The notes beneath the pieces are model-generated. The model saw nothing but the letters and a program-made list of their open reading frames with translations, ran no database searches and was not told where the DNA came from. 64,000 bases of DNA, taken from NCBI GenBank assembly GCA_010015655.1, contig ML976671.1:345126-409125 (forward strand), read 5' to 3'. Positions 1 through 64,000 of this stretch are shown here, one piece after another. The DNA is from Bimuria novae-zelandiae CBS 107.79. Lineage: Eukaryota; Ascomycota; Dothideomycetes; Pleosporales; Didymosphaeriaceae. The position numbers and the translations under genes were made by a program. Position 1 is the stretch's first letter. Each line of letters starts with the position of its first letter.

Positions 1-1664
1 AAGCGTTTGCAAGAGATAAACGAGATCCGGCAAGACGACTACCAGTTCAAGTTTGAGTTCCCGGATGAGGATGTACTGTACGACGTTGCGCACCTCGTCT
101 TAACCTATGCCGAGAACGCCAGTTCAAGCGACTATTCGAAAGTCACTCCCTTCATCAAGGAGTTTGTCCCGCTCTTCTTTGGTATCGACAGTGCTAAATT
201 CGAGCAACATGTCCAGATTTTCGCGCGCGAATCCTCCACCAATGGGTCCGGGGAAGACACACCCAGTGCTGATGAAGATCCCTCCCAACGTGTGCAAAAA
301 TACAAGAAGGGCGACTTGCGCCGCGACGTGCTTGATCCGCGTGGCAAGTCCCGCAAAGACAAAGAGGATAGCGTCGCGTCTGTTAGCCGTGACAGCTCAC
401 CTGGAGGAACATCTGCGGGAGAAGAGGACCCCGTAGCACAAAGCTCGAACTCTGCCACTCGAGACGATCGACCTGCGGTAACGTGGGTTCACCACACGAC
501 TGAACAATTCGACAGTCAAGATCCGGACCCCGAAGAACCGTACCGTCGCAGTGAATACAACATGTACGCCAATCAAACCATTTACTGTTTCTTCCGCATG
601 TTTGTCATACTCTATGAACGGCTTTTGGCCATCAAGAAAAGGGAAGATGAAGTACGCAGGATTGTCTCACGCGCCCAAACACATAAGCCGGCAGATGACC
701 TCAAGATGATAGATAAGAAGCCTTCAGACTTCTTCAAGGATACATCGGAAGGTGCCAACTACTACCAACAAGTGTTGGAGATGCTGCAAGACCAGATTAC
801 TGGCGACGCCGACATGGCCCAGATCGAAGAGACTCTCCGCCGTTACTACCTCCAAGTTGGCTGGCAGTTGTATTCGTTCGACAGGCTCCTCGGTTCGCTC
901 GCAAGAATGTGCGGCAGTATTGTCACCAATGATAGCAAGGACAAGAGTCTCGACATCCACAACCTGTTCAGGAAAGACAGGATCAACGATACCACCACCC
1001 ACAGGGCTGAAATTGCCTATCGAAAGCAAGTCGAGAAGTACATCAAGGATGCTGATACTTACCGCATTGCCTTTGTAAGTTGAATGATTTAGTGCGCAAA
1101 AATATGAGTACTAATGTGAAGCAGGATCCGAACAAGATGGAGGCATACGTACGTCTCTTCAAGAAGGACGATCCTACCTTTGAGTTCGACCAGCTTGACA
1201 AGGTCAGGCGCTGGCGAGCTTATGTGGCGTCATACATGGCTGTGGAACCGACCGAGGGCCTCGAATTCAACAAGCTGCGACATCCATATCTGGCTAAACG
1301 TTTGGCAAAGCTCGAAGGTGTCAGTGATGACGACCGCTTCGAAACACTCAAGTCGGAAGACAAGATCACGGTTTCGATACTTCCACACAACTACACCATG
1401 AAGTTCCTCGCGAGCGAGCCCTTTGGCATCGGGGGCGTGCAGTACTTTGTACAGCCTGATGAGATCCGTGCCGGCGTTGGTTCCAAGGAGGAGTATGAGA
1501 CGCTCATCGAGTCCAAGAAAGAGCGGGTGCAGGAGCTCTTCGTTCGCAACAATGAATGGATGAAGAATCTCAGCCGGGATGACGTCGATGAGAGGAAAGC
1601 TGCGTTCCGCAAAGATCTGGACGAGCCGAGGAACGCAGATGATGTGGAGATGACCGATGCATAG
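1..1664 (+). CDS. SIN3: SIN3-type transcriptional co-repressor, C-terminal part (5' end outside window)
   Basis: Scaffold subunit of the Rpd3/Sin3 histone deacetylase complex in the nucleus. Only the last ~537 residues are visible, and the frame is open from base 1, so the gene begins upstream. Exons are 1-1074 and 1125-1664; the 50-nt intron (GTAAGT...GCAG) is phase 0 and joins ...RIAF to DPNKMEAYVRLFKKD. A low-complexity acidic/basic linker lies near residues 70-160, then the conserved block NQTIYCFFRMFVILYERL typical of the Sin3 C-terminal domain, then a second conserved block with the segment FEFDQLDKVRRWRAYV. The protein ends in an acidic DDVEMTDA tail. Identification rests on family resemblance recognised by eye. 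The main uncertainty is the unseen N-terminus with the PAH domains. Confidence 0.85.
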
Positions 1665-2209
1665 TATCAGTTCGGAAGTTCGGACTTGTATGTACTGAAG
1701 GACTTTTGCGTTGGCCAAGTCGTTCTCCCCTTTCCAACCAATTTTAGGGTTTCTTGTATTGTAAACATGGCATTTGTAAATGAAGCTGGGGTACGGCATG
1801 GAGCGGCATACGACCCGGGACGGTCTGGAGGTTTTGCCTAGGTTCTTGCGGTTGTGCGCTCATTTGATACACCCGGCTCATTTGTTTATCCAATTTTGGG
1901 ATTTTTCTTGGAGAAGAGCAATAATTTGAAATTCATGTTGGGTACAGAACACGTTAATCGGACGCGGTAAGGCTGCGTGAGGGGCCGTGCGTCTCGACCT
2001 ACGACTGTTATCAAGCAAACCCCGCTGGCGTCATGGATCCCTGTTCCCCACTCGGAGTTACCCCTCTAGGACCTGATAGCTCCAGAACAATCTCACCATC
2101 ACAACAGTTCATTGCGCAATTGACACTGAATTCCTCTTATATTACCTGATACCCTCCTTTGCCGTCTTTCTACGTCGTAATTACTGCCTGCCTTCTGCAA
2201 GTACACCTC
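1665..2209. other. Intergenic region
   Basis: This stretch holds the 3' end of the SIN3 gene and the promoter of the DsbA-like gene, in tandem orientation. The short ORFs here are shadows. No RNA gene or repeat was recognised. Confidence 0.6.
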
Positions 2210-3043
2210 ATGGCGTTGGCACCACGATTCGCGGGCCAGAAATTGGCCTCAAACTCGATACAACCCAAAGCTGTGCATACGCTAGAGCTGTGTATGTTGT
2301 CCTGCTAAACCTCCATCTATAGGTGCAATCGCTAATATATATACAATACAGACCTCGACTACGTCTGCCCCTTCAGCGCAAAGCTCTTCAAAACCGTCTA
2401 TTCCTCCCACCTCCGCGACACCCTCCTCAAGAAGTACGGCGACAACGTCGTCACCATTTTCCGCCAGCAGATCCAGCCCTGGCACCCATCCTCAACGCTC
2501 GTCCACGAAGCCGGGTACGCCGTGCTCACGGTGTCGCCCGACAAGTTCTACGCCTTCTCCGAGAAGCTGTTTGAGCAGCAGAAGGACTTCTTCGATGTGA
2601 ACGTCGTCAACGAGACGAGGAATGCGACGTATAAGCGGCTTGCGAAGATCGCGGGGGAGGTCGGCGTGGATGAGGGCAAGGTGTATGATTTGCTGAAAAT
2701 TGCGGATAAGCCGGGGGAGGATGGGAGCTTGAATTCGGGGAATGGGGTTACGGATAAGGTGAAGGTGCAGGTTAAGGCGAATCGGTTGGTGGGGGTGCAT
2801 GTCACGCCGGTAAGTTGCCCTGAACTTCCTTATACAGGCGGGCATCACATGTGCGAAGGCCAAGGTGCAGTTGAAGCCGAAGAGTCTACCCGGCTCTGTG
2901 TGGTTGCATGATTGTGGTTTTCTGCCATTTTGGTGCTAACGATGTGTTAGACGGTGGTGTTTGATGGCGTGGTCAACAACGACATTTCGAGTAGCTGGAC
3001 GAAGGAGCAGTGGGAGGAATGGTTGGAGAAAAACGTGGTCTGA
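2210..3043 (+). CDS. DsbA-like thioredoxin-fold protein
   Basis: Three exons (2210-2291, 2352-2809, 2951-3043) join in frame to about 210 residues. Intron 1 (GTATGT...ACAG) is phase 1 and rebuilds ELYLDYVCPFSAKLF. Intron 2 (GTAAGT...TTAG, 141 nt) is phase 0 and joins HVTP to TVVFDGVVNN. The CPFS motif near residue 33 sits where a CXXC active site would be, and the later VTPTVVFDG contains the cis-proline loop of the thioredoxin fold. The family is DsbA/2-hydroxychromene isomerase-like and is usually annotated as a thioredoxin-like fungal protein. A CXXS rather than CXXC site argues against a classical disulphide oxidase; a glutathione-dependent or isomerase-like role is possible but not shown. 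No signal peptide is evident. The start ATG is the only one that makes the first exon work. Confidence 0.8.
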
Positions 3044-3218
3044 CTACGTCCGGAGGTGGATATGGCAGTCAAAATGAGATTATAGACGGGATGGCACCCG
3101 TGGGGGGATGGGAACGCATTGCGAGAGGGCTGGAACCCAAATAGGCTAGTGCATATGCAGCGCTCAGACCAAGCGATGCCTCAATTCGAGCTTCCTCTCC
3201 TCTAGGCATCAACACACG

Positions 3219-4168
3219 AGGCACCACGTTAACCTAACCTAACTTTAGCGCTAGCTAACCTAAGTTTTTAATTAAAGTAATATATAGGCTAGCGCTATAG
3301 CTCTAGTACTTAATAAGCAAGATACTAGCGCAGTAAAATATAATAAATTTTTTTTAATACTATTTACTATTACCTATTTACTACTTACTTACCATTTTTA
3401 TACTTTTTCTTTTTCTTTAACAGCTTTTCTTTTAACATATATAACGTGTTTTATAAGCGAGCGGCGCATACAAGCGAGCGGCGAACCCCAAAACTCTCTA
3501 ATAAAACGAAATTTTAATAGTTAATATCTCTATAGCTACTTTATAATAATCAATAAAATTTAAAACATAGACTATTAGGTATAATATCTAGTAGCTATTA
3601 GAGTCTTAATACGTGTAGTCCCATAATTTTTAAGATATTACTATTATTAATAGTATATTTTAGTAGAGTCTTGGTAAAATGCACTCGCTTTTAAAGTACG
3701 TTATAGGCATAGCTATTAAACATTTTTTTAGGTATATAATAACTATAGAAGGATATTCTACCTCTACTTTACTAGAGGCTAAAACTATACTACTTTTAAA
3801 AAAATTTATAGTATAATAAATTTATAGTATAATAAATTTATATTACAATTAATCTATATTTTAGTATAATTTTACTCGAACCTACTTTTTTATACCCTAG
3901 TCCTTTACTAAACTATCTTTTAATATTAGAATAAGAATATAATATTTATTTTTAAAGTTACCTATAAGGGGAAATGAATTATATATACTATTAAAGTCTA
4001 TAATTATATATCATAATCCTATTTAGAACATATTTTAAAAGTAATATAAAATAAAAGCCTACTAATAGTATATTTAACTTAATATAAAAAATTTCTATTT
4101 ACGCGCTACCTATTTTAGCAAGGTTAGGTAAGGCACGCTAAATTCAGGTTAGGCTAACCTGAATCCTG
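3219..4168. mobile_element. RIP-degraded non-autonomous DNA transposon (MITE-like), 950 bp
   Basis: The block is very AT-rich and has no ORF. The 10-bp word TCAACACACG stands just outside both ends (3209-3218 and 4169-4178), as expected for a target-site duplication. The first ~45 bases (AGG..CACGTTAACCTAACC) align with the reverse complement of the last ~45 (AGGATTCAGGTTAGCCTAAC), sharing CCTAACCT and TTTAGCG cores, so degenerate terminal inverted repeats are present. A 10-bp duplication is in the range of Mutator-like elements, but the superfamily is an inference. The TAACCTAACC runs resemble telomere repeats but belong to the inverted repeat. Confidence 0.65.
3455..3483 (+). repeat. Tandem pair of a 12-bp GC-rich motif inside the AT-rich element
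   Basis: The 12-mer AAGCGAGCGGCG occurs at 3455-3466 and 3472-3483, followed by GAACCCCAAAA. The layout (two copies about 17 bp apart, then GAA..CC.CAA) resembles the inverted arms at 10764-10832 and 12063-12131. It may be a solo terminal repeat of the same transposon family. No partner arm was found nearby. Confidence 0.45.
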
Positions 4169-4231
4169 TCAACACACGCGCACCAGTTTGCGAGTCTCCT
4201 CAGCGCAGCCCGAGAACGTACAGTATCCAGC

Positions 4232-5969
4232 ATGGAGAGGCCTCACACATTTTACGATCTGCCTCCGAAGGCAAGAAAGCTCATATATCATTACTTGGGC
4301 ATGTCAGGTTGCACTGTTGATCTCAACTACAATCAGCTGGTCGTTTACCCGCGAGATGCATATCCTGATGACACAGTTGTCGCGAGACTCCGGTGCTACC
4401 ACAATGGCTCTTATGTAATTACCCGCCGGGAGGATTACCACACATTGGACGAATATTGGACATACCAGTGGGACAAACACCACGTCAAGCCACGTCTACT
4501 TCCCAGTTGCGAGAGAGAGAGTTGCCAGGATGTGTCCTTCATCACAGACTGGCTAAATGGCCGCTTTGGAGATAAAGAAGACGCCCCCAGAACCGTTCAG
4601 GATAATGTTCGAAAACAATAACTTTCGCGTTTGTGGAAGTAGCCCAACGGGGTTTGCGCCATTGTTCGACCTGTCGAAGGATAGTTTGCGCGATCTGTGT
4701 GCATTGACTGTACGGCTTGATGGAGAGCACGTGGGAAAAATATATATGGGAGGGCATTGGGAGAGGCTAGATCAATTAGCCCCATTGCCACTGCACACGC
4801 AAAACGGCAACAATGCGCTCAAAGAATGGGAACAACTGGTGTTGCGATTGGCAGAGTATATACGACCCAACCATCTTGTGCTATACCTCATAGTCAACGT
4901 CCACGATGTTGAAACTGCAGAAGCCGTTCTCAAACCTCTCGATCAACTACCCACGCTCAAGAATTGCGGACTCTGGCTTAACAACGATCCCATTCCAGAT
5001 ATCAATACACTTGTACGGGCTACGGTCAAGCGTTTGAAAAGCCCAAGGACTCCAGATGAGCCTTTCAATTTTCTTGGCCTGCCCATTGAGCTCCGCTTGA
5101 GGATCCTGGAGTACTCCGATCTCATATACGACAGCGTTCTCGAGTGGAAACCATCCTTCTTCAGTCTCGGGGAAGGTGGTATCCCCAGCGCATACTGCAG
5201 TTGTGTCCAGTCAATGGAAGACTTGGAGCTCGTAGATTCAGGCTTCCATTATACAGATTGCAGCAGAGCCGTCATGTCAGCCGACCATCTAGAAGCCTCC
5301 CTCGGCAAGCCACCTCCCCCTCCCCTGCCCCGCCACTGTCGCCGGTAATATTTATGGAACTATGGGCGGACTTACTGCTACTCAAATCCCGCCGGCTTCT
5401 GCGAATGCATTTTCCACTGCAAACACGCCGCCTATTCCTCGGGCCCTCGTACGCCCAGAGTCGGTGTCCATTCTCTCTTCCTAGTCAGCAAGCAAGTCCG
5501 TGAGGATGCCATCCCCGTGTTCTTCCAGCGCAACCGCTTCCTCGTCCCCCCGCCCGGCGTCATCCCCTTGCGCTTCGTACAGCTCCGTCCTCGCGCCCTG
5601 CATTTCGACCGCCTCATCATTCCCATGCCACGCGTCGATCTCTCGCTCTTCCTCTCTACTGTACCGCCCAACGCTCTCCAGCACATCCGCTACCTTGAGT
5701 GGTTAGTCCCGCAATTTGCGAATTATAGGTCCGCGCCGCGCTCCACTTATGTCGATTACCTCGCCACGATAGACCTTATGGTGCGCGCGATGAACCTGCC
5801 GCAACTCACGCTCGTGCTCGACCTCCGCGCTATCGACCAGTACATTGATAGCTATCTAGGGTACCACCCCGTCAATTCCATATGGCCTAAACGCGGACCG
5901 GGGGACGGCGCAGTCTATGAAAGGCTTTTGCAGCCGCTGTGGAAGCTGCAAGGGCTGAAGGACTTCTGA
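4232..5969 (+). CDS. F-box-like fungal protein with interrupted reading frame
   Basis: The start at 4232 gives MERPHTFYDLPPKARKLIYHY, an F-box/2EXR-like opening. A second F-box-like segment, FNFLGLPIELRLRILEY, follows near 5070-5110, and a later block (LFLVSKQVREDAIPVFF) is typical of these lineage-expanded fungal proteins. The frame changes between about 4520 and 4590: a 70-nt intron 4521-4590 (GTTGCC...CCCAG) would fix it, but the donor is poor. An in-frame TAA lies at 5346-5348: a 114-nt intron 5345-5458 (GTAATA...CCAG) would remove it. However, the sequence after the stop (CECIFHCKHAAYSSG) looks coding, so a true nonsense change is at least as likely. The function would be substrate recognition for SCF ubiquitin ligases, inferred from the F-box only. 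The gene abuts the AT-rich element and may be decaying. Confidence 0.5.
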
Positions 5970-6649
5970 GTGTATCTGAGGCGTTTAGGGGGCGTTGCAG
6001 TGGGAAACAGGGTGGTAGAGGGCTTCGATAATGATGAGATGAGATTTGAGAAGGCGGTGATGGGTGAAGAGTATGATAGTTGAGCGAGGGGGAAGCCTTT
6101 GGTAGAGAGAGTTGAGGAGAGGGCAACGGATGGAAGAGTGAAGTGGAGGTTGGGGAGCATGCGTGCATATGGGATTATGAGAACGAATAAAGCTGCGGAT
6201 GCGAGTTTTGCTCAGCTACCATAGAGAGTGGATCTTCTTCCAAAATGAACACGCGAGTAAGTAGATAAGATTGCGCAAAAGTGAGAAGAAAACGAGGATG
6301 GGTACATTAACCGCAATTGGAGGGATTATATACTGCTTGACTAGCGTTCGTATAGCAGCACATTCTTGCCTAACCCAATCATCTCTACCAAACCCAGTAC
6401 CGTTCTAAAACCGCATGTTCCGTCTGTCTGAGATCACTTACGGCGCTTACTGATCGGATTCGACGTGCTTCACACCCTATACGTCCGGCTAAACAACAGG
6501 CTAGGCACATATGCAATGTAATACCTTACCCCACAACGCAGTACTTCAAGATATAAGACCAATCTCTAACACTCGTGAAACAACATACTCACCTATCTCT
6601 AGGCAAAGAAAGATACAGCGTACACCTCGCATCCATGCACACATGCACC
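5970..6649. other. Intergenic region
   Basis: 680 bp between the F-box-like gene and the GMC pseudogene. The start is purine-rich on the plus strand. No coding or RNA signal was recognised. Confidence 0.6.
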
Positions 6650-8733
6650 ATGCTTCGACTATACACACTCCTCGTTCTAGTAGCCCTAACATGCGCCCTC
6701 AACTTGACATACGACTACATTATCGTCGGCGGCGGCCTCACCGGCCTCGTCGTAGCCAATCACCTCTCCGAGAATCCTAACAGTAACTAACCACCCACCC
6801 AGCCCCTCACCCACCCATCCGTCCTTCTCTAACACACCCCTTCCCCGTAGAAACCGTCCTCGTAATCGAAAACGGCTACATCGACGACAGCTTCGACCGC
6901 CAAGCCCCCTACCTCTCCGGCGTCCTAAACAGAGACCCTCCCCTCTACAAATCCCTAATCTCCACCCCAGACCCAGAGTTGGGTAATCACTCGTTTTCGG
7001 TCGCCGTGGGGAACGTGCTGGGCGGCGGGTCGGTGGTACATGGGATGATGTTGGATCGCGGGTCCGACGCGGACTATGACGCGTGGGCGGAGCTGGGGAA
7101 TGTAGGCTGGGGATGGGACGGGCTGGAAGCGTATTTTAAGAAGCCTTTTACGTTTACGGCGCCGAGTACGGAGACGGTACGTATAGCCCCGTAACCCTTC
7201 CAAAGTGGTAGCTTGGTGATAAGATGGGTTGGGGCTTATATGTTGTGTGGGTCTAGGTGGAAGAGCTGGGTATCATGTATGATGAGAGTGTGTACGGGGA
7301 TGGACTAGTTCAGGCGACGATCTAGAGCTTTTAGTTCCCGGATTACGTGAGGGTGTTTGCGGCGTGGAAGAGCGAGAGTGGTGTGCCTAAGCCGAAGGAG
7401 GGTTTTGCGAGGCCGCTGGGTGCGTTTTGGGCGCCTAATACGGTGGATAATAGGACGGGGACAAGGTCGAGTGCTAAGACGGCGTACTACGACCCCGTTA
7501 AGTTGACGGCTGATTTGAAGCTCTTGGTGGGAACGCATGTGGACGAGATTTTACTCGCTGAGAGCAACGGTGCCGTTAAGGCGACAGGTGTGAGGATGAC
7601 GCAGCGGAACGCTTCAGATGTTAGCCATGCGTTTGCATCGCTTGAAGTGATACTCGCCGCAGGCAGTATATTCACGCCGCATCTCCTCAGGGTCTCCGGT
7701 ATAGGTCCTGCGGATGTCCTACAAGCCGCCAACATCCCCGTAAAAGTCGATCTACCCGGCGTAGGTTCGAACCTCCAAGAGCATATACCAGCGTACACTT
7801 CATTCAATGTATCCAACCTCGCCTTCCCAAACGCCAACACTCTCGCCACAAACCCCTCTTTCAACGCGTCCGCCGAAGAGCAATACGCCCAGCACAGAAC
7901 CGGCCCCTGGGCAACAACCTACTGCAACGCCCTCGCCTTCATCCCCCTCGCGCACTTCGCACCAAGATCCTCCGCCCTCGCCACAGAGCTCGAAGCCCAA
8001 CAGCCCACAGCGTACCTACCCTCGCGGTACACTACCACGCCCACCATCCTGGCCGGCTACCTCCGCCAGCGTAGCATCCTCCTACACCAATTTCGCGGTG
8101 ACCAAAACTACTCCGCCGGCGCCGGTGAACTCCCCACTCAGCCATCCGGCCGCGCCAGCGCCGCCCTCCAGAAACCCCTGTCCCGCGGCACCGTCACGCT
8201 CAATGCTACAGACCCGCACGGCTACCCGGTTGTAACTTACCACTCGTTGCAGAACCCCGTAGACAAAGCCATACTGTGCGACCTCATACGGTTCAACCGC
8301 AGGCAATGGGCGTCTCCCGCGTTGGCACACTACGCGCCGGTTGAAAACGTGCCGGGGGCGGAGTTCGTCGCAGACGATGCAATCATCGAGGCACTGGTTG
8401 CAAAGGACGTGATCAAGCCGGCATTTGCGCACCCATCGGGGTCGTGTGAGATGATGCTACAGGAGCTAGGAGGGTGCGTGAGCAATGGGTTGCTTGTGTA
8501 TGTGGTGAGAGGGTTGAGTATTGTGGATGCAAGTATGGAGGTCTCCACCCTTCGTGAGTTGTAAATACTGACATCGTGTCTGCGTGTAGGTATCCTTCCT
8601 ATGATACCGGCTACGCATTTGCAGGCGACGATGTATGCGATTGTATGTGTCCCAGTGTGTGTCTAGAATCCATTGTGAGGCTGACTGCGACTAGGCGGAG
8701 AAGGCGGCGGATATTATCAAGGACAGACGGTAG
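6650..8733 (+). pseudogene. GMC oxidoreductase pseudogene (glucose-methanol-choline / aryl-alcohol oxidase type)
   Basis: Five exons can be joined (6650-6782, 6851-7176, 7257-8553, 8590-8642, 8695-8733), giving 616 codons, the usual length for a secreted FAD-dependent alcohol oxidase. The start codon begins MLRLYTLLVLVALTCALN, a probable signal peptide; an upstream ATG at 6635 is also possible. The FAD-binding dinucleotide motif YIIVGGGLTGLVVANHL follows at once. The catalytic-His region AFAHPSGSCEMM and the C-terminal IPATHLQATMYAIAEKAADII are kept. Two in-frame TAG codons interrupt exon 3 at 7323-7325 and 7332-7334. Both fall where CAG (Gln) would fit the family, so each needs a single C-to-T change. 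The gene ends about 140 bp before a RIP-mutated block. As written it cannot make the full protein; it would otherwise oxidise alcohols to produce H2O2. Confidence 0.85.
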
Positions 8734-8869
8734 TACGAAGGCAGCGATCGAATTAACAGGTGCTAGTGTGCGATGAAGCGAGGGAATGGGAATATAGTTA
8801 TGTAATATTTAACCAGAGGGTAGGTAGAGAGCGTATAGGATACGGAGAAGAAAGAACTACCATGTGTGC

Positions 8870-10240
8870 GGGGTTAATACACGCCAAGCCTTAATACGCG
8901 TTTAACACTAAAATAGCTTAATTAAACTTAAGGCTATAGAGCTCTATATAAAAGCTATTTTTATAAAGCTTTTTAGTAAAGAGGTTTATAGGACTTAATA
9001 TTAACTTTAGCTATAAAAATTTACTTAGAGTTTTAATAACCTAGCCCTTACGCGACTAAGGCTCTTAGGGCTATAAAATAGTACTTAAGGTCTTAGTAGT
9101 ATTTATAGCCTTAATAGTAAGCCTTTTTTTTAAGTAGCTTTTATAGCTAGCTTAAAGATATCTTTTTTACGCTTTTTAATAAATTTTAAATAATTCTAAA
9201 GTTATTACTAAGCCTTATAAGTCTACTATTTTTATATTTACTTAGTAGCTTAATTAGTCTTCTCTTTTACTTAAGCTACTTAAGTTTTAGTCCTTATAAT
9301 ACGCCTCACTTATTGTAGCCTTAACTTAAGTTATTTACTAGTCTTATAGGCCTTAGCTACCTTACGTTTCTAAAGCTATAGCTACTCTTTATTAGCCTCC
9401 TTTTGCTATATAAGGCTACGTGTTTTCTATATATAGCTTAGTGACTAGAAAACAGTTCCCCTATAGTACTTATTAGGCTAATTAGGCTATAAAAGCTTAT
9501 TATGCTTTCTTTACCTCTTCTTATTACCTAGTACTACTCTTAGGCCCTTATTTTTATATAATAGTAGTTATTTTTATACTATAATTAAGTGCACTATTTA
9601 GCTTAGCTTTTTATTTCTTTATTATCCTTTATACCTACTATAGCCTTTATAAGTTATTTAACTTTCCTATAGTTAGACGCGCTAAGTACTTAAGTTAAGA
9701 TTTTTTTTTTACTTAGGTAGGCTATTTTAGGTAAATCTTTTTAATATAGTTTTTAAATCAAGTAGCGATATACCTATAACCTTAAAGACCTTAAGAATTA
9801 ATAGCGACTTAAATAAAATCTACTAGGCCTTTTAGAATAGACTAAAAAAGTCGTTTTTAGTAACTAGTAATAGCCTTTAGCTTTTATATAGGAAGGCTAG
9901 GAGCTTAGCTAAGTACGTAGTAAAAAAAGGTTTAAATATAATAATATTAAGTAGTCATAGTATATAAGTTAAATAAAGTAGAAATATAGTAAGGAGGATC
10001 TTGTTTTAATTATAGTAATTTATAAAATTTATAATAAGGTAGAATTTATAATTATTAAGAATAAGTAATTAGTAAGAGCATTAAGCTTTCACTTTAATAC
10101 TATAATTAAATACTTATTTAAGCTACGTAAGGCTTATATCGTTATTTATCTAGCTTAAGCCTGATAAGGTAATAAAGACTAAGTAATATATGGGATTAAT
10201 TTCTTCTGCCTAGCTTAATTATAGGCACTAAGGGCCTGTC
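8870..10240 (-). mobile_element. RIP-degraded relic of a Fot1/pogo-like transposon
   Basis: AT-rich block without ORFs. It is collinear with the Fot1-like element at 60.2-62.35 kb in the same orientation. The segment at 10105-10154 matches 61481-61530 at 41 of 50 positions, seven of the nine differences being C-to-T-like transitions with T or A here. The segment from 9441 (GTGACTAGAAAACAG) matches the one from 60811. The offset is nearly constant (51370 and 51376), so the two are homologous over at least 700 bp. No clear terminal repeat was found at the left edge near 8870. Exact borders are uncertain. Confidence 0.65.
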
Positions 10241-10763
10241 TAATAAATAAGCGCTAGATTTAACGCTAATCTATTAGCGCATATATAAGCTAGGATTAAG
10301 ATTTACTTATAACTGCTATTCTAGATTGCCTGCCTTACTTTCTTGCTTTCGTATATCTGCCTACTAAAGATCCTCTTTGAACGGAAGGTGATACCAAGTA
10401 GGATATCCTTTTCGTCTATATTATATATATAGCGAGCTTTAATGCTATATTAGCTTATTTTCTACTATAAAAAATTAAAATATAGGCGGTACTTTGCCTC
10501 TAAGTTAGCCTAATAGTAATTACTATTTATACTAGCTGTTTAGCGTAAAATAAGCTAAGCCCTATTCTATTTAATAAATTAACTATCTTAGTATATACTA
10601 ATATTAGTTTTAGCTATATATATTATAAAACTCTAAATTATGTATTTTATAAGTAGTAGGTTTTATTAAGTAAACTTTTATATATAGCGTATACGGTCCT
10701 ACTCTTATTAAAGACTAAGTTTTTATTAATCAATTCCCTAAACTATACGCGCTTGCATTTTAA
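10241..10763. other. AT-rich sequence of unresolved origin
   Basis: It lies between the Fot1-like relic and the inverted-arm element. It contains AGCGCTAGATTTAACGCTAA and partial palindromes near 10245-10285. It is probably more transposon debris; I could not assign it. Confidence 0.4.
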
Positions 10764-12131
10764 ACTAACGTATATATATAGCAAGTGGCCGGGCATAGCG
10801 AGTGGCCGAAAATGCCAAGGCCCTATTAAAATTTACACTCTACACAATAGTACAGAACGCGCATAAATAGTTATAAGAAATTATAGTAGGCTAATCTACT
10901 TAGAATTTACTTATACCTTTTTTTACACATGCGCGAATTCTGCCTAGCCTTACTATAATATTTATAGCGCTATTAAGTTAATTTACGTTTATTAGCGCGC
11001 ACCCTATTTTTTTCTATATACTATAAAGTTTTTTAAAGTAGCTAGTTACTAGCTATTAATAGCTATAAAACCTTTTTCCTGCTATAGTTGCTTTCTCTTA
11101 TATAGTTTTTATTACGTAGTAGTTTTATTAGTAGCTTAAAGCTTAGCGTTATACTTAGCTATTAATATTAAAAAATACGCTATTAGCTTAGCGCCTTTTA
11201 TAAGCTTTTTAACTACTTTAATTTTACTTATTAAGGAACTATTTAGGTACCTTTAAATCCTTTCCTTTCCTAGCATTAATTATAACCCTAATTTTAAAAT
11301 ATTATTTAGTATTTATAACTACTATATATTATCGCGTATAGTATAAGGTAAAGGCGTATATAGATAAATGTTAAGCTTTAATATTACTACTTTTAGGTTA
11401 AGAAAAACAAGGGTAGCACCTTAAAAGCTTTTTTAAATATTACTTTATTATATACTTTTTAATTTGCTGTAATACTTAAAGCCTAAAAGAACTACTTTTA
11501 TTAATATTATGCTTATTATAAAGCAAGTCTTAATAAAGTTATAAGTATCTTTATCTAGAATACTATACTTAGCTTTAGTATTCTCTATAAGCTAGAACTA
11601 GCCCTATATAATCTAAGGATCCTTATAGAAGGCTCTTTTATAGTTATACTTTTAATTAAACTTAACTTAGAGTTCTAGCTAGCGCTTAATAAAGTAATAA
11701 AACTACTTTTAACTAATTAGCTTATTATAGCGTATAGCTAGTAAAATATTAGCTATATTTTTTATAGTAGTAAGTTAAAATAGAAATTCTCGCGTATTTA
11801 AATTAAGTATATATTATATAATTACCTACTTCTCTCTTATAGTAAATCTTATTAAGTTAAATATATAATTATATTAAAAGGTAGTTCTAGCGCGTCTTTA
11901 TTATAGTATTTTTTAATAATACTATAAACTATTATAGCGCGTAAAATTAAAAGTAGCATATCTCCTTTAATAGCTTAAAGCGTAAGCTATAATTAGGCCT
12001 TTTTTAATTTAAGTAGTTTATTACGTTGTTAAGATATTGCGTTATACTATAGCTAATAGAACATTTTAATAGGGTCTTAGCATTTTCGGTCACTTGCTAT
12101 GCCCGACAACTCGCTATGCATGTACGTTAGT
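10764..12131. mobile_element. RIP-degraded DNA transposon with 69-bp terminal inverted repeats
   Basis: The arm at 10764-10832 and the reverse complement of 12063-12131 agree at 59 of 69 positions, and nine of the ten differences are transitions, the signature of RIP. Each arm contains two tandem copies of an AGCRAGTGGCCG-like motif about 17 bp apart. The 1,368-bp interior is AT-rich and has no ORF, so the element is either a non-autonomous copy or a mutated transposase gene. No convincing target duplication remains outside the arms. It may be nested next to or inside the Fot1-like relic on its left. Confidence 0.7.
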
Positions 12132-12547
12132 GTCTTTATATTAAAGTAAAATATATAACACTATACTTCTTTATAATTTCTATATAGTTAATAAATTTTA
12201 TAAAATCTAGTAATTATATAGCTATAAGCGCAGCCTTAATAGACCCCATAATAGCTGCGATAGGTGGTGTTAGAGTTTAGGATGTTTTCGTGTTGAGCGC
12301 GCATTGAGGCTCGGCGCGCATTGACCCGGCACACACGGTATCGTAAGCGAGCGACGCTAGCGAACCCAACCAAACCATGACGCATCTCTATTCCCGGTAT
12401 CGTATATTCGTATATCATGTGCATCGTGTCCTTGTTCCCATGGGCAGACCTGGGAGATCGACAGGCCATCGCGATCCAGACCCGTGGATCGAAGTAGTTT
12501 ACTAAGTGCTGTGACATCAAGTGGCCTCCTCGAATAGATGCAAGGTG
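12132..12547. other. Border of the AT-rich block and intergenic sequence
   Basis: Base composition returns to normal near 12235. A sequence at 12352-12380 (AAGCGAGCGACG then GCGAACCCAACC) resembles the GC-rich motif at 3455 and may be another terminal-repeat remnant. The 94-residue minus-strand ORF here has no recognisable features. Confidence 0.4.
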
Positions 12548-15152
12548 CTATCCTAGCGCCTCAGTTCCCATTAGCACATCACTACCACCATCGCTCGAAT
12601 CCGACGACTCCAGGTTCCGCGTGAACTCGTCGAACATGTCCATGTCTTCAAATTTTGCGATCAACGTGTGGACATCGGCGGCATCGCGGTCGCGAACGGC
12701 GAGATCCAGGTCCACCATCCATGTACCCCGCTGCCCTTCTCTCGGCTCACCACGCCTTCTCCTCGCCCGCTTACCGGCGCCGTCTCTGTAGAAGCGGTCT
12801 TGCATGGCGCTCACCGCGTTTGTCTTCGTCATGGCACCGTACTTCACTGCGATCGCCAGGAGCGACTGCACGATGCCTTCCATGACCGGGAAGCATATGT
12901 ACAGCTTGGAGTAGCAATCGAGACATAACCAGAAATAAAATTGCCAGTGAGGGTTTGTCTGGTCCTTTACGACGGCGTTGAATACGTACAAAAGAGCTGT
13001 GTGCCAGTAAAGGTGGTGTGCCGCCGCAGGGTGTTGACTTGTGTATTCGATGATGATGGCCTTGAGTTCTTAGGAACATTAGGACCAGACGAAAGTTGCA
13101 ACTTGCCTACGGATGCTTACGATGGACCGAAGCCGCGAAGATGGCTTCAGGTGAGTTGTGTTCTTCCTGGCCAAATTGGCGGAAGTTGTCGGCCTTCTCG
13201 CTTGTGATGAAGGGCCTGAACAGATCCATAATGATGCTGTGAAAAGCAATGCTAACACATGGTCAACAAGGTTTAACCGAGCTATATTTCGAAACAGATA
13301 ACTCACTAGAAGTCGAGCACCGGAGCGAAACAAGCACCTGCGTTCCTAGTCATGCTTTGAGGCAAGCTGTCCACCAGTTCCAACAGCTCACCGAATTGTG
13401 CCATCGCGAAAGCCAACGGCGGGGGTGTCTTGGAACCTTGGGTGTCCCGAATGACGAGAAGAATCTTTGATGCAATGACCGAAAGTTTGCAAAAGTAGTA
13501 AAACACCTGCCTGCCTTGTTGGCCTTGGGATATCATTTCCGTTGGCGATTTACTTGCAGATTGATGATCAGACCCGGTTACCTCTTGCTCATGCGGTATC
13601 GGTAACTTTGGGTCGTACTCTGTCGCGGTGCAGAGGTAGTACTGAGCTTGTAGGCTATGACATGTAAGTGAGGTGCCTAACGGAAGAAAAGGCCGCGGGC
13701 CTGCTGACTCTCACGTGTATAGAGAAAATATCCCCCAAGTCGTATGTGAAAGCGCCAGTTGGGCTTCGTACGAAAGCGATTTGATTTCAACCTCGTCAAG
13801 TGCATGTTTGACGCCGAAAAGCTTGAGACGTTTCGCCATGTCGTAGGCTTCTTGCAAGAATTCGGATAGTTTCTGGCTAGCCTGGCTGCCGTGACCGCCG
13901 TGCGAAAAGTACAGGAGCATGAGACCAGCTATTGTGAGTATGGAATCCTTTGTTTCCGCACGCCAGAGAAGCTCGGCCTCTTTTTCGAACTGATAACTTT
14001 TCTCAGCCGCGGCAGGGTCTTTCGCCGTGTAAGCTTGCTAAGAACGGTCAGCATATCATTCGAGATTCTTCAACTAAATGTACGCACGCATGCAAATGCA
14101 AGTAGAGCAGTTGCCAGGAAGGACGAACAGAACTCTTGCCGACACTCCACCAGATCCTTCAAGAACAGCTGAGCATCGAACAGACCCAATGTTTGATGGT
14201 CATTCTCTAGGTATAGCGATATCGCGCTCGCGGCGAAGTGGTTCGTCACCGGGATCGTAGTCCAAAACTCTATCTTCAATTCCGTCAAGAGAGGATCGAT
14301 AAGTTGCGACTCTCGGTCGACGCCGGCGTTCGGTGCATCTTGAGCAGTAAAGGACGCTCCTGGATCGTTCACCGATGTTCGTTCGCTCGGGGAAGATACT
14401 GCAGGTGATCTCGACGGCGTGTCAGGGGGCAGTTCGTGAGCTAGGACCTTGACTGGGTCCAAAAGCGTGTCCTTCGCGAGGATGGCATCGCGCGTGAGAT
14501 TGACTGCTGGATAGGCCGTTCGATGGTCGACCATGAGTTTGAACTCCGTGTCCGAACGGACATCCGGCAAGGCAGCAAGTGCCGCCTTCGTCTGCGAAGA
14601 CCGAATCAATGCAAGGGAGCCGGCTTCAATTTCCTTCACGACCGAGAGCGGATTCTCTGAAGTCCTCAGTTGCAGAAGGATTGACTGCGCTACGTCTTCG
14701 GGCACGGTGCGCAGGTGCTTGAGGAGATCATTCAGGCTCTTGTTCTCGCGTTTTAAAGCTTGCAATTTGGTCTCTGATTCGTTTTTGGTAAGATAGAAAC
14801 ACTCTGTCTCGCGGGCTTCGCAAGCACCGCACACGGGTCTGACGCTATTGCACTGGAAGATGCGCATCAGGCAAAGAAGCTAACAACAAGAACTCCCAGC
14901 AATGTCATCACGTACCGCCGTCTTCCTTTGATGACACGGTTTGCAAGCCACAGCCGCGCGCTTTCTCTTCTTGTTCTCATCTTGGGGAGCCTCTGGTGGT
15001 GGGGGCGGCCCGGGAGGGCGTGGAGCTAGGAGCCTGCCCTGTTCGTAGTCCATTTGGATCCTGTCGAGTGGCGGAGGGAACGCCGCGGGCGCGTGCGAAT
15101 CAAAATGCAAGATGTAGGTATCGGTATCAGTATCGGTGGTGGAGGATGACAT
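12548..15152 (-). CDS. Zn2Cys6 (GAL4-type) fungal transcription factor
   Basis: Six exons (15152-14916, 14852-14088, 14037-13715, 13654-13307, 13236-13121, 13068-12548) join in frame to about 769 residues. Intron 1 splits the zinc cluster: CKPCHQRKTA and CNSVRPVCGACEARETEC combine into a perfect C-X2-C-X6-C-X6-C-X2-C-X6-C binuclear cluster near residue 70. A linker and short coiled coil (KLQALKRENKSLNDLLKHL) follow, as usual for dimerisation. The middle homology region contains IIMDLFRPFI and the ACQAYTAKDP segment of the fungal-specific transcription factor domain. The C-terminus is rich in Ser/Asp. It should act in the nucleus on CGG-type sites; the target genes cannot be told from this window. 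I chose MSSSTTDTD as start (15152); an in-frame ATG at 15290 would add 46 residues. Confidence 0.85.
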
Positions 15153-16380
15153 ACAGATGCGCAGTACTGCTACATTGCGCATATGCCTACCCATACTAAT
15201 GAAAAAAGAAGATTCGTGTTTCTCAGATTCAAGTGGGGCCGCGATGGAATTGAATACCGAGCGAATGAGCTTCTCCGAAACACAGGCCACATCGGCTCAA
15301 CTCCAGGGCTCAACTCCAGGCTCGGTCGATGACATTTTGGGCCGTAATCGACTTTCTGAAAGTATATAAGGTGCTTCAAAGAAGGTCCGAGAACTGTCGT
15401 CATCGCGGACATCTCGATGCGAGCCGCATCTTCATGGGGTGGTAGTCCAGACCATATACTGTCCGCGAAGTCGCAAATGCAAGAGCCCCTGACGCTTCCA
15501 CATGCTGTCCCCACTCAGCATTTTCGTTGCATATACAGCTTTTGCCACCCGAATCAGCCTCAATTCTGTTTTCGTACCGCTACGACAAAGTCTAGACCTG
15601 CCTCTTGTTGTTCAAGCATGATACGGTTAGCAAGAGCAAGGGGACGTGGCTGTGCTCGTGACATATAGGGAGTCACCTACCTCTGGCGAATAATGACAAG
15701 TTGAGACCCGGGTGGCAAACTGAATCCAGGCCATGGTATTTCTGCATCTGGCGTGAATTCTTGTAGTATATAGAGATCGAGGCTACAGCCTGCGAGTAGA
15801 AGCCGTGGCTTGCATGATCTTCTATAGGGAACTGATGTGCGAGACATCTCCGGCGCCCGAGAAAAGGGCGGGCAGGTACCCTCGCCACCCACTACGGTGA
15901 AAGAAGCGCATCCTGGATAGCCATTCCGTAGGTGCAGCAATTGCATTAGATCGGCATAGGGATTACAAGAACCACGTTTTAAGAGAGTCCATGAGCCTAG
16001 CGTACGGATTCTGGACCTCAGCCCGTGGATCATGCTGCCAGAGTGGCAACGGGGGCGGCTGCACCTTCAACGACACACCCCACAGTATACCTTCACCCGC
16101 TGGAAGACCATCTCACGATACAGATCTATGACGAAGCGCTCTTGAAAGAGTTGGTCAATTACTACGAAGGAGCCAAATGTAGCAGAAGGGTATATGTCCG
16201 ACACGAACCACCCCAAACTCCGCCCAAATATCTCCATCATCCATCATAAGGTTACAGATCCGCCACAGAAAGCAACCACATGTACAGACGAGCTTTGAAA
16301 CCCTGCGCCGTGAAATGTACAACGACCGCAGTCAACAACGTTAGAACGTTAGGACGCTAGCACACCACCTTCGTCGCGCC
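15153..16380. other. Intergenic region with no assigned gene
   Basis: It holds the promoter side of the Zn2Cys6 gene and the 3' side of the GPI protein gene. A 118-codon minus-strand ORF (15677-16033) and a 74-codon plus-strand ORF (16025-16249) show no motif I recognise and are not called. Confidence 0.5.
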
Positions 16381-17249
16381 TTAGAAGTTGAGGAAGGCAC
16401 TACCCATGACGCCCAGGGCGATGACGGCGCCGTTTATGGCGGTCTTGCCGACACCGTTGGTGGGTGCCGTGAGAGGCGCGGACTCGGTGGGTGAAACGCC
16501 TGGGCCAGATGATTGCGGCGCGGTACCAGTGGCAGACGCGGACGCGGTGGCGTTGAAGGTCGGGTACGGCGCAACCCTAGAAGACACGTTAGTTCATAGC
16601 AGTGCATAAAGAAGAGGAGGACACGTTACAGGGTGGTCGTCAACAGGGTGGAAACGCCAGAGCTCACGATCGGGACCGAGGGGTGCGGCGGCACGACTGG
16701 GGCTGAGGTCGGCAGGACGGGCGCCACGGACAACTTCGACTCTGGAGCGGAAGGAGTGGGCACCGGAGCCGACGAAGACGAAGGAGCTGGGACGACGACT
16801 GCCGAAGACGAAGGAACTGGGACGACAACCGGCGGAGTAGACACCGCAGGCGGGGCGGCAGACTACGCGTTCACGTTAGTGAAGTGCTCTGAGACAAAAA
16901 AGAGGGAGGTACTTACCGAGCTCGGCTGAGCCGTCACCGTCACCGTATGGGTGAGGGTCGAAGTCTCTGTCTTGCAGACCGTCGTGGTCGCGCTGTTAAG
17001 GGTTCTGTTAGCAGTGTTCGCGGGATACAGCTGCGGCAGCAGGCTCTTGACGTCGGTGGCCAGCGGCGTATACCAGGCGGGCGCATGGGCGTCGTCGAAG
17101 GTGAGCACCGTGGCCTTCGCCACCAGCGCCGACCTCACTGAGCTGGGCATTGCTGTGTAAAGGACAGAGAGGACGCTGTACCTAGTGGCATCGGACGCCA
17201 TGGCGAGCGCCAGCTGGCCGACGAAGACGAAGAGAGTGGCCGCCTTCAT
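16381..17249 (-). CDS. Secreted GPI-anchored Ser/Pro-rich cell-surface protein
   Basis: Three exons (17249-16917, 16862-16630, 16576-16381) join in frame to about 253 residues. The N-terminus MKAATLFVFVGQLALAMAS is a signal peptide. A small folded-looking part with one Cys follows, then a long low-complexity stretch of Pro, Ser, Ala and Val (VVVPAPSSSSAPVPTPSAP) expected to be O-mannosylated. The C-terminus AINGAVIALGVMGSAFLNF is a hydrophobic tail of the kind cleaved when a GPI anchor is attached; the omega site probably lies in the preceding Gly/Thr/Asn segment. Introns are GTAAGT...GTAG (54 nt) and GTAACG...CTAG (53 nt). A cell-wall or plasma-membrane location is inferred from architecture. 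No enzyme domain is visible. Confidence 0.8.
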
Positions 17250-19262
17250 TTTGGATAATTGAGGACGGAGGTAGTGACCGTGTCTAAGAGACTGCGGGTG
17301 TGCAATTGACGGAGAGAGAAAAGGAGTGTGGTGGGTGAGTGTGCTGGTAACGAAAGACGGTGTTTGAGGAGGTTTCGAGGATCGAGTGGGCGCGTTGTTT
17401 ATAAAGTGACGAACGCACGCGGACGGCCGTTTGGATTTCTGACAAAGCAGGCAGCAGCCGAGCAACAAACAGCCACTAAGACTCCATTAAACCTGATTTT
17501 AAAATTACCTTGTTGTAGGCCCATTGTGCGGGCGCGGTTGATTGCTATCAGCGGCTCGGCCAGGCTGTGCGATTGAGACCTGACCTCGAGGTGTTTGGTT
17601 GCTGTGTGATGGCGTGCTACACCTGCTCGTGGCATGGCTGCTGCATAATAACTGATAGGCTCCCATGCGGCGAGGTAATCAAACGCCAGCGTGGTCACAG
17701 CATGTCACGATGTTGGTAGGTGGTGCCATGGCCCGACGAATATTGGTACGACATCGTGGTATGCCTTTCTATAAGACACGAACGGAAGGTCGAATTTCTC
17801 GACCTTGGTCTAGGCTCTCCAACAGCATTGTCTGCCAGATACGGTTCTTTGAAGTGTAAAGATAAGGGTCACAAAGAAGTCGTTCGGAATTAGCATAACG
17901 GCATTGTAAGCGCCGAATCTGGCGATCGTACGCTCCATCAATGATGGTGTACAAATCTGACCTGCATTTCCAGTGCTTTTGCTGCGGTGACATCTGGATT
18001 GTGGTACATGATGTCCCTGCATGTGGCATGGCCCAATGGTTGCACAAAGCTGAGGCAGAGGATTGGACACATCTCATGGCGAGCGCTACACATTATTTTG
18101 GGTACAAGTAGGGTTCCTGAAGCTGTGCACCTTTATCCTTAGCTGCGACTCGACCCCTTTTTGCTACTCGTGTTCGGGCGGCAACCCCGATGAGCGAAAT
18201 GCCAATAGCGAACCAGACTCTCGTGTATTCGACAAAACCAAGAGTCTGCTCGAATCGTGATGAATGAATTATGTCTTTGAAACGACGGTCTAAGGTCAGA
18301 TTTATTGTTGCGTAATTGGCTTCAGCTCGATGCCTAGACAAACAGGTAAGTTATCTTCCAATGTTCCAATGAATATGTTGTTCTAAGCGGTGAGTTTACC
18401 TTTGCAACCGCGGACGCAAGATAATTGTAAGACTTAACAGCACTGATTCGGAGTGTACGCTGATACCTTCGCCTGCCTCCATACCACAAGTGAAACGTAT
18501 GCCCCGTGCTAAGAATCCAGACGTAATTGTTGTTCACGGGTTTCAGTCATTCATATAGCCCACACCTGATTATATAAAAGAAACCTCGAAAGCCTCATAC
18601 CTATATCTTCAGGCTCAAGACGCGTCAAGGTCCGATGCACCACCTGATCTTCCTTCTTCTCTAGTGTAACCCTATAGCCCCGCAAGAACCATTCAAGTGT
18701 GGTCTTACAATTTTTTCAATCATGTCCCTCACGCCACTGATCCTACAACCTTGTTGTTCACTGCCTTGGCTCTCGCCCGCTTCCACACCAAGAACATAAT
18801 TAGCACTGCACTAATAACCAACAAAACAGCCACAATGCTAACGCCTGTACTAGTAATAGTCTTCGTACATAGCGCGCCGTCTTCTCCGAAGGTCTTCTCT
18901 GCGCCTGTTGCAGAGAGTAATGAGACGGATGGGTTAAACGAGAGAGAGTACTTGGAGTAAGAACGGAAGACAGGGACTATGCGTCTGATAATTTCCACAA
19001 TTTACATACGCGAGCGTGGAGTAATCCAATTAATCACAAAATGTCAAATGCTGTGAACCGATCAGCCAGAAAGGTAAACATGTCAACCAGGTTTGCCAGC
19101 CACGAGTATCTCAACACCGCTCGTAAAACCAGGGTCCCTACTGACAAAGTACGAAGTCAAGTGTATGAGTAACATGTTGTTACCAAGACAGGTGCAGCCT
19201 ACAAAGTGCTATGTCGCTCCTTCCGTATACCAGCGCTCTCCTGCCCAAACACCACCACAATC
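17250..19262. other. Intergenic region, about 2 kb, with one weak ORF
   Basis: Apart from the small membrane-protein ORF at 18729-18998 nothing was recognised. Upstream of that ORF on the minus strand, stretches of protein-like sequence broken by TAG and TGA codons hint at a decayed gene, but this is speculative. Confidence 0.4.
18729..18998 (-). CDS. Small hypothetical single-pass membrane protein (possible 3' exon of a decayed gene)
   Basis: An 89-codon frame with one strong hydrophobic segment (VSIVAVLLVISAVLIMFLVW) followed by a basic stretch KRARAKAVNN, so a type I topology with a short cytosolic tail is possible. The part before the membrane segment contains a single Cys and could be the end of an extracellular domain. 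No family is recognised. It may be the last exon of a larger gene whose upstream part is broken, or a chance ORF. Confidence 0.3.
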   Translation of the reverse strand: MEIIRRIVPVFRSYSKYSLSFNPSVSLLSATGAEKTFGEDGALCTKTITSTGVSIVAVLLVISAVLIMFLVWKRARAKAVNNKVVGSVA

Positions 19263-20164
19263 TCACGAACCCAGCTCCCCCACCCACTCATAGCACAACT
19301 TCACCCTCACTGCCTTATCCTCATTCTTCCTCCTAATCGCCATCCTCCTCACATACCATCTCTCCCCATTAATCTCTGCGAACCCCCAGATCTGCCTATC
19401 TCACTCGTCAGCATAGTCCAAACACCCCTTCCCCCACCACCTCAAACCCACCCCCAAATCCTCAAGCATAGGAAAAGACAACTCACCACCCAGTCCACCC
19501 CTTCCCCTCATTATCCACAAAACTCTCAATCACCTCCCCCGTCCTCGTCTCCTCCAACCACCCCTCAGTCAACCACTCCGCATCCTGTTCAGTCACGCCG
19601 CCCATCTCAGCAGCTTCCTTGCGCACGGCGTCGAGCGTAGTGAAGCGCGAGCGGCCCTTCAGTTCGCCGAAGAGCCAGTCGGAGTGCGGGCGGTAGGTCC
19701 AGTCGAGGGCGCGGTACTCGGCGGTGCCTTTAATCCCCCCCGAAGCAAACTGATCGATATCGACATTGATAACCTCCCCCGCGGAGGGATTATCCTCGGA
19801 TGTTTTCGTATCTATATAGCAGGCAAGGTATTAGTTTGGGGGGGGGGGGTGATGGAGGTTATATGACGTACACATTTTGATGTGCAGCGTTACGCTCGCT
19901 ACGCCGACAGCTTTGCGCGTTAGCCAGCCGATGCCTTGGAGCGCGAGTACGGGGTCTGTGGCATCGCTGTGGGTTTTGTTCTACGCATCGCAGTCAGTGG
20001 AGTCTGCTTTACTTTGCTTGTACTGGTATCCGTTGATGTGAAAAGTGGAGGGGAGGGAGTGGGGGGAGCAAGATGGGACTGAAGAAGGGAGAGGAGAGGA
20101 GGGGATGTACCATAAGCCACTTCCCATTCAGATCCTTGATATTCTTGTGCGCCGGCGCCGCCAT
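19263..20164 (-). CDS. Conserved fungal lipocalin-like (calycin-fold) protein
   Basis: Four exons (20164-20111, 19980-19872, 19811-19487, 19395-19263) join in frame to 206 residues. The start MAAPAHKNIKDLNGKWLM is followed by NKTHSDATDPVLALQGIGWLTRKA, then the acidic-aromatic blocks GGIKGTAEYRALDW and WGFAEINGERWYVRRMAI. The arrangement of an N-terminal GKW motif with later beta-strand-like repeats suggests a lipocalin or fatty-acid-binding fold, and similar uncharacterised proteins are widespread in Pezizomycotina. The role is unknown and a hydrophobic ligand is only a guess. The last intron needs donor GTGAGT at 19486 and acceptor GATAG; a frame that ignores it would stop at once. Intron 2 contains a run of 12 C on the coding strand (19838-19849). 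Confidence 0.7.
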
Positions 20165-20784
20165 TTTGACACCTTCTTTCCAATTCTTTTCTCCTCTCAA
20201 TTGCGGTGTTGCAAAGCTCAGACTAGCGATCGCGGGATACCTTGAGCTAGCTTCAACCTCCTCGTCACAGAGACACTTCTTACTCTCGAGTAAGTAGGAA
20301 ACGCAAAATGAGGTAAAGCAGCTGTCACCCGGGCACTAACACGCTTAAGAACCACGGTACGCTTCACATGGCGGTTCCTGCGCCCGTGCCTAGGCATTAC
20401 GCTTTCGGGAGTGCTCCGCTCGTGCATGTGGTGTGGGGAATCCCTGCAGGGAGCGATCGGCAGCTTCGCGTAGACGCCAAACGTGCTGAACCGAGGAAGG
20501 GCATCCTGGATCTGGCAGGTTATTGGTTGTGGATAGAGATTATGATCATGGACTTGTATTTGTGCTGGGTGGATGATGATGCAGATGAAGGGGACAAACA
20601 CATGCTGTTGGCGCGGGTACGAGGTTGGCAAGATGTTGCGGGTTTGTGAATGGGATTAGGTAGTTGTGTGAATTTGATACCTACGGTATTGATGTAGGTG
20701 TATCAAACCGCTGAGCAGTCCTACAAATTGAGAGGAACGCCAATGCGCCGTCATTCCGCTCGTGTATGCGATTGCTATGGCTCA
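20165..20784. other. Intergenic region
   Basis: Promoter side of the lipocalin-like gene and 3' flank of RFC2. Small ORFs on both strands lack recognisable features. Confidence 0.55.
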
Positions 20785-22077
20785 TTATGCCTGGCACAGC
20801 ACGCCGCTGATCTGCAACCCGAGATCCAGCACAGCCAGATGCTCATCGCCTCCGTCACCTAACCTCTTATCCACCTCACTAAACAACCCTGTGATCCTCA
20901 TCTTCTGCAAGTCACCCACCCGCTCATCAAACAACACCCTCTCGTACAACTGCCCGACCGTCTGTGCCGCGCTCCACCCCTCCGCAATCATATCCTCCAC
21001 CACCTTCGCAATCCTATTATACTGTATCTTCGGCTGCGTACCAGGAAATATCGCTGAAATGAGCGCTTCCAACGTCGTGTCTGGAATAACACCAGCGATC
21101 TCCGCAATATGCGCCTTCGTGACCATACCCCCCGCGGGCACTGCGTCATCCACATCCATCTCATCCTCATCCTCCACCACGGTCCTCGCTTTCCGCTTGC
21201 CCCCCGCCTCCTTCTGCTGCGCGCCCACCAGCCGCGCCCCAGACTGCAGGAACGTAATCGCCTTCCTGAGATCGCCCTCCGCGACACGCACAAGCTCCTC
21301 GCCAACCCCCTGATCAAGCTTCACACCCTCCAGCTTCGCAATGTCCTCGACGCGCTTCACCGCATTTCCCTGGTCCAGACTCTTGAATCTGAACTTACTG
21401 CACCGCGACGCGAGCGGGTCGATGATCCGCGTGACGTAATTACACACGAGACAGAAGCGCGTCATTTTACTATACGTCTCCATCGTCCTGCGCAGCGCAC
21501 TCTGCGCATCCTGCGTCATGCTGTCCGCCTCGTCCAGGACAATGATCTTAAACGGCGGACAGGGGTACTTGTCTCGGTACCGCACCTGCTTCACGTCGCC
21601 GTCGTCGTCTTGCACGGGGATGGTGTGCGTCGGCGCGGAGGAGAGCTGCTGGCGCGCAAAGTCCTTGACTTTGGCGCGCACGATGGATATACCGCGCTCG
21701 TCGGAGGCGTTGAGCTCGAGGACGCGCGATTTGATGAATTCGGGGCCGTACAGCTGTTTCGCGAGGGCGAGGATGGTCGAGGTCTTTCCGGTGCCCGGCG
21801 GGCCGTAGAAGAGCATGTGTGGGAGGTTGGTGGATTGGAGGGTGCGGGAGAGGATTTGGATGGTGTTATCTTGGGCCGTGACTTCTGAGAGCGTTTTTGG
21901 ACGGCTGGGAAATGTGTGAGCACTGCGCGTTGTTGTATAGCTTGAACAAGTGAAGCCTTACTACTTCTCGACCCATGGCTGTAATCGATTCGTCTCCGGC
22001 TTGCTCGAGGGTGCTTTGGACGAGCTAGCTTGTGCGGCTGCCGCCTGTCGTGCTTTGAGATTGAAGAAGTCTGCCAT
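20785..22077 (-). CDS. RFC2: Replication factor C subunit 2 (clamp loader; human RFC4 type)
   Basis: Two exons (22077-21962 and 21904-20785) give about 411 residues. The intron (GTAAGG...CCCAG, 57 nt) splits the Tyr codon of VEKYRPKTL. The AAA+ ATPase core is complete: Walker [11 protein letters not shown], Walker B VLDEADSM, and the SRC sensor motif in [13 protein letters not shown]. The segments [13 protein letters not shown] and [18 protein letters not shown] mark the yeast Rfc2/human RFC4 branch rather than the other small subunits. A Lys/acidic insertion ([18 protein letters not shown]) sits before the C-terminal collar domain. As part of the RFC pentamer it loads PCNA on primer-template junctions in the nucleus; it also serves in the alternative Rad24/Ctf18/Elg1 complexes. 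Confidence 0.95.
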
Positions 22078-22572
22078 AATGGAGACGTTGTGGTGTTATG
22101 CGGGCGTTGCAACTGAGGTGGAGTTGGGATGCGACTGATGCTAAAGTGGAACGCGTCGCGTAAAAGAAGCGCGCTCGCGCGTTCACGGGACGCTCGGACC
22201 ATACAACCACTCACGTCACTAAGTCAAAAACTCAGGTGCAATTGGCCGTTGTATTGTTTATCATAGGTGTCACATTGTATTGGAAGTTTATTTGCGCACA
22301 TTAGAGTTGTGAAAGGGCAGAACTATGGTCCAGTAGGGACGGAACGCAGGTATCTCCTAAACATATCTATCGGCGCCGATTGTCCGATTCCACCACATCC
22401 ATGCATCTCCTCCCTCACGCCCATCCTTCCCCCAATCTAAGTCATCACACAGGCCCCCAAGCCACACACAAATGCTAGAATAGCTTTTCTTCGAAGAAGG
22501 TATGCAAGGCATATACTGGATCGATCGAACTTGAGGACGGCGAACCTAAGGAGCAGCTATGGCAGGATGATG

Positions 22573-24566
22573 CTATCCTCCCTTTAAGCTAACCCCCTTG
22601 ACCCTCTTAGCTAGGTTACTCGACTCAGAGTCATAGCCATCCGACGGCTCCCGGAGGCGTTTGATGGGTTGCTCACCAGCTTCTTTGAGAATCGTCAACA
22701 GCGTGGCCCAGCCACCTGCGTGCTGCAGCTGTGCCCCATCAGACTGATCATGTCCAGCAACTACCTTGGCGAAGAGTGCTTCTTCGTCCTACAAAGTGTT
22801 TTAGTTAGCGACGTACGGACATGAGGGAAAGAAAAAGGGTTTTACCTTTCCGAGGATGCCTGTGGTGTGGATGTAGGTGAGGAGGTGGAAATTTGAGATG
22901 GCAACAAGTCCGCTGGTGGTGTTGAGGGCGAGTCCGTTAGCTTTCGCGTTGAGCGCCTTTGATAATGAGCTGAACTCTTGTGCTTCGCCCATAGCTTCTC
23001 GGTTCTCAATAGGGAACTTCGGTCCAATGAATAGCGGGTTTGGCTCATTGGGGAAACCGTGTGTTAGAGTGACAAGTAGGTAGTCGACAGGGAACGCAGG
23101 TTTCGCGTTCTCCTGCACGTTGGCTCCGTACTCGTTCTTTTTCCGATAGAACACCTCCGGAATGTATCGTGCCCGATTTAGCGCGTCGTTGTCCTCTTCT
23201 GACTGCACAAGCATGACAGAAGGCTCTGCTGATGGTTCGATAATGTCCGCCTTGACCATCTCCACGGCCGAATTCGACGCTTGGTAGGCTGCGATACCGA
23301 TTTGTCCCTCGGTATCACCGCTCACTACGCACGTAACGAAGTTTGATCCAAACTTGCCCGTCTCGCTCCACTTTGTCGGCCGCGGGTATTTCGCTTGGTA
23401 TCGAGCGGCAAAGATGATCTCGAGTGATGATAGGAAATAGGAGTCAACGTGACGCTTGCAGATAACGCTGCCGTCACCCTCTCCGGAATCTATCAAATCA
23501 GTGAATATGACGCCCACTCTCTGCAGTCCACATTGCTGTGCCACATTTTCAATCTCCTGCTCATTCTTCCACTCGTTTAGTGAAATGCCATCAACTTCGT
23601 TGATCTGCGGTGGTTCGTATATCGCCTCCACAACAGCTTTCGTGCCGAGCGGCACCTCCGGGTACTCCTCATACCGGCCATACAGGAAGCCTAATCGTTG
23701 ACAACCTGTTGTTCTCCAGAAGTTGAGAAGCTCATTCACGATATCGAAAGACGCAAACTCGACGTGGTCCACCATTCGGAACTCCTGCGGTTGTAAGGAA
23801 ATGGCGCTGGGTTGGCACTTCGTACAAATGCCTTCCGGGAACGGCTTGTGTCCGGACGGGCAATCTGGGCGTACGCGATAGAACGGCTCGGTCAACGGCG
23901 GCATGTACGAGGTCCCACTCTCCGGCTTGTTCTTCCCCGCGTTGATCTTCCGAAGATATGAGTGGAATGAAAGGTGCTTGATCTTCTTCTCTGCCAGGTA
24001 TTCTATCGCGTATGGCTCGAGCGGCATGCAATAGTCGCACATGCCCTTCGGTCCATGTCTGCACATCTTCTGGTCCCGCTTTCTCGGAATCTTGCCATCC
24101 AGCTTGTCTAACCTGTCGTCGAGCGGCGACTGCTTGACCACCTCCCAAGGGTTCTTGATCAGCTGTGTCGGTGAGCCGAGGGGCACAGTGGGGATGTCGG
24201 AGGCATCGACGGGTTTGCCGTTGAGGCGAGCGACGCCGGTGGGAGCTGCAGAGTGGCCGTTCGGGACGTTGGACTGCTCCTGGAAGTTGAGGAAAAGCTG
24301 GTCGCCATGTCTGAGAAAGGTATTAGCGTTGGAGACAAGCTGAGACACGCGACATACTTCAGGCCGACTTGCTTGAAGGACACGCCCCGCAGTGTGTTTA
24401 GCTTGCGTGCGTCGCCTCCATGGGGTTTGTTGCTGACGGTTATGCTCTCGATGTCGACGTTTGCAGGTAGCTTCTCAACGATCTGGGGTATGATGTCGGG
24501 AAACGCAGTCGCGGCGTCGACGTCGAGCCGAAACTGGCCCTCTTTGCTCACGAATCGGAGAATCAT
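22573..24566 (-). CDS. NPL4: Nuclear protein localisation protein 4 (Cdc48-Ufd1-Npl4 cofactor)
   Basis: Three exons (24566-24358, 24310-22846, 22788-22573) give about 629 residues. The N-terminal ubiquitin-like domain begins [17 protein letters not shown] zinc-finger region follows ([18 protein letters not shown] and [17 protein letters not shown]), then the MPN-like NPL4 domain with [29 protein letters not shown] and [11 protein letters not shown]. The last exon supplies the helical C-terminal end ([14 protein letters not shown]...LAKRVKG). With Ufd1 it recruits the Cdc48/p97 ATPase to polyubiquitinated proteins in ER-associated degradation and chromatin extraction. [10 protein letters not shown] was chosen as start because the domain begins there; an in-frame upstream ATG would add a long non-conserved leader. 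Confidence 0.95.
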
Positions 24567-25040
24567 AGCTGCATCTAATAGGTGTGGGTAACGGATGAAG
24601 TGGAGGAACGGAGAAGATATGTCTAAGGCAGCGACGCGCGTGGGTAAAGGCAGCAGGCGGCGAGGATGTTCCAAGGTTCGAGGTGAATGGTTGTAGCTCT
24701 ATGTAGGTACCGTGGGCAAAGGCGGCACGTAGAAGGCGGCCGAATGATGATGACGCGCTCCGGCGTTGCAGGGATTCGTGTGCTAGACAGTTTCGGCGGA
24801 GGGACAAGGACAGAAAGGACAGATATTCACCACCACAAAGCCGACCCGACAGCTCTAGTTGGGGCGCGCAGCTACCCAGCGAACAACAACCACGGTTTCC
24901 TTTCTGTCAGTCGGCTACCCTTCCCATGCCACCGTCGCTCATTTAACCTTGACAACCACGCCCGATACAAACCTTTTTGTGTCACCCTTAATAGGCCAAA
25001 CCACACGCCGCTGGAACGCACATCCTCCGCTACCGCAAAC
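24567..25040. promoter_or_regulatory. Shared divergent promoter of NPL4 and SEC66
   Basis: The two genes start 474 bp apart on opposite strands, so one interval must serve both. Both products act at the ER membrane (retro-translocation and translocation). No specific binding site was identified. Confidence 0.55.
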
Positions 25041-25834
25041 ATGTGGCCCTTCGACCTCGTCGACTGGGTGATGCTCAGCATACCCATCGCTTACCTCTTT
25101 ATTCTCGTCGGCTCGCTCTATACTTTCAGTAGTATCTACCGTAAGCGCAAAGCCTACCGCGCTGCCTCGCTCGAGCCCTGGTTCTCGCCGCACCTGCAGC
25201 GCAACGTGTACCTATCACTCCTCCACCAAGAAGACCCCAAGGTCCCGGACAGCATCCTGAAAGCTGCGCTGTTGCGCCGCGCAGTCGAAGACATCTCCCG
25301 GATCATCCAGGTTAGGAGCCAGAAGCAGGCGCTGCAAGTGTTGCTGCAGCGGGGCAGCGTCGGCGACGATTTATGGCAGCGGTTCCAGCGCGCGGAGAAG
25401 GAGATCGAGGACGAACTTAGGGATGTCGTGAGCGAGGTGCGTCTCCCTGCATCGCCCTTACACTTGGAGTACGCAGCCAACTAACACGTGTGTAGGCCAA
25501 CGCCTTCGCCCCTAACTGGGGCCAGACCATCTTCCAGACCGCCTCCGAGCTCGCCCAAAACGCCATGCTGCGCGACCGCGTCAACGAGATCCTGTCCACC
25601 GCAGAGTCCGAGCACGAATGGTGGGACAAACGCAAGTCAAAGATCCAGGCCGACTTCATGAAAGAGCTGGATGAGGAGAAGGTCAAAAGTGCCACAGAGG
25701 GTAGCGTGGCTGGAAGCGTGGCAGGCAGTGTCAAGGGCGCGAAGACGGTGAGCGACGACGACGCCGTTCTTGTCGAGGGCGGAGGACCTGCGGAGAAGGC
25801 GGGCAAGGGCAAGAAGAAGAAGGGGAAGAACTGA
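25041..25834 (+). CDS. SEC66: Sec66/Sec71-type subunit of the Sec63 ER translocation complex
   Basis: Two exons (25041-25436, 25496-25834) are joined by a phase-0 intron (GTGCGT...TGTAG, 59 nt), giving about 244 residues. The N-terminus carries one membrane segment (VMLSIPIAYLFILVGSLYTF) followed by a basic YRKRKAYR stop-transfer signal. The cytosolic domain contains SLEPWFSPHLQRNVYLSLLH and VPDSILKAALLRRAVEDISRI, diagnostic of the Sec66 family. The second exon is helical and ends in a Lys-rich tail (KGKKKKGKN) after a GSVAGSVAGSVKG repeat. With Sec62, Sec63 and Sec72 it acts in post-translational import through the Sec61 channel. Confidence 0.92.
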
Positions 25835-26316
25835 GCATTTGCAGCAGTATGGTCTGAGGGAAGTATTTACAAGGGCAGGCTCTGTCAGATCATGGGTGGC
25901 ATAGCCCAGTCGTATGGGTTTCTTTGATATCCTTTAAGAAGGAGATGTGAGAGAGAAGGATTTTGGAGCATTCATCCGTTGCATTGCCGGCGTTGAGGTG
26001 TTGCGGCATTAGGATACGGCGTGATCCAGGAGGCACTCTCTAGATACAGTGCTATTGTATGAACATTCTTCGATATCCAACTCACTTGCGCTGCGCTTTG
26101 ATGAGCGCGGACTTTCATTAATTCGATCCACACCGTGTGACAGTTTTTGAACATTCAGTTACTGAAATTGCAATGTTATAACGCCATTACCCACAGACCT
26201 GCACAGCCGGTATGATACACGCTGTCTCGACGTAAGAAAATCTTGTCATACACCAGATATACAATCCTCCCTTCCCACCTCCAATCTATCCTCGTCGCCT
26301 TCATTTTGCCGTCGCT
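25835..26316. other. Intergenic region between convergent genes
   Basis: 3' flanks of SEC66 and the Vps3844-like gene. No feature was recognised. Confidence 0.55.
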
Positions 26317-27631
26317 TTATTTCCTCACGGGACCACTGACACCAGCGCCAATCACGCTGGGTAGCTCCTCGCTGCCTACCGAGTACAGCAGTCCAATGCC
26401 TCCAGCAATCAAGAAAGCGAACAGCAAACCACTCGTGAAGAACAGCCAGAATGGCACCGAGACATCCTGCTTCTGGCAGGCAGGTCCGCCCCAGTACGTG
26501 GTCAGCTTGTGCCCCTCCATGCCCGTGTCGCCCTTGTCGACAACAGTGGGCTGGCAGACGCAGCCGTAGCAGGCCCCACGGCCATCCTTGCCCTTCTCAC
26601 CTTTGTGCAAGACCGAGCACTTTCCGTGACCAGAGCATCCGTTCGTAGCCTTGTCGCAGGCGGATTGGGTATCGAAGCAGCGCGGCAGAATGCCCAGGGG
26701 AGGGGTAGTGGTGTTGCCCTCCGCTTGTGTGATCACAGGGAAGTCCTTCATGTCAGCCGGAAGGGCAGTGTTGGGCGAAGTAGCGGGCTCGGAGGTGGCA
26801 AAAGTCATGGGAGCCTCGGTCAGCGGGCGAGCGCGGGCTTGCAGATTGGGCCTGTCGTAGGAGCCATAGGGGTTTGCGGCACGCTTGGAGACAGAGGATG
26901 ATGGCGGCATTACGACGAGCGTGATAGGAAAGCGATTTTCCTCTGGTTTCACGCGCTGGAGGTCCGATATAACTTCTGAAATCGCCTCGATACTGGGCCT
27001 GGCCATCTTATCCTTGCTCTTCAAGTCCATGTGGAACACGGTGAGGTAGTCGTTGAAGAGTTGGGGTTGTCGGAGCTTCGATAGGTGGAAGTCAATATAT
27101 TCGTTTGTAACATATGTTGAACCCTTGGGGTCGGACTTCTGAGGGAGCGACTGGGCTTGCAGGATCATGTCTTCGATCAGGTGCTTGTTATCGGCTGCAG
27201 AGGGCGGTTGCGCTATGCTGAAGCTTGACGTCCATGATTCGGGCGTTCCAAGTACTGCTGTCAATTTCGTTAGCATCATCCTGCTGTTCCTCTGCGTGTT
27301 GCCTACCATCGGCATCTTCTACGCCCTCTATCCACACGAGTGCATGTGCCTGTGTCCGACCCGCATCCTCCTCGCCAAACAGCTTCTGCTGCCTCCCGCC
27401 AAATGCATTTATCTGCTTCAAGCTCTCTTCGCTGCGGGTCTTCTCGATTGCATGGAACCGTGACAGGCCCAGTCTTTGGGCGAGGATCAATCGAGCGGTG
27501 GTGGCATCGACGGTCGTGGATGCCTGCGGCGGCGACCTGGGCGTTGGGTCGAGAATATAAACGCGGCCATCTTGTGCGGCAGCGGCTGCGCAGTACAGCG
27601 AGGATGCGATGAAGCCCCAGGACAGCTTCAT
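26317..27631 (-). CDS. Vps3844/DUF3844-type vacuolar sorting membrane protein
   Basis: Two exons (27631-27307, 27257-26317) give about 421 residues; the 49-nt intron has donor GTAGGC and acceptor GACAG. The N-terminus MKLSWGFIASSLYCAAAAAQ is a signal peptide. A lumenal region follows, then a Cys-rich DUF3844-like module (CFDTQSACDKATNGCSGHGKC and GACYGCVCQPT) that ends in WGGPACQKQDVSVPFWLFF. One membrane segment (FTSGLLFAFLIAGGIGLLY) precedes a short cytosolic tail, giving type I topology. The family is usually annotated as ER or vacuolar sorting protein in fungi. The biochemical role is not established. Confidence 0.85.
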
Positions 27632-27928
27632 GGTGGCGGTCGTGATGGGGAGTGGGCGTGCTGGAGCTTGCTGATGAGGGCCGCGCTGGAGACGTCAGTA
27701 GCAGCTACGACCCTTGCCGCGGACTTGGCGGGCGACCATTCCGAACTGCACGACAATTGCGCCTCGACTTGCACAAACTCCCACAAATTTGGGCTATCGC
27801 TACTGCAAATTAGTTACACTTACTCCTCCTCTTTTTCATATATATCCCTCATGTTCGCCCCCACTGCCCGCATCACCAGCAACTTCCGCAAGCTTTAACC
27901 TCCCCACGTTCCGTCGCCGCCACCGTCC
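27632..27928. promoter_or_regulatory. Divergent promoter between the Vps3844-like gene and the probable mitochondrial gene
   Basis: Only 297 bp separate two start codons on opposite strands. No specific motif was assigned. Confidence 0.45.
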
Positions 27929-29200
27929 ATGTTCCGACACCAAGTCCTCTGGAGGAGCTTCTCGCTTTTCAGACGCACTCCGACTTCTGCGATCGTCAAA
28001 TCGGCAGCCAAAGATGGACACAATGCGACACGAATACAGAGAGTGCGCATCACGCAGCGCTTTTTCACAAAATCACGTATGGTAGGCACTGCAGTCGTCG
28101 CTGTAGGCGCTTGGAGACTCTTCGTGTGGCTCGACGAGGAGGTTGAAGACGAAGAAGAAGTTTCAGCCCAAGTGCGGCGCGTGCGAAGACCACCCATACG
28201 GCAGGACGACGCAGAGGACGATAAAGGTGGACGCGAGATCACAGACGAGGAAGAGGAAGAACTCGAAGACGACGAGGAGGAGGAAGAAGACGATGAGGGC
28301 TTGATTTTTCTTCCCACGGGCTTCTCGCGGCCCAGGCCGAGACGGTTCTACAGAGGCTCGGACCCAGAATGGCAAACGTTTATTCGACTGGCCCCAGACC
28401 GGAAGCGAATGGAAAAGATCAGAGAGGAGCTGATAACAACCGTGCGCGACCTTGCCACAAAGAACGCACACATCAAGATGCATCTTGGGAAGATCGACAC
28501 TACGAAGGGAAAGGTGTGGATTGAGGTCAAATTCCCGGACGGCCCTCCATTAGAGTACGAGCAACCAGGCATTGAACTCACAGAGGATCTCACCATCAGG
28601 AAAACCACGAGGCCAGTCCACGAGATGCACCACAAGCGGCTAGCGAGGGTGCTCATGCCCACCGGCGTCATGAATTCGGTCTACTACGACATGAAGAGGA
28701 GGATGTTCGCCTCGTGGCAAGACTTCAAGCGGTATACCGGCCTGGAAGAGACCAGACCGACCGCGCAAAGCGTCATCAAAGGACTCCCTTTGCCCCCCGC
28801 CGTTCCGGTATCTCCCACGCAAACACCCTCTGCCCCGAACACACCCGCCGCGCCTGCGTCCGCGGATACGGAGAAGCAAGTCACGTCCCCATTGCCACCC
28901 TCACCGTCGAACTCTGCCTTGGAAAAACTCGGACTATCACTCCCTGGTCCAGAACAAGTCCCAACGATGGACCTCTCATACTTCCGCCAAATATTTCGAA
29001 AGTACCACAAACACATGGCCATCGAGCCCCCGCGAGGCACCTTCATAGTATCCGGCTTGGTCGAAATCATCGGTGACAGAGCGAAGATGACGCTCGACGT
29101 GATGAGTCTGTACGATCCCAATGTGGGGAAGTACGTCTTGCTGCAAGCGAGGGTGCGCAGCATCACGCCGTACAAGCAGAGGCCGAGGGGCGGGCCGTAG
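27929..29200 (+). CDS. Conserved fungal protein, probably mitochondrial membrane-associated
   Basis: One uninterrupted 423-residue frame. The first ~50 residues (MFRHQVLWRSFSLFRRTPTS...) are rich in Arg, Ser and Thr and lack acidic residues apart from one Asp, as in a mitochondrial presequence. A hydrophobic segment (VGTAVVAVGAWRLFVWL) follows. Next comes a long acidic stretch of Glu and Asp near residues 70-125, then a conserved folded part beginning FYRGSDPEWQTFIRLAPDRKR. A Pro/Ser/Thr linker near residues 290-340 precedes a C-terminal block (YFRQIFRKYHKHMAIEPPRGTFIVSG). I recognise the overall pattern from filamentous fungi but cannot name a characterised homologue. The prediction of mitochondrial location is inference from the N-terminus. 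Confidence 0.7.
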   Translation: MFRHQVLWRSFSLFRRTPTSAIVKSAAKDGHNATRIQRVRITQRFFTKSRMVGTAVVAVGAWRLFVWLDEEVEDEEEVSAQVRRVRRPPIRQDDAEDDKGGREITDEEEEELEDDEEEEEDDEGLIFLPTGFSRPRPRRFYRGSDPEWQTFIRLAPDRKRMEKIREELITTVRDLATKNAHIKMHLGKIDTTKGKVWIEVKFPDGPPLEYEQPGIELTEDLTIRKTTRPVHEMHHKRLARVLMPTGVMNSVYYDMKRRMFASWQDFKRYTGLEETRPTAQSVIKGLPLPPAVPVSPTQTPSAPNTPAAPASADTEKQVTSPLPPSPSNSALEKLGLSLPGPEQVPTMDLSYFRQIFRKYHKHMAIEPPRGTFIVSGLVEIIGDRAKMTLDVMSLYDPNVGKYVLLQARVRSITPYKQRPRGGP

Positions 29201-29505
29201 TGATTCAAACTAGATGATGATGGATTGGAGCCGTTTGGATGATTGCATCAGCGTTGGGCGTTGTGGCGAGCATGGACATATAGCATCACCCAGAGTATGG
29301 TGCAAGTGTACAAAATATGTATTCTTCGGCGTATTGGACAGAGATACCTTTGTTTGGGTCAAACATTAGATGCGGAAGTCCGCATAATGCAACAGTAAGC
29401 ATTAAATTTTCTCGTGCTGTATCGTTTTGAAGGAGGTTTTCGTGTGATGGTTGTCATCGTCACTCGTTGGCGCTGAAGGGGACTGATGATGTTTTGAGGC
29501 TCAGG

Positions 29506-32500
29506 TATAAATACCGCTCTGTCTCTCGCTGAACTTGACTTTTCCTTTACACACACACTACTACCGCCTTCTGGTGGACTAAAAACACATACGGCAATTT
29601 TCATGGCGCTCCCTCTCTGGTGGACTAAAACAAAGAAGGGAGTCGAGCATGTGCTTGCCGCATGGTTGGGCTAAAAAAATGAGGCAGTCACGTTTCCATG
29701 GCGCTCCTTCTGGCGGACTAAAATCTAAGACGGGTACTCAACATGTGCCTCCCGGGCTAAAATCAACAGTTGGACCGACTGATGTGCGCATCCCCGCCGT
29801 GGACTCTAAAAATCCCTCCACCGTCTAGTTATGGAGTCTTTGCCTTTGGGCTGAAATTTGAAAACATGAGGGGCTATGTGTTGCTCCAGGCCCCTGTTTC
29901 CAAAGGCGGAAAGAGGATTGCGCGGTGTGCTGAGTCCTACCGCGGTTGTCTGCGCCTTGGATCGAAAAACGAGTGCGGGAAAGGGCGTTGTGTTTTCCCA
30001 GGCTCCTACATCAGCCAGAACGCGAGGCTTGCGTGCCGTGCTAAGTCCTACCGCGGTCCTCTGAGCCTTGGAGCGAAAATCGACGGTGGAAAGGCCCATG
30101 TGTTTTCCCAGGGTACTGCTTGAGCCGATGTTTCCCGGAGCATTGAGGTATAAAATCTCTATGTTGGTTGAGAAGGATGCCCAAGTGTTCTTCACATCTA
30201 CCACAGTCCTAGAGTGACTAAAATGGCTTGTTGCCGAAGTCATGTGCTTCTCCGCGGTGGTGGACTAAAAAACCAGCCCCAGAGGGAACACGGGCTCTTC
30301 GTTCCTGGACTAAAAAGCGCAGTTGTTGAAGGTTATGTGCTCCCTGCTCCACGGGATCTAAAAAGATGAAAAGGATGAAACCATGTGCCGCTCTGTGCCC
30401 TGGCGTCAAAAAAAAAGGCGCACGAGGATAAGATATGACGTCTTGCTTCTGTGACATCGATCCAAAAAGACTTCGCGGTTGTGTATGTGCGACTTCTGGG
30501 GTTTGCGGCATCAAGTCAGCGTTGCATATGTATCTCCGTCCATGGGAAAGGGCTCGGCTCTTAGACGTTCGAGGGGACTAAAGATCAGAACAAAAATGTC
30601 CATGTGGCTTTCTGTGGCTTTGGAATAAAATTCCAGCTCGATGAGCATAATGTGGCGGTCCGCGTTGCTGGCAGAGATGAAAACTCAAGAGAAGACGTTC
30701 TATGTGCATGTAGCGGCACGTGGGTATCAAGTCAAAAAAACGTGGGAGGATACGGTATGGGACTGTCTTTCGCTCGGTCACACCCAAAAAGAAGAAGAAA
30801 GAGTTCAAATGGCTGCTTTCGGGGTTAATCTTGTCTAAAACACGACGATGCGGACGCATATGGCTCGCCTTGCCGCGTGTTTCGAAATAAGGGAGATGAT
30901 AATCATGTGGGGCTCTCGGGCACTTATGGGGCAGTCGAAAAAGGTGCTCCAAGAATATATGTGGTGTCACTCGCTGCGGTTTGCTAAATCAACATCCTTC
31001 AATAGTCAAGCCTATGGTTTTTCCCGCTGGGAGTCTTTATACGCTTGCCCACCTCTTTTGGGAATGAATGTCAGCCTCAAAATCCGGAGGGTTGAATTCA
31101 TATGTGTGAGGGTGCATGTGTGAGCATTCACTCATGTTCTTCGTCAGCACGGCTCAGTATCGTCTCATCCGGCGTGGGGCTGAATTTAAAGTATAAAAAA
31201 GCTCGGAATTATGGTATGCTTCGGCTTTACTTCCACACACTACACCACTACCAGAAGTGGACTAAAACTAAGACGGATGCATGACATGTGGCTGGACTAG
31301 AAACGGATGTGGTACCCTGGCATGTGCTGCGTTCGGTGTGACTGCGTATAACAATCAGCACAACCCCGCTATGGACGTCTTCCGTCGCTCTTGCAATCCA
31401 AAAAACTTTGTTCGTACCACGGATGAAGATATTTGCCTCTTGCAGAAACAAAGCTTGCGTTTTCAACTCTCATGTAAACGACGATCGTGCTGTTCATCGC
31501 CAATTACTGGCGTGGAAGAAATCTCAAGTGCTATCAAGCTGGCATGGAAGTATAAATACTCCGTCCTCTGGGCTCGAACTTCTGCCCCTCACACCACGAC
31601 TCCACAAAGGTGGACTAAAATTAGCAGGATCAACTCCTATGTCGTCCTCTGCGGTTCTGCCACTGGTCTAAAAATGCCTTGAACATCCTCGACATTCGGA
31701 TTCTTGCCCGCACTGGGACATGGACCAAAATCAACCCCGCCATACTCCATGTGTCTTCGGAGTCTGAGTGACTGGAAAGTGCAAGCGCCGTGAGCATAGA
31801 GCGTTTTCAGCTCTTCCTTTTCATGTTTCGGTGGTCGATCTTTCATCACCACACGCCAATGCTGAAGTCATCCGAACCTCCCTCAAACCGGCTACGCAGT
31901 ACTTAAACGCTCAATCTTCCCACGTCCTTCCTTTTCTCACACTACACCATCTGTATAACGAATAAAATATATCCAGGCCCGATTCATGTGGGTCGCGACT
32001 AAAATATCCTCGGAGTGGTTTTTTTGTCACGATTATTTTTGAACAGTTCTCCGGGGGAACACACTTTTTGTACTTGGGCGATCACTACCTACTTCTGCAT
32101 TCGTTTCTCTTGATCCTCGAAGAGGAACTTATGTCGTTTATTCTGCGTCTCTCGATCATCACCAAAACTCTTCCGCACTACCCGACATGTGGAAATCCGC
32201 GGGGTTTGCGTCTCTAAATATACAGAACTTGGGGTTATGGTTAACTTTGCTTCCTTGCGGTTTTATACCTCACCTGGGCAATGATGGCATTCCATTCATG
32301 CATTGCACGATGGTACTCAATCTTCTCACCATCAGCGGACGGATTCTCTTTCGCACCATTGTATCAACACTGGACATCTGGAAGACTAAAACTTCAAGAA
32401 TTTCAAGGCCGTATGGCTCTTCACGTCGCCTTTGTGTACTAAAATGAGAGATTCCGATCCCTATGCGGTCGTGCCGGCTACTTCATCAAAGTATGAGAAC

Positions 32501-34010
32501 TAAAAACAACATCGCGAAACTCTCATGGGTGTCTTTTCTGTCCTGTCTGACTTTTTCGGTGAGCGTGTTCAACTTGATGCACATCATCGTGAAGGAGCGG
32601 TGGGTGGAGAAAAGGAGACGTGTCCGTCCCGTTTTTCTATTTTACCTTATAAATATATTTATCCTCCTGCCAATGGCACTCTTCGCACATGGATATTCCA
32701 CTCTGCTGGAATGAACAAAACTCCCAGATCGTGGGACTATGGAGATCTCGGCGCCTCTTTGAGGGGCTAAAGTAACATTGTTCTACCAGCATGAAATCTT
32801 GCGCGCCTTGCGTGCCCATTGGATTTTCATAAACTATGATACTCTATGTCAACTTTGTGGATTATGGTATTCCTTGAAGCTGATCACCCACAACACTAGA
32901 GCTAGTTTCATAGAGATGCTCACCATCAGATAGTAGTGAAGATAGATACAACTTGTGCTCATCACATCTCCCCTGTCCTACTTATATAAATATTTCTCAC
33001 TTCGTGATCACTTTTCCTCCCACTAACATTACCACTGCTACTTCAGTGTGGTCTAAAAATTAGCAACAAAACCGTTGATGTTGCTTCTGTACTTCTGAGG
33101 AGTGACTAAAATTGGAAAAGTACGATTGCCATGGTGTTGTTTGTTTTTCTTTCGTACACTAAAAGCATAGAAGATTGTGCTTCTGGTGACCTCCACCTGC
33201 AGCTACCCTGAACCTGAGGTAACATCTGTGCTCTTAATCTCTGTCTTGATGAAGGCGGTCATCATTAATTGTCAGTGCGGAGGACGCTCCCGTGCGGCTG
33301 AAGAATCGTTGTCAGATCCCGTATAAACAATCCCGTTCTCCTTGCTATTTCTTTCTTTCCACACAATACCAAAAGCACTAGGATTAGAGTGATTGAAATT
33401 CTGCAAGAAACATTGGATGTGGCTTCGCTGTGCCGCTGTCGCGGACTAAAACCGTCAAGGAACTGAATCATGCACGTGTGTTTCTACGTAAGAGTGCCAA
33501 CGAAAGTTCTATTCCCGATTGTCATGGCGTCTCTCTGTCACTCATGTTACGGCAGAAATGAGCCATCCTTCCCCTAAAATAATTGATACTCATTGCAGAG
33601 AAACAGCGATGATGCCGGCAAAAGGGAAACCATCTGGTCATCCCTTGGACGTCCTGAGTACATATATCACGGAAACATCGGCCAAACTGCTACCCTACTC
33701 ACAATACCACCTCTACAATCAAAAAAGACTATAAAGATATCCCCGACCATTGCATGTGGCTGGACTAAAATTGATGGCAAAAACCGACTTATGTGGTTTA
33801 GTTCGCTCCCGGATCTTGACTAAAAAGAACGAACAGAACCCGGAAAGTTGTTCTTTGCTGTTTGTCTTCCAAAATGGAAGGACAACACGCTCATGCACTC
33901 GCCGAGATTAACTCTCCATGCCATCACTCGTTGACATAGGAGCGAATAAAATTCGAGATCTTAGAGTTGTATGTGCTCCCTTCTGTTGGGCAGTAAATAA
34001 AAGGTCCTGG
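29506..34010 (+). repeat. Degenerate non-coding tandem array, 45-50-bp modules marked by GGACTAAAA and ATGTG
   Basis: About 50 copies of a (GG)ACTAAAA-like word recur along the plus strand, for example at 29573, 29621, 29712, 30259, 30305, 31258, 31611, 33051, 33438 and 33756. In regular stretches successive copies lie 39-54 bp apart. About 18-20 bases after each, ATGTG or ATGG usually occurs, often followed by CTCC or CTTC. Some copies have a short stem just before the motif, for example CCAC-AAAG-GTGG at 31602 and CACTG-CTACTT-CAGTG at 33033, with different paired bases. The interval has no long ORF and no frame shared between modules, and it is not AT-rich, so RIP does not explain it. Decay is strong; a proper alignment is needed for a consensus. 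Confidence 0.7.
29506..34010 (+). promoter_or_regulatory. Eleven TATA-like promoter modules within the array, ~337-bp higher-order period
   Basis: TATA-like octamers occur at 29506, 30149, 31192, 31551, 31899, 32314, 32648, 32985, 33322, 33659 and 33994; the best are TATAAATA, the weakest (TACTCAAT, TACATATA, TAAATAAA) are poor. Each is followed at +37 to +47 by a CACA/TACCAC-like element after a pyrimidine-rich stretch. Most are followed at +60 to +67 by ACTAAAA or a variant. The last four intervals are 337, 337, 337 and 335 bp; earlier ones are 334, 348, 359, 415 and approximate multiples of 320-350. The order TATA, pyrimidine-rich initiator-like leader, short stem is what a Pol II core promoter with a short 5' leader would look like. 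Transcription is not shown by sequence alone. Confidence 0.55.
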
Positions 34011-34536
34011 GCGTACAAAAAATACTGTTCCATACACTCTTGTCGCCCCAAGTAGCTGCTATAAGGACTAGGATCTGTGAGTAAGCAAAGATCGCGACGA
34101 TGGTGAATACCCTCATCAGTCGTTGCGATTGATAATGGCAAAGTGCCCTTGCTTCTTGTATGCACATCAGTAAGCTCAGATGGTAAATGCTCGAAAATAT
34201 GGTGTCACGTCAGAAATTCCTGCGCGGGCATTAGTAGCAAGGAACTGCAGTCTTTGCCATGCATAGACGCCGGCGTGTATAAGGAGTGCTGCTTGCAAGT
34301 ATAACCCAGCAGACATCCTCAGGTTGCCTTCACTGCAGAAAGCTCCGGCTCATCTTGCGATAACCGTGTCGATGGACCCTGATTATCATTGAGCTGGCAA
34401 TAAGCACGGTAGGATGATGGAAGGAAATGAACCGTCTTAACCTCGCCGGCTCTACGGGCAGGAGCCCGAAAGCATAAATTTCATTAGAGTGACTATGCGA
34501 CTGTCGATCGTGATATCACATTCTTCATTAGCCGAA

Positions 34537-37223
34537 TTATTCCCAGACAAGCTCGCTGGGGACCTCGACGGAAGCTGGCAGTTCGTTTGAAGGAGCCGAT
34601 TTGCCCTTCTTTTTCTTCTTCTTGATTGCAGGAGAAGCGCTCACTAGGCCCAGAGACTTCCACCCATGCGTACTTCCTTCTTCTGAGAACCGCACTTCCT
34701 CCTCCGCAACAGGAGGTTCTTCAACTGCAGCGGCTGGCGGTTCGGAAAGTTCAAAGCCATTTGGTGTATGAGACAATGTGACGCTCTCTACAATTTGATC
34801 ATATATTGTTGCTGGCTCCGCTGTCGGCTTTCCTTCGGTACTCGAGTCAGGGTCAATTGTCCCGAATTGATCTGGATCGGAGGAGTTGTCAGCTGCGAGT
34901 CCGTTTCCAAACGCTGCATTCCGCACAGCCAAGGCATCTGACCATCATTAGCACTGTCCGATAATAGGCTCGAGCGAAATCGTACCGTGGAAGTGGGCAG
35001 GAGGCACTTCTTCCACGCTCTTCAGTTCCCGCAGACCCTCTTCCAGCACCTTGAGTTTCTCGCTACAGCGAGCGCGTTCGGCCGATGACTCTTCATCTTC
35101 GACAGCTAGGGAGGTGACAGTCTCATCATTGATATCCAGCACGTCTTCCGGGCAGAACAATGTCGGAAGCTTTTCGATCAGACAGGCCTCAACTGCTAAC
35201 ACAGCAAAGTCATCAATGACTTTCTTGAGTGCGACCTGCGATGCGTCAGATGACTGCCTTGTTGAGAGTGATTGACCTTTGCACTGTGGCACCGTGCTTA
35301 GGGTGAAAGAGTCAGAGTTAGACAAACCTTGTAGTATGCTTCCATGAAGTCCGTAGCTATAGAGCTTGCGTAATTGTTCATATCAGCTTCGGTCTTCGTA
35401 AGTAGGACCTGTGTCAAGCTGTTCACATTGATGTTGCGGTTGACGTATTCTTCAGATGTGTAGTCTGCACCAAAGAAGCCTGCTAGTGATTTCTTGATCT
35501 CGCGGGCGCGACGCTTGTCTTGGGCCTTCTGCACATTCTCGGTCAAGTAGTGATTATAAGTGATGGGGTGACCAGTCTCATGCGGTTGGAGGAGCTCTTT
35601 CACCTTCTCACGTAGTTGCTGGGTCAGGATCTCCAGTCGAGGATAAATGAGCTGTCGAAGAAGCCCTTCGAAAGTGGACCGGTCGCAGTAGGTTGACAGC
35701 ACCGAGCGTACAACGAAGTGCACCGCTTCAACTATCTTTTCCATATGATCATTGACCAGGTTACCCCAGGGTTCGCGTTGCTCGCGGAAGAGCTGACCGA
35801 TTATGAGAGGATCGAAGGTACCGGGTAGCTCGCGTCCTCTGCTTCGTTTGAGTAGGGTCTTGACCTTCGACACGTACTCTTTGCGGGAGATCTGTCGAGG
35901 ACCTTTTGCCGATCCTTCTTCCACAATGGCATATGTGTGCCCATCCTTGCGCATCACCTCCGCGAATTCCGTCAAAGTGTTCTGCAAAATAGCTCTCAGG
36001 CGCTTGCGGTATCCAGTCTCTGTGGAGGCATCTCCGAAGAACGGGTCGGAATACATACCATCGGCCGCAGCTTTGACCAAATTAGAGAAGGATTGACTCA
36101 CGTGCAAGAGATATCGCCGCTGCTCCTGCAAGGTAGCGCGGGAAGCGCCTAGAATCTCCAACCTGTGATTGCAATCTTGAATCCCTTCTTGAATCTGACT
36201 TAGAACTTCGGGGAGCTGCGCAAGAATTTGGATCTTTAAGATCTTGCTGAGTCTAGGCTTCAGAGCATGGACTCCTACCTGGGTAGGATGAAGTGATGTC
36301 CATACACCAGAAGCGAAGAACTTCTCTTCGGCAAGATTGCGTTCTTGCAGAGTTGAGTTTCTTGAGGCATAATCTCTATTGCGCAGAATGTGCCATCCCA
36401 GCCGGAAGTTGACCTCCTTGTTCTGGGCTAGCTCGACGTAGAAGCGTTCCATATCAGAACCCTCATCTAGAGTGTCTGGCTTGGTGATCAGTCCAAGGGT
36501 ACGGACGCCATTGGGGTCGATATCACGGGCGTATTTGGTAATAGCTTGGTTGTTGAAGTCGTTCTTCGCGGAAACTACGGCTAGAATGATGCTTCGCTGG
36601 CTCCTCATGTACCTAAGAACAAGAGACTTGACTTTATCGCTGTCCGCATCAGATTGCGCACGACTGCCAGCCTGAAAGAGCCCTGGCAGATCCACAAGGG
36701 TTAGATGCGGTTGTTCGGGACCTGAAAGTTCCAGACGAAGGATATCCGAGCTAAAAACTTTAGTGCTGTCGTCGATACCCATGGCCTTCTTCGCGGATTC
36801 GATGATCTCATCTAGCTGTAGGTTTTCTGCCGTGACCGAGATTTCACATTTGAATTCGAGTAATTTCGCCTTTTCTGCTTCCGAACGCTCCTCATTGACA
36901 CCGGGGTGAATGCGTATCTTGATAGGCGAGATTGGACCACGTCGAAGAATCAATTCAGTCGCAAATCTGGTGCAAAGATTGTCCTTGCTGGGGAAAGTCA
37001 CGCCCGAAATGGCCTCCAGGACTGAGCTTTTTCCGGATGATTGCTCGCCACAAACAACGATCTCAGGGAGGTCGATGTAGCGACTGATTCCTTGCGAGCG
37101 TAGGTTGTCGACAACGTCTAATAGACTTTTTGTGTCCTTGGATTGGAGTATACTGCTGCTGCTGTTCGCGCCATCCACGACGGTAGTTCCATCCGCACCG
37201 TTGGCGTGGTCTTCTTCAGCCAT
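34537..37223 (-). CDS. Dynamin-superfamily GTPase (fungal Mx/Vps1-like)
   Basis: Three exons (37223-35328, 35235-34986, 34937-34537) give about 848 residues. The GTPase domain has G1 GEQSSGKSSVLEAISG, the G2 region LCTRFATEL, G3 DLPGLF and G4 TKPD, followed by the middle/stalk region. Intron 1 uses donor GTTTGT and the CTGAC...GCAG acceptor that joins MEAYYK to VALKKVIDD, which restores the stalk helix before the C-terminal part; a nearer acceptor at 35284 would insert about 15 non-conserved residues. The tail after residue 700 is acidic and Pro-rich and ends with a run of six Lys (KKKKKKGK). The exact subfamily is not clear: it resembles fungal proteins annotated as interferon-induced or dynamin-like GTPases. 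Likely role is membrane remodelling. MAEEDHANG was chosen as start; an in-frame ATG at 37316 would add 31 residues. Confidence 0.9.
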
Positions 37224-38253
37224 GAGTACACGACAAGGCTGACTTCTTGTATAAGCCTGCGGCACGGTGAGCGTAGTACGAAGGAGCATCGTAAATATTT
37301 GATGCCAAGAATGCATAGAACACGGTACCTAGTATTCAATGGATACAATTGAATCTGTATCAGAAGGTTTGGGAGGGGAAAAAGGATAAAGGATGGGGAG
37401 GCTGCAACTTTCGGAGATGTATAGTTTGTCCTGTTACACAGATCCACTTATTCTCAGCCATCCACGTTTGCGACGAATAGCAATAGATCCATGGTGTCGG
37501 ATCCTGCCAGCGGGAAAGTGTGCCTCGGTGAATAGAGGCATTGCCAGAAGACAAAGATAACCGGCTAGACTTTGGGTTCTTAGTGCTATTCTTAATAAGT
37601 ATATGCTGCTCTAAATGGTGGGAAGGGCGTCCAGATAATGCAATAGCATGCGAAGAGCACTCACTCTTCGCTCATTCTCGAGACGTGGCCTTGCAGCTGC
37701 AGAGGGTGCCCCTCATTTGGACAACCAATGGTGAGAATCGTGATGGCGCTCGACCTATCGTAGAATCAGATGGGAACACATGAAGCCAATTTTACTTTCA
37801 CGTTTAAATAATGGTTGTTTAATTGATGATACTGGTACGGTGATGTATGGGCTGTGAGAGTGGAGAGAAAAGGCTGGTTCTTGCCTGATTCTGCTATCGA
37901 TTAGACAAACCACACTACGAAGTTGTTTGTACTATTGCGCGTCTTGCGACGTATAGCTTAGCTTCAATGTTTCGACACGGTAATAGACGTCTACATATTA
38001 AAGGTCAAGGTTCGATGGCTCGGTCAGGAGAAAGAATCTAATCGCTGCGCAGACGACCTTGGTCTCGCCGTCCAGTGCTCTCACTATTAACGCGGGATGT
38101 CGCATACATTCGAGAATATACAAATAAACAAAATTTCCCGTAGAATATCTAGACGCCATCTAAACAAAACGATGCGACGCGCGACACTTGACCCGTCTCA
38201 TAACGCCGACCCATGCAAACCAACCGCAATATGCGTACAAATACTCCACCGCT
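37224..38253. other. Intergenic region
   Basis: Upstream region of the dynamin-like gene and 3' flank of PTC7. No feature was recognised. Confidence 0.55.
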
Positions 38254-39549
38254 CTACTCCGACTCTTCTACCACTAACGCAACCAATGCAGCGATATCAT
38301 CTGGCTTTCCGCCGTGCCACGCTTCGCCCGGGAAATGTTTCTGCACCTCTTTCGCAAAGGGGCCGTCTCGTCGCTGATTCAAGCCCGTCTCCTTTGCTTC
38401 TTTTGCAATAGCAACAGCCAGCTTCGCTTGCAACGATGCGCTGTCTGCTTTATTCCTCTGATCGGCTTGCACCAGCTTGCGCAGCTCGGTACCAACTTCG
38501 ATAACACCATCATTGTCTACCCACGCCCCGATGTCTACCATATTACGGCTTACTATGCCAAGGACGTCCTGAGGGCTAAGATTGTCCCAAACACCATCAG
38601 TGGCGAACACCAGCACGTCTCCGTGGCGCACACGGTGGTTCGTTACACTTGCCACCTTCGGAAGGTCTGACAGCGTGCTGGGCCCGCCGAACACAGCCAT
38701 CTGCACGAGCATGCGCTGCGGAGTCTTGGACAACTGATACGGGGTATTGAAGCCGTGCGTCTGGGGCTCCGTAAAATGTCGCACGGCATTCAATCCAAGG
38801 TGCATGAAGCCAGAGTCTCCGAGGTTGGCCACCTCCACATTGCCGTCTGGTTCTGCGACGGCTAAGCATGCGGTGCTCCCGCCCCCGATGATGCTCTTGT
38901 CGTCTATGACATGCTCATACCCCAACTGAAGCAGAGCCTGCGGGTGAAGGGAAGAGGCATTGGACTTGTGCGGCCAGATGCGCGCTGCGCATGCCATGTA
39001 CTCGCACAGGCCGTGCGAAAAATCGGCTGGATCGATACCAGACTCGACCCAGCCGCCCACCCCGTCCGCCACACCAAATGCTGTGCTCTTTGTGGTTCCA
39101 ATCTGGCTGAAGAAGAAGGCATCCTGGCCGCTCTTCGCACGCGTACCCTTTGCTTTTGCGCTTTTACACGCTCTGAGGTCGGTGACCTCGCTCTTGCTGG
39201 GATCGTAGACTTCGCTTGTAAATATGTTCTTTTCGGCATTGAATTTATTTTGTTTCGCGGCGTAGGATGCGGCAACGTGGTAGGTGAATTGCGGCGTGGC
39301 CTTCCAGTTATGCGACGACGAGTGGAAGGAACGCAGGCCAATGTCGGCAGGTGAGGAATCGCGATTCAATGGACATGTTTGCGGTGCGTAAAGTAAGGAC
39401 GAGCGAGCCGTGTGCGAGTAGCTCCTTTGGGCATGTGCTGATGCTAGATGCGTCGAAGTCGAGATACAGAAGAGGAACAGACGCGCGAACGCCGCTTTAC
39501 GTGCGGCGCGCAATGGAAGACCACCAGCACCAAGTATGGCATACGACAT
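38254..39549 (-). CDS. PTC7: Mitochondrial PP2C-type protein phosphatase Ptc7
   Basis: One 431-residue frame. The N-terminal ~100 residues are rich in Arg, Ala, Ser and His with few acidic residues (LGAGGLPLRAARKAAFARLF), consistent with a mitochondrial presequence. The PP2C metal-binding motifs are present: SGQDAFFF, FGVADGVGGW, GGGSTACLAV, NLGDSGFMHL, FATDGVWDNL and KPDDIAALVALV at the end. The spacing and the GWVESGIDPADFSHGL segment mark the Ptc7 branch. Ptc7 dephosphorylates the coenzyme Q biosynthesis protein Coq7 in yeast. No intron is needed, unlike yeast PTC7, whose intron controls a membrane-bound form. Confidence 0.93.
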   Translation of the reverse strand: MSYAILGAGGLPLRAARKAAFARLFLFCISTSTHLASAHAQRSYSHTARSSLLYAPQTCPLNRDSSPADIGLRSFHSSSHNWKATPQFTYHVAASYAAKQNKFNAEKNIFTSEVYDPSKSEVTDLRACKSAKAKGTRAKSGQDAFFFSQIGTTKSTAFGVADGVGGWVESGIDPADFSHGLCEYMACAARIWPHKSNASSLHPQALLQLGYEHVIDDKSIIGGGSTACLAVAEPDGNVEVANLGDSGFMHLGLNAVRHFTEPQTHGFNTPYQLSKTPQRMLVQMAVFGGPSTLSDLPKVASVTNHRVRHGDVLVFATDGVWDNLSPQDVLGIVSRNMVDIGAWVDNDGVIEVGTELRKLVQADQRNKADSASLQAKLAVAIAKEAKETGLNQRRDGPFAKEVQKHFPGEAWHGGKPDDIAALVALVVEESE

Positions 39550-40008
39550 GGCCGCAGCCCAAGTCTAGAAACAGGCCGTTAGTATGCGATTACAGCTAGA
39601 GTAGAAGGAGAGGGTCGGAGCGGGCATGTTGAGTACCTTTGCGGAGAGTGAAAGGGACCACTTTTTCGCAGGGGTTGAGTGAGCCCTGGCGTCATGCCCA
39701 TGCGGCTAGCAAACCGTTGGTGGTGGACTTACGATGAAGATATCCAGCATCGCATGCGCAATTGCTGGCCCTACACGAAAATAGCACCGAGAGAAGCAGA
39801 GCAAACAAAACCCACGGCTAAGGATAATCTGGCCCTTTTTCGCTTTCGGACCATGCAGGTATATCGCTCATCGCACGTCGCATGTTTCACGCGAATCCCA
39901 GCCCTATCGGCGAAACTCCGGCCCGCTGGGAACTTTTGGCACTGCAGTTCTAACCCCACGATGTAACCTCCACTCTCCACTCTCCACACACCGGAGAGCT
40001 CAGTTAAG
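39550..40008. promoter_or_regulatory. Divergent promoter of PTC7 and PRP4
   Basis: 459 bp separate two start codons on opposite strands. A repeated CCACTCTCCA stretch just before 40009 lies in the PRP4 leader region. Confidence 0.5.
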
Positions 40009-41688
40009 ATGAGTATGCATCCGTCGCGGCAGGCGTACGTCGAGGAAGACGGCCAGGTAAGCAGTAAACCTTGTCATATTGTTCACCTTCCTGCGCCAGG
40101 CGGCAGCTGCAGCCGCGCGAGCTCCTTCCCCATATCAGACGCGAACGGCGAGGCTAAAGCTGACAGAGGGGAAACGATACAGGATGAGCCCATGGGGGGC
40201 ATCGATCTGGCGAATGTGCCTCTCGACCGCGATTACTTTATGCCATCGAATGCTCCTGGAGGCGGAAATGAGCGAGCATCCGACATCCTCGACCAGTTTG
40301 AGCGCAAGAAGCGCGCACAGCAAATATTAGTACCCACCGCCGACCGCGACATCAAGCTAAAACTCCGCTCCCTCGGTGAACCCATCACACTGTTTGGCGA
40401 AGGTTCATCAGAGCGGCGCGATCGATTGAGGGCCATACTGTTCGAGCAGCAGGAAGCTGGAGGTGAAGATGTGGATATTCAGATGCAAGAGGCGGACGAA
40501 GGCCCGGGAGAAGGTGACGAGGAATTCTATACACAAGGCACTGCGCTGTTACTCGATGTACGGAGAGATATGGCCAAGTACTCGCTCCCACGCGCCAAGG
40601 AACGAGTCGCATTTCAGCGGCGCGAGGCAACGATACCGCTCAAGACACATATCAACTTCCGTAACAAGATCAAAGACAGGCTGAAGGGTTTCGAACTGTA
40701 TGGATCGCAGACATCAGATCGGCCTGTCAGTATTGTGCGGTTTTCGCCCAACGGCAAATATGTCGCCTACGGTAATTGGGGAGGCCAAGTCCGGCTGCTT
40801 GAGGTGCCCAGCTTGGAGCAGAAGAAGGCGTACCGGGGTGCACATGCCGAACGAACTACCGGTATTGACTGGGTTCCAGGGGCTACTCTTTCAGGATCAA
40901 CGATTTCCTCGTCGAGCGCGAACCTCGCATCAGGTGGAGCTGGCGGAAAAGTGCAACTCTGGTCACTCGATGACGATAAACCGCTCAGGACTTTGGAAGG
41001 CCATACCGAGCGGGTGTGTCGATTAGCTTTCCACCCGTCAGGACGCTATCTTGCATCTGCTTCCGATGACTTAACGTGGCGCCTCTGGGACGTGAATACC
41101 GGCCAAGAAGTACTTGTCCAAGAGGGACACTCCAAGGAAGTCTATACAGTCAGCTTCAATCAGGACGGATCGCTTGTAGCAAGCGGCGGTCTGGACAGTA
41201 TCGGTAGAGTGTGGGATGTGCGGAGCGGACGCGTCATCTTTTTGTTGGAGAGCCACATCAAGCCCATTTACGGATTGGACTGGAGCACAGACGGCCATCG
41301 ACTTCTTTCCGGCTCTGGGGACGGATTCATGAGGTGTTGGGACGTGCGAGCTATGAGAGAGACGAACGCTATTCCCGCGAATACCGGCGGCGTTACCGAC
41401 TTGCGGTGGTACAAGGGCACTGACGGTCCTTTGGACGGCGTGCCATTGCAAGAGAATGGCGAAGGAGAGTTGACACCGAAGAAGGCTTCTACTTTTGTCA
41501 TATCCTCTGGGTTCGACAAGAACATTCAGATCTTCTCGGCGGATGACTGGGCCCTTTGCAGGACATTACAAGGCCATTCACAGGCAGTGTTCAGCACCGA
41601 CGTCACAAGTAGTGCGGAATGGATTGTCAGTGGCGGGAAGGACCGTACGGTGAAATTGTGGGCGAGGGACGACCAGGAAGGAATTTGA
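40009..41688 (+). CDS. PRP4: U4/U6 small nuclear ribonucleoprotein Prp4 (WD40)
   Basis: One 559-residue frame. The N-terminal part carries the SFM-like splicing factor motif (ILVPTADRDIKLKLRSLGEPITLFGEGSSERRDRLRAIL), the Prp4 signature. The C-terminal half holds about seven WD40 repeats (for example GHTERVCRLAFHPSGRYLASASDDLTWRLWDV) ending KLWARDDQEGI. The protein belongs to the U4/U6.U5 tri-snRNP in the nucleus. A canonical-looking 43-nt intron (40057-40099, GTAAGC...CCAG) lies in the N-terminus; removing it would break the downstream frame, whereas the unspliced frame is open throughout, so I keep one exon. Confidence 0.93.
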   Translation: MSMHPSRQAYVEEDGQVSSKPCHIVHLPAPGGSCSRASSFPISDANGEAKADRGETIQDEPMGGIDLANVPLDRDYFMPSNAPGGGNERASDILDQFERKKRAQQILVPTADRDIKLKLRSLGEPITLFGEGSSERRDRLRAILFEQQEAGGEDVDIQMQEADEGPGEGDEEFYTQGTALLLDVRRDMAKYSLPRAKERVAFQRREATIPLKTHINFRNKIKDRLKGFELYGSQTSDRPVSIVRFSPNGKYVAYGNWGGQVRLLEVPSLEQKKAYRGAHAERTTGIDWVPGATLSGSTISSSSANLASGGAGGKVQLWSLDDDKPLRTLEGHTERVCRLAFHPSGRYLASASDDLTWRLWDVNTGQEVLVQEGHSKEVYTVSFNQDGSLVASGGLDSIGRVWDVRSGRVIFLLESHIKPIYGLDWSTDGHRLLSGSGDGFMRCWDVRAMRETNAIPANTGGVTDLRWYKGTDGPLDGVPLQENGEGELTPKKASTFVISSGFDKNIQIFSADDWALCRTLQGHSQAVFSTDVTSSAEWIVSGGKDRTVKLWARDDQEGI

Positions 41689-44600
41689 GTATATACCCCG
41701 AAGGAGTTTCTTTCACGACACAATGCAGAGGCATACGGCGGATAGCGCGCCGGCGTCTTCTAAGCAAGCTTCGAAGGAAGCCATGGAAGACACATAGTGC
41801 GTTGCCTGTCGACAGAAGAGCTATTCCAGTCCAAGACGATCATCTCGACGCGGCCTGGCTCAGCCCAGATAGGATATAGGAGGCGTGGCTTCGCTCAATG
41901 AAGAGGCAAAGCATCAGCAAGGCACTTAATCAACATCATACCACTGTCTGGGCCTTCATTCTTACCAATCTTGCAGCGCGCATCGATATCTCGTTCTGCG
42001 CAGATTGTCAACCCGTTACTAACCTCTCTGATACTGCCGAGATAGGGCCTCCAGCTCAGCAGAGCATACCGCCTCGGCAGTTGAAGGATTGCAAGCGTCC
42101 GTCCACTGCCACGCGGCTACGTGCGCGCGCGCGGAGATGGCGGCTTCCGAAGGGACCGACGTGCTTCAACTCTTGTATTGCCCATCCTGGGTTAACACAG
42201 AGGACTTAGCATCGTGTTGATCTTATCTGTATTGCCATGAGGTTACTCCACCAGCTGGTCGCACGAGGCAATGCACGCTGCTGCCCTTCCGCCCGCAGCA
42301 AGGTAAACGGAAGTTGTTTACTACATACAGTCGTCTCAAACACACTGCAAGGAATATGCGACCCAAACCAAACACGTTCCTCATTCCAATTGCTCACATG
42401 TCTAGAACATCCCGAAGACAATTGCCTATCACTCTTACGTCTTCTATCCTCACCGCACGATGGATCAACAGATCCAGAGCAGTTGTGTCAAATGTCGACT
42501 GGTTGCTCGAACCATCAACAAAAGTCCTAGCACATACTAGCTCGGCAGCGTCCGGTGGAAGAGTCAATTGGATCGCAGACCGATCCCCGCTCTGAAACCT
42601 GGGATCCACTGTCTTGTGGAAATGGAACGCAGGCTACGGCCAGCTACGGACGGGCGCTTATCGTCATCGCTCCAAGTTTAGGCCGGGAACAATTTCCTCA
42701 GGTTTGAGAGCGTGGGAAGTGACTCATTTTGAAGGAAAAAAAAATACGACGTGTACTATTCCGCCAAGACATCAACTCTTCTCTCCAATTTTATCCAACA
42801 GGAAGAGATGGCATGCTAGCAGCATTAGTGGCCGGATCCGTATGCAACCACGCGAGCTCGCAGCTAGTCGAAGCGCGGTGCAGAAGTGCGCTGCGAGACG
42901 ATGGGACCACTAAGCGATCCATACACCGCTACAGCCTCACGTTTTGTGGCAGCCATACTTGTAGCGCCCAAAATGGAAACATTGTAACTCCTCGCCTCGC
43001 GCGTTGGGCTTCAATGTTTTCCGGTCGCATGAATATTGTTGAATTGCTTTCGGATCGGTGTGGCGCTCGGCCAATGTCGCCGTCGTCTCGGTTTCTGTTC
43101 GCGAGAAAGCCATTGAGCGAACTGAGTGGACTCGGGCATCTTCAGCTCTAACCTACGACCATAATCCTAGCAGAACATCGTCTGTACGCGTACGCGCGTA
43201 GAGATGTTCAATAAGCAACGGGCGATCTGATCCAGAGCAAGCAGCCTTTGCACGCGGAGTCTGACAGCGGCTGTGCTTTCCACCGTATGGTGCCGATATG
43301 ATCCTCAAGAGCAACAATGGCGTCGTAGCCGAAGCTCAAATGACCGCATCTTACTGGCGTAAAGCAGTGGTGAGGAATGGAGTGTCTTACTTGCCCTACT
43401 ATTCGATACACCATCGCGGGTAGGCGGCCACAAACAGGAAAAGAAGCCTCTATAGGTGGAAAGAACATCTATTGGTGAGCGAAAAGCGGCTCTCTGCTTG
43501 TCAATTTTCTGACTACGATTTGACGGCTGTCAGGCGGAGCTTGGTGCAAACCGCTCCATTTGCGTAGGGCCGGATACGAGGTGAAGAATAATAGGGACGA
43601 CTAGCAAGTAATGCGCGACTGAGAATCATGTTGCAATAACCATACAGTCAGGATGTGAGGATTCCGGGAAGACTATTAGTTGTGGGACAGAACGATTGCA
43701 CAGTGGCTGCAGTGACTGCGTCGGATCGCCTCAAGGCAGGCCTGCACCAGCCGCATGGAGATGGTGCTGCTTGGTACCTTACACCAAGAACTCCTCACGA
43801 AAATGAATTTGAACACAGAAGGGGAGGGTGGGAGCAAAGCAGGCTTCCCTGCGCATTGGCGAGAGAGCGGTGAGATGACTCGTGCTCGCGGAAGATGGAC
43901 AGATGACACAATGGAAAGCGAGGAAAGAGGGAGCACCTGGCGAGCCACACACAGGCCTCGGCAGATGTGGGAAGTTGGAACAGAGTCGGCTGACGTACGG
44001 AAGACGGAGCCATAATGGTGATGCAGGCGCCTTCGAATGGTTTTGAGGCTGCGGAAGAGTGCGGCCCGACAGCGCCCTCATCACTCAGCAGACCCGGGGA
44101 AATCTAGTCTCCTGATGGGCACAGCAGCACGCTTCATCATGGCAGACTCACCACCACGTTTGCAGCGCCATGCGCGGAAGGCAGGCGGGGATCTGGCTTC
44201 AGAGTTTTCCGTTGCTGAGGACGCGTAGGTGGGCATCGACGAATGAGGCCGGCGGAACATCGCAAGAAGGGCCGGCCCGCGCAGAGCCAGGCCAGAAGCG
44301 TGCGCATTAATACATGGAATGGTACTGGCGGCGGGCGCGCGGCTGTCGTACCAGACCGCTTCACAGACACTACTGTATGGCTCGACTGGTCGTGAATGTG
44401 GAGCGTGTGAATGCGATCTCGCTCTCGCAACACAGACGATGGGTGACAGCGGCCTGTCTTCACGCGCACCAAACGGCGGGCAGGTCACTGACAGGCGGCT
44501 CGCCATGGGCGCGATCAGAGGCACGCGTCGGGGCAGACGGGGCAGGCAAACAGGCTGTGGGCTGGTGAATTGATGGCTGGCTGCATGGGTCCTCTCCTTC

Positions 44601-45103
44601 GCACGCTCTGGCCGCGCTCCGCAGCGCAGCGCAGCGTCCAGCCAGTCGATTTGCGCGAGGGCGCTGCCGTGATGCAGGCCTACCCGACCTGCCCGGGGCA
44701 CCGAATGGGACGTCGCGCTGGTTGTTTCGCGCATCCCACGGAATTGATACCCCTACCACGCGCCCAGCACCACCGCTAGCGACACCCCGGCCGCCTAATC
44801 GCACCAGGACGCACACCCCACCTGCATCACTTATCAGGAGGCCCAGCCCGCGCCGGCTAGCTGCTCTCGCTCCCCACCACAGACTCACCACCACCCTGCA
44901 TCCGCTGCCCGCGTCCGGCAGTGAGAGAGCAGACTCTCGCTTTAGCAACAACACCTTCGTCGTTCCCAGGAGCAGACGCAGTGCAATCGCCGCTTTTTAG
45001 CCGTTGTCCATCGCTGGGTAGATCCCGATTACCGAAATAGGCTGCCCACACCGCCAGTCCCGCTCCCACACCGGTACTTTGCTACAAGAGTCACTAGTCC
45101 GCC
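41689..45103. other. Long intergenic region upstream of the bZIP gene
   Basis: 3.4 kb with only small scattered ORFs and no recognised domain, RNA gene or transposon. It is GC-normal, so it is not a RIP block. It probably holds a long promoter and 5' leader of the bZIP gene; upstream ORFs could regulate it but none was singled out. Confidence 0.5.
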
Positions 45104-47164
45104 ATGGACTTCTCCAACGCCAACTCCATGGATTTCCACCGTCCCTCCAGCACAATCAGCGCTGGCGACCGGAAGCCCAGCATCTTCTTCGACGACCACT
45201 CCACGCTCGACGGCCAGATCATGGACACTCCCGTCCTGATGTCGCCCACCACGAGCACCCAGGGCATCTTCTCGCCCGACACCTCCATCTGGGAGACCGA
45301 CTTCTCGCACCAGGGCCAGTTCATCGACCGGACCGCCACCAGCTCCGTCGTCAACACCAACGCGAACAACCCGTTCTTCACCGAGCAGAGCAACAACCCC
45401 TTCGCCCGTCTGCCGCCCAACCAGGCCGCCAGCTACGGCCAGCAGACCTCCTGGCCCGTCCAGGACCACGCTGGCTCACAGACGCCGACTGCCTCCAAGC
45501 CGATGAACCCCTTCGCTCCTGCAGAGTTTGGTGCCGCTCCGCCGCCTTTCGTTTCGGAGCCTCCCCAGCAGATGACCTTCCATGGACTGCCGATCCAGAG
45601 CAACGTCAGGCCCGCCTCTGTCTTCCCGCAGGCACCTCCTGAACAGCCACTGTCCCCGCACACCAACTCGGAATGGATGGCCTTCAACCAGCAAGAGATG
45701 GACGCCCGCCCCGGGCCCAAGCGTATGAGGGCTAGCTCCCCGCCTCGCTCGTTCACTCCCCAGAGGAACGGTGGCATCCGGAAGAAGAATGCTCGCTTCG
45801 ATATCCCCTCGGAGCGCAATCTGTTCAACATCGACCGTCTTATCCAGGAGTGCACCGACGAGCAAGAGCTCAAGGAACTCAAGCAACAAAAACGCCTTCT
45901 CCGGAACAGGCAGGCCGCGTACGTACCCTTCTTGGTCTTTCCATCCGACATTTGGTCTTGCGTGCCATTTGCCATTTGGTCTGCGTTCTCCAATACGTCC
46001 ATTTGCTAACTCAATCGCAGTCTTGACTCCCGGCAACGGAAGAAGAAGCACACTGAGGAGCTAGAAGAAGAGAAGAAGACCTGGCAAGACAAGATCTGCA
46101 ACCTCCAGGAAGACTTCACCAACCTCAGGGTTGAGTATGACCGTCTCCTTTCAGAGAAGGAAAACTGGCACCGTGAGCAGATGGAGATGCACCAGCTTGT
46201 CCAACAACTCCACTTCGACAAGGAGGAGCTCGTCCGCACTCACACCCTGGAGACCGGTGAGCTTCGTAAGAAGGTCTCTGTTCTCACGGAGAGGCTTGAG
46301 TGTGCCACCAACAACCCAGCCTCCATGGCGCCTAGCTCTGCTTTCAACGAGTTCACTTCCGACATGGACAACCTCAACATGAGCAACAGCGAGTGGGACA
46401 ACTATATCTTCGTCAACGACTTCGATGAGCAGACTCCTGGCCAGCAACCCCAGGAGCAGTCCCTCGCCGTCGTGCCACGTGCCAAGGATGAGGAGAAGCC
46501 GGTCGCCTCCGGTCTCTTGCTTATGCTGCTCCTCTGTGGCGCTTTCGTCGCAAGCAAATCCTCCGGCTCTGCTGCACCGCCCATTCCTCGCATGCCTGAT
46601 GAGGTTCGTGCCGCTTCCACCCAGGTACTCGACAGCATTTTCAAAGACGCTGGTGTCACGCCTACCGTTACCGAGCAAGGTGTTGTCGCCAACCCTGTCT
46701 CAATGGTGGAACCCGGTCCGTCGGGCATCGCGTGGGGCAAGTCTGCGTCTGATCTTGGGAGTCTTACCGGATCTGCTCTCGACCAGTTGCACACTCAGCT
46801 CACTACGACGAGCAAGGACCAAGAGCACGAACAGCTATTCTCCATCACTCCTGCTCAGTACAACAGCATGACTTCCATGGACTTTACTCGCACCCGCTAT
46901 AGCGTCGCAAGCGACGACTTCAGTGATCCACTGTCGCCTGGCTCGCAACCATCGCACCGCCGCAACCTTGCCGCCACCCTCGCCGCTATGCGAGAGCAGA
47001 GCAAGGGCGATTCTGCTGCCGACATCTACACACGAAGTCTGCTTTGGGACAGAATCTCGCCCGAGGTCGTCGTGGAATTCAAACGCATGGTTGAAGAGTC
47101 CGCTGCCGCCTCCCGCCCCAGCACTTCCGACGGCAAGCCTAGCAAGATGGAGACCCTCGGTTGA
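45104..47164 (+). CDS. bZIP transcription factor with a predicted membrane segment
   Basis: Two exons (45104-45918, 46021-47164) give about 652 residues. The 102-nt intron (GTACGT...CGCAG) falls inside the basic region and joins KRLLRNRQA to ALDSRQRKKK, an N-X7-R DNA-binding motif typical of bZIP factors. A leucine-zipper-like coiled coil of about 100 residues follows. The N-terminal half is Gln/Ser/Pro-rich, as in an activation region. Downstream of the zipper a hydrophobic segment, VASGLLLMLLLCGAFVAS, could span a membrane, followed by ~215 residues including IPRMPDEVRAASTQVLDSIF. The layout recalls membrane-tethered stress factors of the ATF6/CREB3 type, but no protease site was recognised and the tether is only a prediction. 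The family is shared among Pezizomycotina; the function is not clear to me. Confidence 0.85.
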
Positions 47165-50100
47165 ACCCCAAAATCCTTCCCTATGTCATTCCATTATTAC
47201 TCCACTCCACTTGCATAGTCTGTTTTCAGCATAGCGTATTGGCTTCCTCTGGCCCTCCATCGGCTTGGGGGGCACTGTAGGGACAACTCTGCATCCTGGG
47301 CTGGGAAGCTTGTTTTCGCGTTGACTAAGCGCTCACCACTGCGCTTCGCATTCGTCATCCGCGTTTCCTTTGCGCCAAATGGCTCTTCTGAACACTTTTC
47401 GGACGGCAACGTCGACACTTCTACGCATACCTTGCTCTCCAGCATACATGGGTGGAAACCTTCTACACGTGGGACGCTGTCCAATCGGCACGCCTACTGA
47501 ACATTTTACCTTCATCACCAACGCTGCGTCACCAGACTGCGTGCGATTTTATCTGATCTTATTATTTCTTTGTGTTTGAGCATAGCAAGCGAATTTGGCA
47601 CATCTGGGATTTGGATTTTTGTTCACAATTTGTTTTCCTTTTTCTTTGATTGCTTTTTTTTTTTAGATTTGTCGTTTGAATTTGTCCCTGCAGAGCGAAG
47701 CGAGCGTGTTCCTGTTTCTGAAGCTTTCTTATGACTGAACGAAAGAAGAGGATCATGTATGCTACGACCGCCACATCATGTATATGAGGCATGAATCGCT
47801 ACTGAAGATAACCCGAGCGTTTTTGTTCTAGCTCCTGGTACCTAGGTAGTTGCTACTTCATTGGAGGACGGTTTGTTTACGGTGGAGGCTGAAAGAGTTT
47901 GCAAATAGTATCTATTGGTTTATTCAGGACATGGTAAACACTGTACGCCTGTCCGTAAGAGACGACTTCACGATCCACACTTCACGATACGCTACGTTTA
48001 ATGACGACGGGGAAAGAGAGATACCACGACGCTGTTTGCCTTTCGCATTCACTTCTCACTGTTTGTTTTCGGAGGAAGATCTATAGGCATCGCCGTTACT
48101 GGCTGGTTATCCTATACAATCAATCTGCGTTCATACGCTGCGTTCTCGCTTGCTCCTGTTGCATCCACTCCGCCACCGTGTGTCTAGATCCTGCCTCCCC
48201 ACGCTCCCCACTGGCATCCGATGCTCGGTTGCTGAGGCGGCGTACGCGCGCGCCCTGCTCCAACGGTCGCGCTTCCAAGACCTTCGCATCGCGGCGTGCC
48301 ATACACGCCTGGTACATTGCTGAACGAGAATCACAGAGGCCGCAGATGCAGGTGGGTCACTTTTCAGAAGGGTCTACAGGCTGACATGCTATGCGAGGTA
48401 CGCAGGTCAGAGCATAGCAGCACCGTGGGGCCCCGGAAGGCTATGCAGAGGCATGCAATGCACTCCACGCCGCCGGTCGGTCGCCTCGGATGGACCTTTA
48501 CTGACCTGCTGCTACAACCGCGGGACTCGCGCATCATCGGTGGGACATGATTACTTTTACCTAGTTTTACCCCACGGCATCGACGCGGCCTGGGAGAGCG
48601 CGGTGAGGGTATCCTGGAGTTGCTGGCGGAGAGAACGCATGCGTGATGGGATGATGCTCGTCAGCGCACGAAAGGTTCGCAGATTACTGCCTTGGATTCA
48701 GCGCTCGGTGGAGCGTCAAACACTACCCCCACAGGACCGCGTGCATTTCCTCGTTCCGCGTCTAGACGTACGACATCGTCGTCATGGCACTCCCCAAACC
48801 CATTTTTCTCACCGAGCTACGAGCCGTTTCTCGGGCAGACGCCAGATCAACCTGGACAGTGGCTCAACCCACATGTACCCACCACGTGCGCAGTGATACT
48901 GTTTCAGAATATCGGACCTTTTAAGGCAGAGTCACGATTTTATTGAATTACGAGTTCTTGGGCATCCGATAGGGTGGAGGGGGTGAATATCGAGCACATC
49001 ACTGCAGGGGGAGGGTGAGTGACCCACCCATCATCGGCGGTGCATCATCTGGGACGGCCAGAGACATGTGGACCGCGGCTGTGCTATTGTGGAGAAAAGG
49101 GTCCCGACGACATGCCGTCCAGAGCGTATAGCTGCTCGTTCGTGAACGTTTCCCACGGACCGAGATGTTATAATTCGAATCTACAGGTGCGGGTGCGCAT
49201 GTACAGGGCCCTGTAAGCAGAAAGTTGCACAGCAGCAGGAGGGGAGTTTTTTGGACACGCCGTTATCGTACCACAACATCGTATACGAGGCTTACTTTCC
49301 CCACAATCTTGTTCGTTGCACGCACCAGTGAGAGTACGCAGTCTTTCGGCAGATGCAAGGATAGGCTGAGGGCAAGCCACACCCCACTCGCACCTGAGGA
49401 TGTTTATCATTAAGCTTTCCGCATCCAGGGCTGAGCGCCGACGTAGCAGTCAGGTGTATAAGCAGCGCACGGCAACAGCAAGACGGCAGGGCAGCCGAGC
49501 CTAGTTCAGTATACGAATCGGAGAGACAGTGTCTCAGCCAGTGGCTGTTGGCATCTGGTTAATCTGATCGATCAATAGATAATGATTGAATGGACGTAGC
49601 ACTAGCATGGGGTATGTGTATCCGACACCGCAATGGAGGTGCACTCTCTGGTTCCGGACTGTGTAGTTGATGTGCTGAGCATCTGACGCCGAACTTTATG
49701 ATGAAGCAGCCAAGGCAGCTAGGCCCCAGTAGGATGTGCATCCGGAAGCGCAAGCGTCGTCGTCGCTTATTTCGGATTGTACTTGTCTTTCCATATCCTG
49801 TTATAGAAGAGTTAGCACGTGCGTTGTAACAACTGGTACACGTCTACCCGGGGTCGGCATTTCTTTCTCCTCCAGGTAGAGTAGCATCATGTCGTCTCGT
49901 CCCATGCCGCACCTCGCACCCGTCATATCATGTCATGGCCGTCGACCTTCCGCATGTTTCGCACGCCTTCAATAATCCAAGCAACACGCACACACACCTC
50001 CGTTGACACCAACGCACCCGGTTATTGTGTGTCCTACGCGGAGCCAGCGACAGCGCGCCACGTGTATGCGCTCAACACGAGCCGGTGGACCCAAGGTAGC

Positions 50101-50536
50101 GACACCGTCCACACCCACGTCCGCGGCTGCGTCTGCCACTGGTATGACAGGCGGAATACGGGTGATGTGATATGACAGGTTGGCAGGGCCTGCCACGGCG
50201 TGGTGGGGTGTGACTTGTGTTGCTGCGGTCAGGACCGTACCGGTTCCCTCTGAGCCCCGGTAGGTCCCTCTGGCGTAAGCGAAGGATGGGTGTTTTGGGG
50301 GCGCGACGGCCAATCGATGGCGCTTGGCATATGCGCGTTGGAACGCTATGAGTTGGGTGTGGTAGGCCTGGCTCGAGTGATGACCGGCGAGATCTTGATC
50401 TTGTGGTGTTGCGATATTATGATGTTTTCACTCCTTTCGTATGCGGTAGATGTGCCTTGGAAGGAGACGGAGATCGACGGCGGCGGCGCGAGATCGCGAT
50501 ACTGAAGAAAAACGGGATAGGAAAGAAAGGGCCTGC
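47165..50536. other. Long intergenic region downstream of the bZIP gene
   Basis: 3.4 kb with no recognised gene, transposon or array. T-rich stretches near 47650 are unremarkable. Together with the upstream gap it leaves the bZIP gene alone in about 9 kb. Confidence 0.5.
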
Positions 50537-51960
50537 TTACCATGAGTTGCCTACTTCTGGCTGCCCTATCTTGGACTCCCTGAGGCGGAGGAACTGGGCC
50601 GCTTTGAACTGCGAGGCGTGGTTAACAACTGTCAGCCGCAACGCCTTCCTAATGCAATCCCTGGATGCTGCCCAACAAATGAGGCTGAGCGCTGGAGATG
50701 ATAATGCGATACCGATGTGTCTCAGTGAAAATGCTCCGCGTGATGGTGCGATCAAATCTATCGATGCTGACCGTTCCCAACGCTTTGCAGATACAGCCTT
50801 GAGACAGACCGGTGAAGTCGCTGTACGACGGAGAAAAGCTCTCGCAAATGGCGAAGAACTACCGACTTGGAGACCATCCCCGTCCAGCTCGTGAGCAGAG
50901 AGATAAAGCAGCCCAGCTTGCAGAAACAATAACAAAGAGGAAAGTTGTAGAGACGTACCTTGTCTTTCTTCGTCCCAAACCCCTCCACATAACACCATGC
51001 CACCTCACTCATTGCGTCCGTGTCTCCCAGATTCGCTGCAGTCTCATAATACTGCTTCGCCGCAACCGGGTCCTTTTTCACACCCCACCCGTTCCTGAAA
51101 CAATTCCCAAGCTCAAATATTGCAATGGTCAACTCTCCTTTCGCCGCGCCGCCCTTCTTCATGCCGGCTTGCAGAGCCAATCTCTCAACTTCGGCACTGT
51201 TGGAGGCCGCATTGCGGAGGTACTGAAGACCAAGCTCCTGGTTCACTTCACAGCCCCAGCCGTGCCGCAAAGCGAGGCCGTAGAGGACTTCCGCGAGGGC
51301 TTGATTGGGACCCTTCGTATCCGCGACCTCGCCAAACTTCTTGGTAGACTTCACGAAGTCGCCCTCTTTGTGAAGGTCTATTGCGTCTTGGAACTTCTGC
51401 TCAGGCGATTCGGGATCGTGGCCGGCGGTTGCATCAAAACTGTTGCTCCTGCTCGGTCCATTTCGCGATCCCGAACTCATGGGATTATTGACCTCAATGG
51501 TAGGCGTAGTCCCTCCGCTCTTCAGCACTGTCCCCTCCACCAACATCGTAGCCCGCTTCTCCCACCGCGCCTCCTCCTCCTCATTCCGCGCGACGCCGTC
51601 GCCGCCTACCTCCGGAAGGTCCTGCGGCACATTGACGCTGCTCCCGCTCCTGCTCCTTCCGAAATGTAGTTTGTGTCCTCCATCGCTCTTCCCTCTTTCC
51701 GCCCCTGGACCCGCTTGCCCTGCATTGCTGTGCCTCCTGAGTTTGCCCTTGAGACCACTGCGTGGTGCTTCGGGTGCCAGGTGGGTTTCGCGCTGAGGGT
51801 CACCGGGAAAGGCAGGTGGCTCGATAGATTCGCGCGTGGTGGTGGTGCTGCGGTAGAATTGGAACTCTGGGACGTCTGGCGAGAGTGTGGGGCCTTTCTC
51901 TGGGGCGTCGGAGGACGTCCTGACTCTGTCCTTCTTCTTGAGCAGATCTTTGAGCGGCAT
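50537..51960 (-). CDS. Sel1-repeat (TPR-like) protein
   Basis: Two exons (51960-50959, 50608-50537) give about 357 residues. The N-terminal half is low-complexity (Ser, Gly, Arg and Pro) and includes a basic RSRSGSS region. The C-terminal half has three Sel1-like repeats (for example LYGLALRHGWGCEVNQELGLQYLRNAA and LGNCFRNGWGVKKDPVAAKQYYETAA), ending KAAQFLRLRESKIGQPEVGNSW. The 350-nt intron (GTACGT...CGCAG) is long for this window but gives a clean phase-0 junction. A second, less likely model splices GTAAGC at 50541 to a further exon ending near 50417. Sel1 proteins scaffold signalling or ER complexes; the partner is unknown. Confidence 0.75.
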
Positions 51961-52906
51961 TGTGCTCGTATAAGTTCAAATGACAGTCTAGTGAGCGTTG
52001 AGGTGATGCGTATGCGGCTGGTCTCGTGTTGTCGCGAGTGTCAGGGGAATGCAGCGTGCGGGGGCTGCTGAGAGAGTCGCTACCGGATTCTAAGTGTCGT
52101 CTTATACCGTCGTAGATTTCGGGTGAGAGTAATATCATGCATCGGAGGTGAGTTTGTAGACTCTGCAGGCAATTCGATGTATGCGAACTGCGGCTGTGCT
52201 TGGCTCTGCAAATCGCCTCAGCCTCCGACATCAGCTCAGCGCTTAAGAAATTCGACCAATTCAGCTGTTGCCTTGAGATTTGCTGACGCCCCAACGCATG
52301 TCCAAACATCTTTCTCGAAATGCGCGCTATTAGCATACGGATTCCCCGTCATTTATAATCAAGAAAACGCCTGAATTTCCATCCAGGGACACCAATGGAA
52401 CGAGTGCATCCAAGTGTGGGCCTCGCATCACATACCACGCAAAAACGGTCATTGTCATGGCTCGAACACGGTGCGCACGGCGTTCATTCACTTGGGAGCA
52501 TGAAGAGATGATCAATCGTGAAATAATTTGATTTTTGTTTTTTTGGTATGTTCAATGGATCTGCAACGCTCGGCAACTCTGTCAAAGCTGCGCGATCTTC
52601 CGAGGCAGAGATGTTCGGGGTATTAGGGTGGTTCTCACAACAGAGAAACACCAAATACCAAAAGCCATCAGTGTACAAGAAAGACTGGGTTCGACACAGA
52701 TTGCTCGAGCGGGTATCACAATGCGTCTAGAACGCCTCAACTCCCCTCTCAATCCGCTGCCAACACCAAGTATATCTGGTGGAAAGTTCATGGTAGTTAC
52801 TTACCTCGATCACCGAAAACGATCAAGCCAATAAGAGTTTGTATGCAACAAGAATATTAGGAAAGAACCAGACGAGAAGGACCAGGGCACCTACATGGTT
52901 ACACGG
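51961..52906. other. Intergenic region
   Basis: 945 bp. No gene was supported; small ORFs are present on both strands. Confidence 0.55.
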
Positions 52907-54156
52907 TCAATGTACAGAGGTTGGCGACCAGTCCTGGGATTCGAATGCAACGTAGTCATGTTGTTGCGTGATGGAATGTGTTTGGTTTTCATGTGGAGAG
53001 CTTGGAGGATCTCGAATATCCGTGCCATCAAAATGTACTGAGCTCCCAGGAGACGGTGTTCTCACGCTAGAAGATCCACGTGCAGCAGCCTTCATGCGGG
53101 CCGCGTGATGAACGTGCTTCAGCGGACACTGATCCCCCGCAGCACAAACCCCCGTGTTGGCGAAGTCTGGGCATTCGTACACATGGAGAAAGGTGCAAGC
53201 CTCTCCATCCTGGCAGTAGCCCAGTTTTCCGAAGGACGCGCAGACCGGCGCATGTCTGTCAATTTGGACATGGGCAAACATGCAAGGGGAATTAGTGCAT
53301 CGATTTTCCAGGAAGTAGATGCAGTGTGGGGTGTTCTCCGGGGTAGCATCGTGTGACAACGGGCAGAGCGTGTCCTTTGTACAAGCGTGCTTGTATAAAA
53401 ACTGCTTGCAGAGCGCTAGCTTGTTGATGTCGTGCGCATCGGGGCATCGAACGCGAGCGCATTTACCTGTGAGACATTAGGCACCAAAATACGCATGGGC
53501 ACTGTACCAGGGTCGAAATCCAGTGTAAGATACCTGTGGACGTGAAGTTCTGGCATAACGCATTTGACCGTGCCCTCCTATTGTTTCGCTGTTGTCCGCA
53601 GTCAACATTCATCCAGAAATCGCGACACATTGATGAGCGATCCTACCGAAGCGGCCGACGGATACGGTTGGTGGGTTCCTAAGCCCCTATCTCGTCGATA
53701 TCGAGGCCGTCCACGTTGGGGACCAACGGTATTCCCGTCTGGAGACGATTGGTGGTCTTCGTTCGAATCGACGTCGGGCGTATCGCTGAGAGAGCTCGAT
53801 GCGCGGCGGAAACCGACAATCGCCCCATGGCTTTTGTTCGTCAGGTTGTAGGAGGGGGTGCCCAGTAGGCCTTGCTCGCGGAGGTCTGCCATCTTGTGGC
53901 CCATGATATAGCCTGTGGAGAATGAGCTGGTCGTTGGGCCTTCAAGTTCTTACCGCACTGGGATGAAAGACAAAATCGTTGAGGCAGTCTGCTTGTGCAT
54001 TGCCTATCCCAAGACACCAGTGTACTAAATTGATTTCGACGCAGTGCTATCTAACGTACTATTGAGCTCGGCCTGCGCAATGAAGCGCTTCTCCGGAGTG
54101 TCCAGAAGTGCGATCTCGTCGGTCGTATACGGCGGAGGTCCAACTGGGCGCGACAT
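52907..54156 (-). CDS. CCCH zinc-finger protein with five fingers (ZC3H3-like)
   Basis: Four exons (54156-54060, 53912-53629, 53588-53534, 53466-52907) join in frame to about 331 residues. Five C-X7/8-C-X4/5-C-X3-H fingers stand in a row, for example CQNFTSTGKCARVRCPDAH and CASFGKLGYCQDGEACTFLH, the fifth ending in CPLKH. Intron 1 (147 nt) joins AELNS to YIMGHKMADL; intron 2 (40 nt) is very short; intron 3 splits the first finger. ZC3H3 proteins of this pattern bind RNA and take part in mRNA 3'-end processing and polyadenylation or export (Drosophila ZC3H3, yeast Yth1-like proteins). The N-terminal ~130 residues are basic and Ser-rich. The gene is in tandem behind NOC4 with a 304-bp gap. Confidence 0.8.
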
Positions 54157-54460
54157 GTTGTCGACGACGCGGGGTGACAAAGAGAGGAATATCTGGGCAA
54201 GTTGCAACCTCGAGCAGGTCGCGCTAAAGTTTAGCGCCACTGCCCATGCACCCGCGCGTCCCGCTGTCACGTGCAGAATTTGGATCCATTCTAAGGTCCC
54301 ACGTTCCAACGTTACACCTCGTTCTACTCGGACAGTTTGGAACATGATAGCGGGTTGTGTTGCTCCAGGATACTTCATAGATATTCTATCTTTGCGAGCG
54401 CCGGTCCACCCGGTGTTAAGCAAGATTGTGCAGCACCTTTCAACCTCTGCCTTTTTCTAT

Positions 54461-56155
54461 CTACTTCGTATCATGTACAAGTGTCAGGAGGTTACCGAGT
54501 GAATTGAGCCCATCCTCGGCCGTGAAAATTCGCTTTGGTATCTCAAATTCGATCTCAGGATCTTTCTTCAGTTCTCTGTTCAATTCCGTGTCAAGAAGCT
54601 AAAATGAGAGTCAGCCAAAGTAAAGTCACATTGCCCGAGATGCACTTACCGCTGTATAAGAATGATCTAAAAAGTCCTCCAAATTATACGATCGCTTCGT
54701 GAACTGCTCTGATATGATCTTGGCCAACGTTGCAACGTTCGGATGATAGTGCGATTGGAGCGTTTCAAGCTCCCACACGCTACTCTCGATGGCGTTTGTC
54801 AGAAGAGGATCCGGCTCGTCCATGTCGAACGGATCTTCCATGCCCTCCTCTTCGATCTCACGCTTCTGCTCCGGATCTCGTATCTCTCTGTGCATCATGA
54901 ATGTGCACGCCGGGTGGCGCTTGAACGTGTTATACACCCAAGGAACTACAACAACGATGCCCGCTGGTGGTGCGTATAACGCTAATCGTGACAATCGCTT
55001 GATGAAGCTTGCTACAAGGGTTGCTGGTAAATGCGTGGATGACATAAAGGTGTCCAGCAATCTGAAGAAGCGGGATCGGTGTTTCGAGTGCAACAAGCCA
55101 TCGTCCAGTAATGAATATAGTTTTTGGTAAAAGGATGGATAGTCGAGGTTCTTCTCGGAGATCAGATAATACAGTCCGGAAAGTGCGAGTAGAGAGGTTG
55201 CGCCGCCGACATCGTACGAGTCGGTCAAGAAGTCCATGAGCATTTCAGGCTGAGGAAACCATGGCGCAATTTGGTGTGAGAAAACCGTGAGCACAATTTT
55301 TCGTTGCTCCTTTGTTATGCCTGATCGCAGAGCTGCCAGCCATGCTTCCTGCGCTTTCGATTTGTATGAGCTCAGAGATGGCACTGGACTCTTCCCGTGC
55401 ACGTCAGTGTATAAGTTCTGAATATCATCGTTGAATTTGGGAACGGCCTCGAGGCTGAGTAGTAGTGACAGGCTGTTGGAAGCCACGCGCTGCTTTTCTG
55501 ACTTATCAAGATCGGACTGAAGAAGATATTTGATCGACCGGAAGGTAAAATATCGAATATCGTCAAAGGCGCCAAAGTACTTCTCTGCAAACTCGTCTCT
55601 TGAACCATCGTCTTCCGGTAGTAGTAGAAGCGTATCCACCGTCTTGGAAAGCGGGCTGTTCTTGATACTGAAATCTTTCCGAGCCTTCGATTCTTCCTTT
55701 ACCAGCCGCAGAAGTAAGGTGAGCGCCACCGACTGTTTCGACGGGTTCTCGCTGTGCAGGAAGTGACCCAGCAGCACATCGATGTACTCCCGATAGCGTT
55801 CCTTCAACCAAGCCACGATCACGGTCTCACTCTCGGTCATCCACTTGCTCTTGACCATGTCTCCGGTAGAAAGTAGCCTCGTGAACACTCGACATAGTGC
55901 GACGGCCGCGAGTATAGTGGCTTCGTGGGCGGTATCTGAGGCTTTCGCAAGCTTCAAAAGAGTTGCAATATTATTGTAATACTTTCGTGACTCTAGTATC
56001 TGCGTTTCTAGGCGCAAAATTTCTTCTTGCGGGTCGTCCTCTTCGTCGCTCGATGGCTTCTGGCGGGGTTTCGATTTGGTCGCGCGGCCCTCTGCTTTCC
56101 CGGACACCCTCTTTCTCTTGACACCGGCTACGGCAGCAGCCTTTGCACCTAGCAT
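54461..56155 (-). CDS. NOC4: Nucleolar complex protein 4 (CBF/Mak21 family)
   Basis: Two exons (56155-54650, 54598-54461) give about 547 residues. The N-terminus is basic and Lys/Arg-rich (MLGAKAAAVAGVKRKRVSGKAEG), consistent with nucleolar targeting. The CBF/Mak21 domain is visible in SGLYYLISEKNLDYPSFYQKLYSLL, then HRSRFFRLLDTFMSSTHLPA and AGIVVVVPWVYNTFKRHPAC. The acidic DPFDMDEPDPLLTNAIESS and HPNVATLAKIISEQFTKRSY segments are typical of Noc4 C-termini. Exon 2 adds LLDTELNRELKKDPEIEFE. Noc4 partners Nop14 and acts in 40S pre-ribosome maturation. Confidence 0.92.
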
Positions 56156-56348
56156 TCCGGCGGTAGGGTGACAACTCGGTGTTGAGTGGTGGTAATGGTG
56201 TGTTCCTGGTCGCACCTGCGGTTCATGAACTTTTTCGAAGCTGCGGCCCGTGTTCGGCTAGTTTAGGCTTGGCGCGTTGATTCTGCACCAACGAAGCTCA
56301 CAACTCCATCAACGGCACCTCCAAACCTCCCCACTCTCATCCACAGCA
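56156..56348. promoter_or_regulatory. Short divergent promoter of NOC4 and ATP4
   Basis: Only 193 bp separate the two start codons. It must drive both a ribosome-assembly gene and an ATP-synthase gene, which suggests shared growth-linked control. No specific site was identified. Confidence 0.6.
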
Positions 56349-57259
56349 ATGGCTTCTCGTCTGGCAAGGAGTGCGGTCGGTACGTACAAGCTCCCCGACG
56401 CCATTCTGGTGCCATTGGCCTCGAAACTCACCCGCTACAGGCGCCGCACGTCTCCGTCCATCGCTCCCTCTTCGCACCTTCCCCAACATCACGGCCCAGA
56501 TCACGCCTGCCCGCTACCAGTCCAACACGCCGCAGGAGGACCCCAAGAAGAAGGCGCAGTCCCTGCTCGATGCGATCCCCGTGCCCGGCAATAGCCTGGC
56601 CACCAAGGCCGCCGTGCTCTCCGCCGCCGGCGGTGTCGGCGTCTTCGCCATCAGCAACGAGCTATACGTCGTCAATGAGGAATCCGTCGTCGCCCTTTCG
56701 CTGCTCACCATCTTCTGGGCTGTCGCCAAGTACGCCGGCCCGGCCTGGTCCGACTATGCGCAGCAGCAGATCGACAAGATCTCCGGCATCTTGAACTCGG
56801 CCCGCGCCGACCACACTGCCGCTGTCAAGCAGCGCATTGAGAGCGTCCAGGACCTCGGTGGTGTCATTGACATTACCAAGAACCTCTTCGCGGTCTCCAA
56901 GGTACGGCATTGGAGATGAAGGGATAGAGAAACGTCCGCTGGACCGATGGGCTGACTCCTGTCCAGGAAACCGCTCAGCTTGAGGCTCAGGCCTACGAGC
57001 TCGAGCAGAAGACGGCCATCGCCCACGAGGCCAAGACCGTCCTTGACTCGTGGGTCCGCTACGAGGGCCAGGTCAAGCAAAGGCAGCAGAAGGAGCTCGC
57101 TGAGAGCATCATTGCCAAGATTGAGAAGGAGCTTGAGAACCCCAAAACCCTCAAGCAGATTCTTGACCAGAGCGTCGCCGACGTTGAGAGTACGTCATAC
57201 TTCTGCTTTCGACTGTACCACGCTGACAGCTCCCAGGGATCGTTTCGCAAAAGGCATAA
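56349..57259 (+). CDS. ATP4: Mitochondrial ATP synthase subunit 4 (subunit b)
   Basis: Four exons (56349-56379, 56441-56901, 56967-57189, 57237-57259) give about 245 residues. The presequence is MASRLARSAVGAARLRPSLPLRTF with no acidic residue. Two hydrophobic segments follow (AAVLSAAGGVGVFAISNELYVV and VALSLLTIFWAVAKYAGPAW), then the long charged helix of the peripheral stalk (LEAQAYELEQKTAIAHEAKTVL). The last exon encodes only RIVSQKA and a stop; a phase-1 intron (GTACGT...CCCAG) precedes it. The product is the b subunit of the F1FO-ATP synthase stator in the inner mitochondrial membrane. Confidence 0.95.
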
Positions 57260-57734
57260 GCTACCTGAAACCTTTCTTTTCTGGTCAACTAGCATCACCC
57301 AATGTTACATAAATCTGTGCTATAGTCGATAGGGTCGGATAGATGACCCAAAGTCAATTTCATTGGTTCAAGTATTTATGTCCCACTGAAAGAGTTCCGA
57401 ATGCCCAGAAAAACATGTTCTTTCTGGATTCACGGAGTACCCAGTCTGTCCATGATCAACCCTTCATGACCCCAATGCAACGTTTTGTACGACTAAAAAC
57501 TACAAGGAACACGATTGAAAAAACCTAGTGCGTCGACTAACCCAGTTGGGGAAAAAGAGATCGCTCGAACAAATGACGGTTGTCAAGCGTGGGTGGGCTT
57601 GCGGTTCTATACAAGTGTCCATGGTCGATCACACACCTTTCACTGGATAACTTTGGATGGATTAATAAATCCTGGGTTCATCGAGCAATTACGACCGAAG
57701 AGGTACATGCGTAACTCGAAAATTATGGCACGAT
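57260..57734. other. Intergenic region between convergent genes
   Basis: 475 bp between ATP4 and the hydrolase-like gene. No feature was recognised. Confidence 0.55.
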
Positions 57735-59153
57735 TCAATCCTCCGGCGAGCCTCCATTTCTATACAGCCACAGCCTCGAACAATCCCTCACCCTCGGCGT
57801 CACCCGCCTTGCTGCTACTGGCCAACTCCTCGCCAAATCGCTAACGCCGTTCCCCCTATCCTTCACAATTGCGCCATCCATCGCCTCCTCACCGCCCAAA
57901 AGCATTTCCACGTACCCCTCCCTCACCCTTTCCATCGCACCATCACTCGTGAACCTCACGTTCATGTCCATAAAGCTGTTATGCTCTCTCACGCGCATGT
58001 TCTGGTCCAGTGGGAAAATAGAATTTAGGTAGTGCTGGTTCAGCAGGTGGCCGGTCCCTGGACGGATGAACACACGGCCGGCATACCGGCTGGGGAGGGG
58101 CGCGAAGTGCAAGACGCCCCAGCGGGCGACGAACTCGCCCGCAGCAGCGTAGTGCTCTATGTGGCGGACCGCATAGTGATTCCTTGTCGTTGAAGTCGCG
58201 ATCTGTGTGTCGCCATTCGTTGCTGCGGAAGATCGGAATTGAGAATGTCGCAGTGGGTTGTTGAAGTGGTTCGCTGCAGAACCGAAGCTGTAGATTTCGA
58301 GTTTGTTCACGGTGTCGTGGGGTACTGGTTTTTGTCAATCATATCGCTTTTGTCGCACGGGAAGGTAGGAGTGAGACGTACATTCTGTTAACAGCCAGTC
58401 CAGGATCAAACTGCCCTCTATGCCGCCTTGGCTATGCAGTATCAAGACGACTTTCTTATTCTTTTCGTCCAAGAGGCTGTTCTTGATGGTGACGTACGAA
58501 CGGCGTATGTCATATGTTGCGTAGTCAAAGTCGCGCTCGACAATGCACTGCAGAAGGTCGAAGAGGATGCCGTAGGTGCGATTGTGCACGCCGGTTATCG
58601 GTCGCCGGAAGGTGTATGCCAGCCGGTCGAGGTTCGACTGCAGCCAGTGCTTTCCAATGGACACGCCGTTGAGGTAGATCCAGCATTCCCCAGCATGCCT
58701 CTTTCCTTCTTCACCAAGATCCACGGTGCTGTGTAGCACATCCTCGGTGCCGTTGAGGAGGAGAGCCGTTATCCATGTCACCGCGTATACGGCTGCTAAG
58801 TACAGGATGACCCCCCACAAGGGAAGTAGGATGAGGAAGGGCAGGCTTAGGAGGACCAGTGACTGGAAAATGATGAGAAATCCGTGAAGAGCAAGAGAGA
58901 TGAGGTTTGGCAGTGAGGGGTACAGCTCATCCAGCGCGCTGCTTCGCCATCTCGTAACCGGAATAAGGATGCCTGGAAGCGACCACGCAAGTGAAAAGAA
59001 GAGTCTAATATCAGCCAGACAAAGGAGAAGGGGTGAGCCGGTATAAGGTATCGGTGAGGGAGCTGTGTGGGAATTTAGAAACTGCCGAGGAATGATGTTC
59101 AGGTCACCAAAGACAATAGGAGAAAAGTCTGAAAGCTTGCTGTTTAGTGCCAT
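57735..59153 (-). CDS. Membrane-bound alpha/beta-hydrolase-like fungal protein
   Basis: Two exons (59153-58382, 58324-57735) give about 453 residues. The intron (GTACGT...ACCAG, 57 nt) joins WLLTEL to PHDTVNKLEIYSFG. The N-terminal half carries hydrophobic segments (for example LVLLSLPFLILLPLWGVILYLAAVYAV), so the protein is probably membrane-anchored. The segment VVLILHSQGGIEGSLILDWLL contains HSQGG, a lipase-like nucleophile elbow (GXSXG variant), with the following HYAAAGEFVARWGVL. The family is multi-copy in Dothideomycetes and Eurotiomycetes and uncharacterised. Substrate is unknown. MALNSKL was preferred as start to the in-frame ATG at 59201. Confidence 0.65.
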
Positions 59154-59338
59154 ATTGTAAGGCTGCGACGGAGGAATGAAGGTCAAAGTGTAGATCCTCA
59201 AGACCGGTTATTATATGGGACCATGTGGTCACGAGCATGTGAACAGGCGGAGAGGCTGAAACCAGGCGATGGAATGTGGATGGTACCTGGACAGGTACGG
59301 CTGCGACAAGGTTTGTCTCTCATGAGCTGGGGTACTCC

Positions 59339-59431
59339 AAGGCTGACGGTGTCATCTAAGGCTGACGGTGTCATCTAAGGCTGACGGTGTCATCCAAGAC
59401 TGTCAGTGGTGCCGTCCAAGACTTTCGGTGT
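59339..59431 (+). repeat. Short tandem repeat, 19-bp unit
   Basis: Three near-perfect copies of AAGGCTGACGGTGTCATCT lie at 59339-59395 and two degenerate copies (AAGACTGTCAGTG..., AAGACTTTCGGTG) follow. It sits upstream of the hydrolase-like gene. It is a minisatellite without coding potential. Confidence 0.75.
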
Positions 59432-60217
59432 AGATGGGTGGCTTTGGACTCTGAATTATGTGCCATATACCGCCAAATGGTCGTACACGGTTGTGTGTGG
59501 GCTCTACAACATTTTGATGCTCAACACTATTCTACCTGAGCTGAACCACGGATTTGCATACATGCAAAATCTACACAAGCACGCCGCATTTGCCTTCATG
59601 GAACCCGCCGATAAGCGCTTGCGCTTCGACATATGGCTTGTTCGCCATATCGTCGCAATACGCCGACCTCCTCTGTATTCTTGTTATTTTCGTTATCTTT
59701 GCTTTGCAACGCCGTCCTGGAGATAGTTTCGCACCACCATATTTAATACTTATCCCAATGTTAAGGTGTCAAGTGATGCACAGCAGCTGAGATGCTAGAT
59801 CGATAATCTGACACAGCCCTATCCATGTAGCGGCTGAAATGCTGAAGTGCGGTTACACTAAACGTTCGCCTGAAAAAGATACGATCATCGTGGGCGTCAC
59901 CGCTTTACGAACGCGGTGCTGGAGCAGAGTGCTGAATTATTAGCCATCTGACCGAGTTATGTCTGGTGTGCTAGCTAGCAGCTGGAAAATGTTCAGGTTA
60001 GTCGCGTGGATGCTGCAGGGCCGAGAAAGATCACGCGGTTATCGCCAGGACACAGATGACCTGTATCTGCTGTTGGAAGAGAAGCGCGCGAGCAGCGGAT
60101 GTTCGAATTCAAGAGTTCGACGCATAAATTGTGTGTTGAGTGAATGAGCGTCCGTCTCAACAGAAGTTGGGTCATTGCTGGACCACGTGGTCTCGCAGGG
60201 AATACCTTGTTCGAGTA

Positions 60218-62352
60218 CCGTGTCTGTGCGCGCAACGCCCGACTTCGCGCAACGCCCGACTTGGCAGTATGTTAGCGATTGCAAACATGAAGCTCTACAG
60301 CTACGTAAAAAATAGATTATTACGAGATTTTTTGTTAGAGCACTCTCTGAATTCATGCGACAATTTTATCTTATATATACTATTTTAGCTAATTAATAGG
60401 GCGGCCGCGAGAGTTGATTACAGTAGGTTGTGCGGCTGGAGCGACATTAGACAACGCGCTAGCTATAGCAGCCCTAGCACGCTGCACACGCTTCTAATTT
60501 CTAATTACTAGCTTTAAAACCTTCCTATTACCTTTTTAGGATAATTATAGAGCTTTTTAAGCGTTATAAGCTTCCTTTTAGCGTCGTTTTTTAGCTGCGC
60601 GTTTAGCCTTTTTAGTAGCTAGCTTAGCTAGTTCCTTCTTACGCACTAATTTAGCTGCCTCTCTTTCTATACGCCTCTTATCCTTTAGCCTTTCCTTAAG
60701 TAGCTTATTATTGTGTTAAATTTGCTTCTTATTAGCTTTTACAAGCTCCTCTTAACGCTTAACGTCCTTAAATACCTTATATCTTACTTCTGCCTCCTTC
60801 CGTGCACGTGGTGACTAGAAAACAGCACCTCCATAGTACTCCTCGTGTTACTGCAAAGGCAAAACTTTCCTCTTTATAGAGGCCTTCTTTTTCTCCCTTA
60901 GGGCATCCTTTACACCCTCTAATTCATAGTAGATAAGCTTATTCTGAGCCACTAGGTGGTGGAGGGTGCGGAGAACTTTTTTTAACTCGCAAGAGTGCAC
61001 ATCCTTTGCAGATTTGCGTACTAGCGTTTCCACTTTAGGCCAGTCCCCCTTAGAGTAACATGAACCTAATGTCTTAGATAACTGGGAGCCATCTAGTGTT
61101 GATGTTCTAAATCTTTGGAGTATTCTCTTAGGATTAAGTGGTGATATGCCAGTAGCTTTAAATGAGCTAAGAACTAACTTTTAGGTAAATGTATTTAACT
61201 AGGTGGCCTAGAATATTAAAAAGAAGTCCTCTTTTTTAATAGGGATCCATCTAAGTGTTATATAGAGGCGATTTGTGAGTTCCTGGGAGTAATTTATTAC
61301 TAGAGGACTAAAGCCGACTACATCTAATAGCTAGAGCGTATGAGTTAAATGTGGAGGAAAGATACATAGTAGTATCTTATTATCATCGCAGAACCTAATA
61401 AAATCCATTGTTACATGGCTGCCGTGACCGTCTACTATTAATAATCGCCATCTCCTTCGTGCTTTGGGTTTGGTGTAACGATTAAACACCTGCTTAAGCC
61501 ACGCAAGGCCAATATCATTATTTATCTAGCCTGTAGGTGAGGTTATAAAATGGACTTAATGAGTTCCTAGGTGGATATCTTTAACCTAGCTAGCTTGTAC
61601 ATCTCCTTTCTTTGCTGGATATATAACGGATGGCGGTAATGTACTTCTATTAGCGCAAATTAACGCTAGCACTGTTACCTAGACGCGAGATCTATTTTAG
61701 AGAGCTAAACTAACGCGTTTATGTTTATATGCGTCTTTGCTAAAGACTCTTTTTAACCTGCTAATTACTCCAATTGCGAAGCCTTTTTTATCCATGTTGT
61801 ACGTTTCTAACGGCTGTATATCGTATTCGGATATTTTGTGTTGCAGAAGGTCAAAATACAGGCTATATTTAGCGACTAAATTAGCGTTATAGTGTATAGA
61901 GTCCATTGCTAGCGCCTATTAAGATATAAGCTTATTCTTGTTACGGTTGATAAAGCGCGTAACCCAGCTTTCGGAGACGTCCTTAGTGGCCAATTTGGAC
62001 ATAAAATTTCGTATCATAGATCTCGTAGGTGGTAGGCGTCGCTTGGTAAGCTCCTTTATATACCTCACAAGCTCAGCTTCTTGGTGTGGGCTGAGTGTAT
62101 ACTGGTTGGAGTCCTTAGTGACGCTTGGGCGCTGCACGCGTCGGTGTCGGCGCGACAAGGTTGTGCGATCAACGCCGTACATTTTTGCTACTTTTGCATA
62201 TTCGAATTTTTCGCCTAAAGCTAGGCTATCGATGTATGCAATCGCTTCGTCAATGGCTGGCATGATGGTGGAGTTGTGTGATGTGGAAGATGTGTGCAAA
62301 ATGGCTGGGGTCGGGCGTTGCGCGAAGTCGGGCGTTGCGCGCACAGACACGG
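60218..62352 (-). mobile_element. Fot1/pogo-type DNA transposon, near-complete, partly RIP-mutated
   Basis: The ends are perfect 43-bp inverted repeats, CCGTGTCTGTGCGCGCAACG... at 60218-60260 and its reverse complement at 62310-62352. A TA dinucleotide stands on both outer sides (60216-60217 and 62353-62354), the TA target duplication of the Tc1/mariner superfamily. Each TIR holds two copies of CGCGCAACGCCCGAC about 17 bp apart. The total length of 2,135 bp is normal for Fot1. The transposase is encoded on the minus strand and is broken. Base composition changes within the element: about 450 bp at the right end is GC-normal, while 60400-61900 is AT-rich. Confidence 0.9.
60811..62263 (-). pseudogene. 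Fot1-type transposase pseudogene
   Basis: The ORF from 62263 (MPAIDEAIAYIDSL) runs 114 residues and shows a psq-type HTH (AKVAKMYGVDRTTLSRRHRRVQ) followed by a CENP-B-type HTH (YTLSPHQEAELVRYIKELTKRRLPP). It stops at TAA 61919-61921 and TAG 61916-61918; in the same frame the downstream fragment DSIHYNANLVAKYSLYFDLL...NMDKKGFAIG (DDE domain start) continues from 61906. A C-terminal fragment with KKASIKRKVLPLQ lies at 60848-61033. Past it the segment at 60811-60826 would encode GAVF-stop-SP, where TGG would restore the Trp of the family motif. The stops match CAA-to-TAA and TGG-to-TAG changes, as RIP makes. The gene cannot make an active enzyme. Confidence 0.85.
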
Positions 62353-62558
62353 TACGGGTCAGCGACATCGGATTGGACGCTGTTCACAGCAATGAACAGA
62401 TCGTATAAGTTCTTGTTTCTACATGCCACCATGGAGAGAGCATTACATCGCTTCGGCCACTGCTTTTCATTAACGGTGCGACGTACCGCTGAGTTTGTGT
62501 AAACAACATGACGCCGCTTAATTCGCATCCTTTCGAAACTGCGAGGGAAGTTCATCTC

Positions 62559-64000
62559 TTACAACTTCGCTTTCTCATCCAGCTTTCCACCACCCTCCAT
62601 CAACCCCTCAATAACGTCTCTCCACCGCCCCGCCATCTCAGGACTAATCGCATTCTCGTCATAGCTCACGCTGAAATGCACCCTGCCCTCCGCGTCCGAA
62701 CTACTACCCACCAGAAACTCGTCTTCTCTAGCCCTAACGCCTTGTCTAAGGCTTCTGAAGTCCGCTACAAAGTCTTTCTTCCCTACGCCACCCCCAACTT
62801 CGTTAAGATCGTACTTCCCAGCTGCAAGCCACTGCCCAGTGAATCCAATCGACGATACACCACACGTTGCTCCGGACTGGTAGGCTGGAGGTTGCAGCTC
62901 CCCTTGCGGATCCACCCCGAATTTCATTTCCTCGGAGAGCCTAGAATCGGAACGTTCGATGGAACTGAGATAAGCGTTGGCCAAAAGACGAGCAGGGTCA
63001 TGTGGGCTGAACGGGCCTAGCATGCCCGCAGGCTTTCCCTTTGTGCGTTTTTGGTACATGCACAACTCGCGGTTTGCGTGGCTTGCGGTGAGCTTGAAGC
63101 GTCCTTCGATAGGTAAGTACGAGGGTAAGAAAGGCATGACGATGCCCTCGGAGAAGGCAAGCATGCACGAGTCGGCCGGAGTGTTGAGGCCGAAGAAACC
63201 GCGGGTTGAGAGGAAAGAGGCGACGAAGGGGAGTCTTTGGTCGTCGGGTATGTGGGGATAGCGCTCCTCGTGAATGGCCATCATGGCGAGTCCGGCGAGT
63301 GCGAAGCAGCCAGCACCGATACTGATGCGCATGGAGCGGCAGATATCTGTCATGCGCTTTGATGCCTGGAGAGATAGAGTTGCGGCGACATGGCCGGAGT
63401 TCATGGGTGGTTTACTGCTTTCTGAGTAGTCGAAGATTTTCTCAAATACCGGCAGGAACGATGCAGTTTCTGCCAATCTTTCTTTCCGCCTCAGCGGATT
63501 AGTGAAGGACGGCGATGTGATCTTCCTCAGATGTCGGAGTACGCGAATGATGGCCCAGAACCATCTCTCCCTCGCTTTGTTGCCCTTATCGGTCGGATAA
63601 AAGTCTTCTTGCGCGGGTGGAAGTCTCTTTCTAATTTCTCCCACTTGTCTACACGTCCGTATCTCTTCCTCTAAGTCTCTATTCGAAAGGTTGAGTATGC
63701 GAATAAAATCGTTGAACCAGTTGAAGGCAGACAAACCGTCAGAGATCTCGTGCGCCATTACGGTCATGAAGCGGAGCTCATACTTCCCGTCCGGTAGCTT
63801 AACTAGAGGCAGTACAAATAACTTCGATAAGCGCTTTTCGGGTTAGACAAGACGTCTGACATTGAAGGCATGGCGATGCATATCGAACCCATCAACTGTT
63901 TCGTACAAGTCTTCGACCCACACAATGCTCTGCAATACATCCTCGAGCACTTCATCTTCATTCTCGTATAGATCGACGACAAATTTCCGTTTCCTAGTTT
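62559..64000 (-). pseudogene. Acyltransferase-like gene (BAHD/chloramphenicol-acetyltransferase superfamily), interrupted, 5' end outside window
   Basis: The 402-codon frame 63767-62559 is read in phase with an upstream stretch to the window edge, so the gene continues beyond 64000. The motif HEISDGLSAFNWF matches the HXXXDG active site of condensing and acyl-transfer enzymes, and the later ATCGVSSIGFTG is near the solvent-channel region. A TAA at 63843-63845 interrupts the frame; the residues on both sides (AFNVRRLV and PEKRLSKLFVLP) look continuous, and CAA-to-TAA would explain it. No plausible intron removes the stop. Substrate is unknown. The gene's 3' end is 207 bp from the right end of the Fot1 element. 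Confidence 0.65.

Follow-up and report, generated by a model that had tools for sequence, protein, structure and literature searches.

The window, a stretch of 64,000 nucleotides from Bimuria novae-zelandiae, contains an array of short modules on the + strand at positions 29506-34010. In this region CTAAAA occurs 25 times on the + strand and never on the - strand, GGACTAAAA occurs 9 times, and ATGTG occurs 26 times on the + strand vs. 5 on the - strand. The sequence-only reading had noted an ACTAAAA-type word repeated on one strand, an observation that is real and was understated. It had also placed ATGTG about 20 bases after this word; the pairing holds, but its exact form is more general, with an ATG following CTAAAA after 18 or 19 nt. 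The shuffled-sequence control proposed for these pairs bears them out, as CTAAAA-N18/19-ATG is present 16 times in this region, while 500 dinucleotide shuffles gave 0.10 on average and never more than 2. A two-box profile trained solely on other loci was applied with a module cut-off score of >=6. On the + strand, it revealed 43 modules inside 29506-34010 (expected background ~0.7) and 9 across the other 59.5 kb; on the whole - strand of the window, it revealed 9. Each module has two boxes, a G-rich ACTAAAA(A) and YATGKG, separated by 18 or 19 bases that are almost free of constraint. The features of the array are as follows; modules listed by position were located with the two-box profile.

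29506..33975, + strand: whole array, 43 modules with score >=6 by the two-box profile, in several TATA-led units
29506..29573, + strand: promoter and leader of a unit (TATAAATA, CACACACACTACTACC), first module next
29574..29607, + strand: module GTGGACTAAAA - 18 nt - ATGGC, score 21.0
29620..29653, + strand: module GTGGACTAAAA - 18 nt - ATGTG, score 23.7
29713..29747, + strand: module GCGGACTAAAA - 19 nt - ATGTG; insert nowhere else in the genome at <=2 mismatches
29752..29835, + strand: 2 modules (29752-29786 and 29801-29835)
29846..30102, + strand: weaker modules at 29846 and 30069
29913-30112: 111-bp x 1.8 direct repeat (Tandem Repeats Finder), containing the 30069 module
30149..30212, + strand: unit promoter (TATAAAA) and leader
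30213..30387, + strand: 4 modules (30213, 30260, 30305, 30353)
30457..30963, + strand: 7 modules of mixed strength (30457 to 30931)
31192..31256, + strand: unit promoter (TATAAAA), leader CACACACTACACCACTACC
31257..31427, + strand: 3 modules (31257, 31292, 31393)
31551..31609, + strand: unit promoter (TATAAATAC) and leader
31610..31753, + strand: 3 modules (31610, 31663, 31720)
31957..32241, + strand: 4 modules (31957, 31994, 32157, 32209)
~32019-32114: piece of a dispersed repeat, within the 31957..32241 group
32381..32795, + strand: 5 modules (32381, 32434, 32495, 32710, 32762)
32983..33047, + strand: TATATAAATA box and leader, upstream of the 33048 module
33048..33187, + strand: 3 modules at 53-bp spacing (33048, 33101, 33154)
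33388..33975, + strand: final 7 modules (33388, 33441, 33724, 33760, 33815, 33864, 33941)

The modules of the previously described 45-50-bp array are thus present, but they do not form a single tandem repeat. Besides the 111-bp x 1.8 patch, Tandem Repeats Finder reported only three runs with units of 9-10 bp in 29506-34010, and no homogeneous unit of the satellite type; the modules are not seen as a 45-50-bp repeat because their inserts differ. Insert columns carry <=0.16 bits, save one or two positions at the 3' end (C/T, <=0.30), and in the 19-nt class the first base is A-biased (0.40 bits). The inserts are A-rich and T-poor (0.289/0.208), and the linkers are A-poor (0.188/0.246). The modules are degenerate, and boxes have been lost from some units. 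The GC content of 0.47 in the array vs. 0.51 for the window, together with the confinement of the words to one strand, agrees with the earlier statement that this is not RIP debris.

Searching the genome for the module, as had been suggested, revealed that the family is genome-wide and extends beyond this locus. Strict module matches numbered 57 vs. 3 in a reversed control, and the modules fall in 37 clusters on 24 contigs. In 17 stretches, 136 of 191 cases had ATG 18 or 19 nt after CTAAAA, a count that omits two stretches with one lone strict match each, judged to be chance; the figure for seven later loci was 69 of 99. Over 87.9 kb, 218 core modules lay in the sense orientation and 1 in antisense. 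By eye, the linkers look array-specific, and only the boxes are common to all arrays. A search of prokaryote genomes gave 2 matches, both in contigs that were ordinary in other respects and carried no arrays, and a search of viral contigs gave none.

The larger period of 330-360 bp proposed earlier also exists, but its range is wider, about 200-400 bp, and it corresponds to transcription-unit-like blocks with repeated TATA boxes. Such units tend to show three signals: a TATA box, a start resembling TCTTCACAC and, upstream, a TGATGA element. The distance from the TATA box to CTAAAA clusters at 59-73 bp, and a start-like CAC word was seen by eye ~35-40 bp downstream of the TATA boxes. We counted 47 promoters under a loose definition and 37 under a strict one. 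TGATGA occurred 18 times at 20-79 bp upstream of the 37 strict promoters vs. ~1.4 expected, although this element, taken by itself, shows no specificity for the genome (18 matches vs. 15 in the control).

These observations bear on several other explanations. Individual 21U-RNA genes of nematodes are the model for a reading in which every module acts as a small promoter or transcription start of its own, with TAAAA 24-25 bp before a YA start. The rigid distance, the terminal YA and the G-rich element upstream fit such a reading, yet ordinary TATA boxes stand in the same units with the CAC word at a different distance, and we regard it as quite improbable. A decayed satellite or tandem repeat of no present function, in which box-like words survive by chance, would account for the degenerate modules and for the loss of boxes in some units, and reverse-transcriptase copies with stops abound in the genome. 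However, decay would not act chiefly on the inserts and leave the 18/19-nt gap, the TATA boxes and the start-like words in place, and it sits poorly with the strand bias of 218 vs. 1; this origin seems unlikely. The notion that the ATG words open small reading frames for short peptides draws on the ATG that ends each module by definition, but it has very little to recommend it, since the mixture of 18 and 19 nt breaks the frame and the distance from ATG to the next TAA is spread evenly over the three frames (62/71/66), unlike in a protein-coding repeat. As the sequence-only reading had held, the array appears to be non-coding, and no shared ORF was seen; likewise, no ORF family of >=120 aa was common to the array flanks examined.

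Searches against known RNA families were negative: Rfam gave no family at E<=1 for window positions 28000-36000 and none at the gathering threshold, including box C/D and H/ACA snoRNAs, for nine array loci. In the open-access part of the literature, we found no described element of matching design, in line with the earlier statement that no such fungal element was known. A hairpin of the Cas13-repeat type, pairing the G-rich box with the upstream linker, was rejected (mean stem 4.15 vs. 4.18, sd 0.05, in shuffled sequences), and self-structure of the inserts did not differ clearly from shuffles. Judged against general background on poly(A) sites, the reading as AAAA, 18 nt, YA and GU was dropped because the gap is too rigid. 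An intron-boundary reading was rejected, as no GT...AG was seen by eye, and Pol III transcription is not favoured because T-runs occur within the arrays and inserts.

We then compared the variability of the inserts with that of their surroundings. At C2:1319 kb, 8 tandem units were compared pairwise, slot by slot, with shuffled sequences. Pairwise identity in the insert slots was 0.44, 0.45 and 0.475 vs. 0.41, 0.44 and 0.435 in shuffles, whereas the leader, linker 1 and linker 2 gave 0.65, 0.82 and 0.63 including boxes (shuffled 0.48, 0.45 and 0.46) and 0.63, 0.69 and 0.53 without boxes (shuffled 0.48, 0.58 and 0.45). The box-free linker excess over shuffles, as the mean of all C2 pairs, was modest. 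Among 4,484 within-array module pairs, mean insert identity was 0.32-0.34 where flank identity was <0.65, and 0.38 (n=16) and 0.33 (n=4) where it was >0.65; only 15 pairs exceeded 0.6, a few paralogous inserts being alike. The arrays carry hypervariable inserts that, as in CRISPR, are nearly all different and of fixed length; near-identical direct repeats of the CRISPR kind were not found, the linkers being alike only within one array. The sequence-only reading had missed the hypervariability of the inserts, the fixed gap of 18/19 nt, the promoters and the spread of the family through the genome.

Close tandem copies were examined in six unit pairs, chosen by eye, with 16 insert slots. Insert identity was <=0.47 in 12 of the 16 slots, 0.50 and 0.58 in two, and 0.79 and 0.83 in two conserved slots, while the leader and linker flanks without boxes were 62-85% identical. 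The co-occurrence of conserved and random inserts within one unit pair suggests that inserts are replaced wholesale. In the main competing explanation, the array, as RNA or DNA, is a row of protein or RNP sites whose two boxes act as a ruler around a freely drifting 18-19-base spacer, for example in a scaffold, sponge or nuclear-retention RNA. Conserved boxes and spacing, inserts low in sequence information and the lack of targets in the tests made all agree with it. Free drift, however, should equal that of unconstrained parts, yet in the six eye-picked pairs 11 of 16 inserts were more diverged than the box-free flanks (P<0.01 at the flank rate; 13 of 16 when the flanks include boxes). Conservation of the flanking linkers could come from constraint or conversion, and flanks that are perhaps themselves constrained would weaken the divergence argument. 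We consider this explanation rather unlikely, although it is the strongest of the rivals.

Of several hundred inserts, three were searched genome-wide; all were unique at <=1 mismatch, and one had two places in the genome at 2 mismatches. Matches of inserts to 12 reverse-transcriptase loci showed no excess over controls, nor did inserts antisense to upstream neighbour regions. An excess of sense matches to the inserts' own flanks was seen, presumably because modules within the flank match themselves. Across arrays, inserts shared 133 sense 8-mers vs. 107.6 (sd 9.6) in mononucleotide shuffles, 9- and 10-mers were at shuffle level in both orientations, and there were 2 sense 11-mers vs. 0.7 (sd 0.6). 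Against the rest of the window, there was no clear excess over shuffles except for sense 10-mers (145 vs. 121.3, sd 8.0, mononucleotide shuffles). Composition may explain this excess of short shared words.

The reading we prefer, at a probability of roughly 0.45, is that the arrays encode transcripts carrying a hypervariable library of ~19-nt guides and represent a new family of fungal non-coding RNAs. From the sequence, we infer transcription, processing, loading into a guide protein and target recognition. The array at 29506-34010 would be one of several dozen members of the gene family. RNA polymerase II probably transcribes each unit from its TATA box, starting near TCTTCACAC, and the RNA would mostly contain 2 to 6 cassettes, each with a handle on the 5' side (G-rich, ACUAAAA), a mark on the 3' side (YAUGKG) and an insert of 18-19 nt between them. 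A protein complex may recognise handle and mark and excise or hold the insert at a constant length, and would then use it to guide action against other nucleic acids; among guide proteins, Argonaute is the most evident candidate. The diverse library would turn over, or be under selection to change, more quickly than the remainder of the unit.

With two short fixed words around an 18-19-letter insert that rarely repeats, even where adjacent copies are near-identical, the arrays are laid out like guide-RNA systems, CRISPR among them. Prokaryotic CRISPR arrays likewise have a leader or promoter, array-specific repeat parts, and fixed-length inserts that are nearly all different and show apparent turnover; the handle GGGGACTAAAA is even identical to the 3' terminus of a Leptotrichia Cas13a repeat. 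In contrast, the fungal arrays lie in a eukaryotic genome, have 18-19-nt inserts, degenerate repeats, variable-length linkers and several TATA boxes each, and show no repeat hairpin and no gene family common to the flanks examined. Type I piRNA (21U-RNA) genes of Caenorhabditis are also Pol II units in which a short conserved motif stands at a set distance from a ~20-nt sequence that is unique; they occur in clusters and form a diverse library without obvious targets. Their small RNAs have a 5' T and are bound by a Piwi/Argonaute protein, whereas the fungal inserts lie between two boxes, several per TATA box, and show no preference for T at the first base (0.24-0.29), although the true RNA end may differ. 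TIGR arrays of prokaryotes and phages also intersperse tandem guide parts with short conserved boxes, but the fungal arrays are eukaryotic and have other boxes. Box C/D snoRNA clusters share polycistronic guide RNAs and short boxes at a fixed distance; the fungal boxes, however, are not RUGAUGA/CUGA and have no Rfam match, and the inserts are far more variable. Fungal milRNA loci are small-RNA sources in filamentous fungi, as is only proposed for the arrays, which differ in showing no hairpin in the box-upstream linker pairs examined and no structure in the inserts.

To our knowledge, no eukaryotic locus has been described in which promoter-led arrays place hypervariable inserts of fixed length between conserved boxes, and the open-access part of the literature yielded no report of a CRISPR-like guide layout in a fungus. 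If the inserts are guides, fungi would own a diversifying small-RNA repertoire, and the recognition of viruses, transposons or non-self by filamentous fungi would become directly testable. Were they spacers and nothing more, a regular family of two-box RNA genes with shared promoters would still be a novelty. A bolder and doubtful extension is a eukaryotic counterpart of CRISPR/piRNA immunity, in which nuclear promoter-driven arrays would undergo active replacement of 18-19-nt guides and work with some of ~12 Piwi-domain proteins against viruses, transposons or foreign nuclei.

The genome has ~12 Piwi-domain places (19 stretches, grouped by hand), which as a link to the arrays are suggestive only. 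Stops are present in several of them and may be introns or decay. Four Argonautes are reported in Botryosphaeria dothidea (PMC7325678). One array, on C31, lies 6-7 kb from a Piwi-like gene, a proximity with a rough chance of ~0.1 that is not counted as evidence. Five of nine proteins neighbouring arrays have a Pfam family, and those with a recognised family are ordinary. The best named relatives of a neighbouring protein are in Karstenula, Pseudopithomyces and Didymosphaeria, which supports the Dothideomycete affinity assumed earlier.

The array in the window comprises modules on one strand, each consisting of a G-rich ACTAAAA-type box, an insert of 18 or 19 nt and a YATGKG box.

Features of the array in the window
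29506-34010, + strand: the array
29913-30112: 111-bp x 1.8 direct repeat within the array; it contains two stretches that weakly resemble modules, and their inserts differ too
32019-32114: piece of a dispersed repeat inside the array, with at least 10 copies elsewhere in the genome (43-110 bp, 74-95% identical)

The + strand of the array has 25 CTAAAA words and its - strand none, and GGACTAAAA was counted 9 times. A two-box profile built from 197 modules at other loci (cut-off score >=6) matched 43 times in the array, against 9 times on the remaining + strand and 9 times on the entire - strand of the window. Strict CTAAAA-N18/19-ATG pairs numbered 16, while 500 dinucleotide shuffles averaged 0.10 and never exceeded 2. 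The sequence-only reading had proposed a non-coding array with roughly 50 ACTAAAA words on one strand, each followed by ATGTG; its refuting condition, as many pairs in shuffled sequence, was not borne out. Tandem Repeats Finder reported only one 111-bp patch and three short runs in the array, because the bulk of each module is not repeated.

The array belongs to a dispersed family. GGACTAAAA-N12-30-ATGTG matched 57 times in the 77.4-Mb genome and 3 times in a reversed control; these matches fell into 37 clusters spread over 24 contigs, and each of the 13 clusters with several matches was confined to one strand. ACTAAAA-N18/19-YATGKG gave 123 matches versus 10 in the control, although an unrelated dispersed repeat, ACTAAAATCTACGCTCTATTCTGATGTATGTG, has a module-like pattern and made up 19 among 100 matches listed (for example, C6:40500 and C20:905742, C denoting contigs of this genome). 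Of 191 distances from CTAAAA to ATG in 17 array stretches, 136 were 18 or 19 bases, and every other distance from 10 to 31 accounted for 0 to 8; C14:79 kb and C9:759 kb, with one strict match apiece at gaps of 26 and 28, were excluded as chance. Seven loci fetched later showed the same spacing in 69/99 cases, having been picked among the ACTAAAA-N18/19-YATGKG matches. Within 87.9 kb, the relaxed pattern C[TC]AAAA-N18/19-ATG had 218 occurrences in array orientation and a single one in the reverse orientation; the seven later loci added 86, with one in the reverse orientation, and C31:243 kb added 10. The consensus boxes were approximately GGGRACTAAAA(A) and YATGKG, and insert columns carried at most 0.16 bits; the exceptions were the final one or two positions (C/T) and, in 19-nt inserts, the first position (A).

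Groups of modules are preceded by TATAWAA, of which 47 promoters were counted under a loose definition and 37 under a strict one. As read from listings, the TATA start is followed after about 35-40 bp by a TCTTCACACA-like word, and the distances from TATA to CTAAAA cluster at 59-73 bp. TGATGA was counted 18 times at 20-79 bp upstream of the 37 strict promoters (about 1.4 expected), at some of them accompanied by an inverted CATCA or CACCA; the composite upstream element alone had no genome-wide specificity (18 matches versus 15 in the reversed control). T-runs are present inside the arrays, suggesting that the units would be transcribed by RNA polymerase II rather than III.

The inserts vary more than their surroundings. 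Eight tandem units at C2:1319 kb, each about 200 bp long, keep the promoter, leader and linkers; identity was close to shuffled values in the three insert slots (0.44, 0.45 and 0.475; shuffled 0.41, 0.44 and 0.435) and 0.65, 0.82 and 0.63 in the leader and linkers (shuffled 0.48, 0.45 and 0.46). With the boxes removed, the latter became 0.63, 0.69 and 0.53 versus 0.48, 0.58 and 0.45 over all 28 pairs, leaving a clear excess in the leader and a modest one in the linkers. C78:194-199 kb holds ten successive TATA-like starts, with 5 of 9 intervals at 284-298 bp, and in two neighbouring units one linker was identical at 24/24 positions between inserts with identities of 0.42 and 0.33. Over 4,484 pairs within arrays, insert identity averaged 0.32-0.34 at flank identity <=0.65, 0.38 at 0.65-0.75 (n=16) and 0.33 above (n=4), and it exceeded 0.6 in 15 pairs; since low-complexity sequence occurs in some flanks, the high-flank pairs may include non-homologous ones, a problem to which tandem units are less exposed. 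Six close unit pairs, chosen by eye, provided 16 insert slots, with identity <=0.47 in 12 and 0.50, 0.58, 0.79 and 0.83 in the others; their box-free flanks were 62-85% identical, and 11/16 slots in these by-eye pairs had diverged beyond them (P <0.01). The presence of conserved beside random inserts within one pair suggests wholesale replacement, although the inserts may instead have changed gradually under selection.

Inserts of fixed length, mostly non-repeating and framed by conserved boxes behind a promoter, have the look of guide cassettes, and we tentatively read the arrays as guide-RNA cassettes (probability about 0.45), with transcription, processing and targets presumed. A protein binding both boxes, with the inserts as free spacers, would account for the fixed spacing, but it is hard to square with inserts that change faster than seemingly array-specific linkers; we therefore regard it as rather unlikely and place the guide-RNA reading first. 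Decay is more doubtful still. The impression that the array resembles no known fungal element agrees with search listings from the open literature, in which nothing on such arrays was found.

Between inserts of different arrays, shared 9- and 10-mers were not in excess over shuffles, sense or antisense; sense 8-mers were somewhat in excess (133 versus 107.6, sd 9.6), and two sense 11-mers were shared (0.7, sd 0.6, in shuffles). Of three inserts searched against the whole genome with <=2 mismatches, two matched nowhere but at their own position and one matched additionally at two places with 2 mismatches; their reversed controls gave one or two matches each. No excess was found against 12 reverse-transcriptase loci or antisense to upstream neighbours. 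Against the remaining window, only sense 10-mers were clearly above shuffles (145 versus 121.3, sd 8.0); longer words were not.

Arrays seem to start directly downstream of a same-orientation gene. Such a gene lies upstream in 11 stretches decidable by ORF length, an informal count that leaves at least four others undecided or unused; orientation at C32:192 kb was decidable only with Pfam. Pfam backs this placement in three cases, and homologues back the gene in the window. In the window and at C14:1028 kb, a convergent gene comes next. Five of nine neighbour proteins scanned carried a Pfam family, all ordinary: dynamin, a PLP enzyme with a CBS domain, a helicase with HA2 domains, carboxypeptidase M14 and carnitine acyltransferase. 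No ORF >=120 aa was common to the array loci examined. At C2:1321-1322 kb, downstream of the array, the opposite strand holds an open frame of about 297 aa with repetitive sequence.

The genome contains 19 Piwi-domain stretches, which we grouped into 12 places, and contig C31 carries six of these (217-236 kb and 633-694 kb), which may represent either a local Argonaute gene expansion or a graveyard. Six-frame reading revealed stops in several of these places, perhaps introns or decay. By our reading, a hAT-like transposase ORF adjoins one C31 place. One Piwi-domain gene is 6-7 kb away from the array at C31:243 kb, a proximity that could arise by chance. Four Argonautes are mentioned for Botryosphaeria dothidea (PMC7325678).

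The nearest named homologues of a protein neighbouring the array are from Karstenula rhodostoma (66%) and Pseudopithomyces chartarum (65%), with another match at 69%; judged by these, the source of the window is a Pleosporales fungus. Within the window, 8001-12000 is AT-rich (GC 0.40 and 0.26 in 2-kb steps) and looks like a RIP-mutated transposon island.
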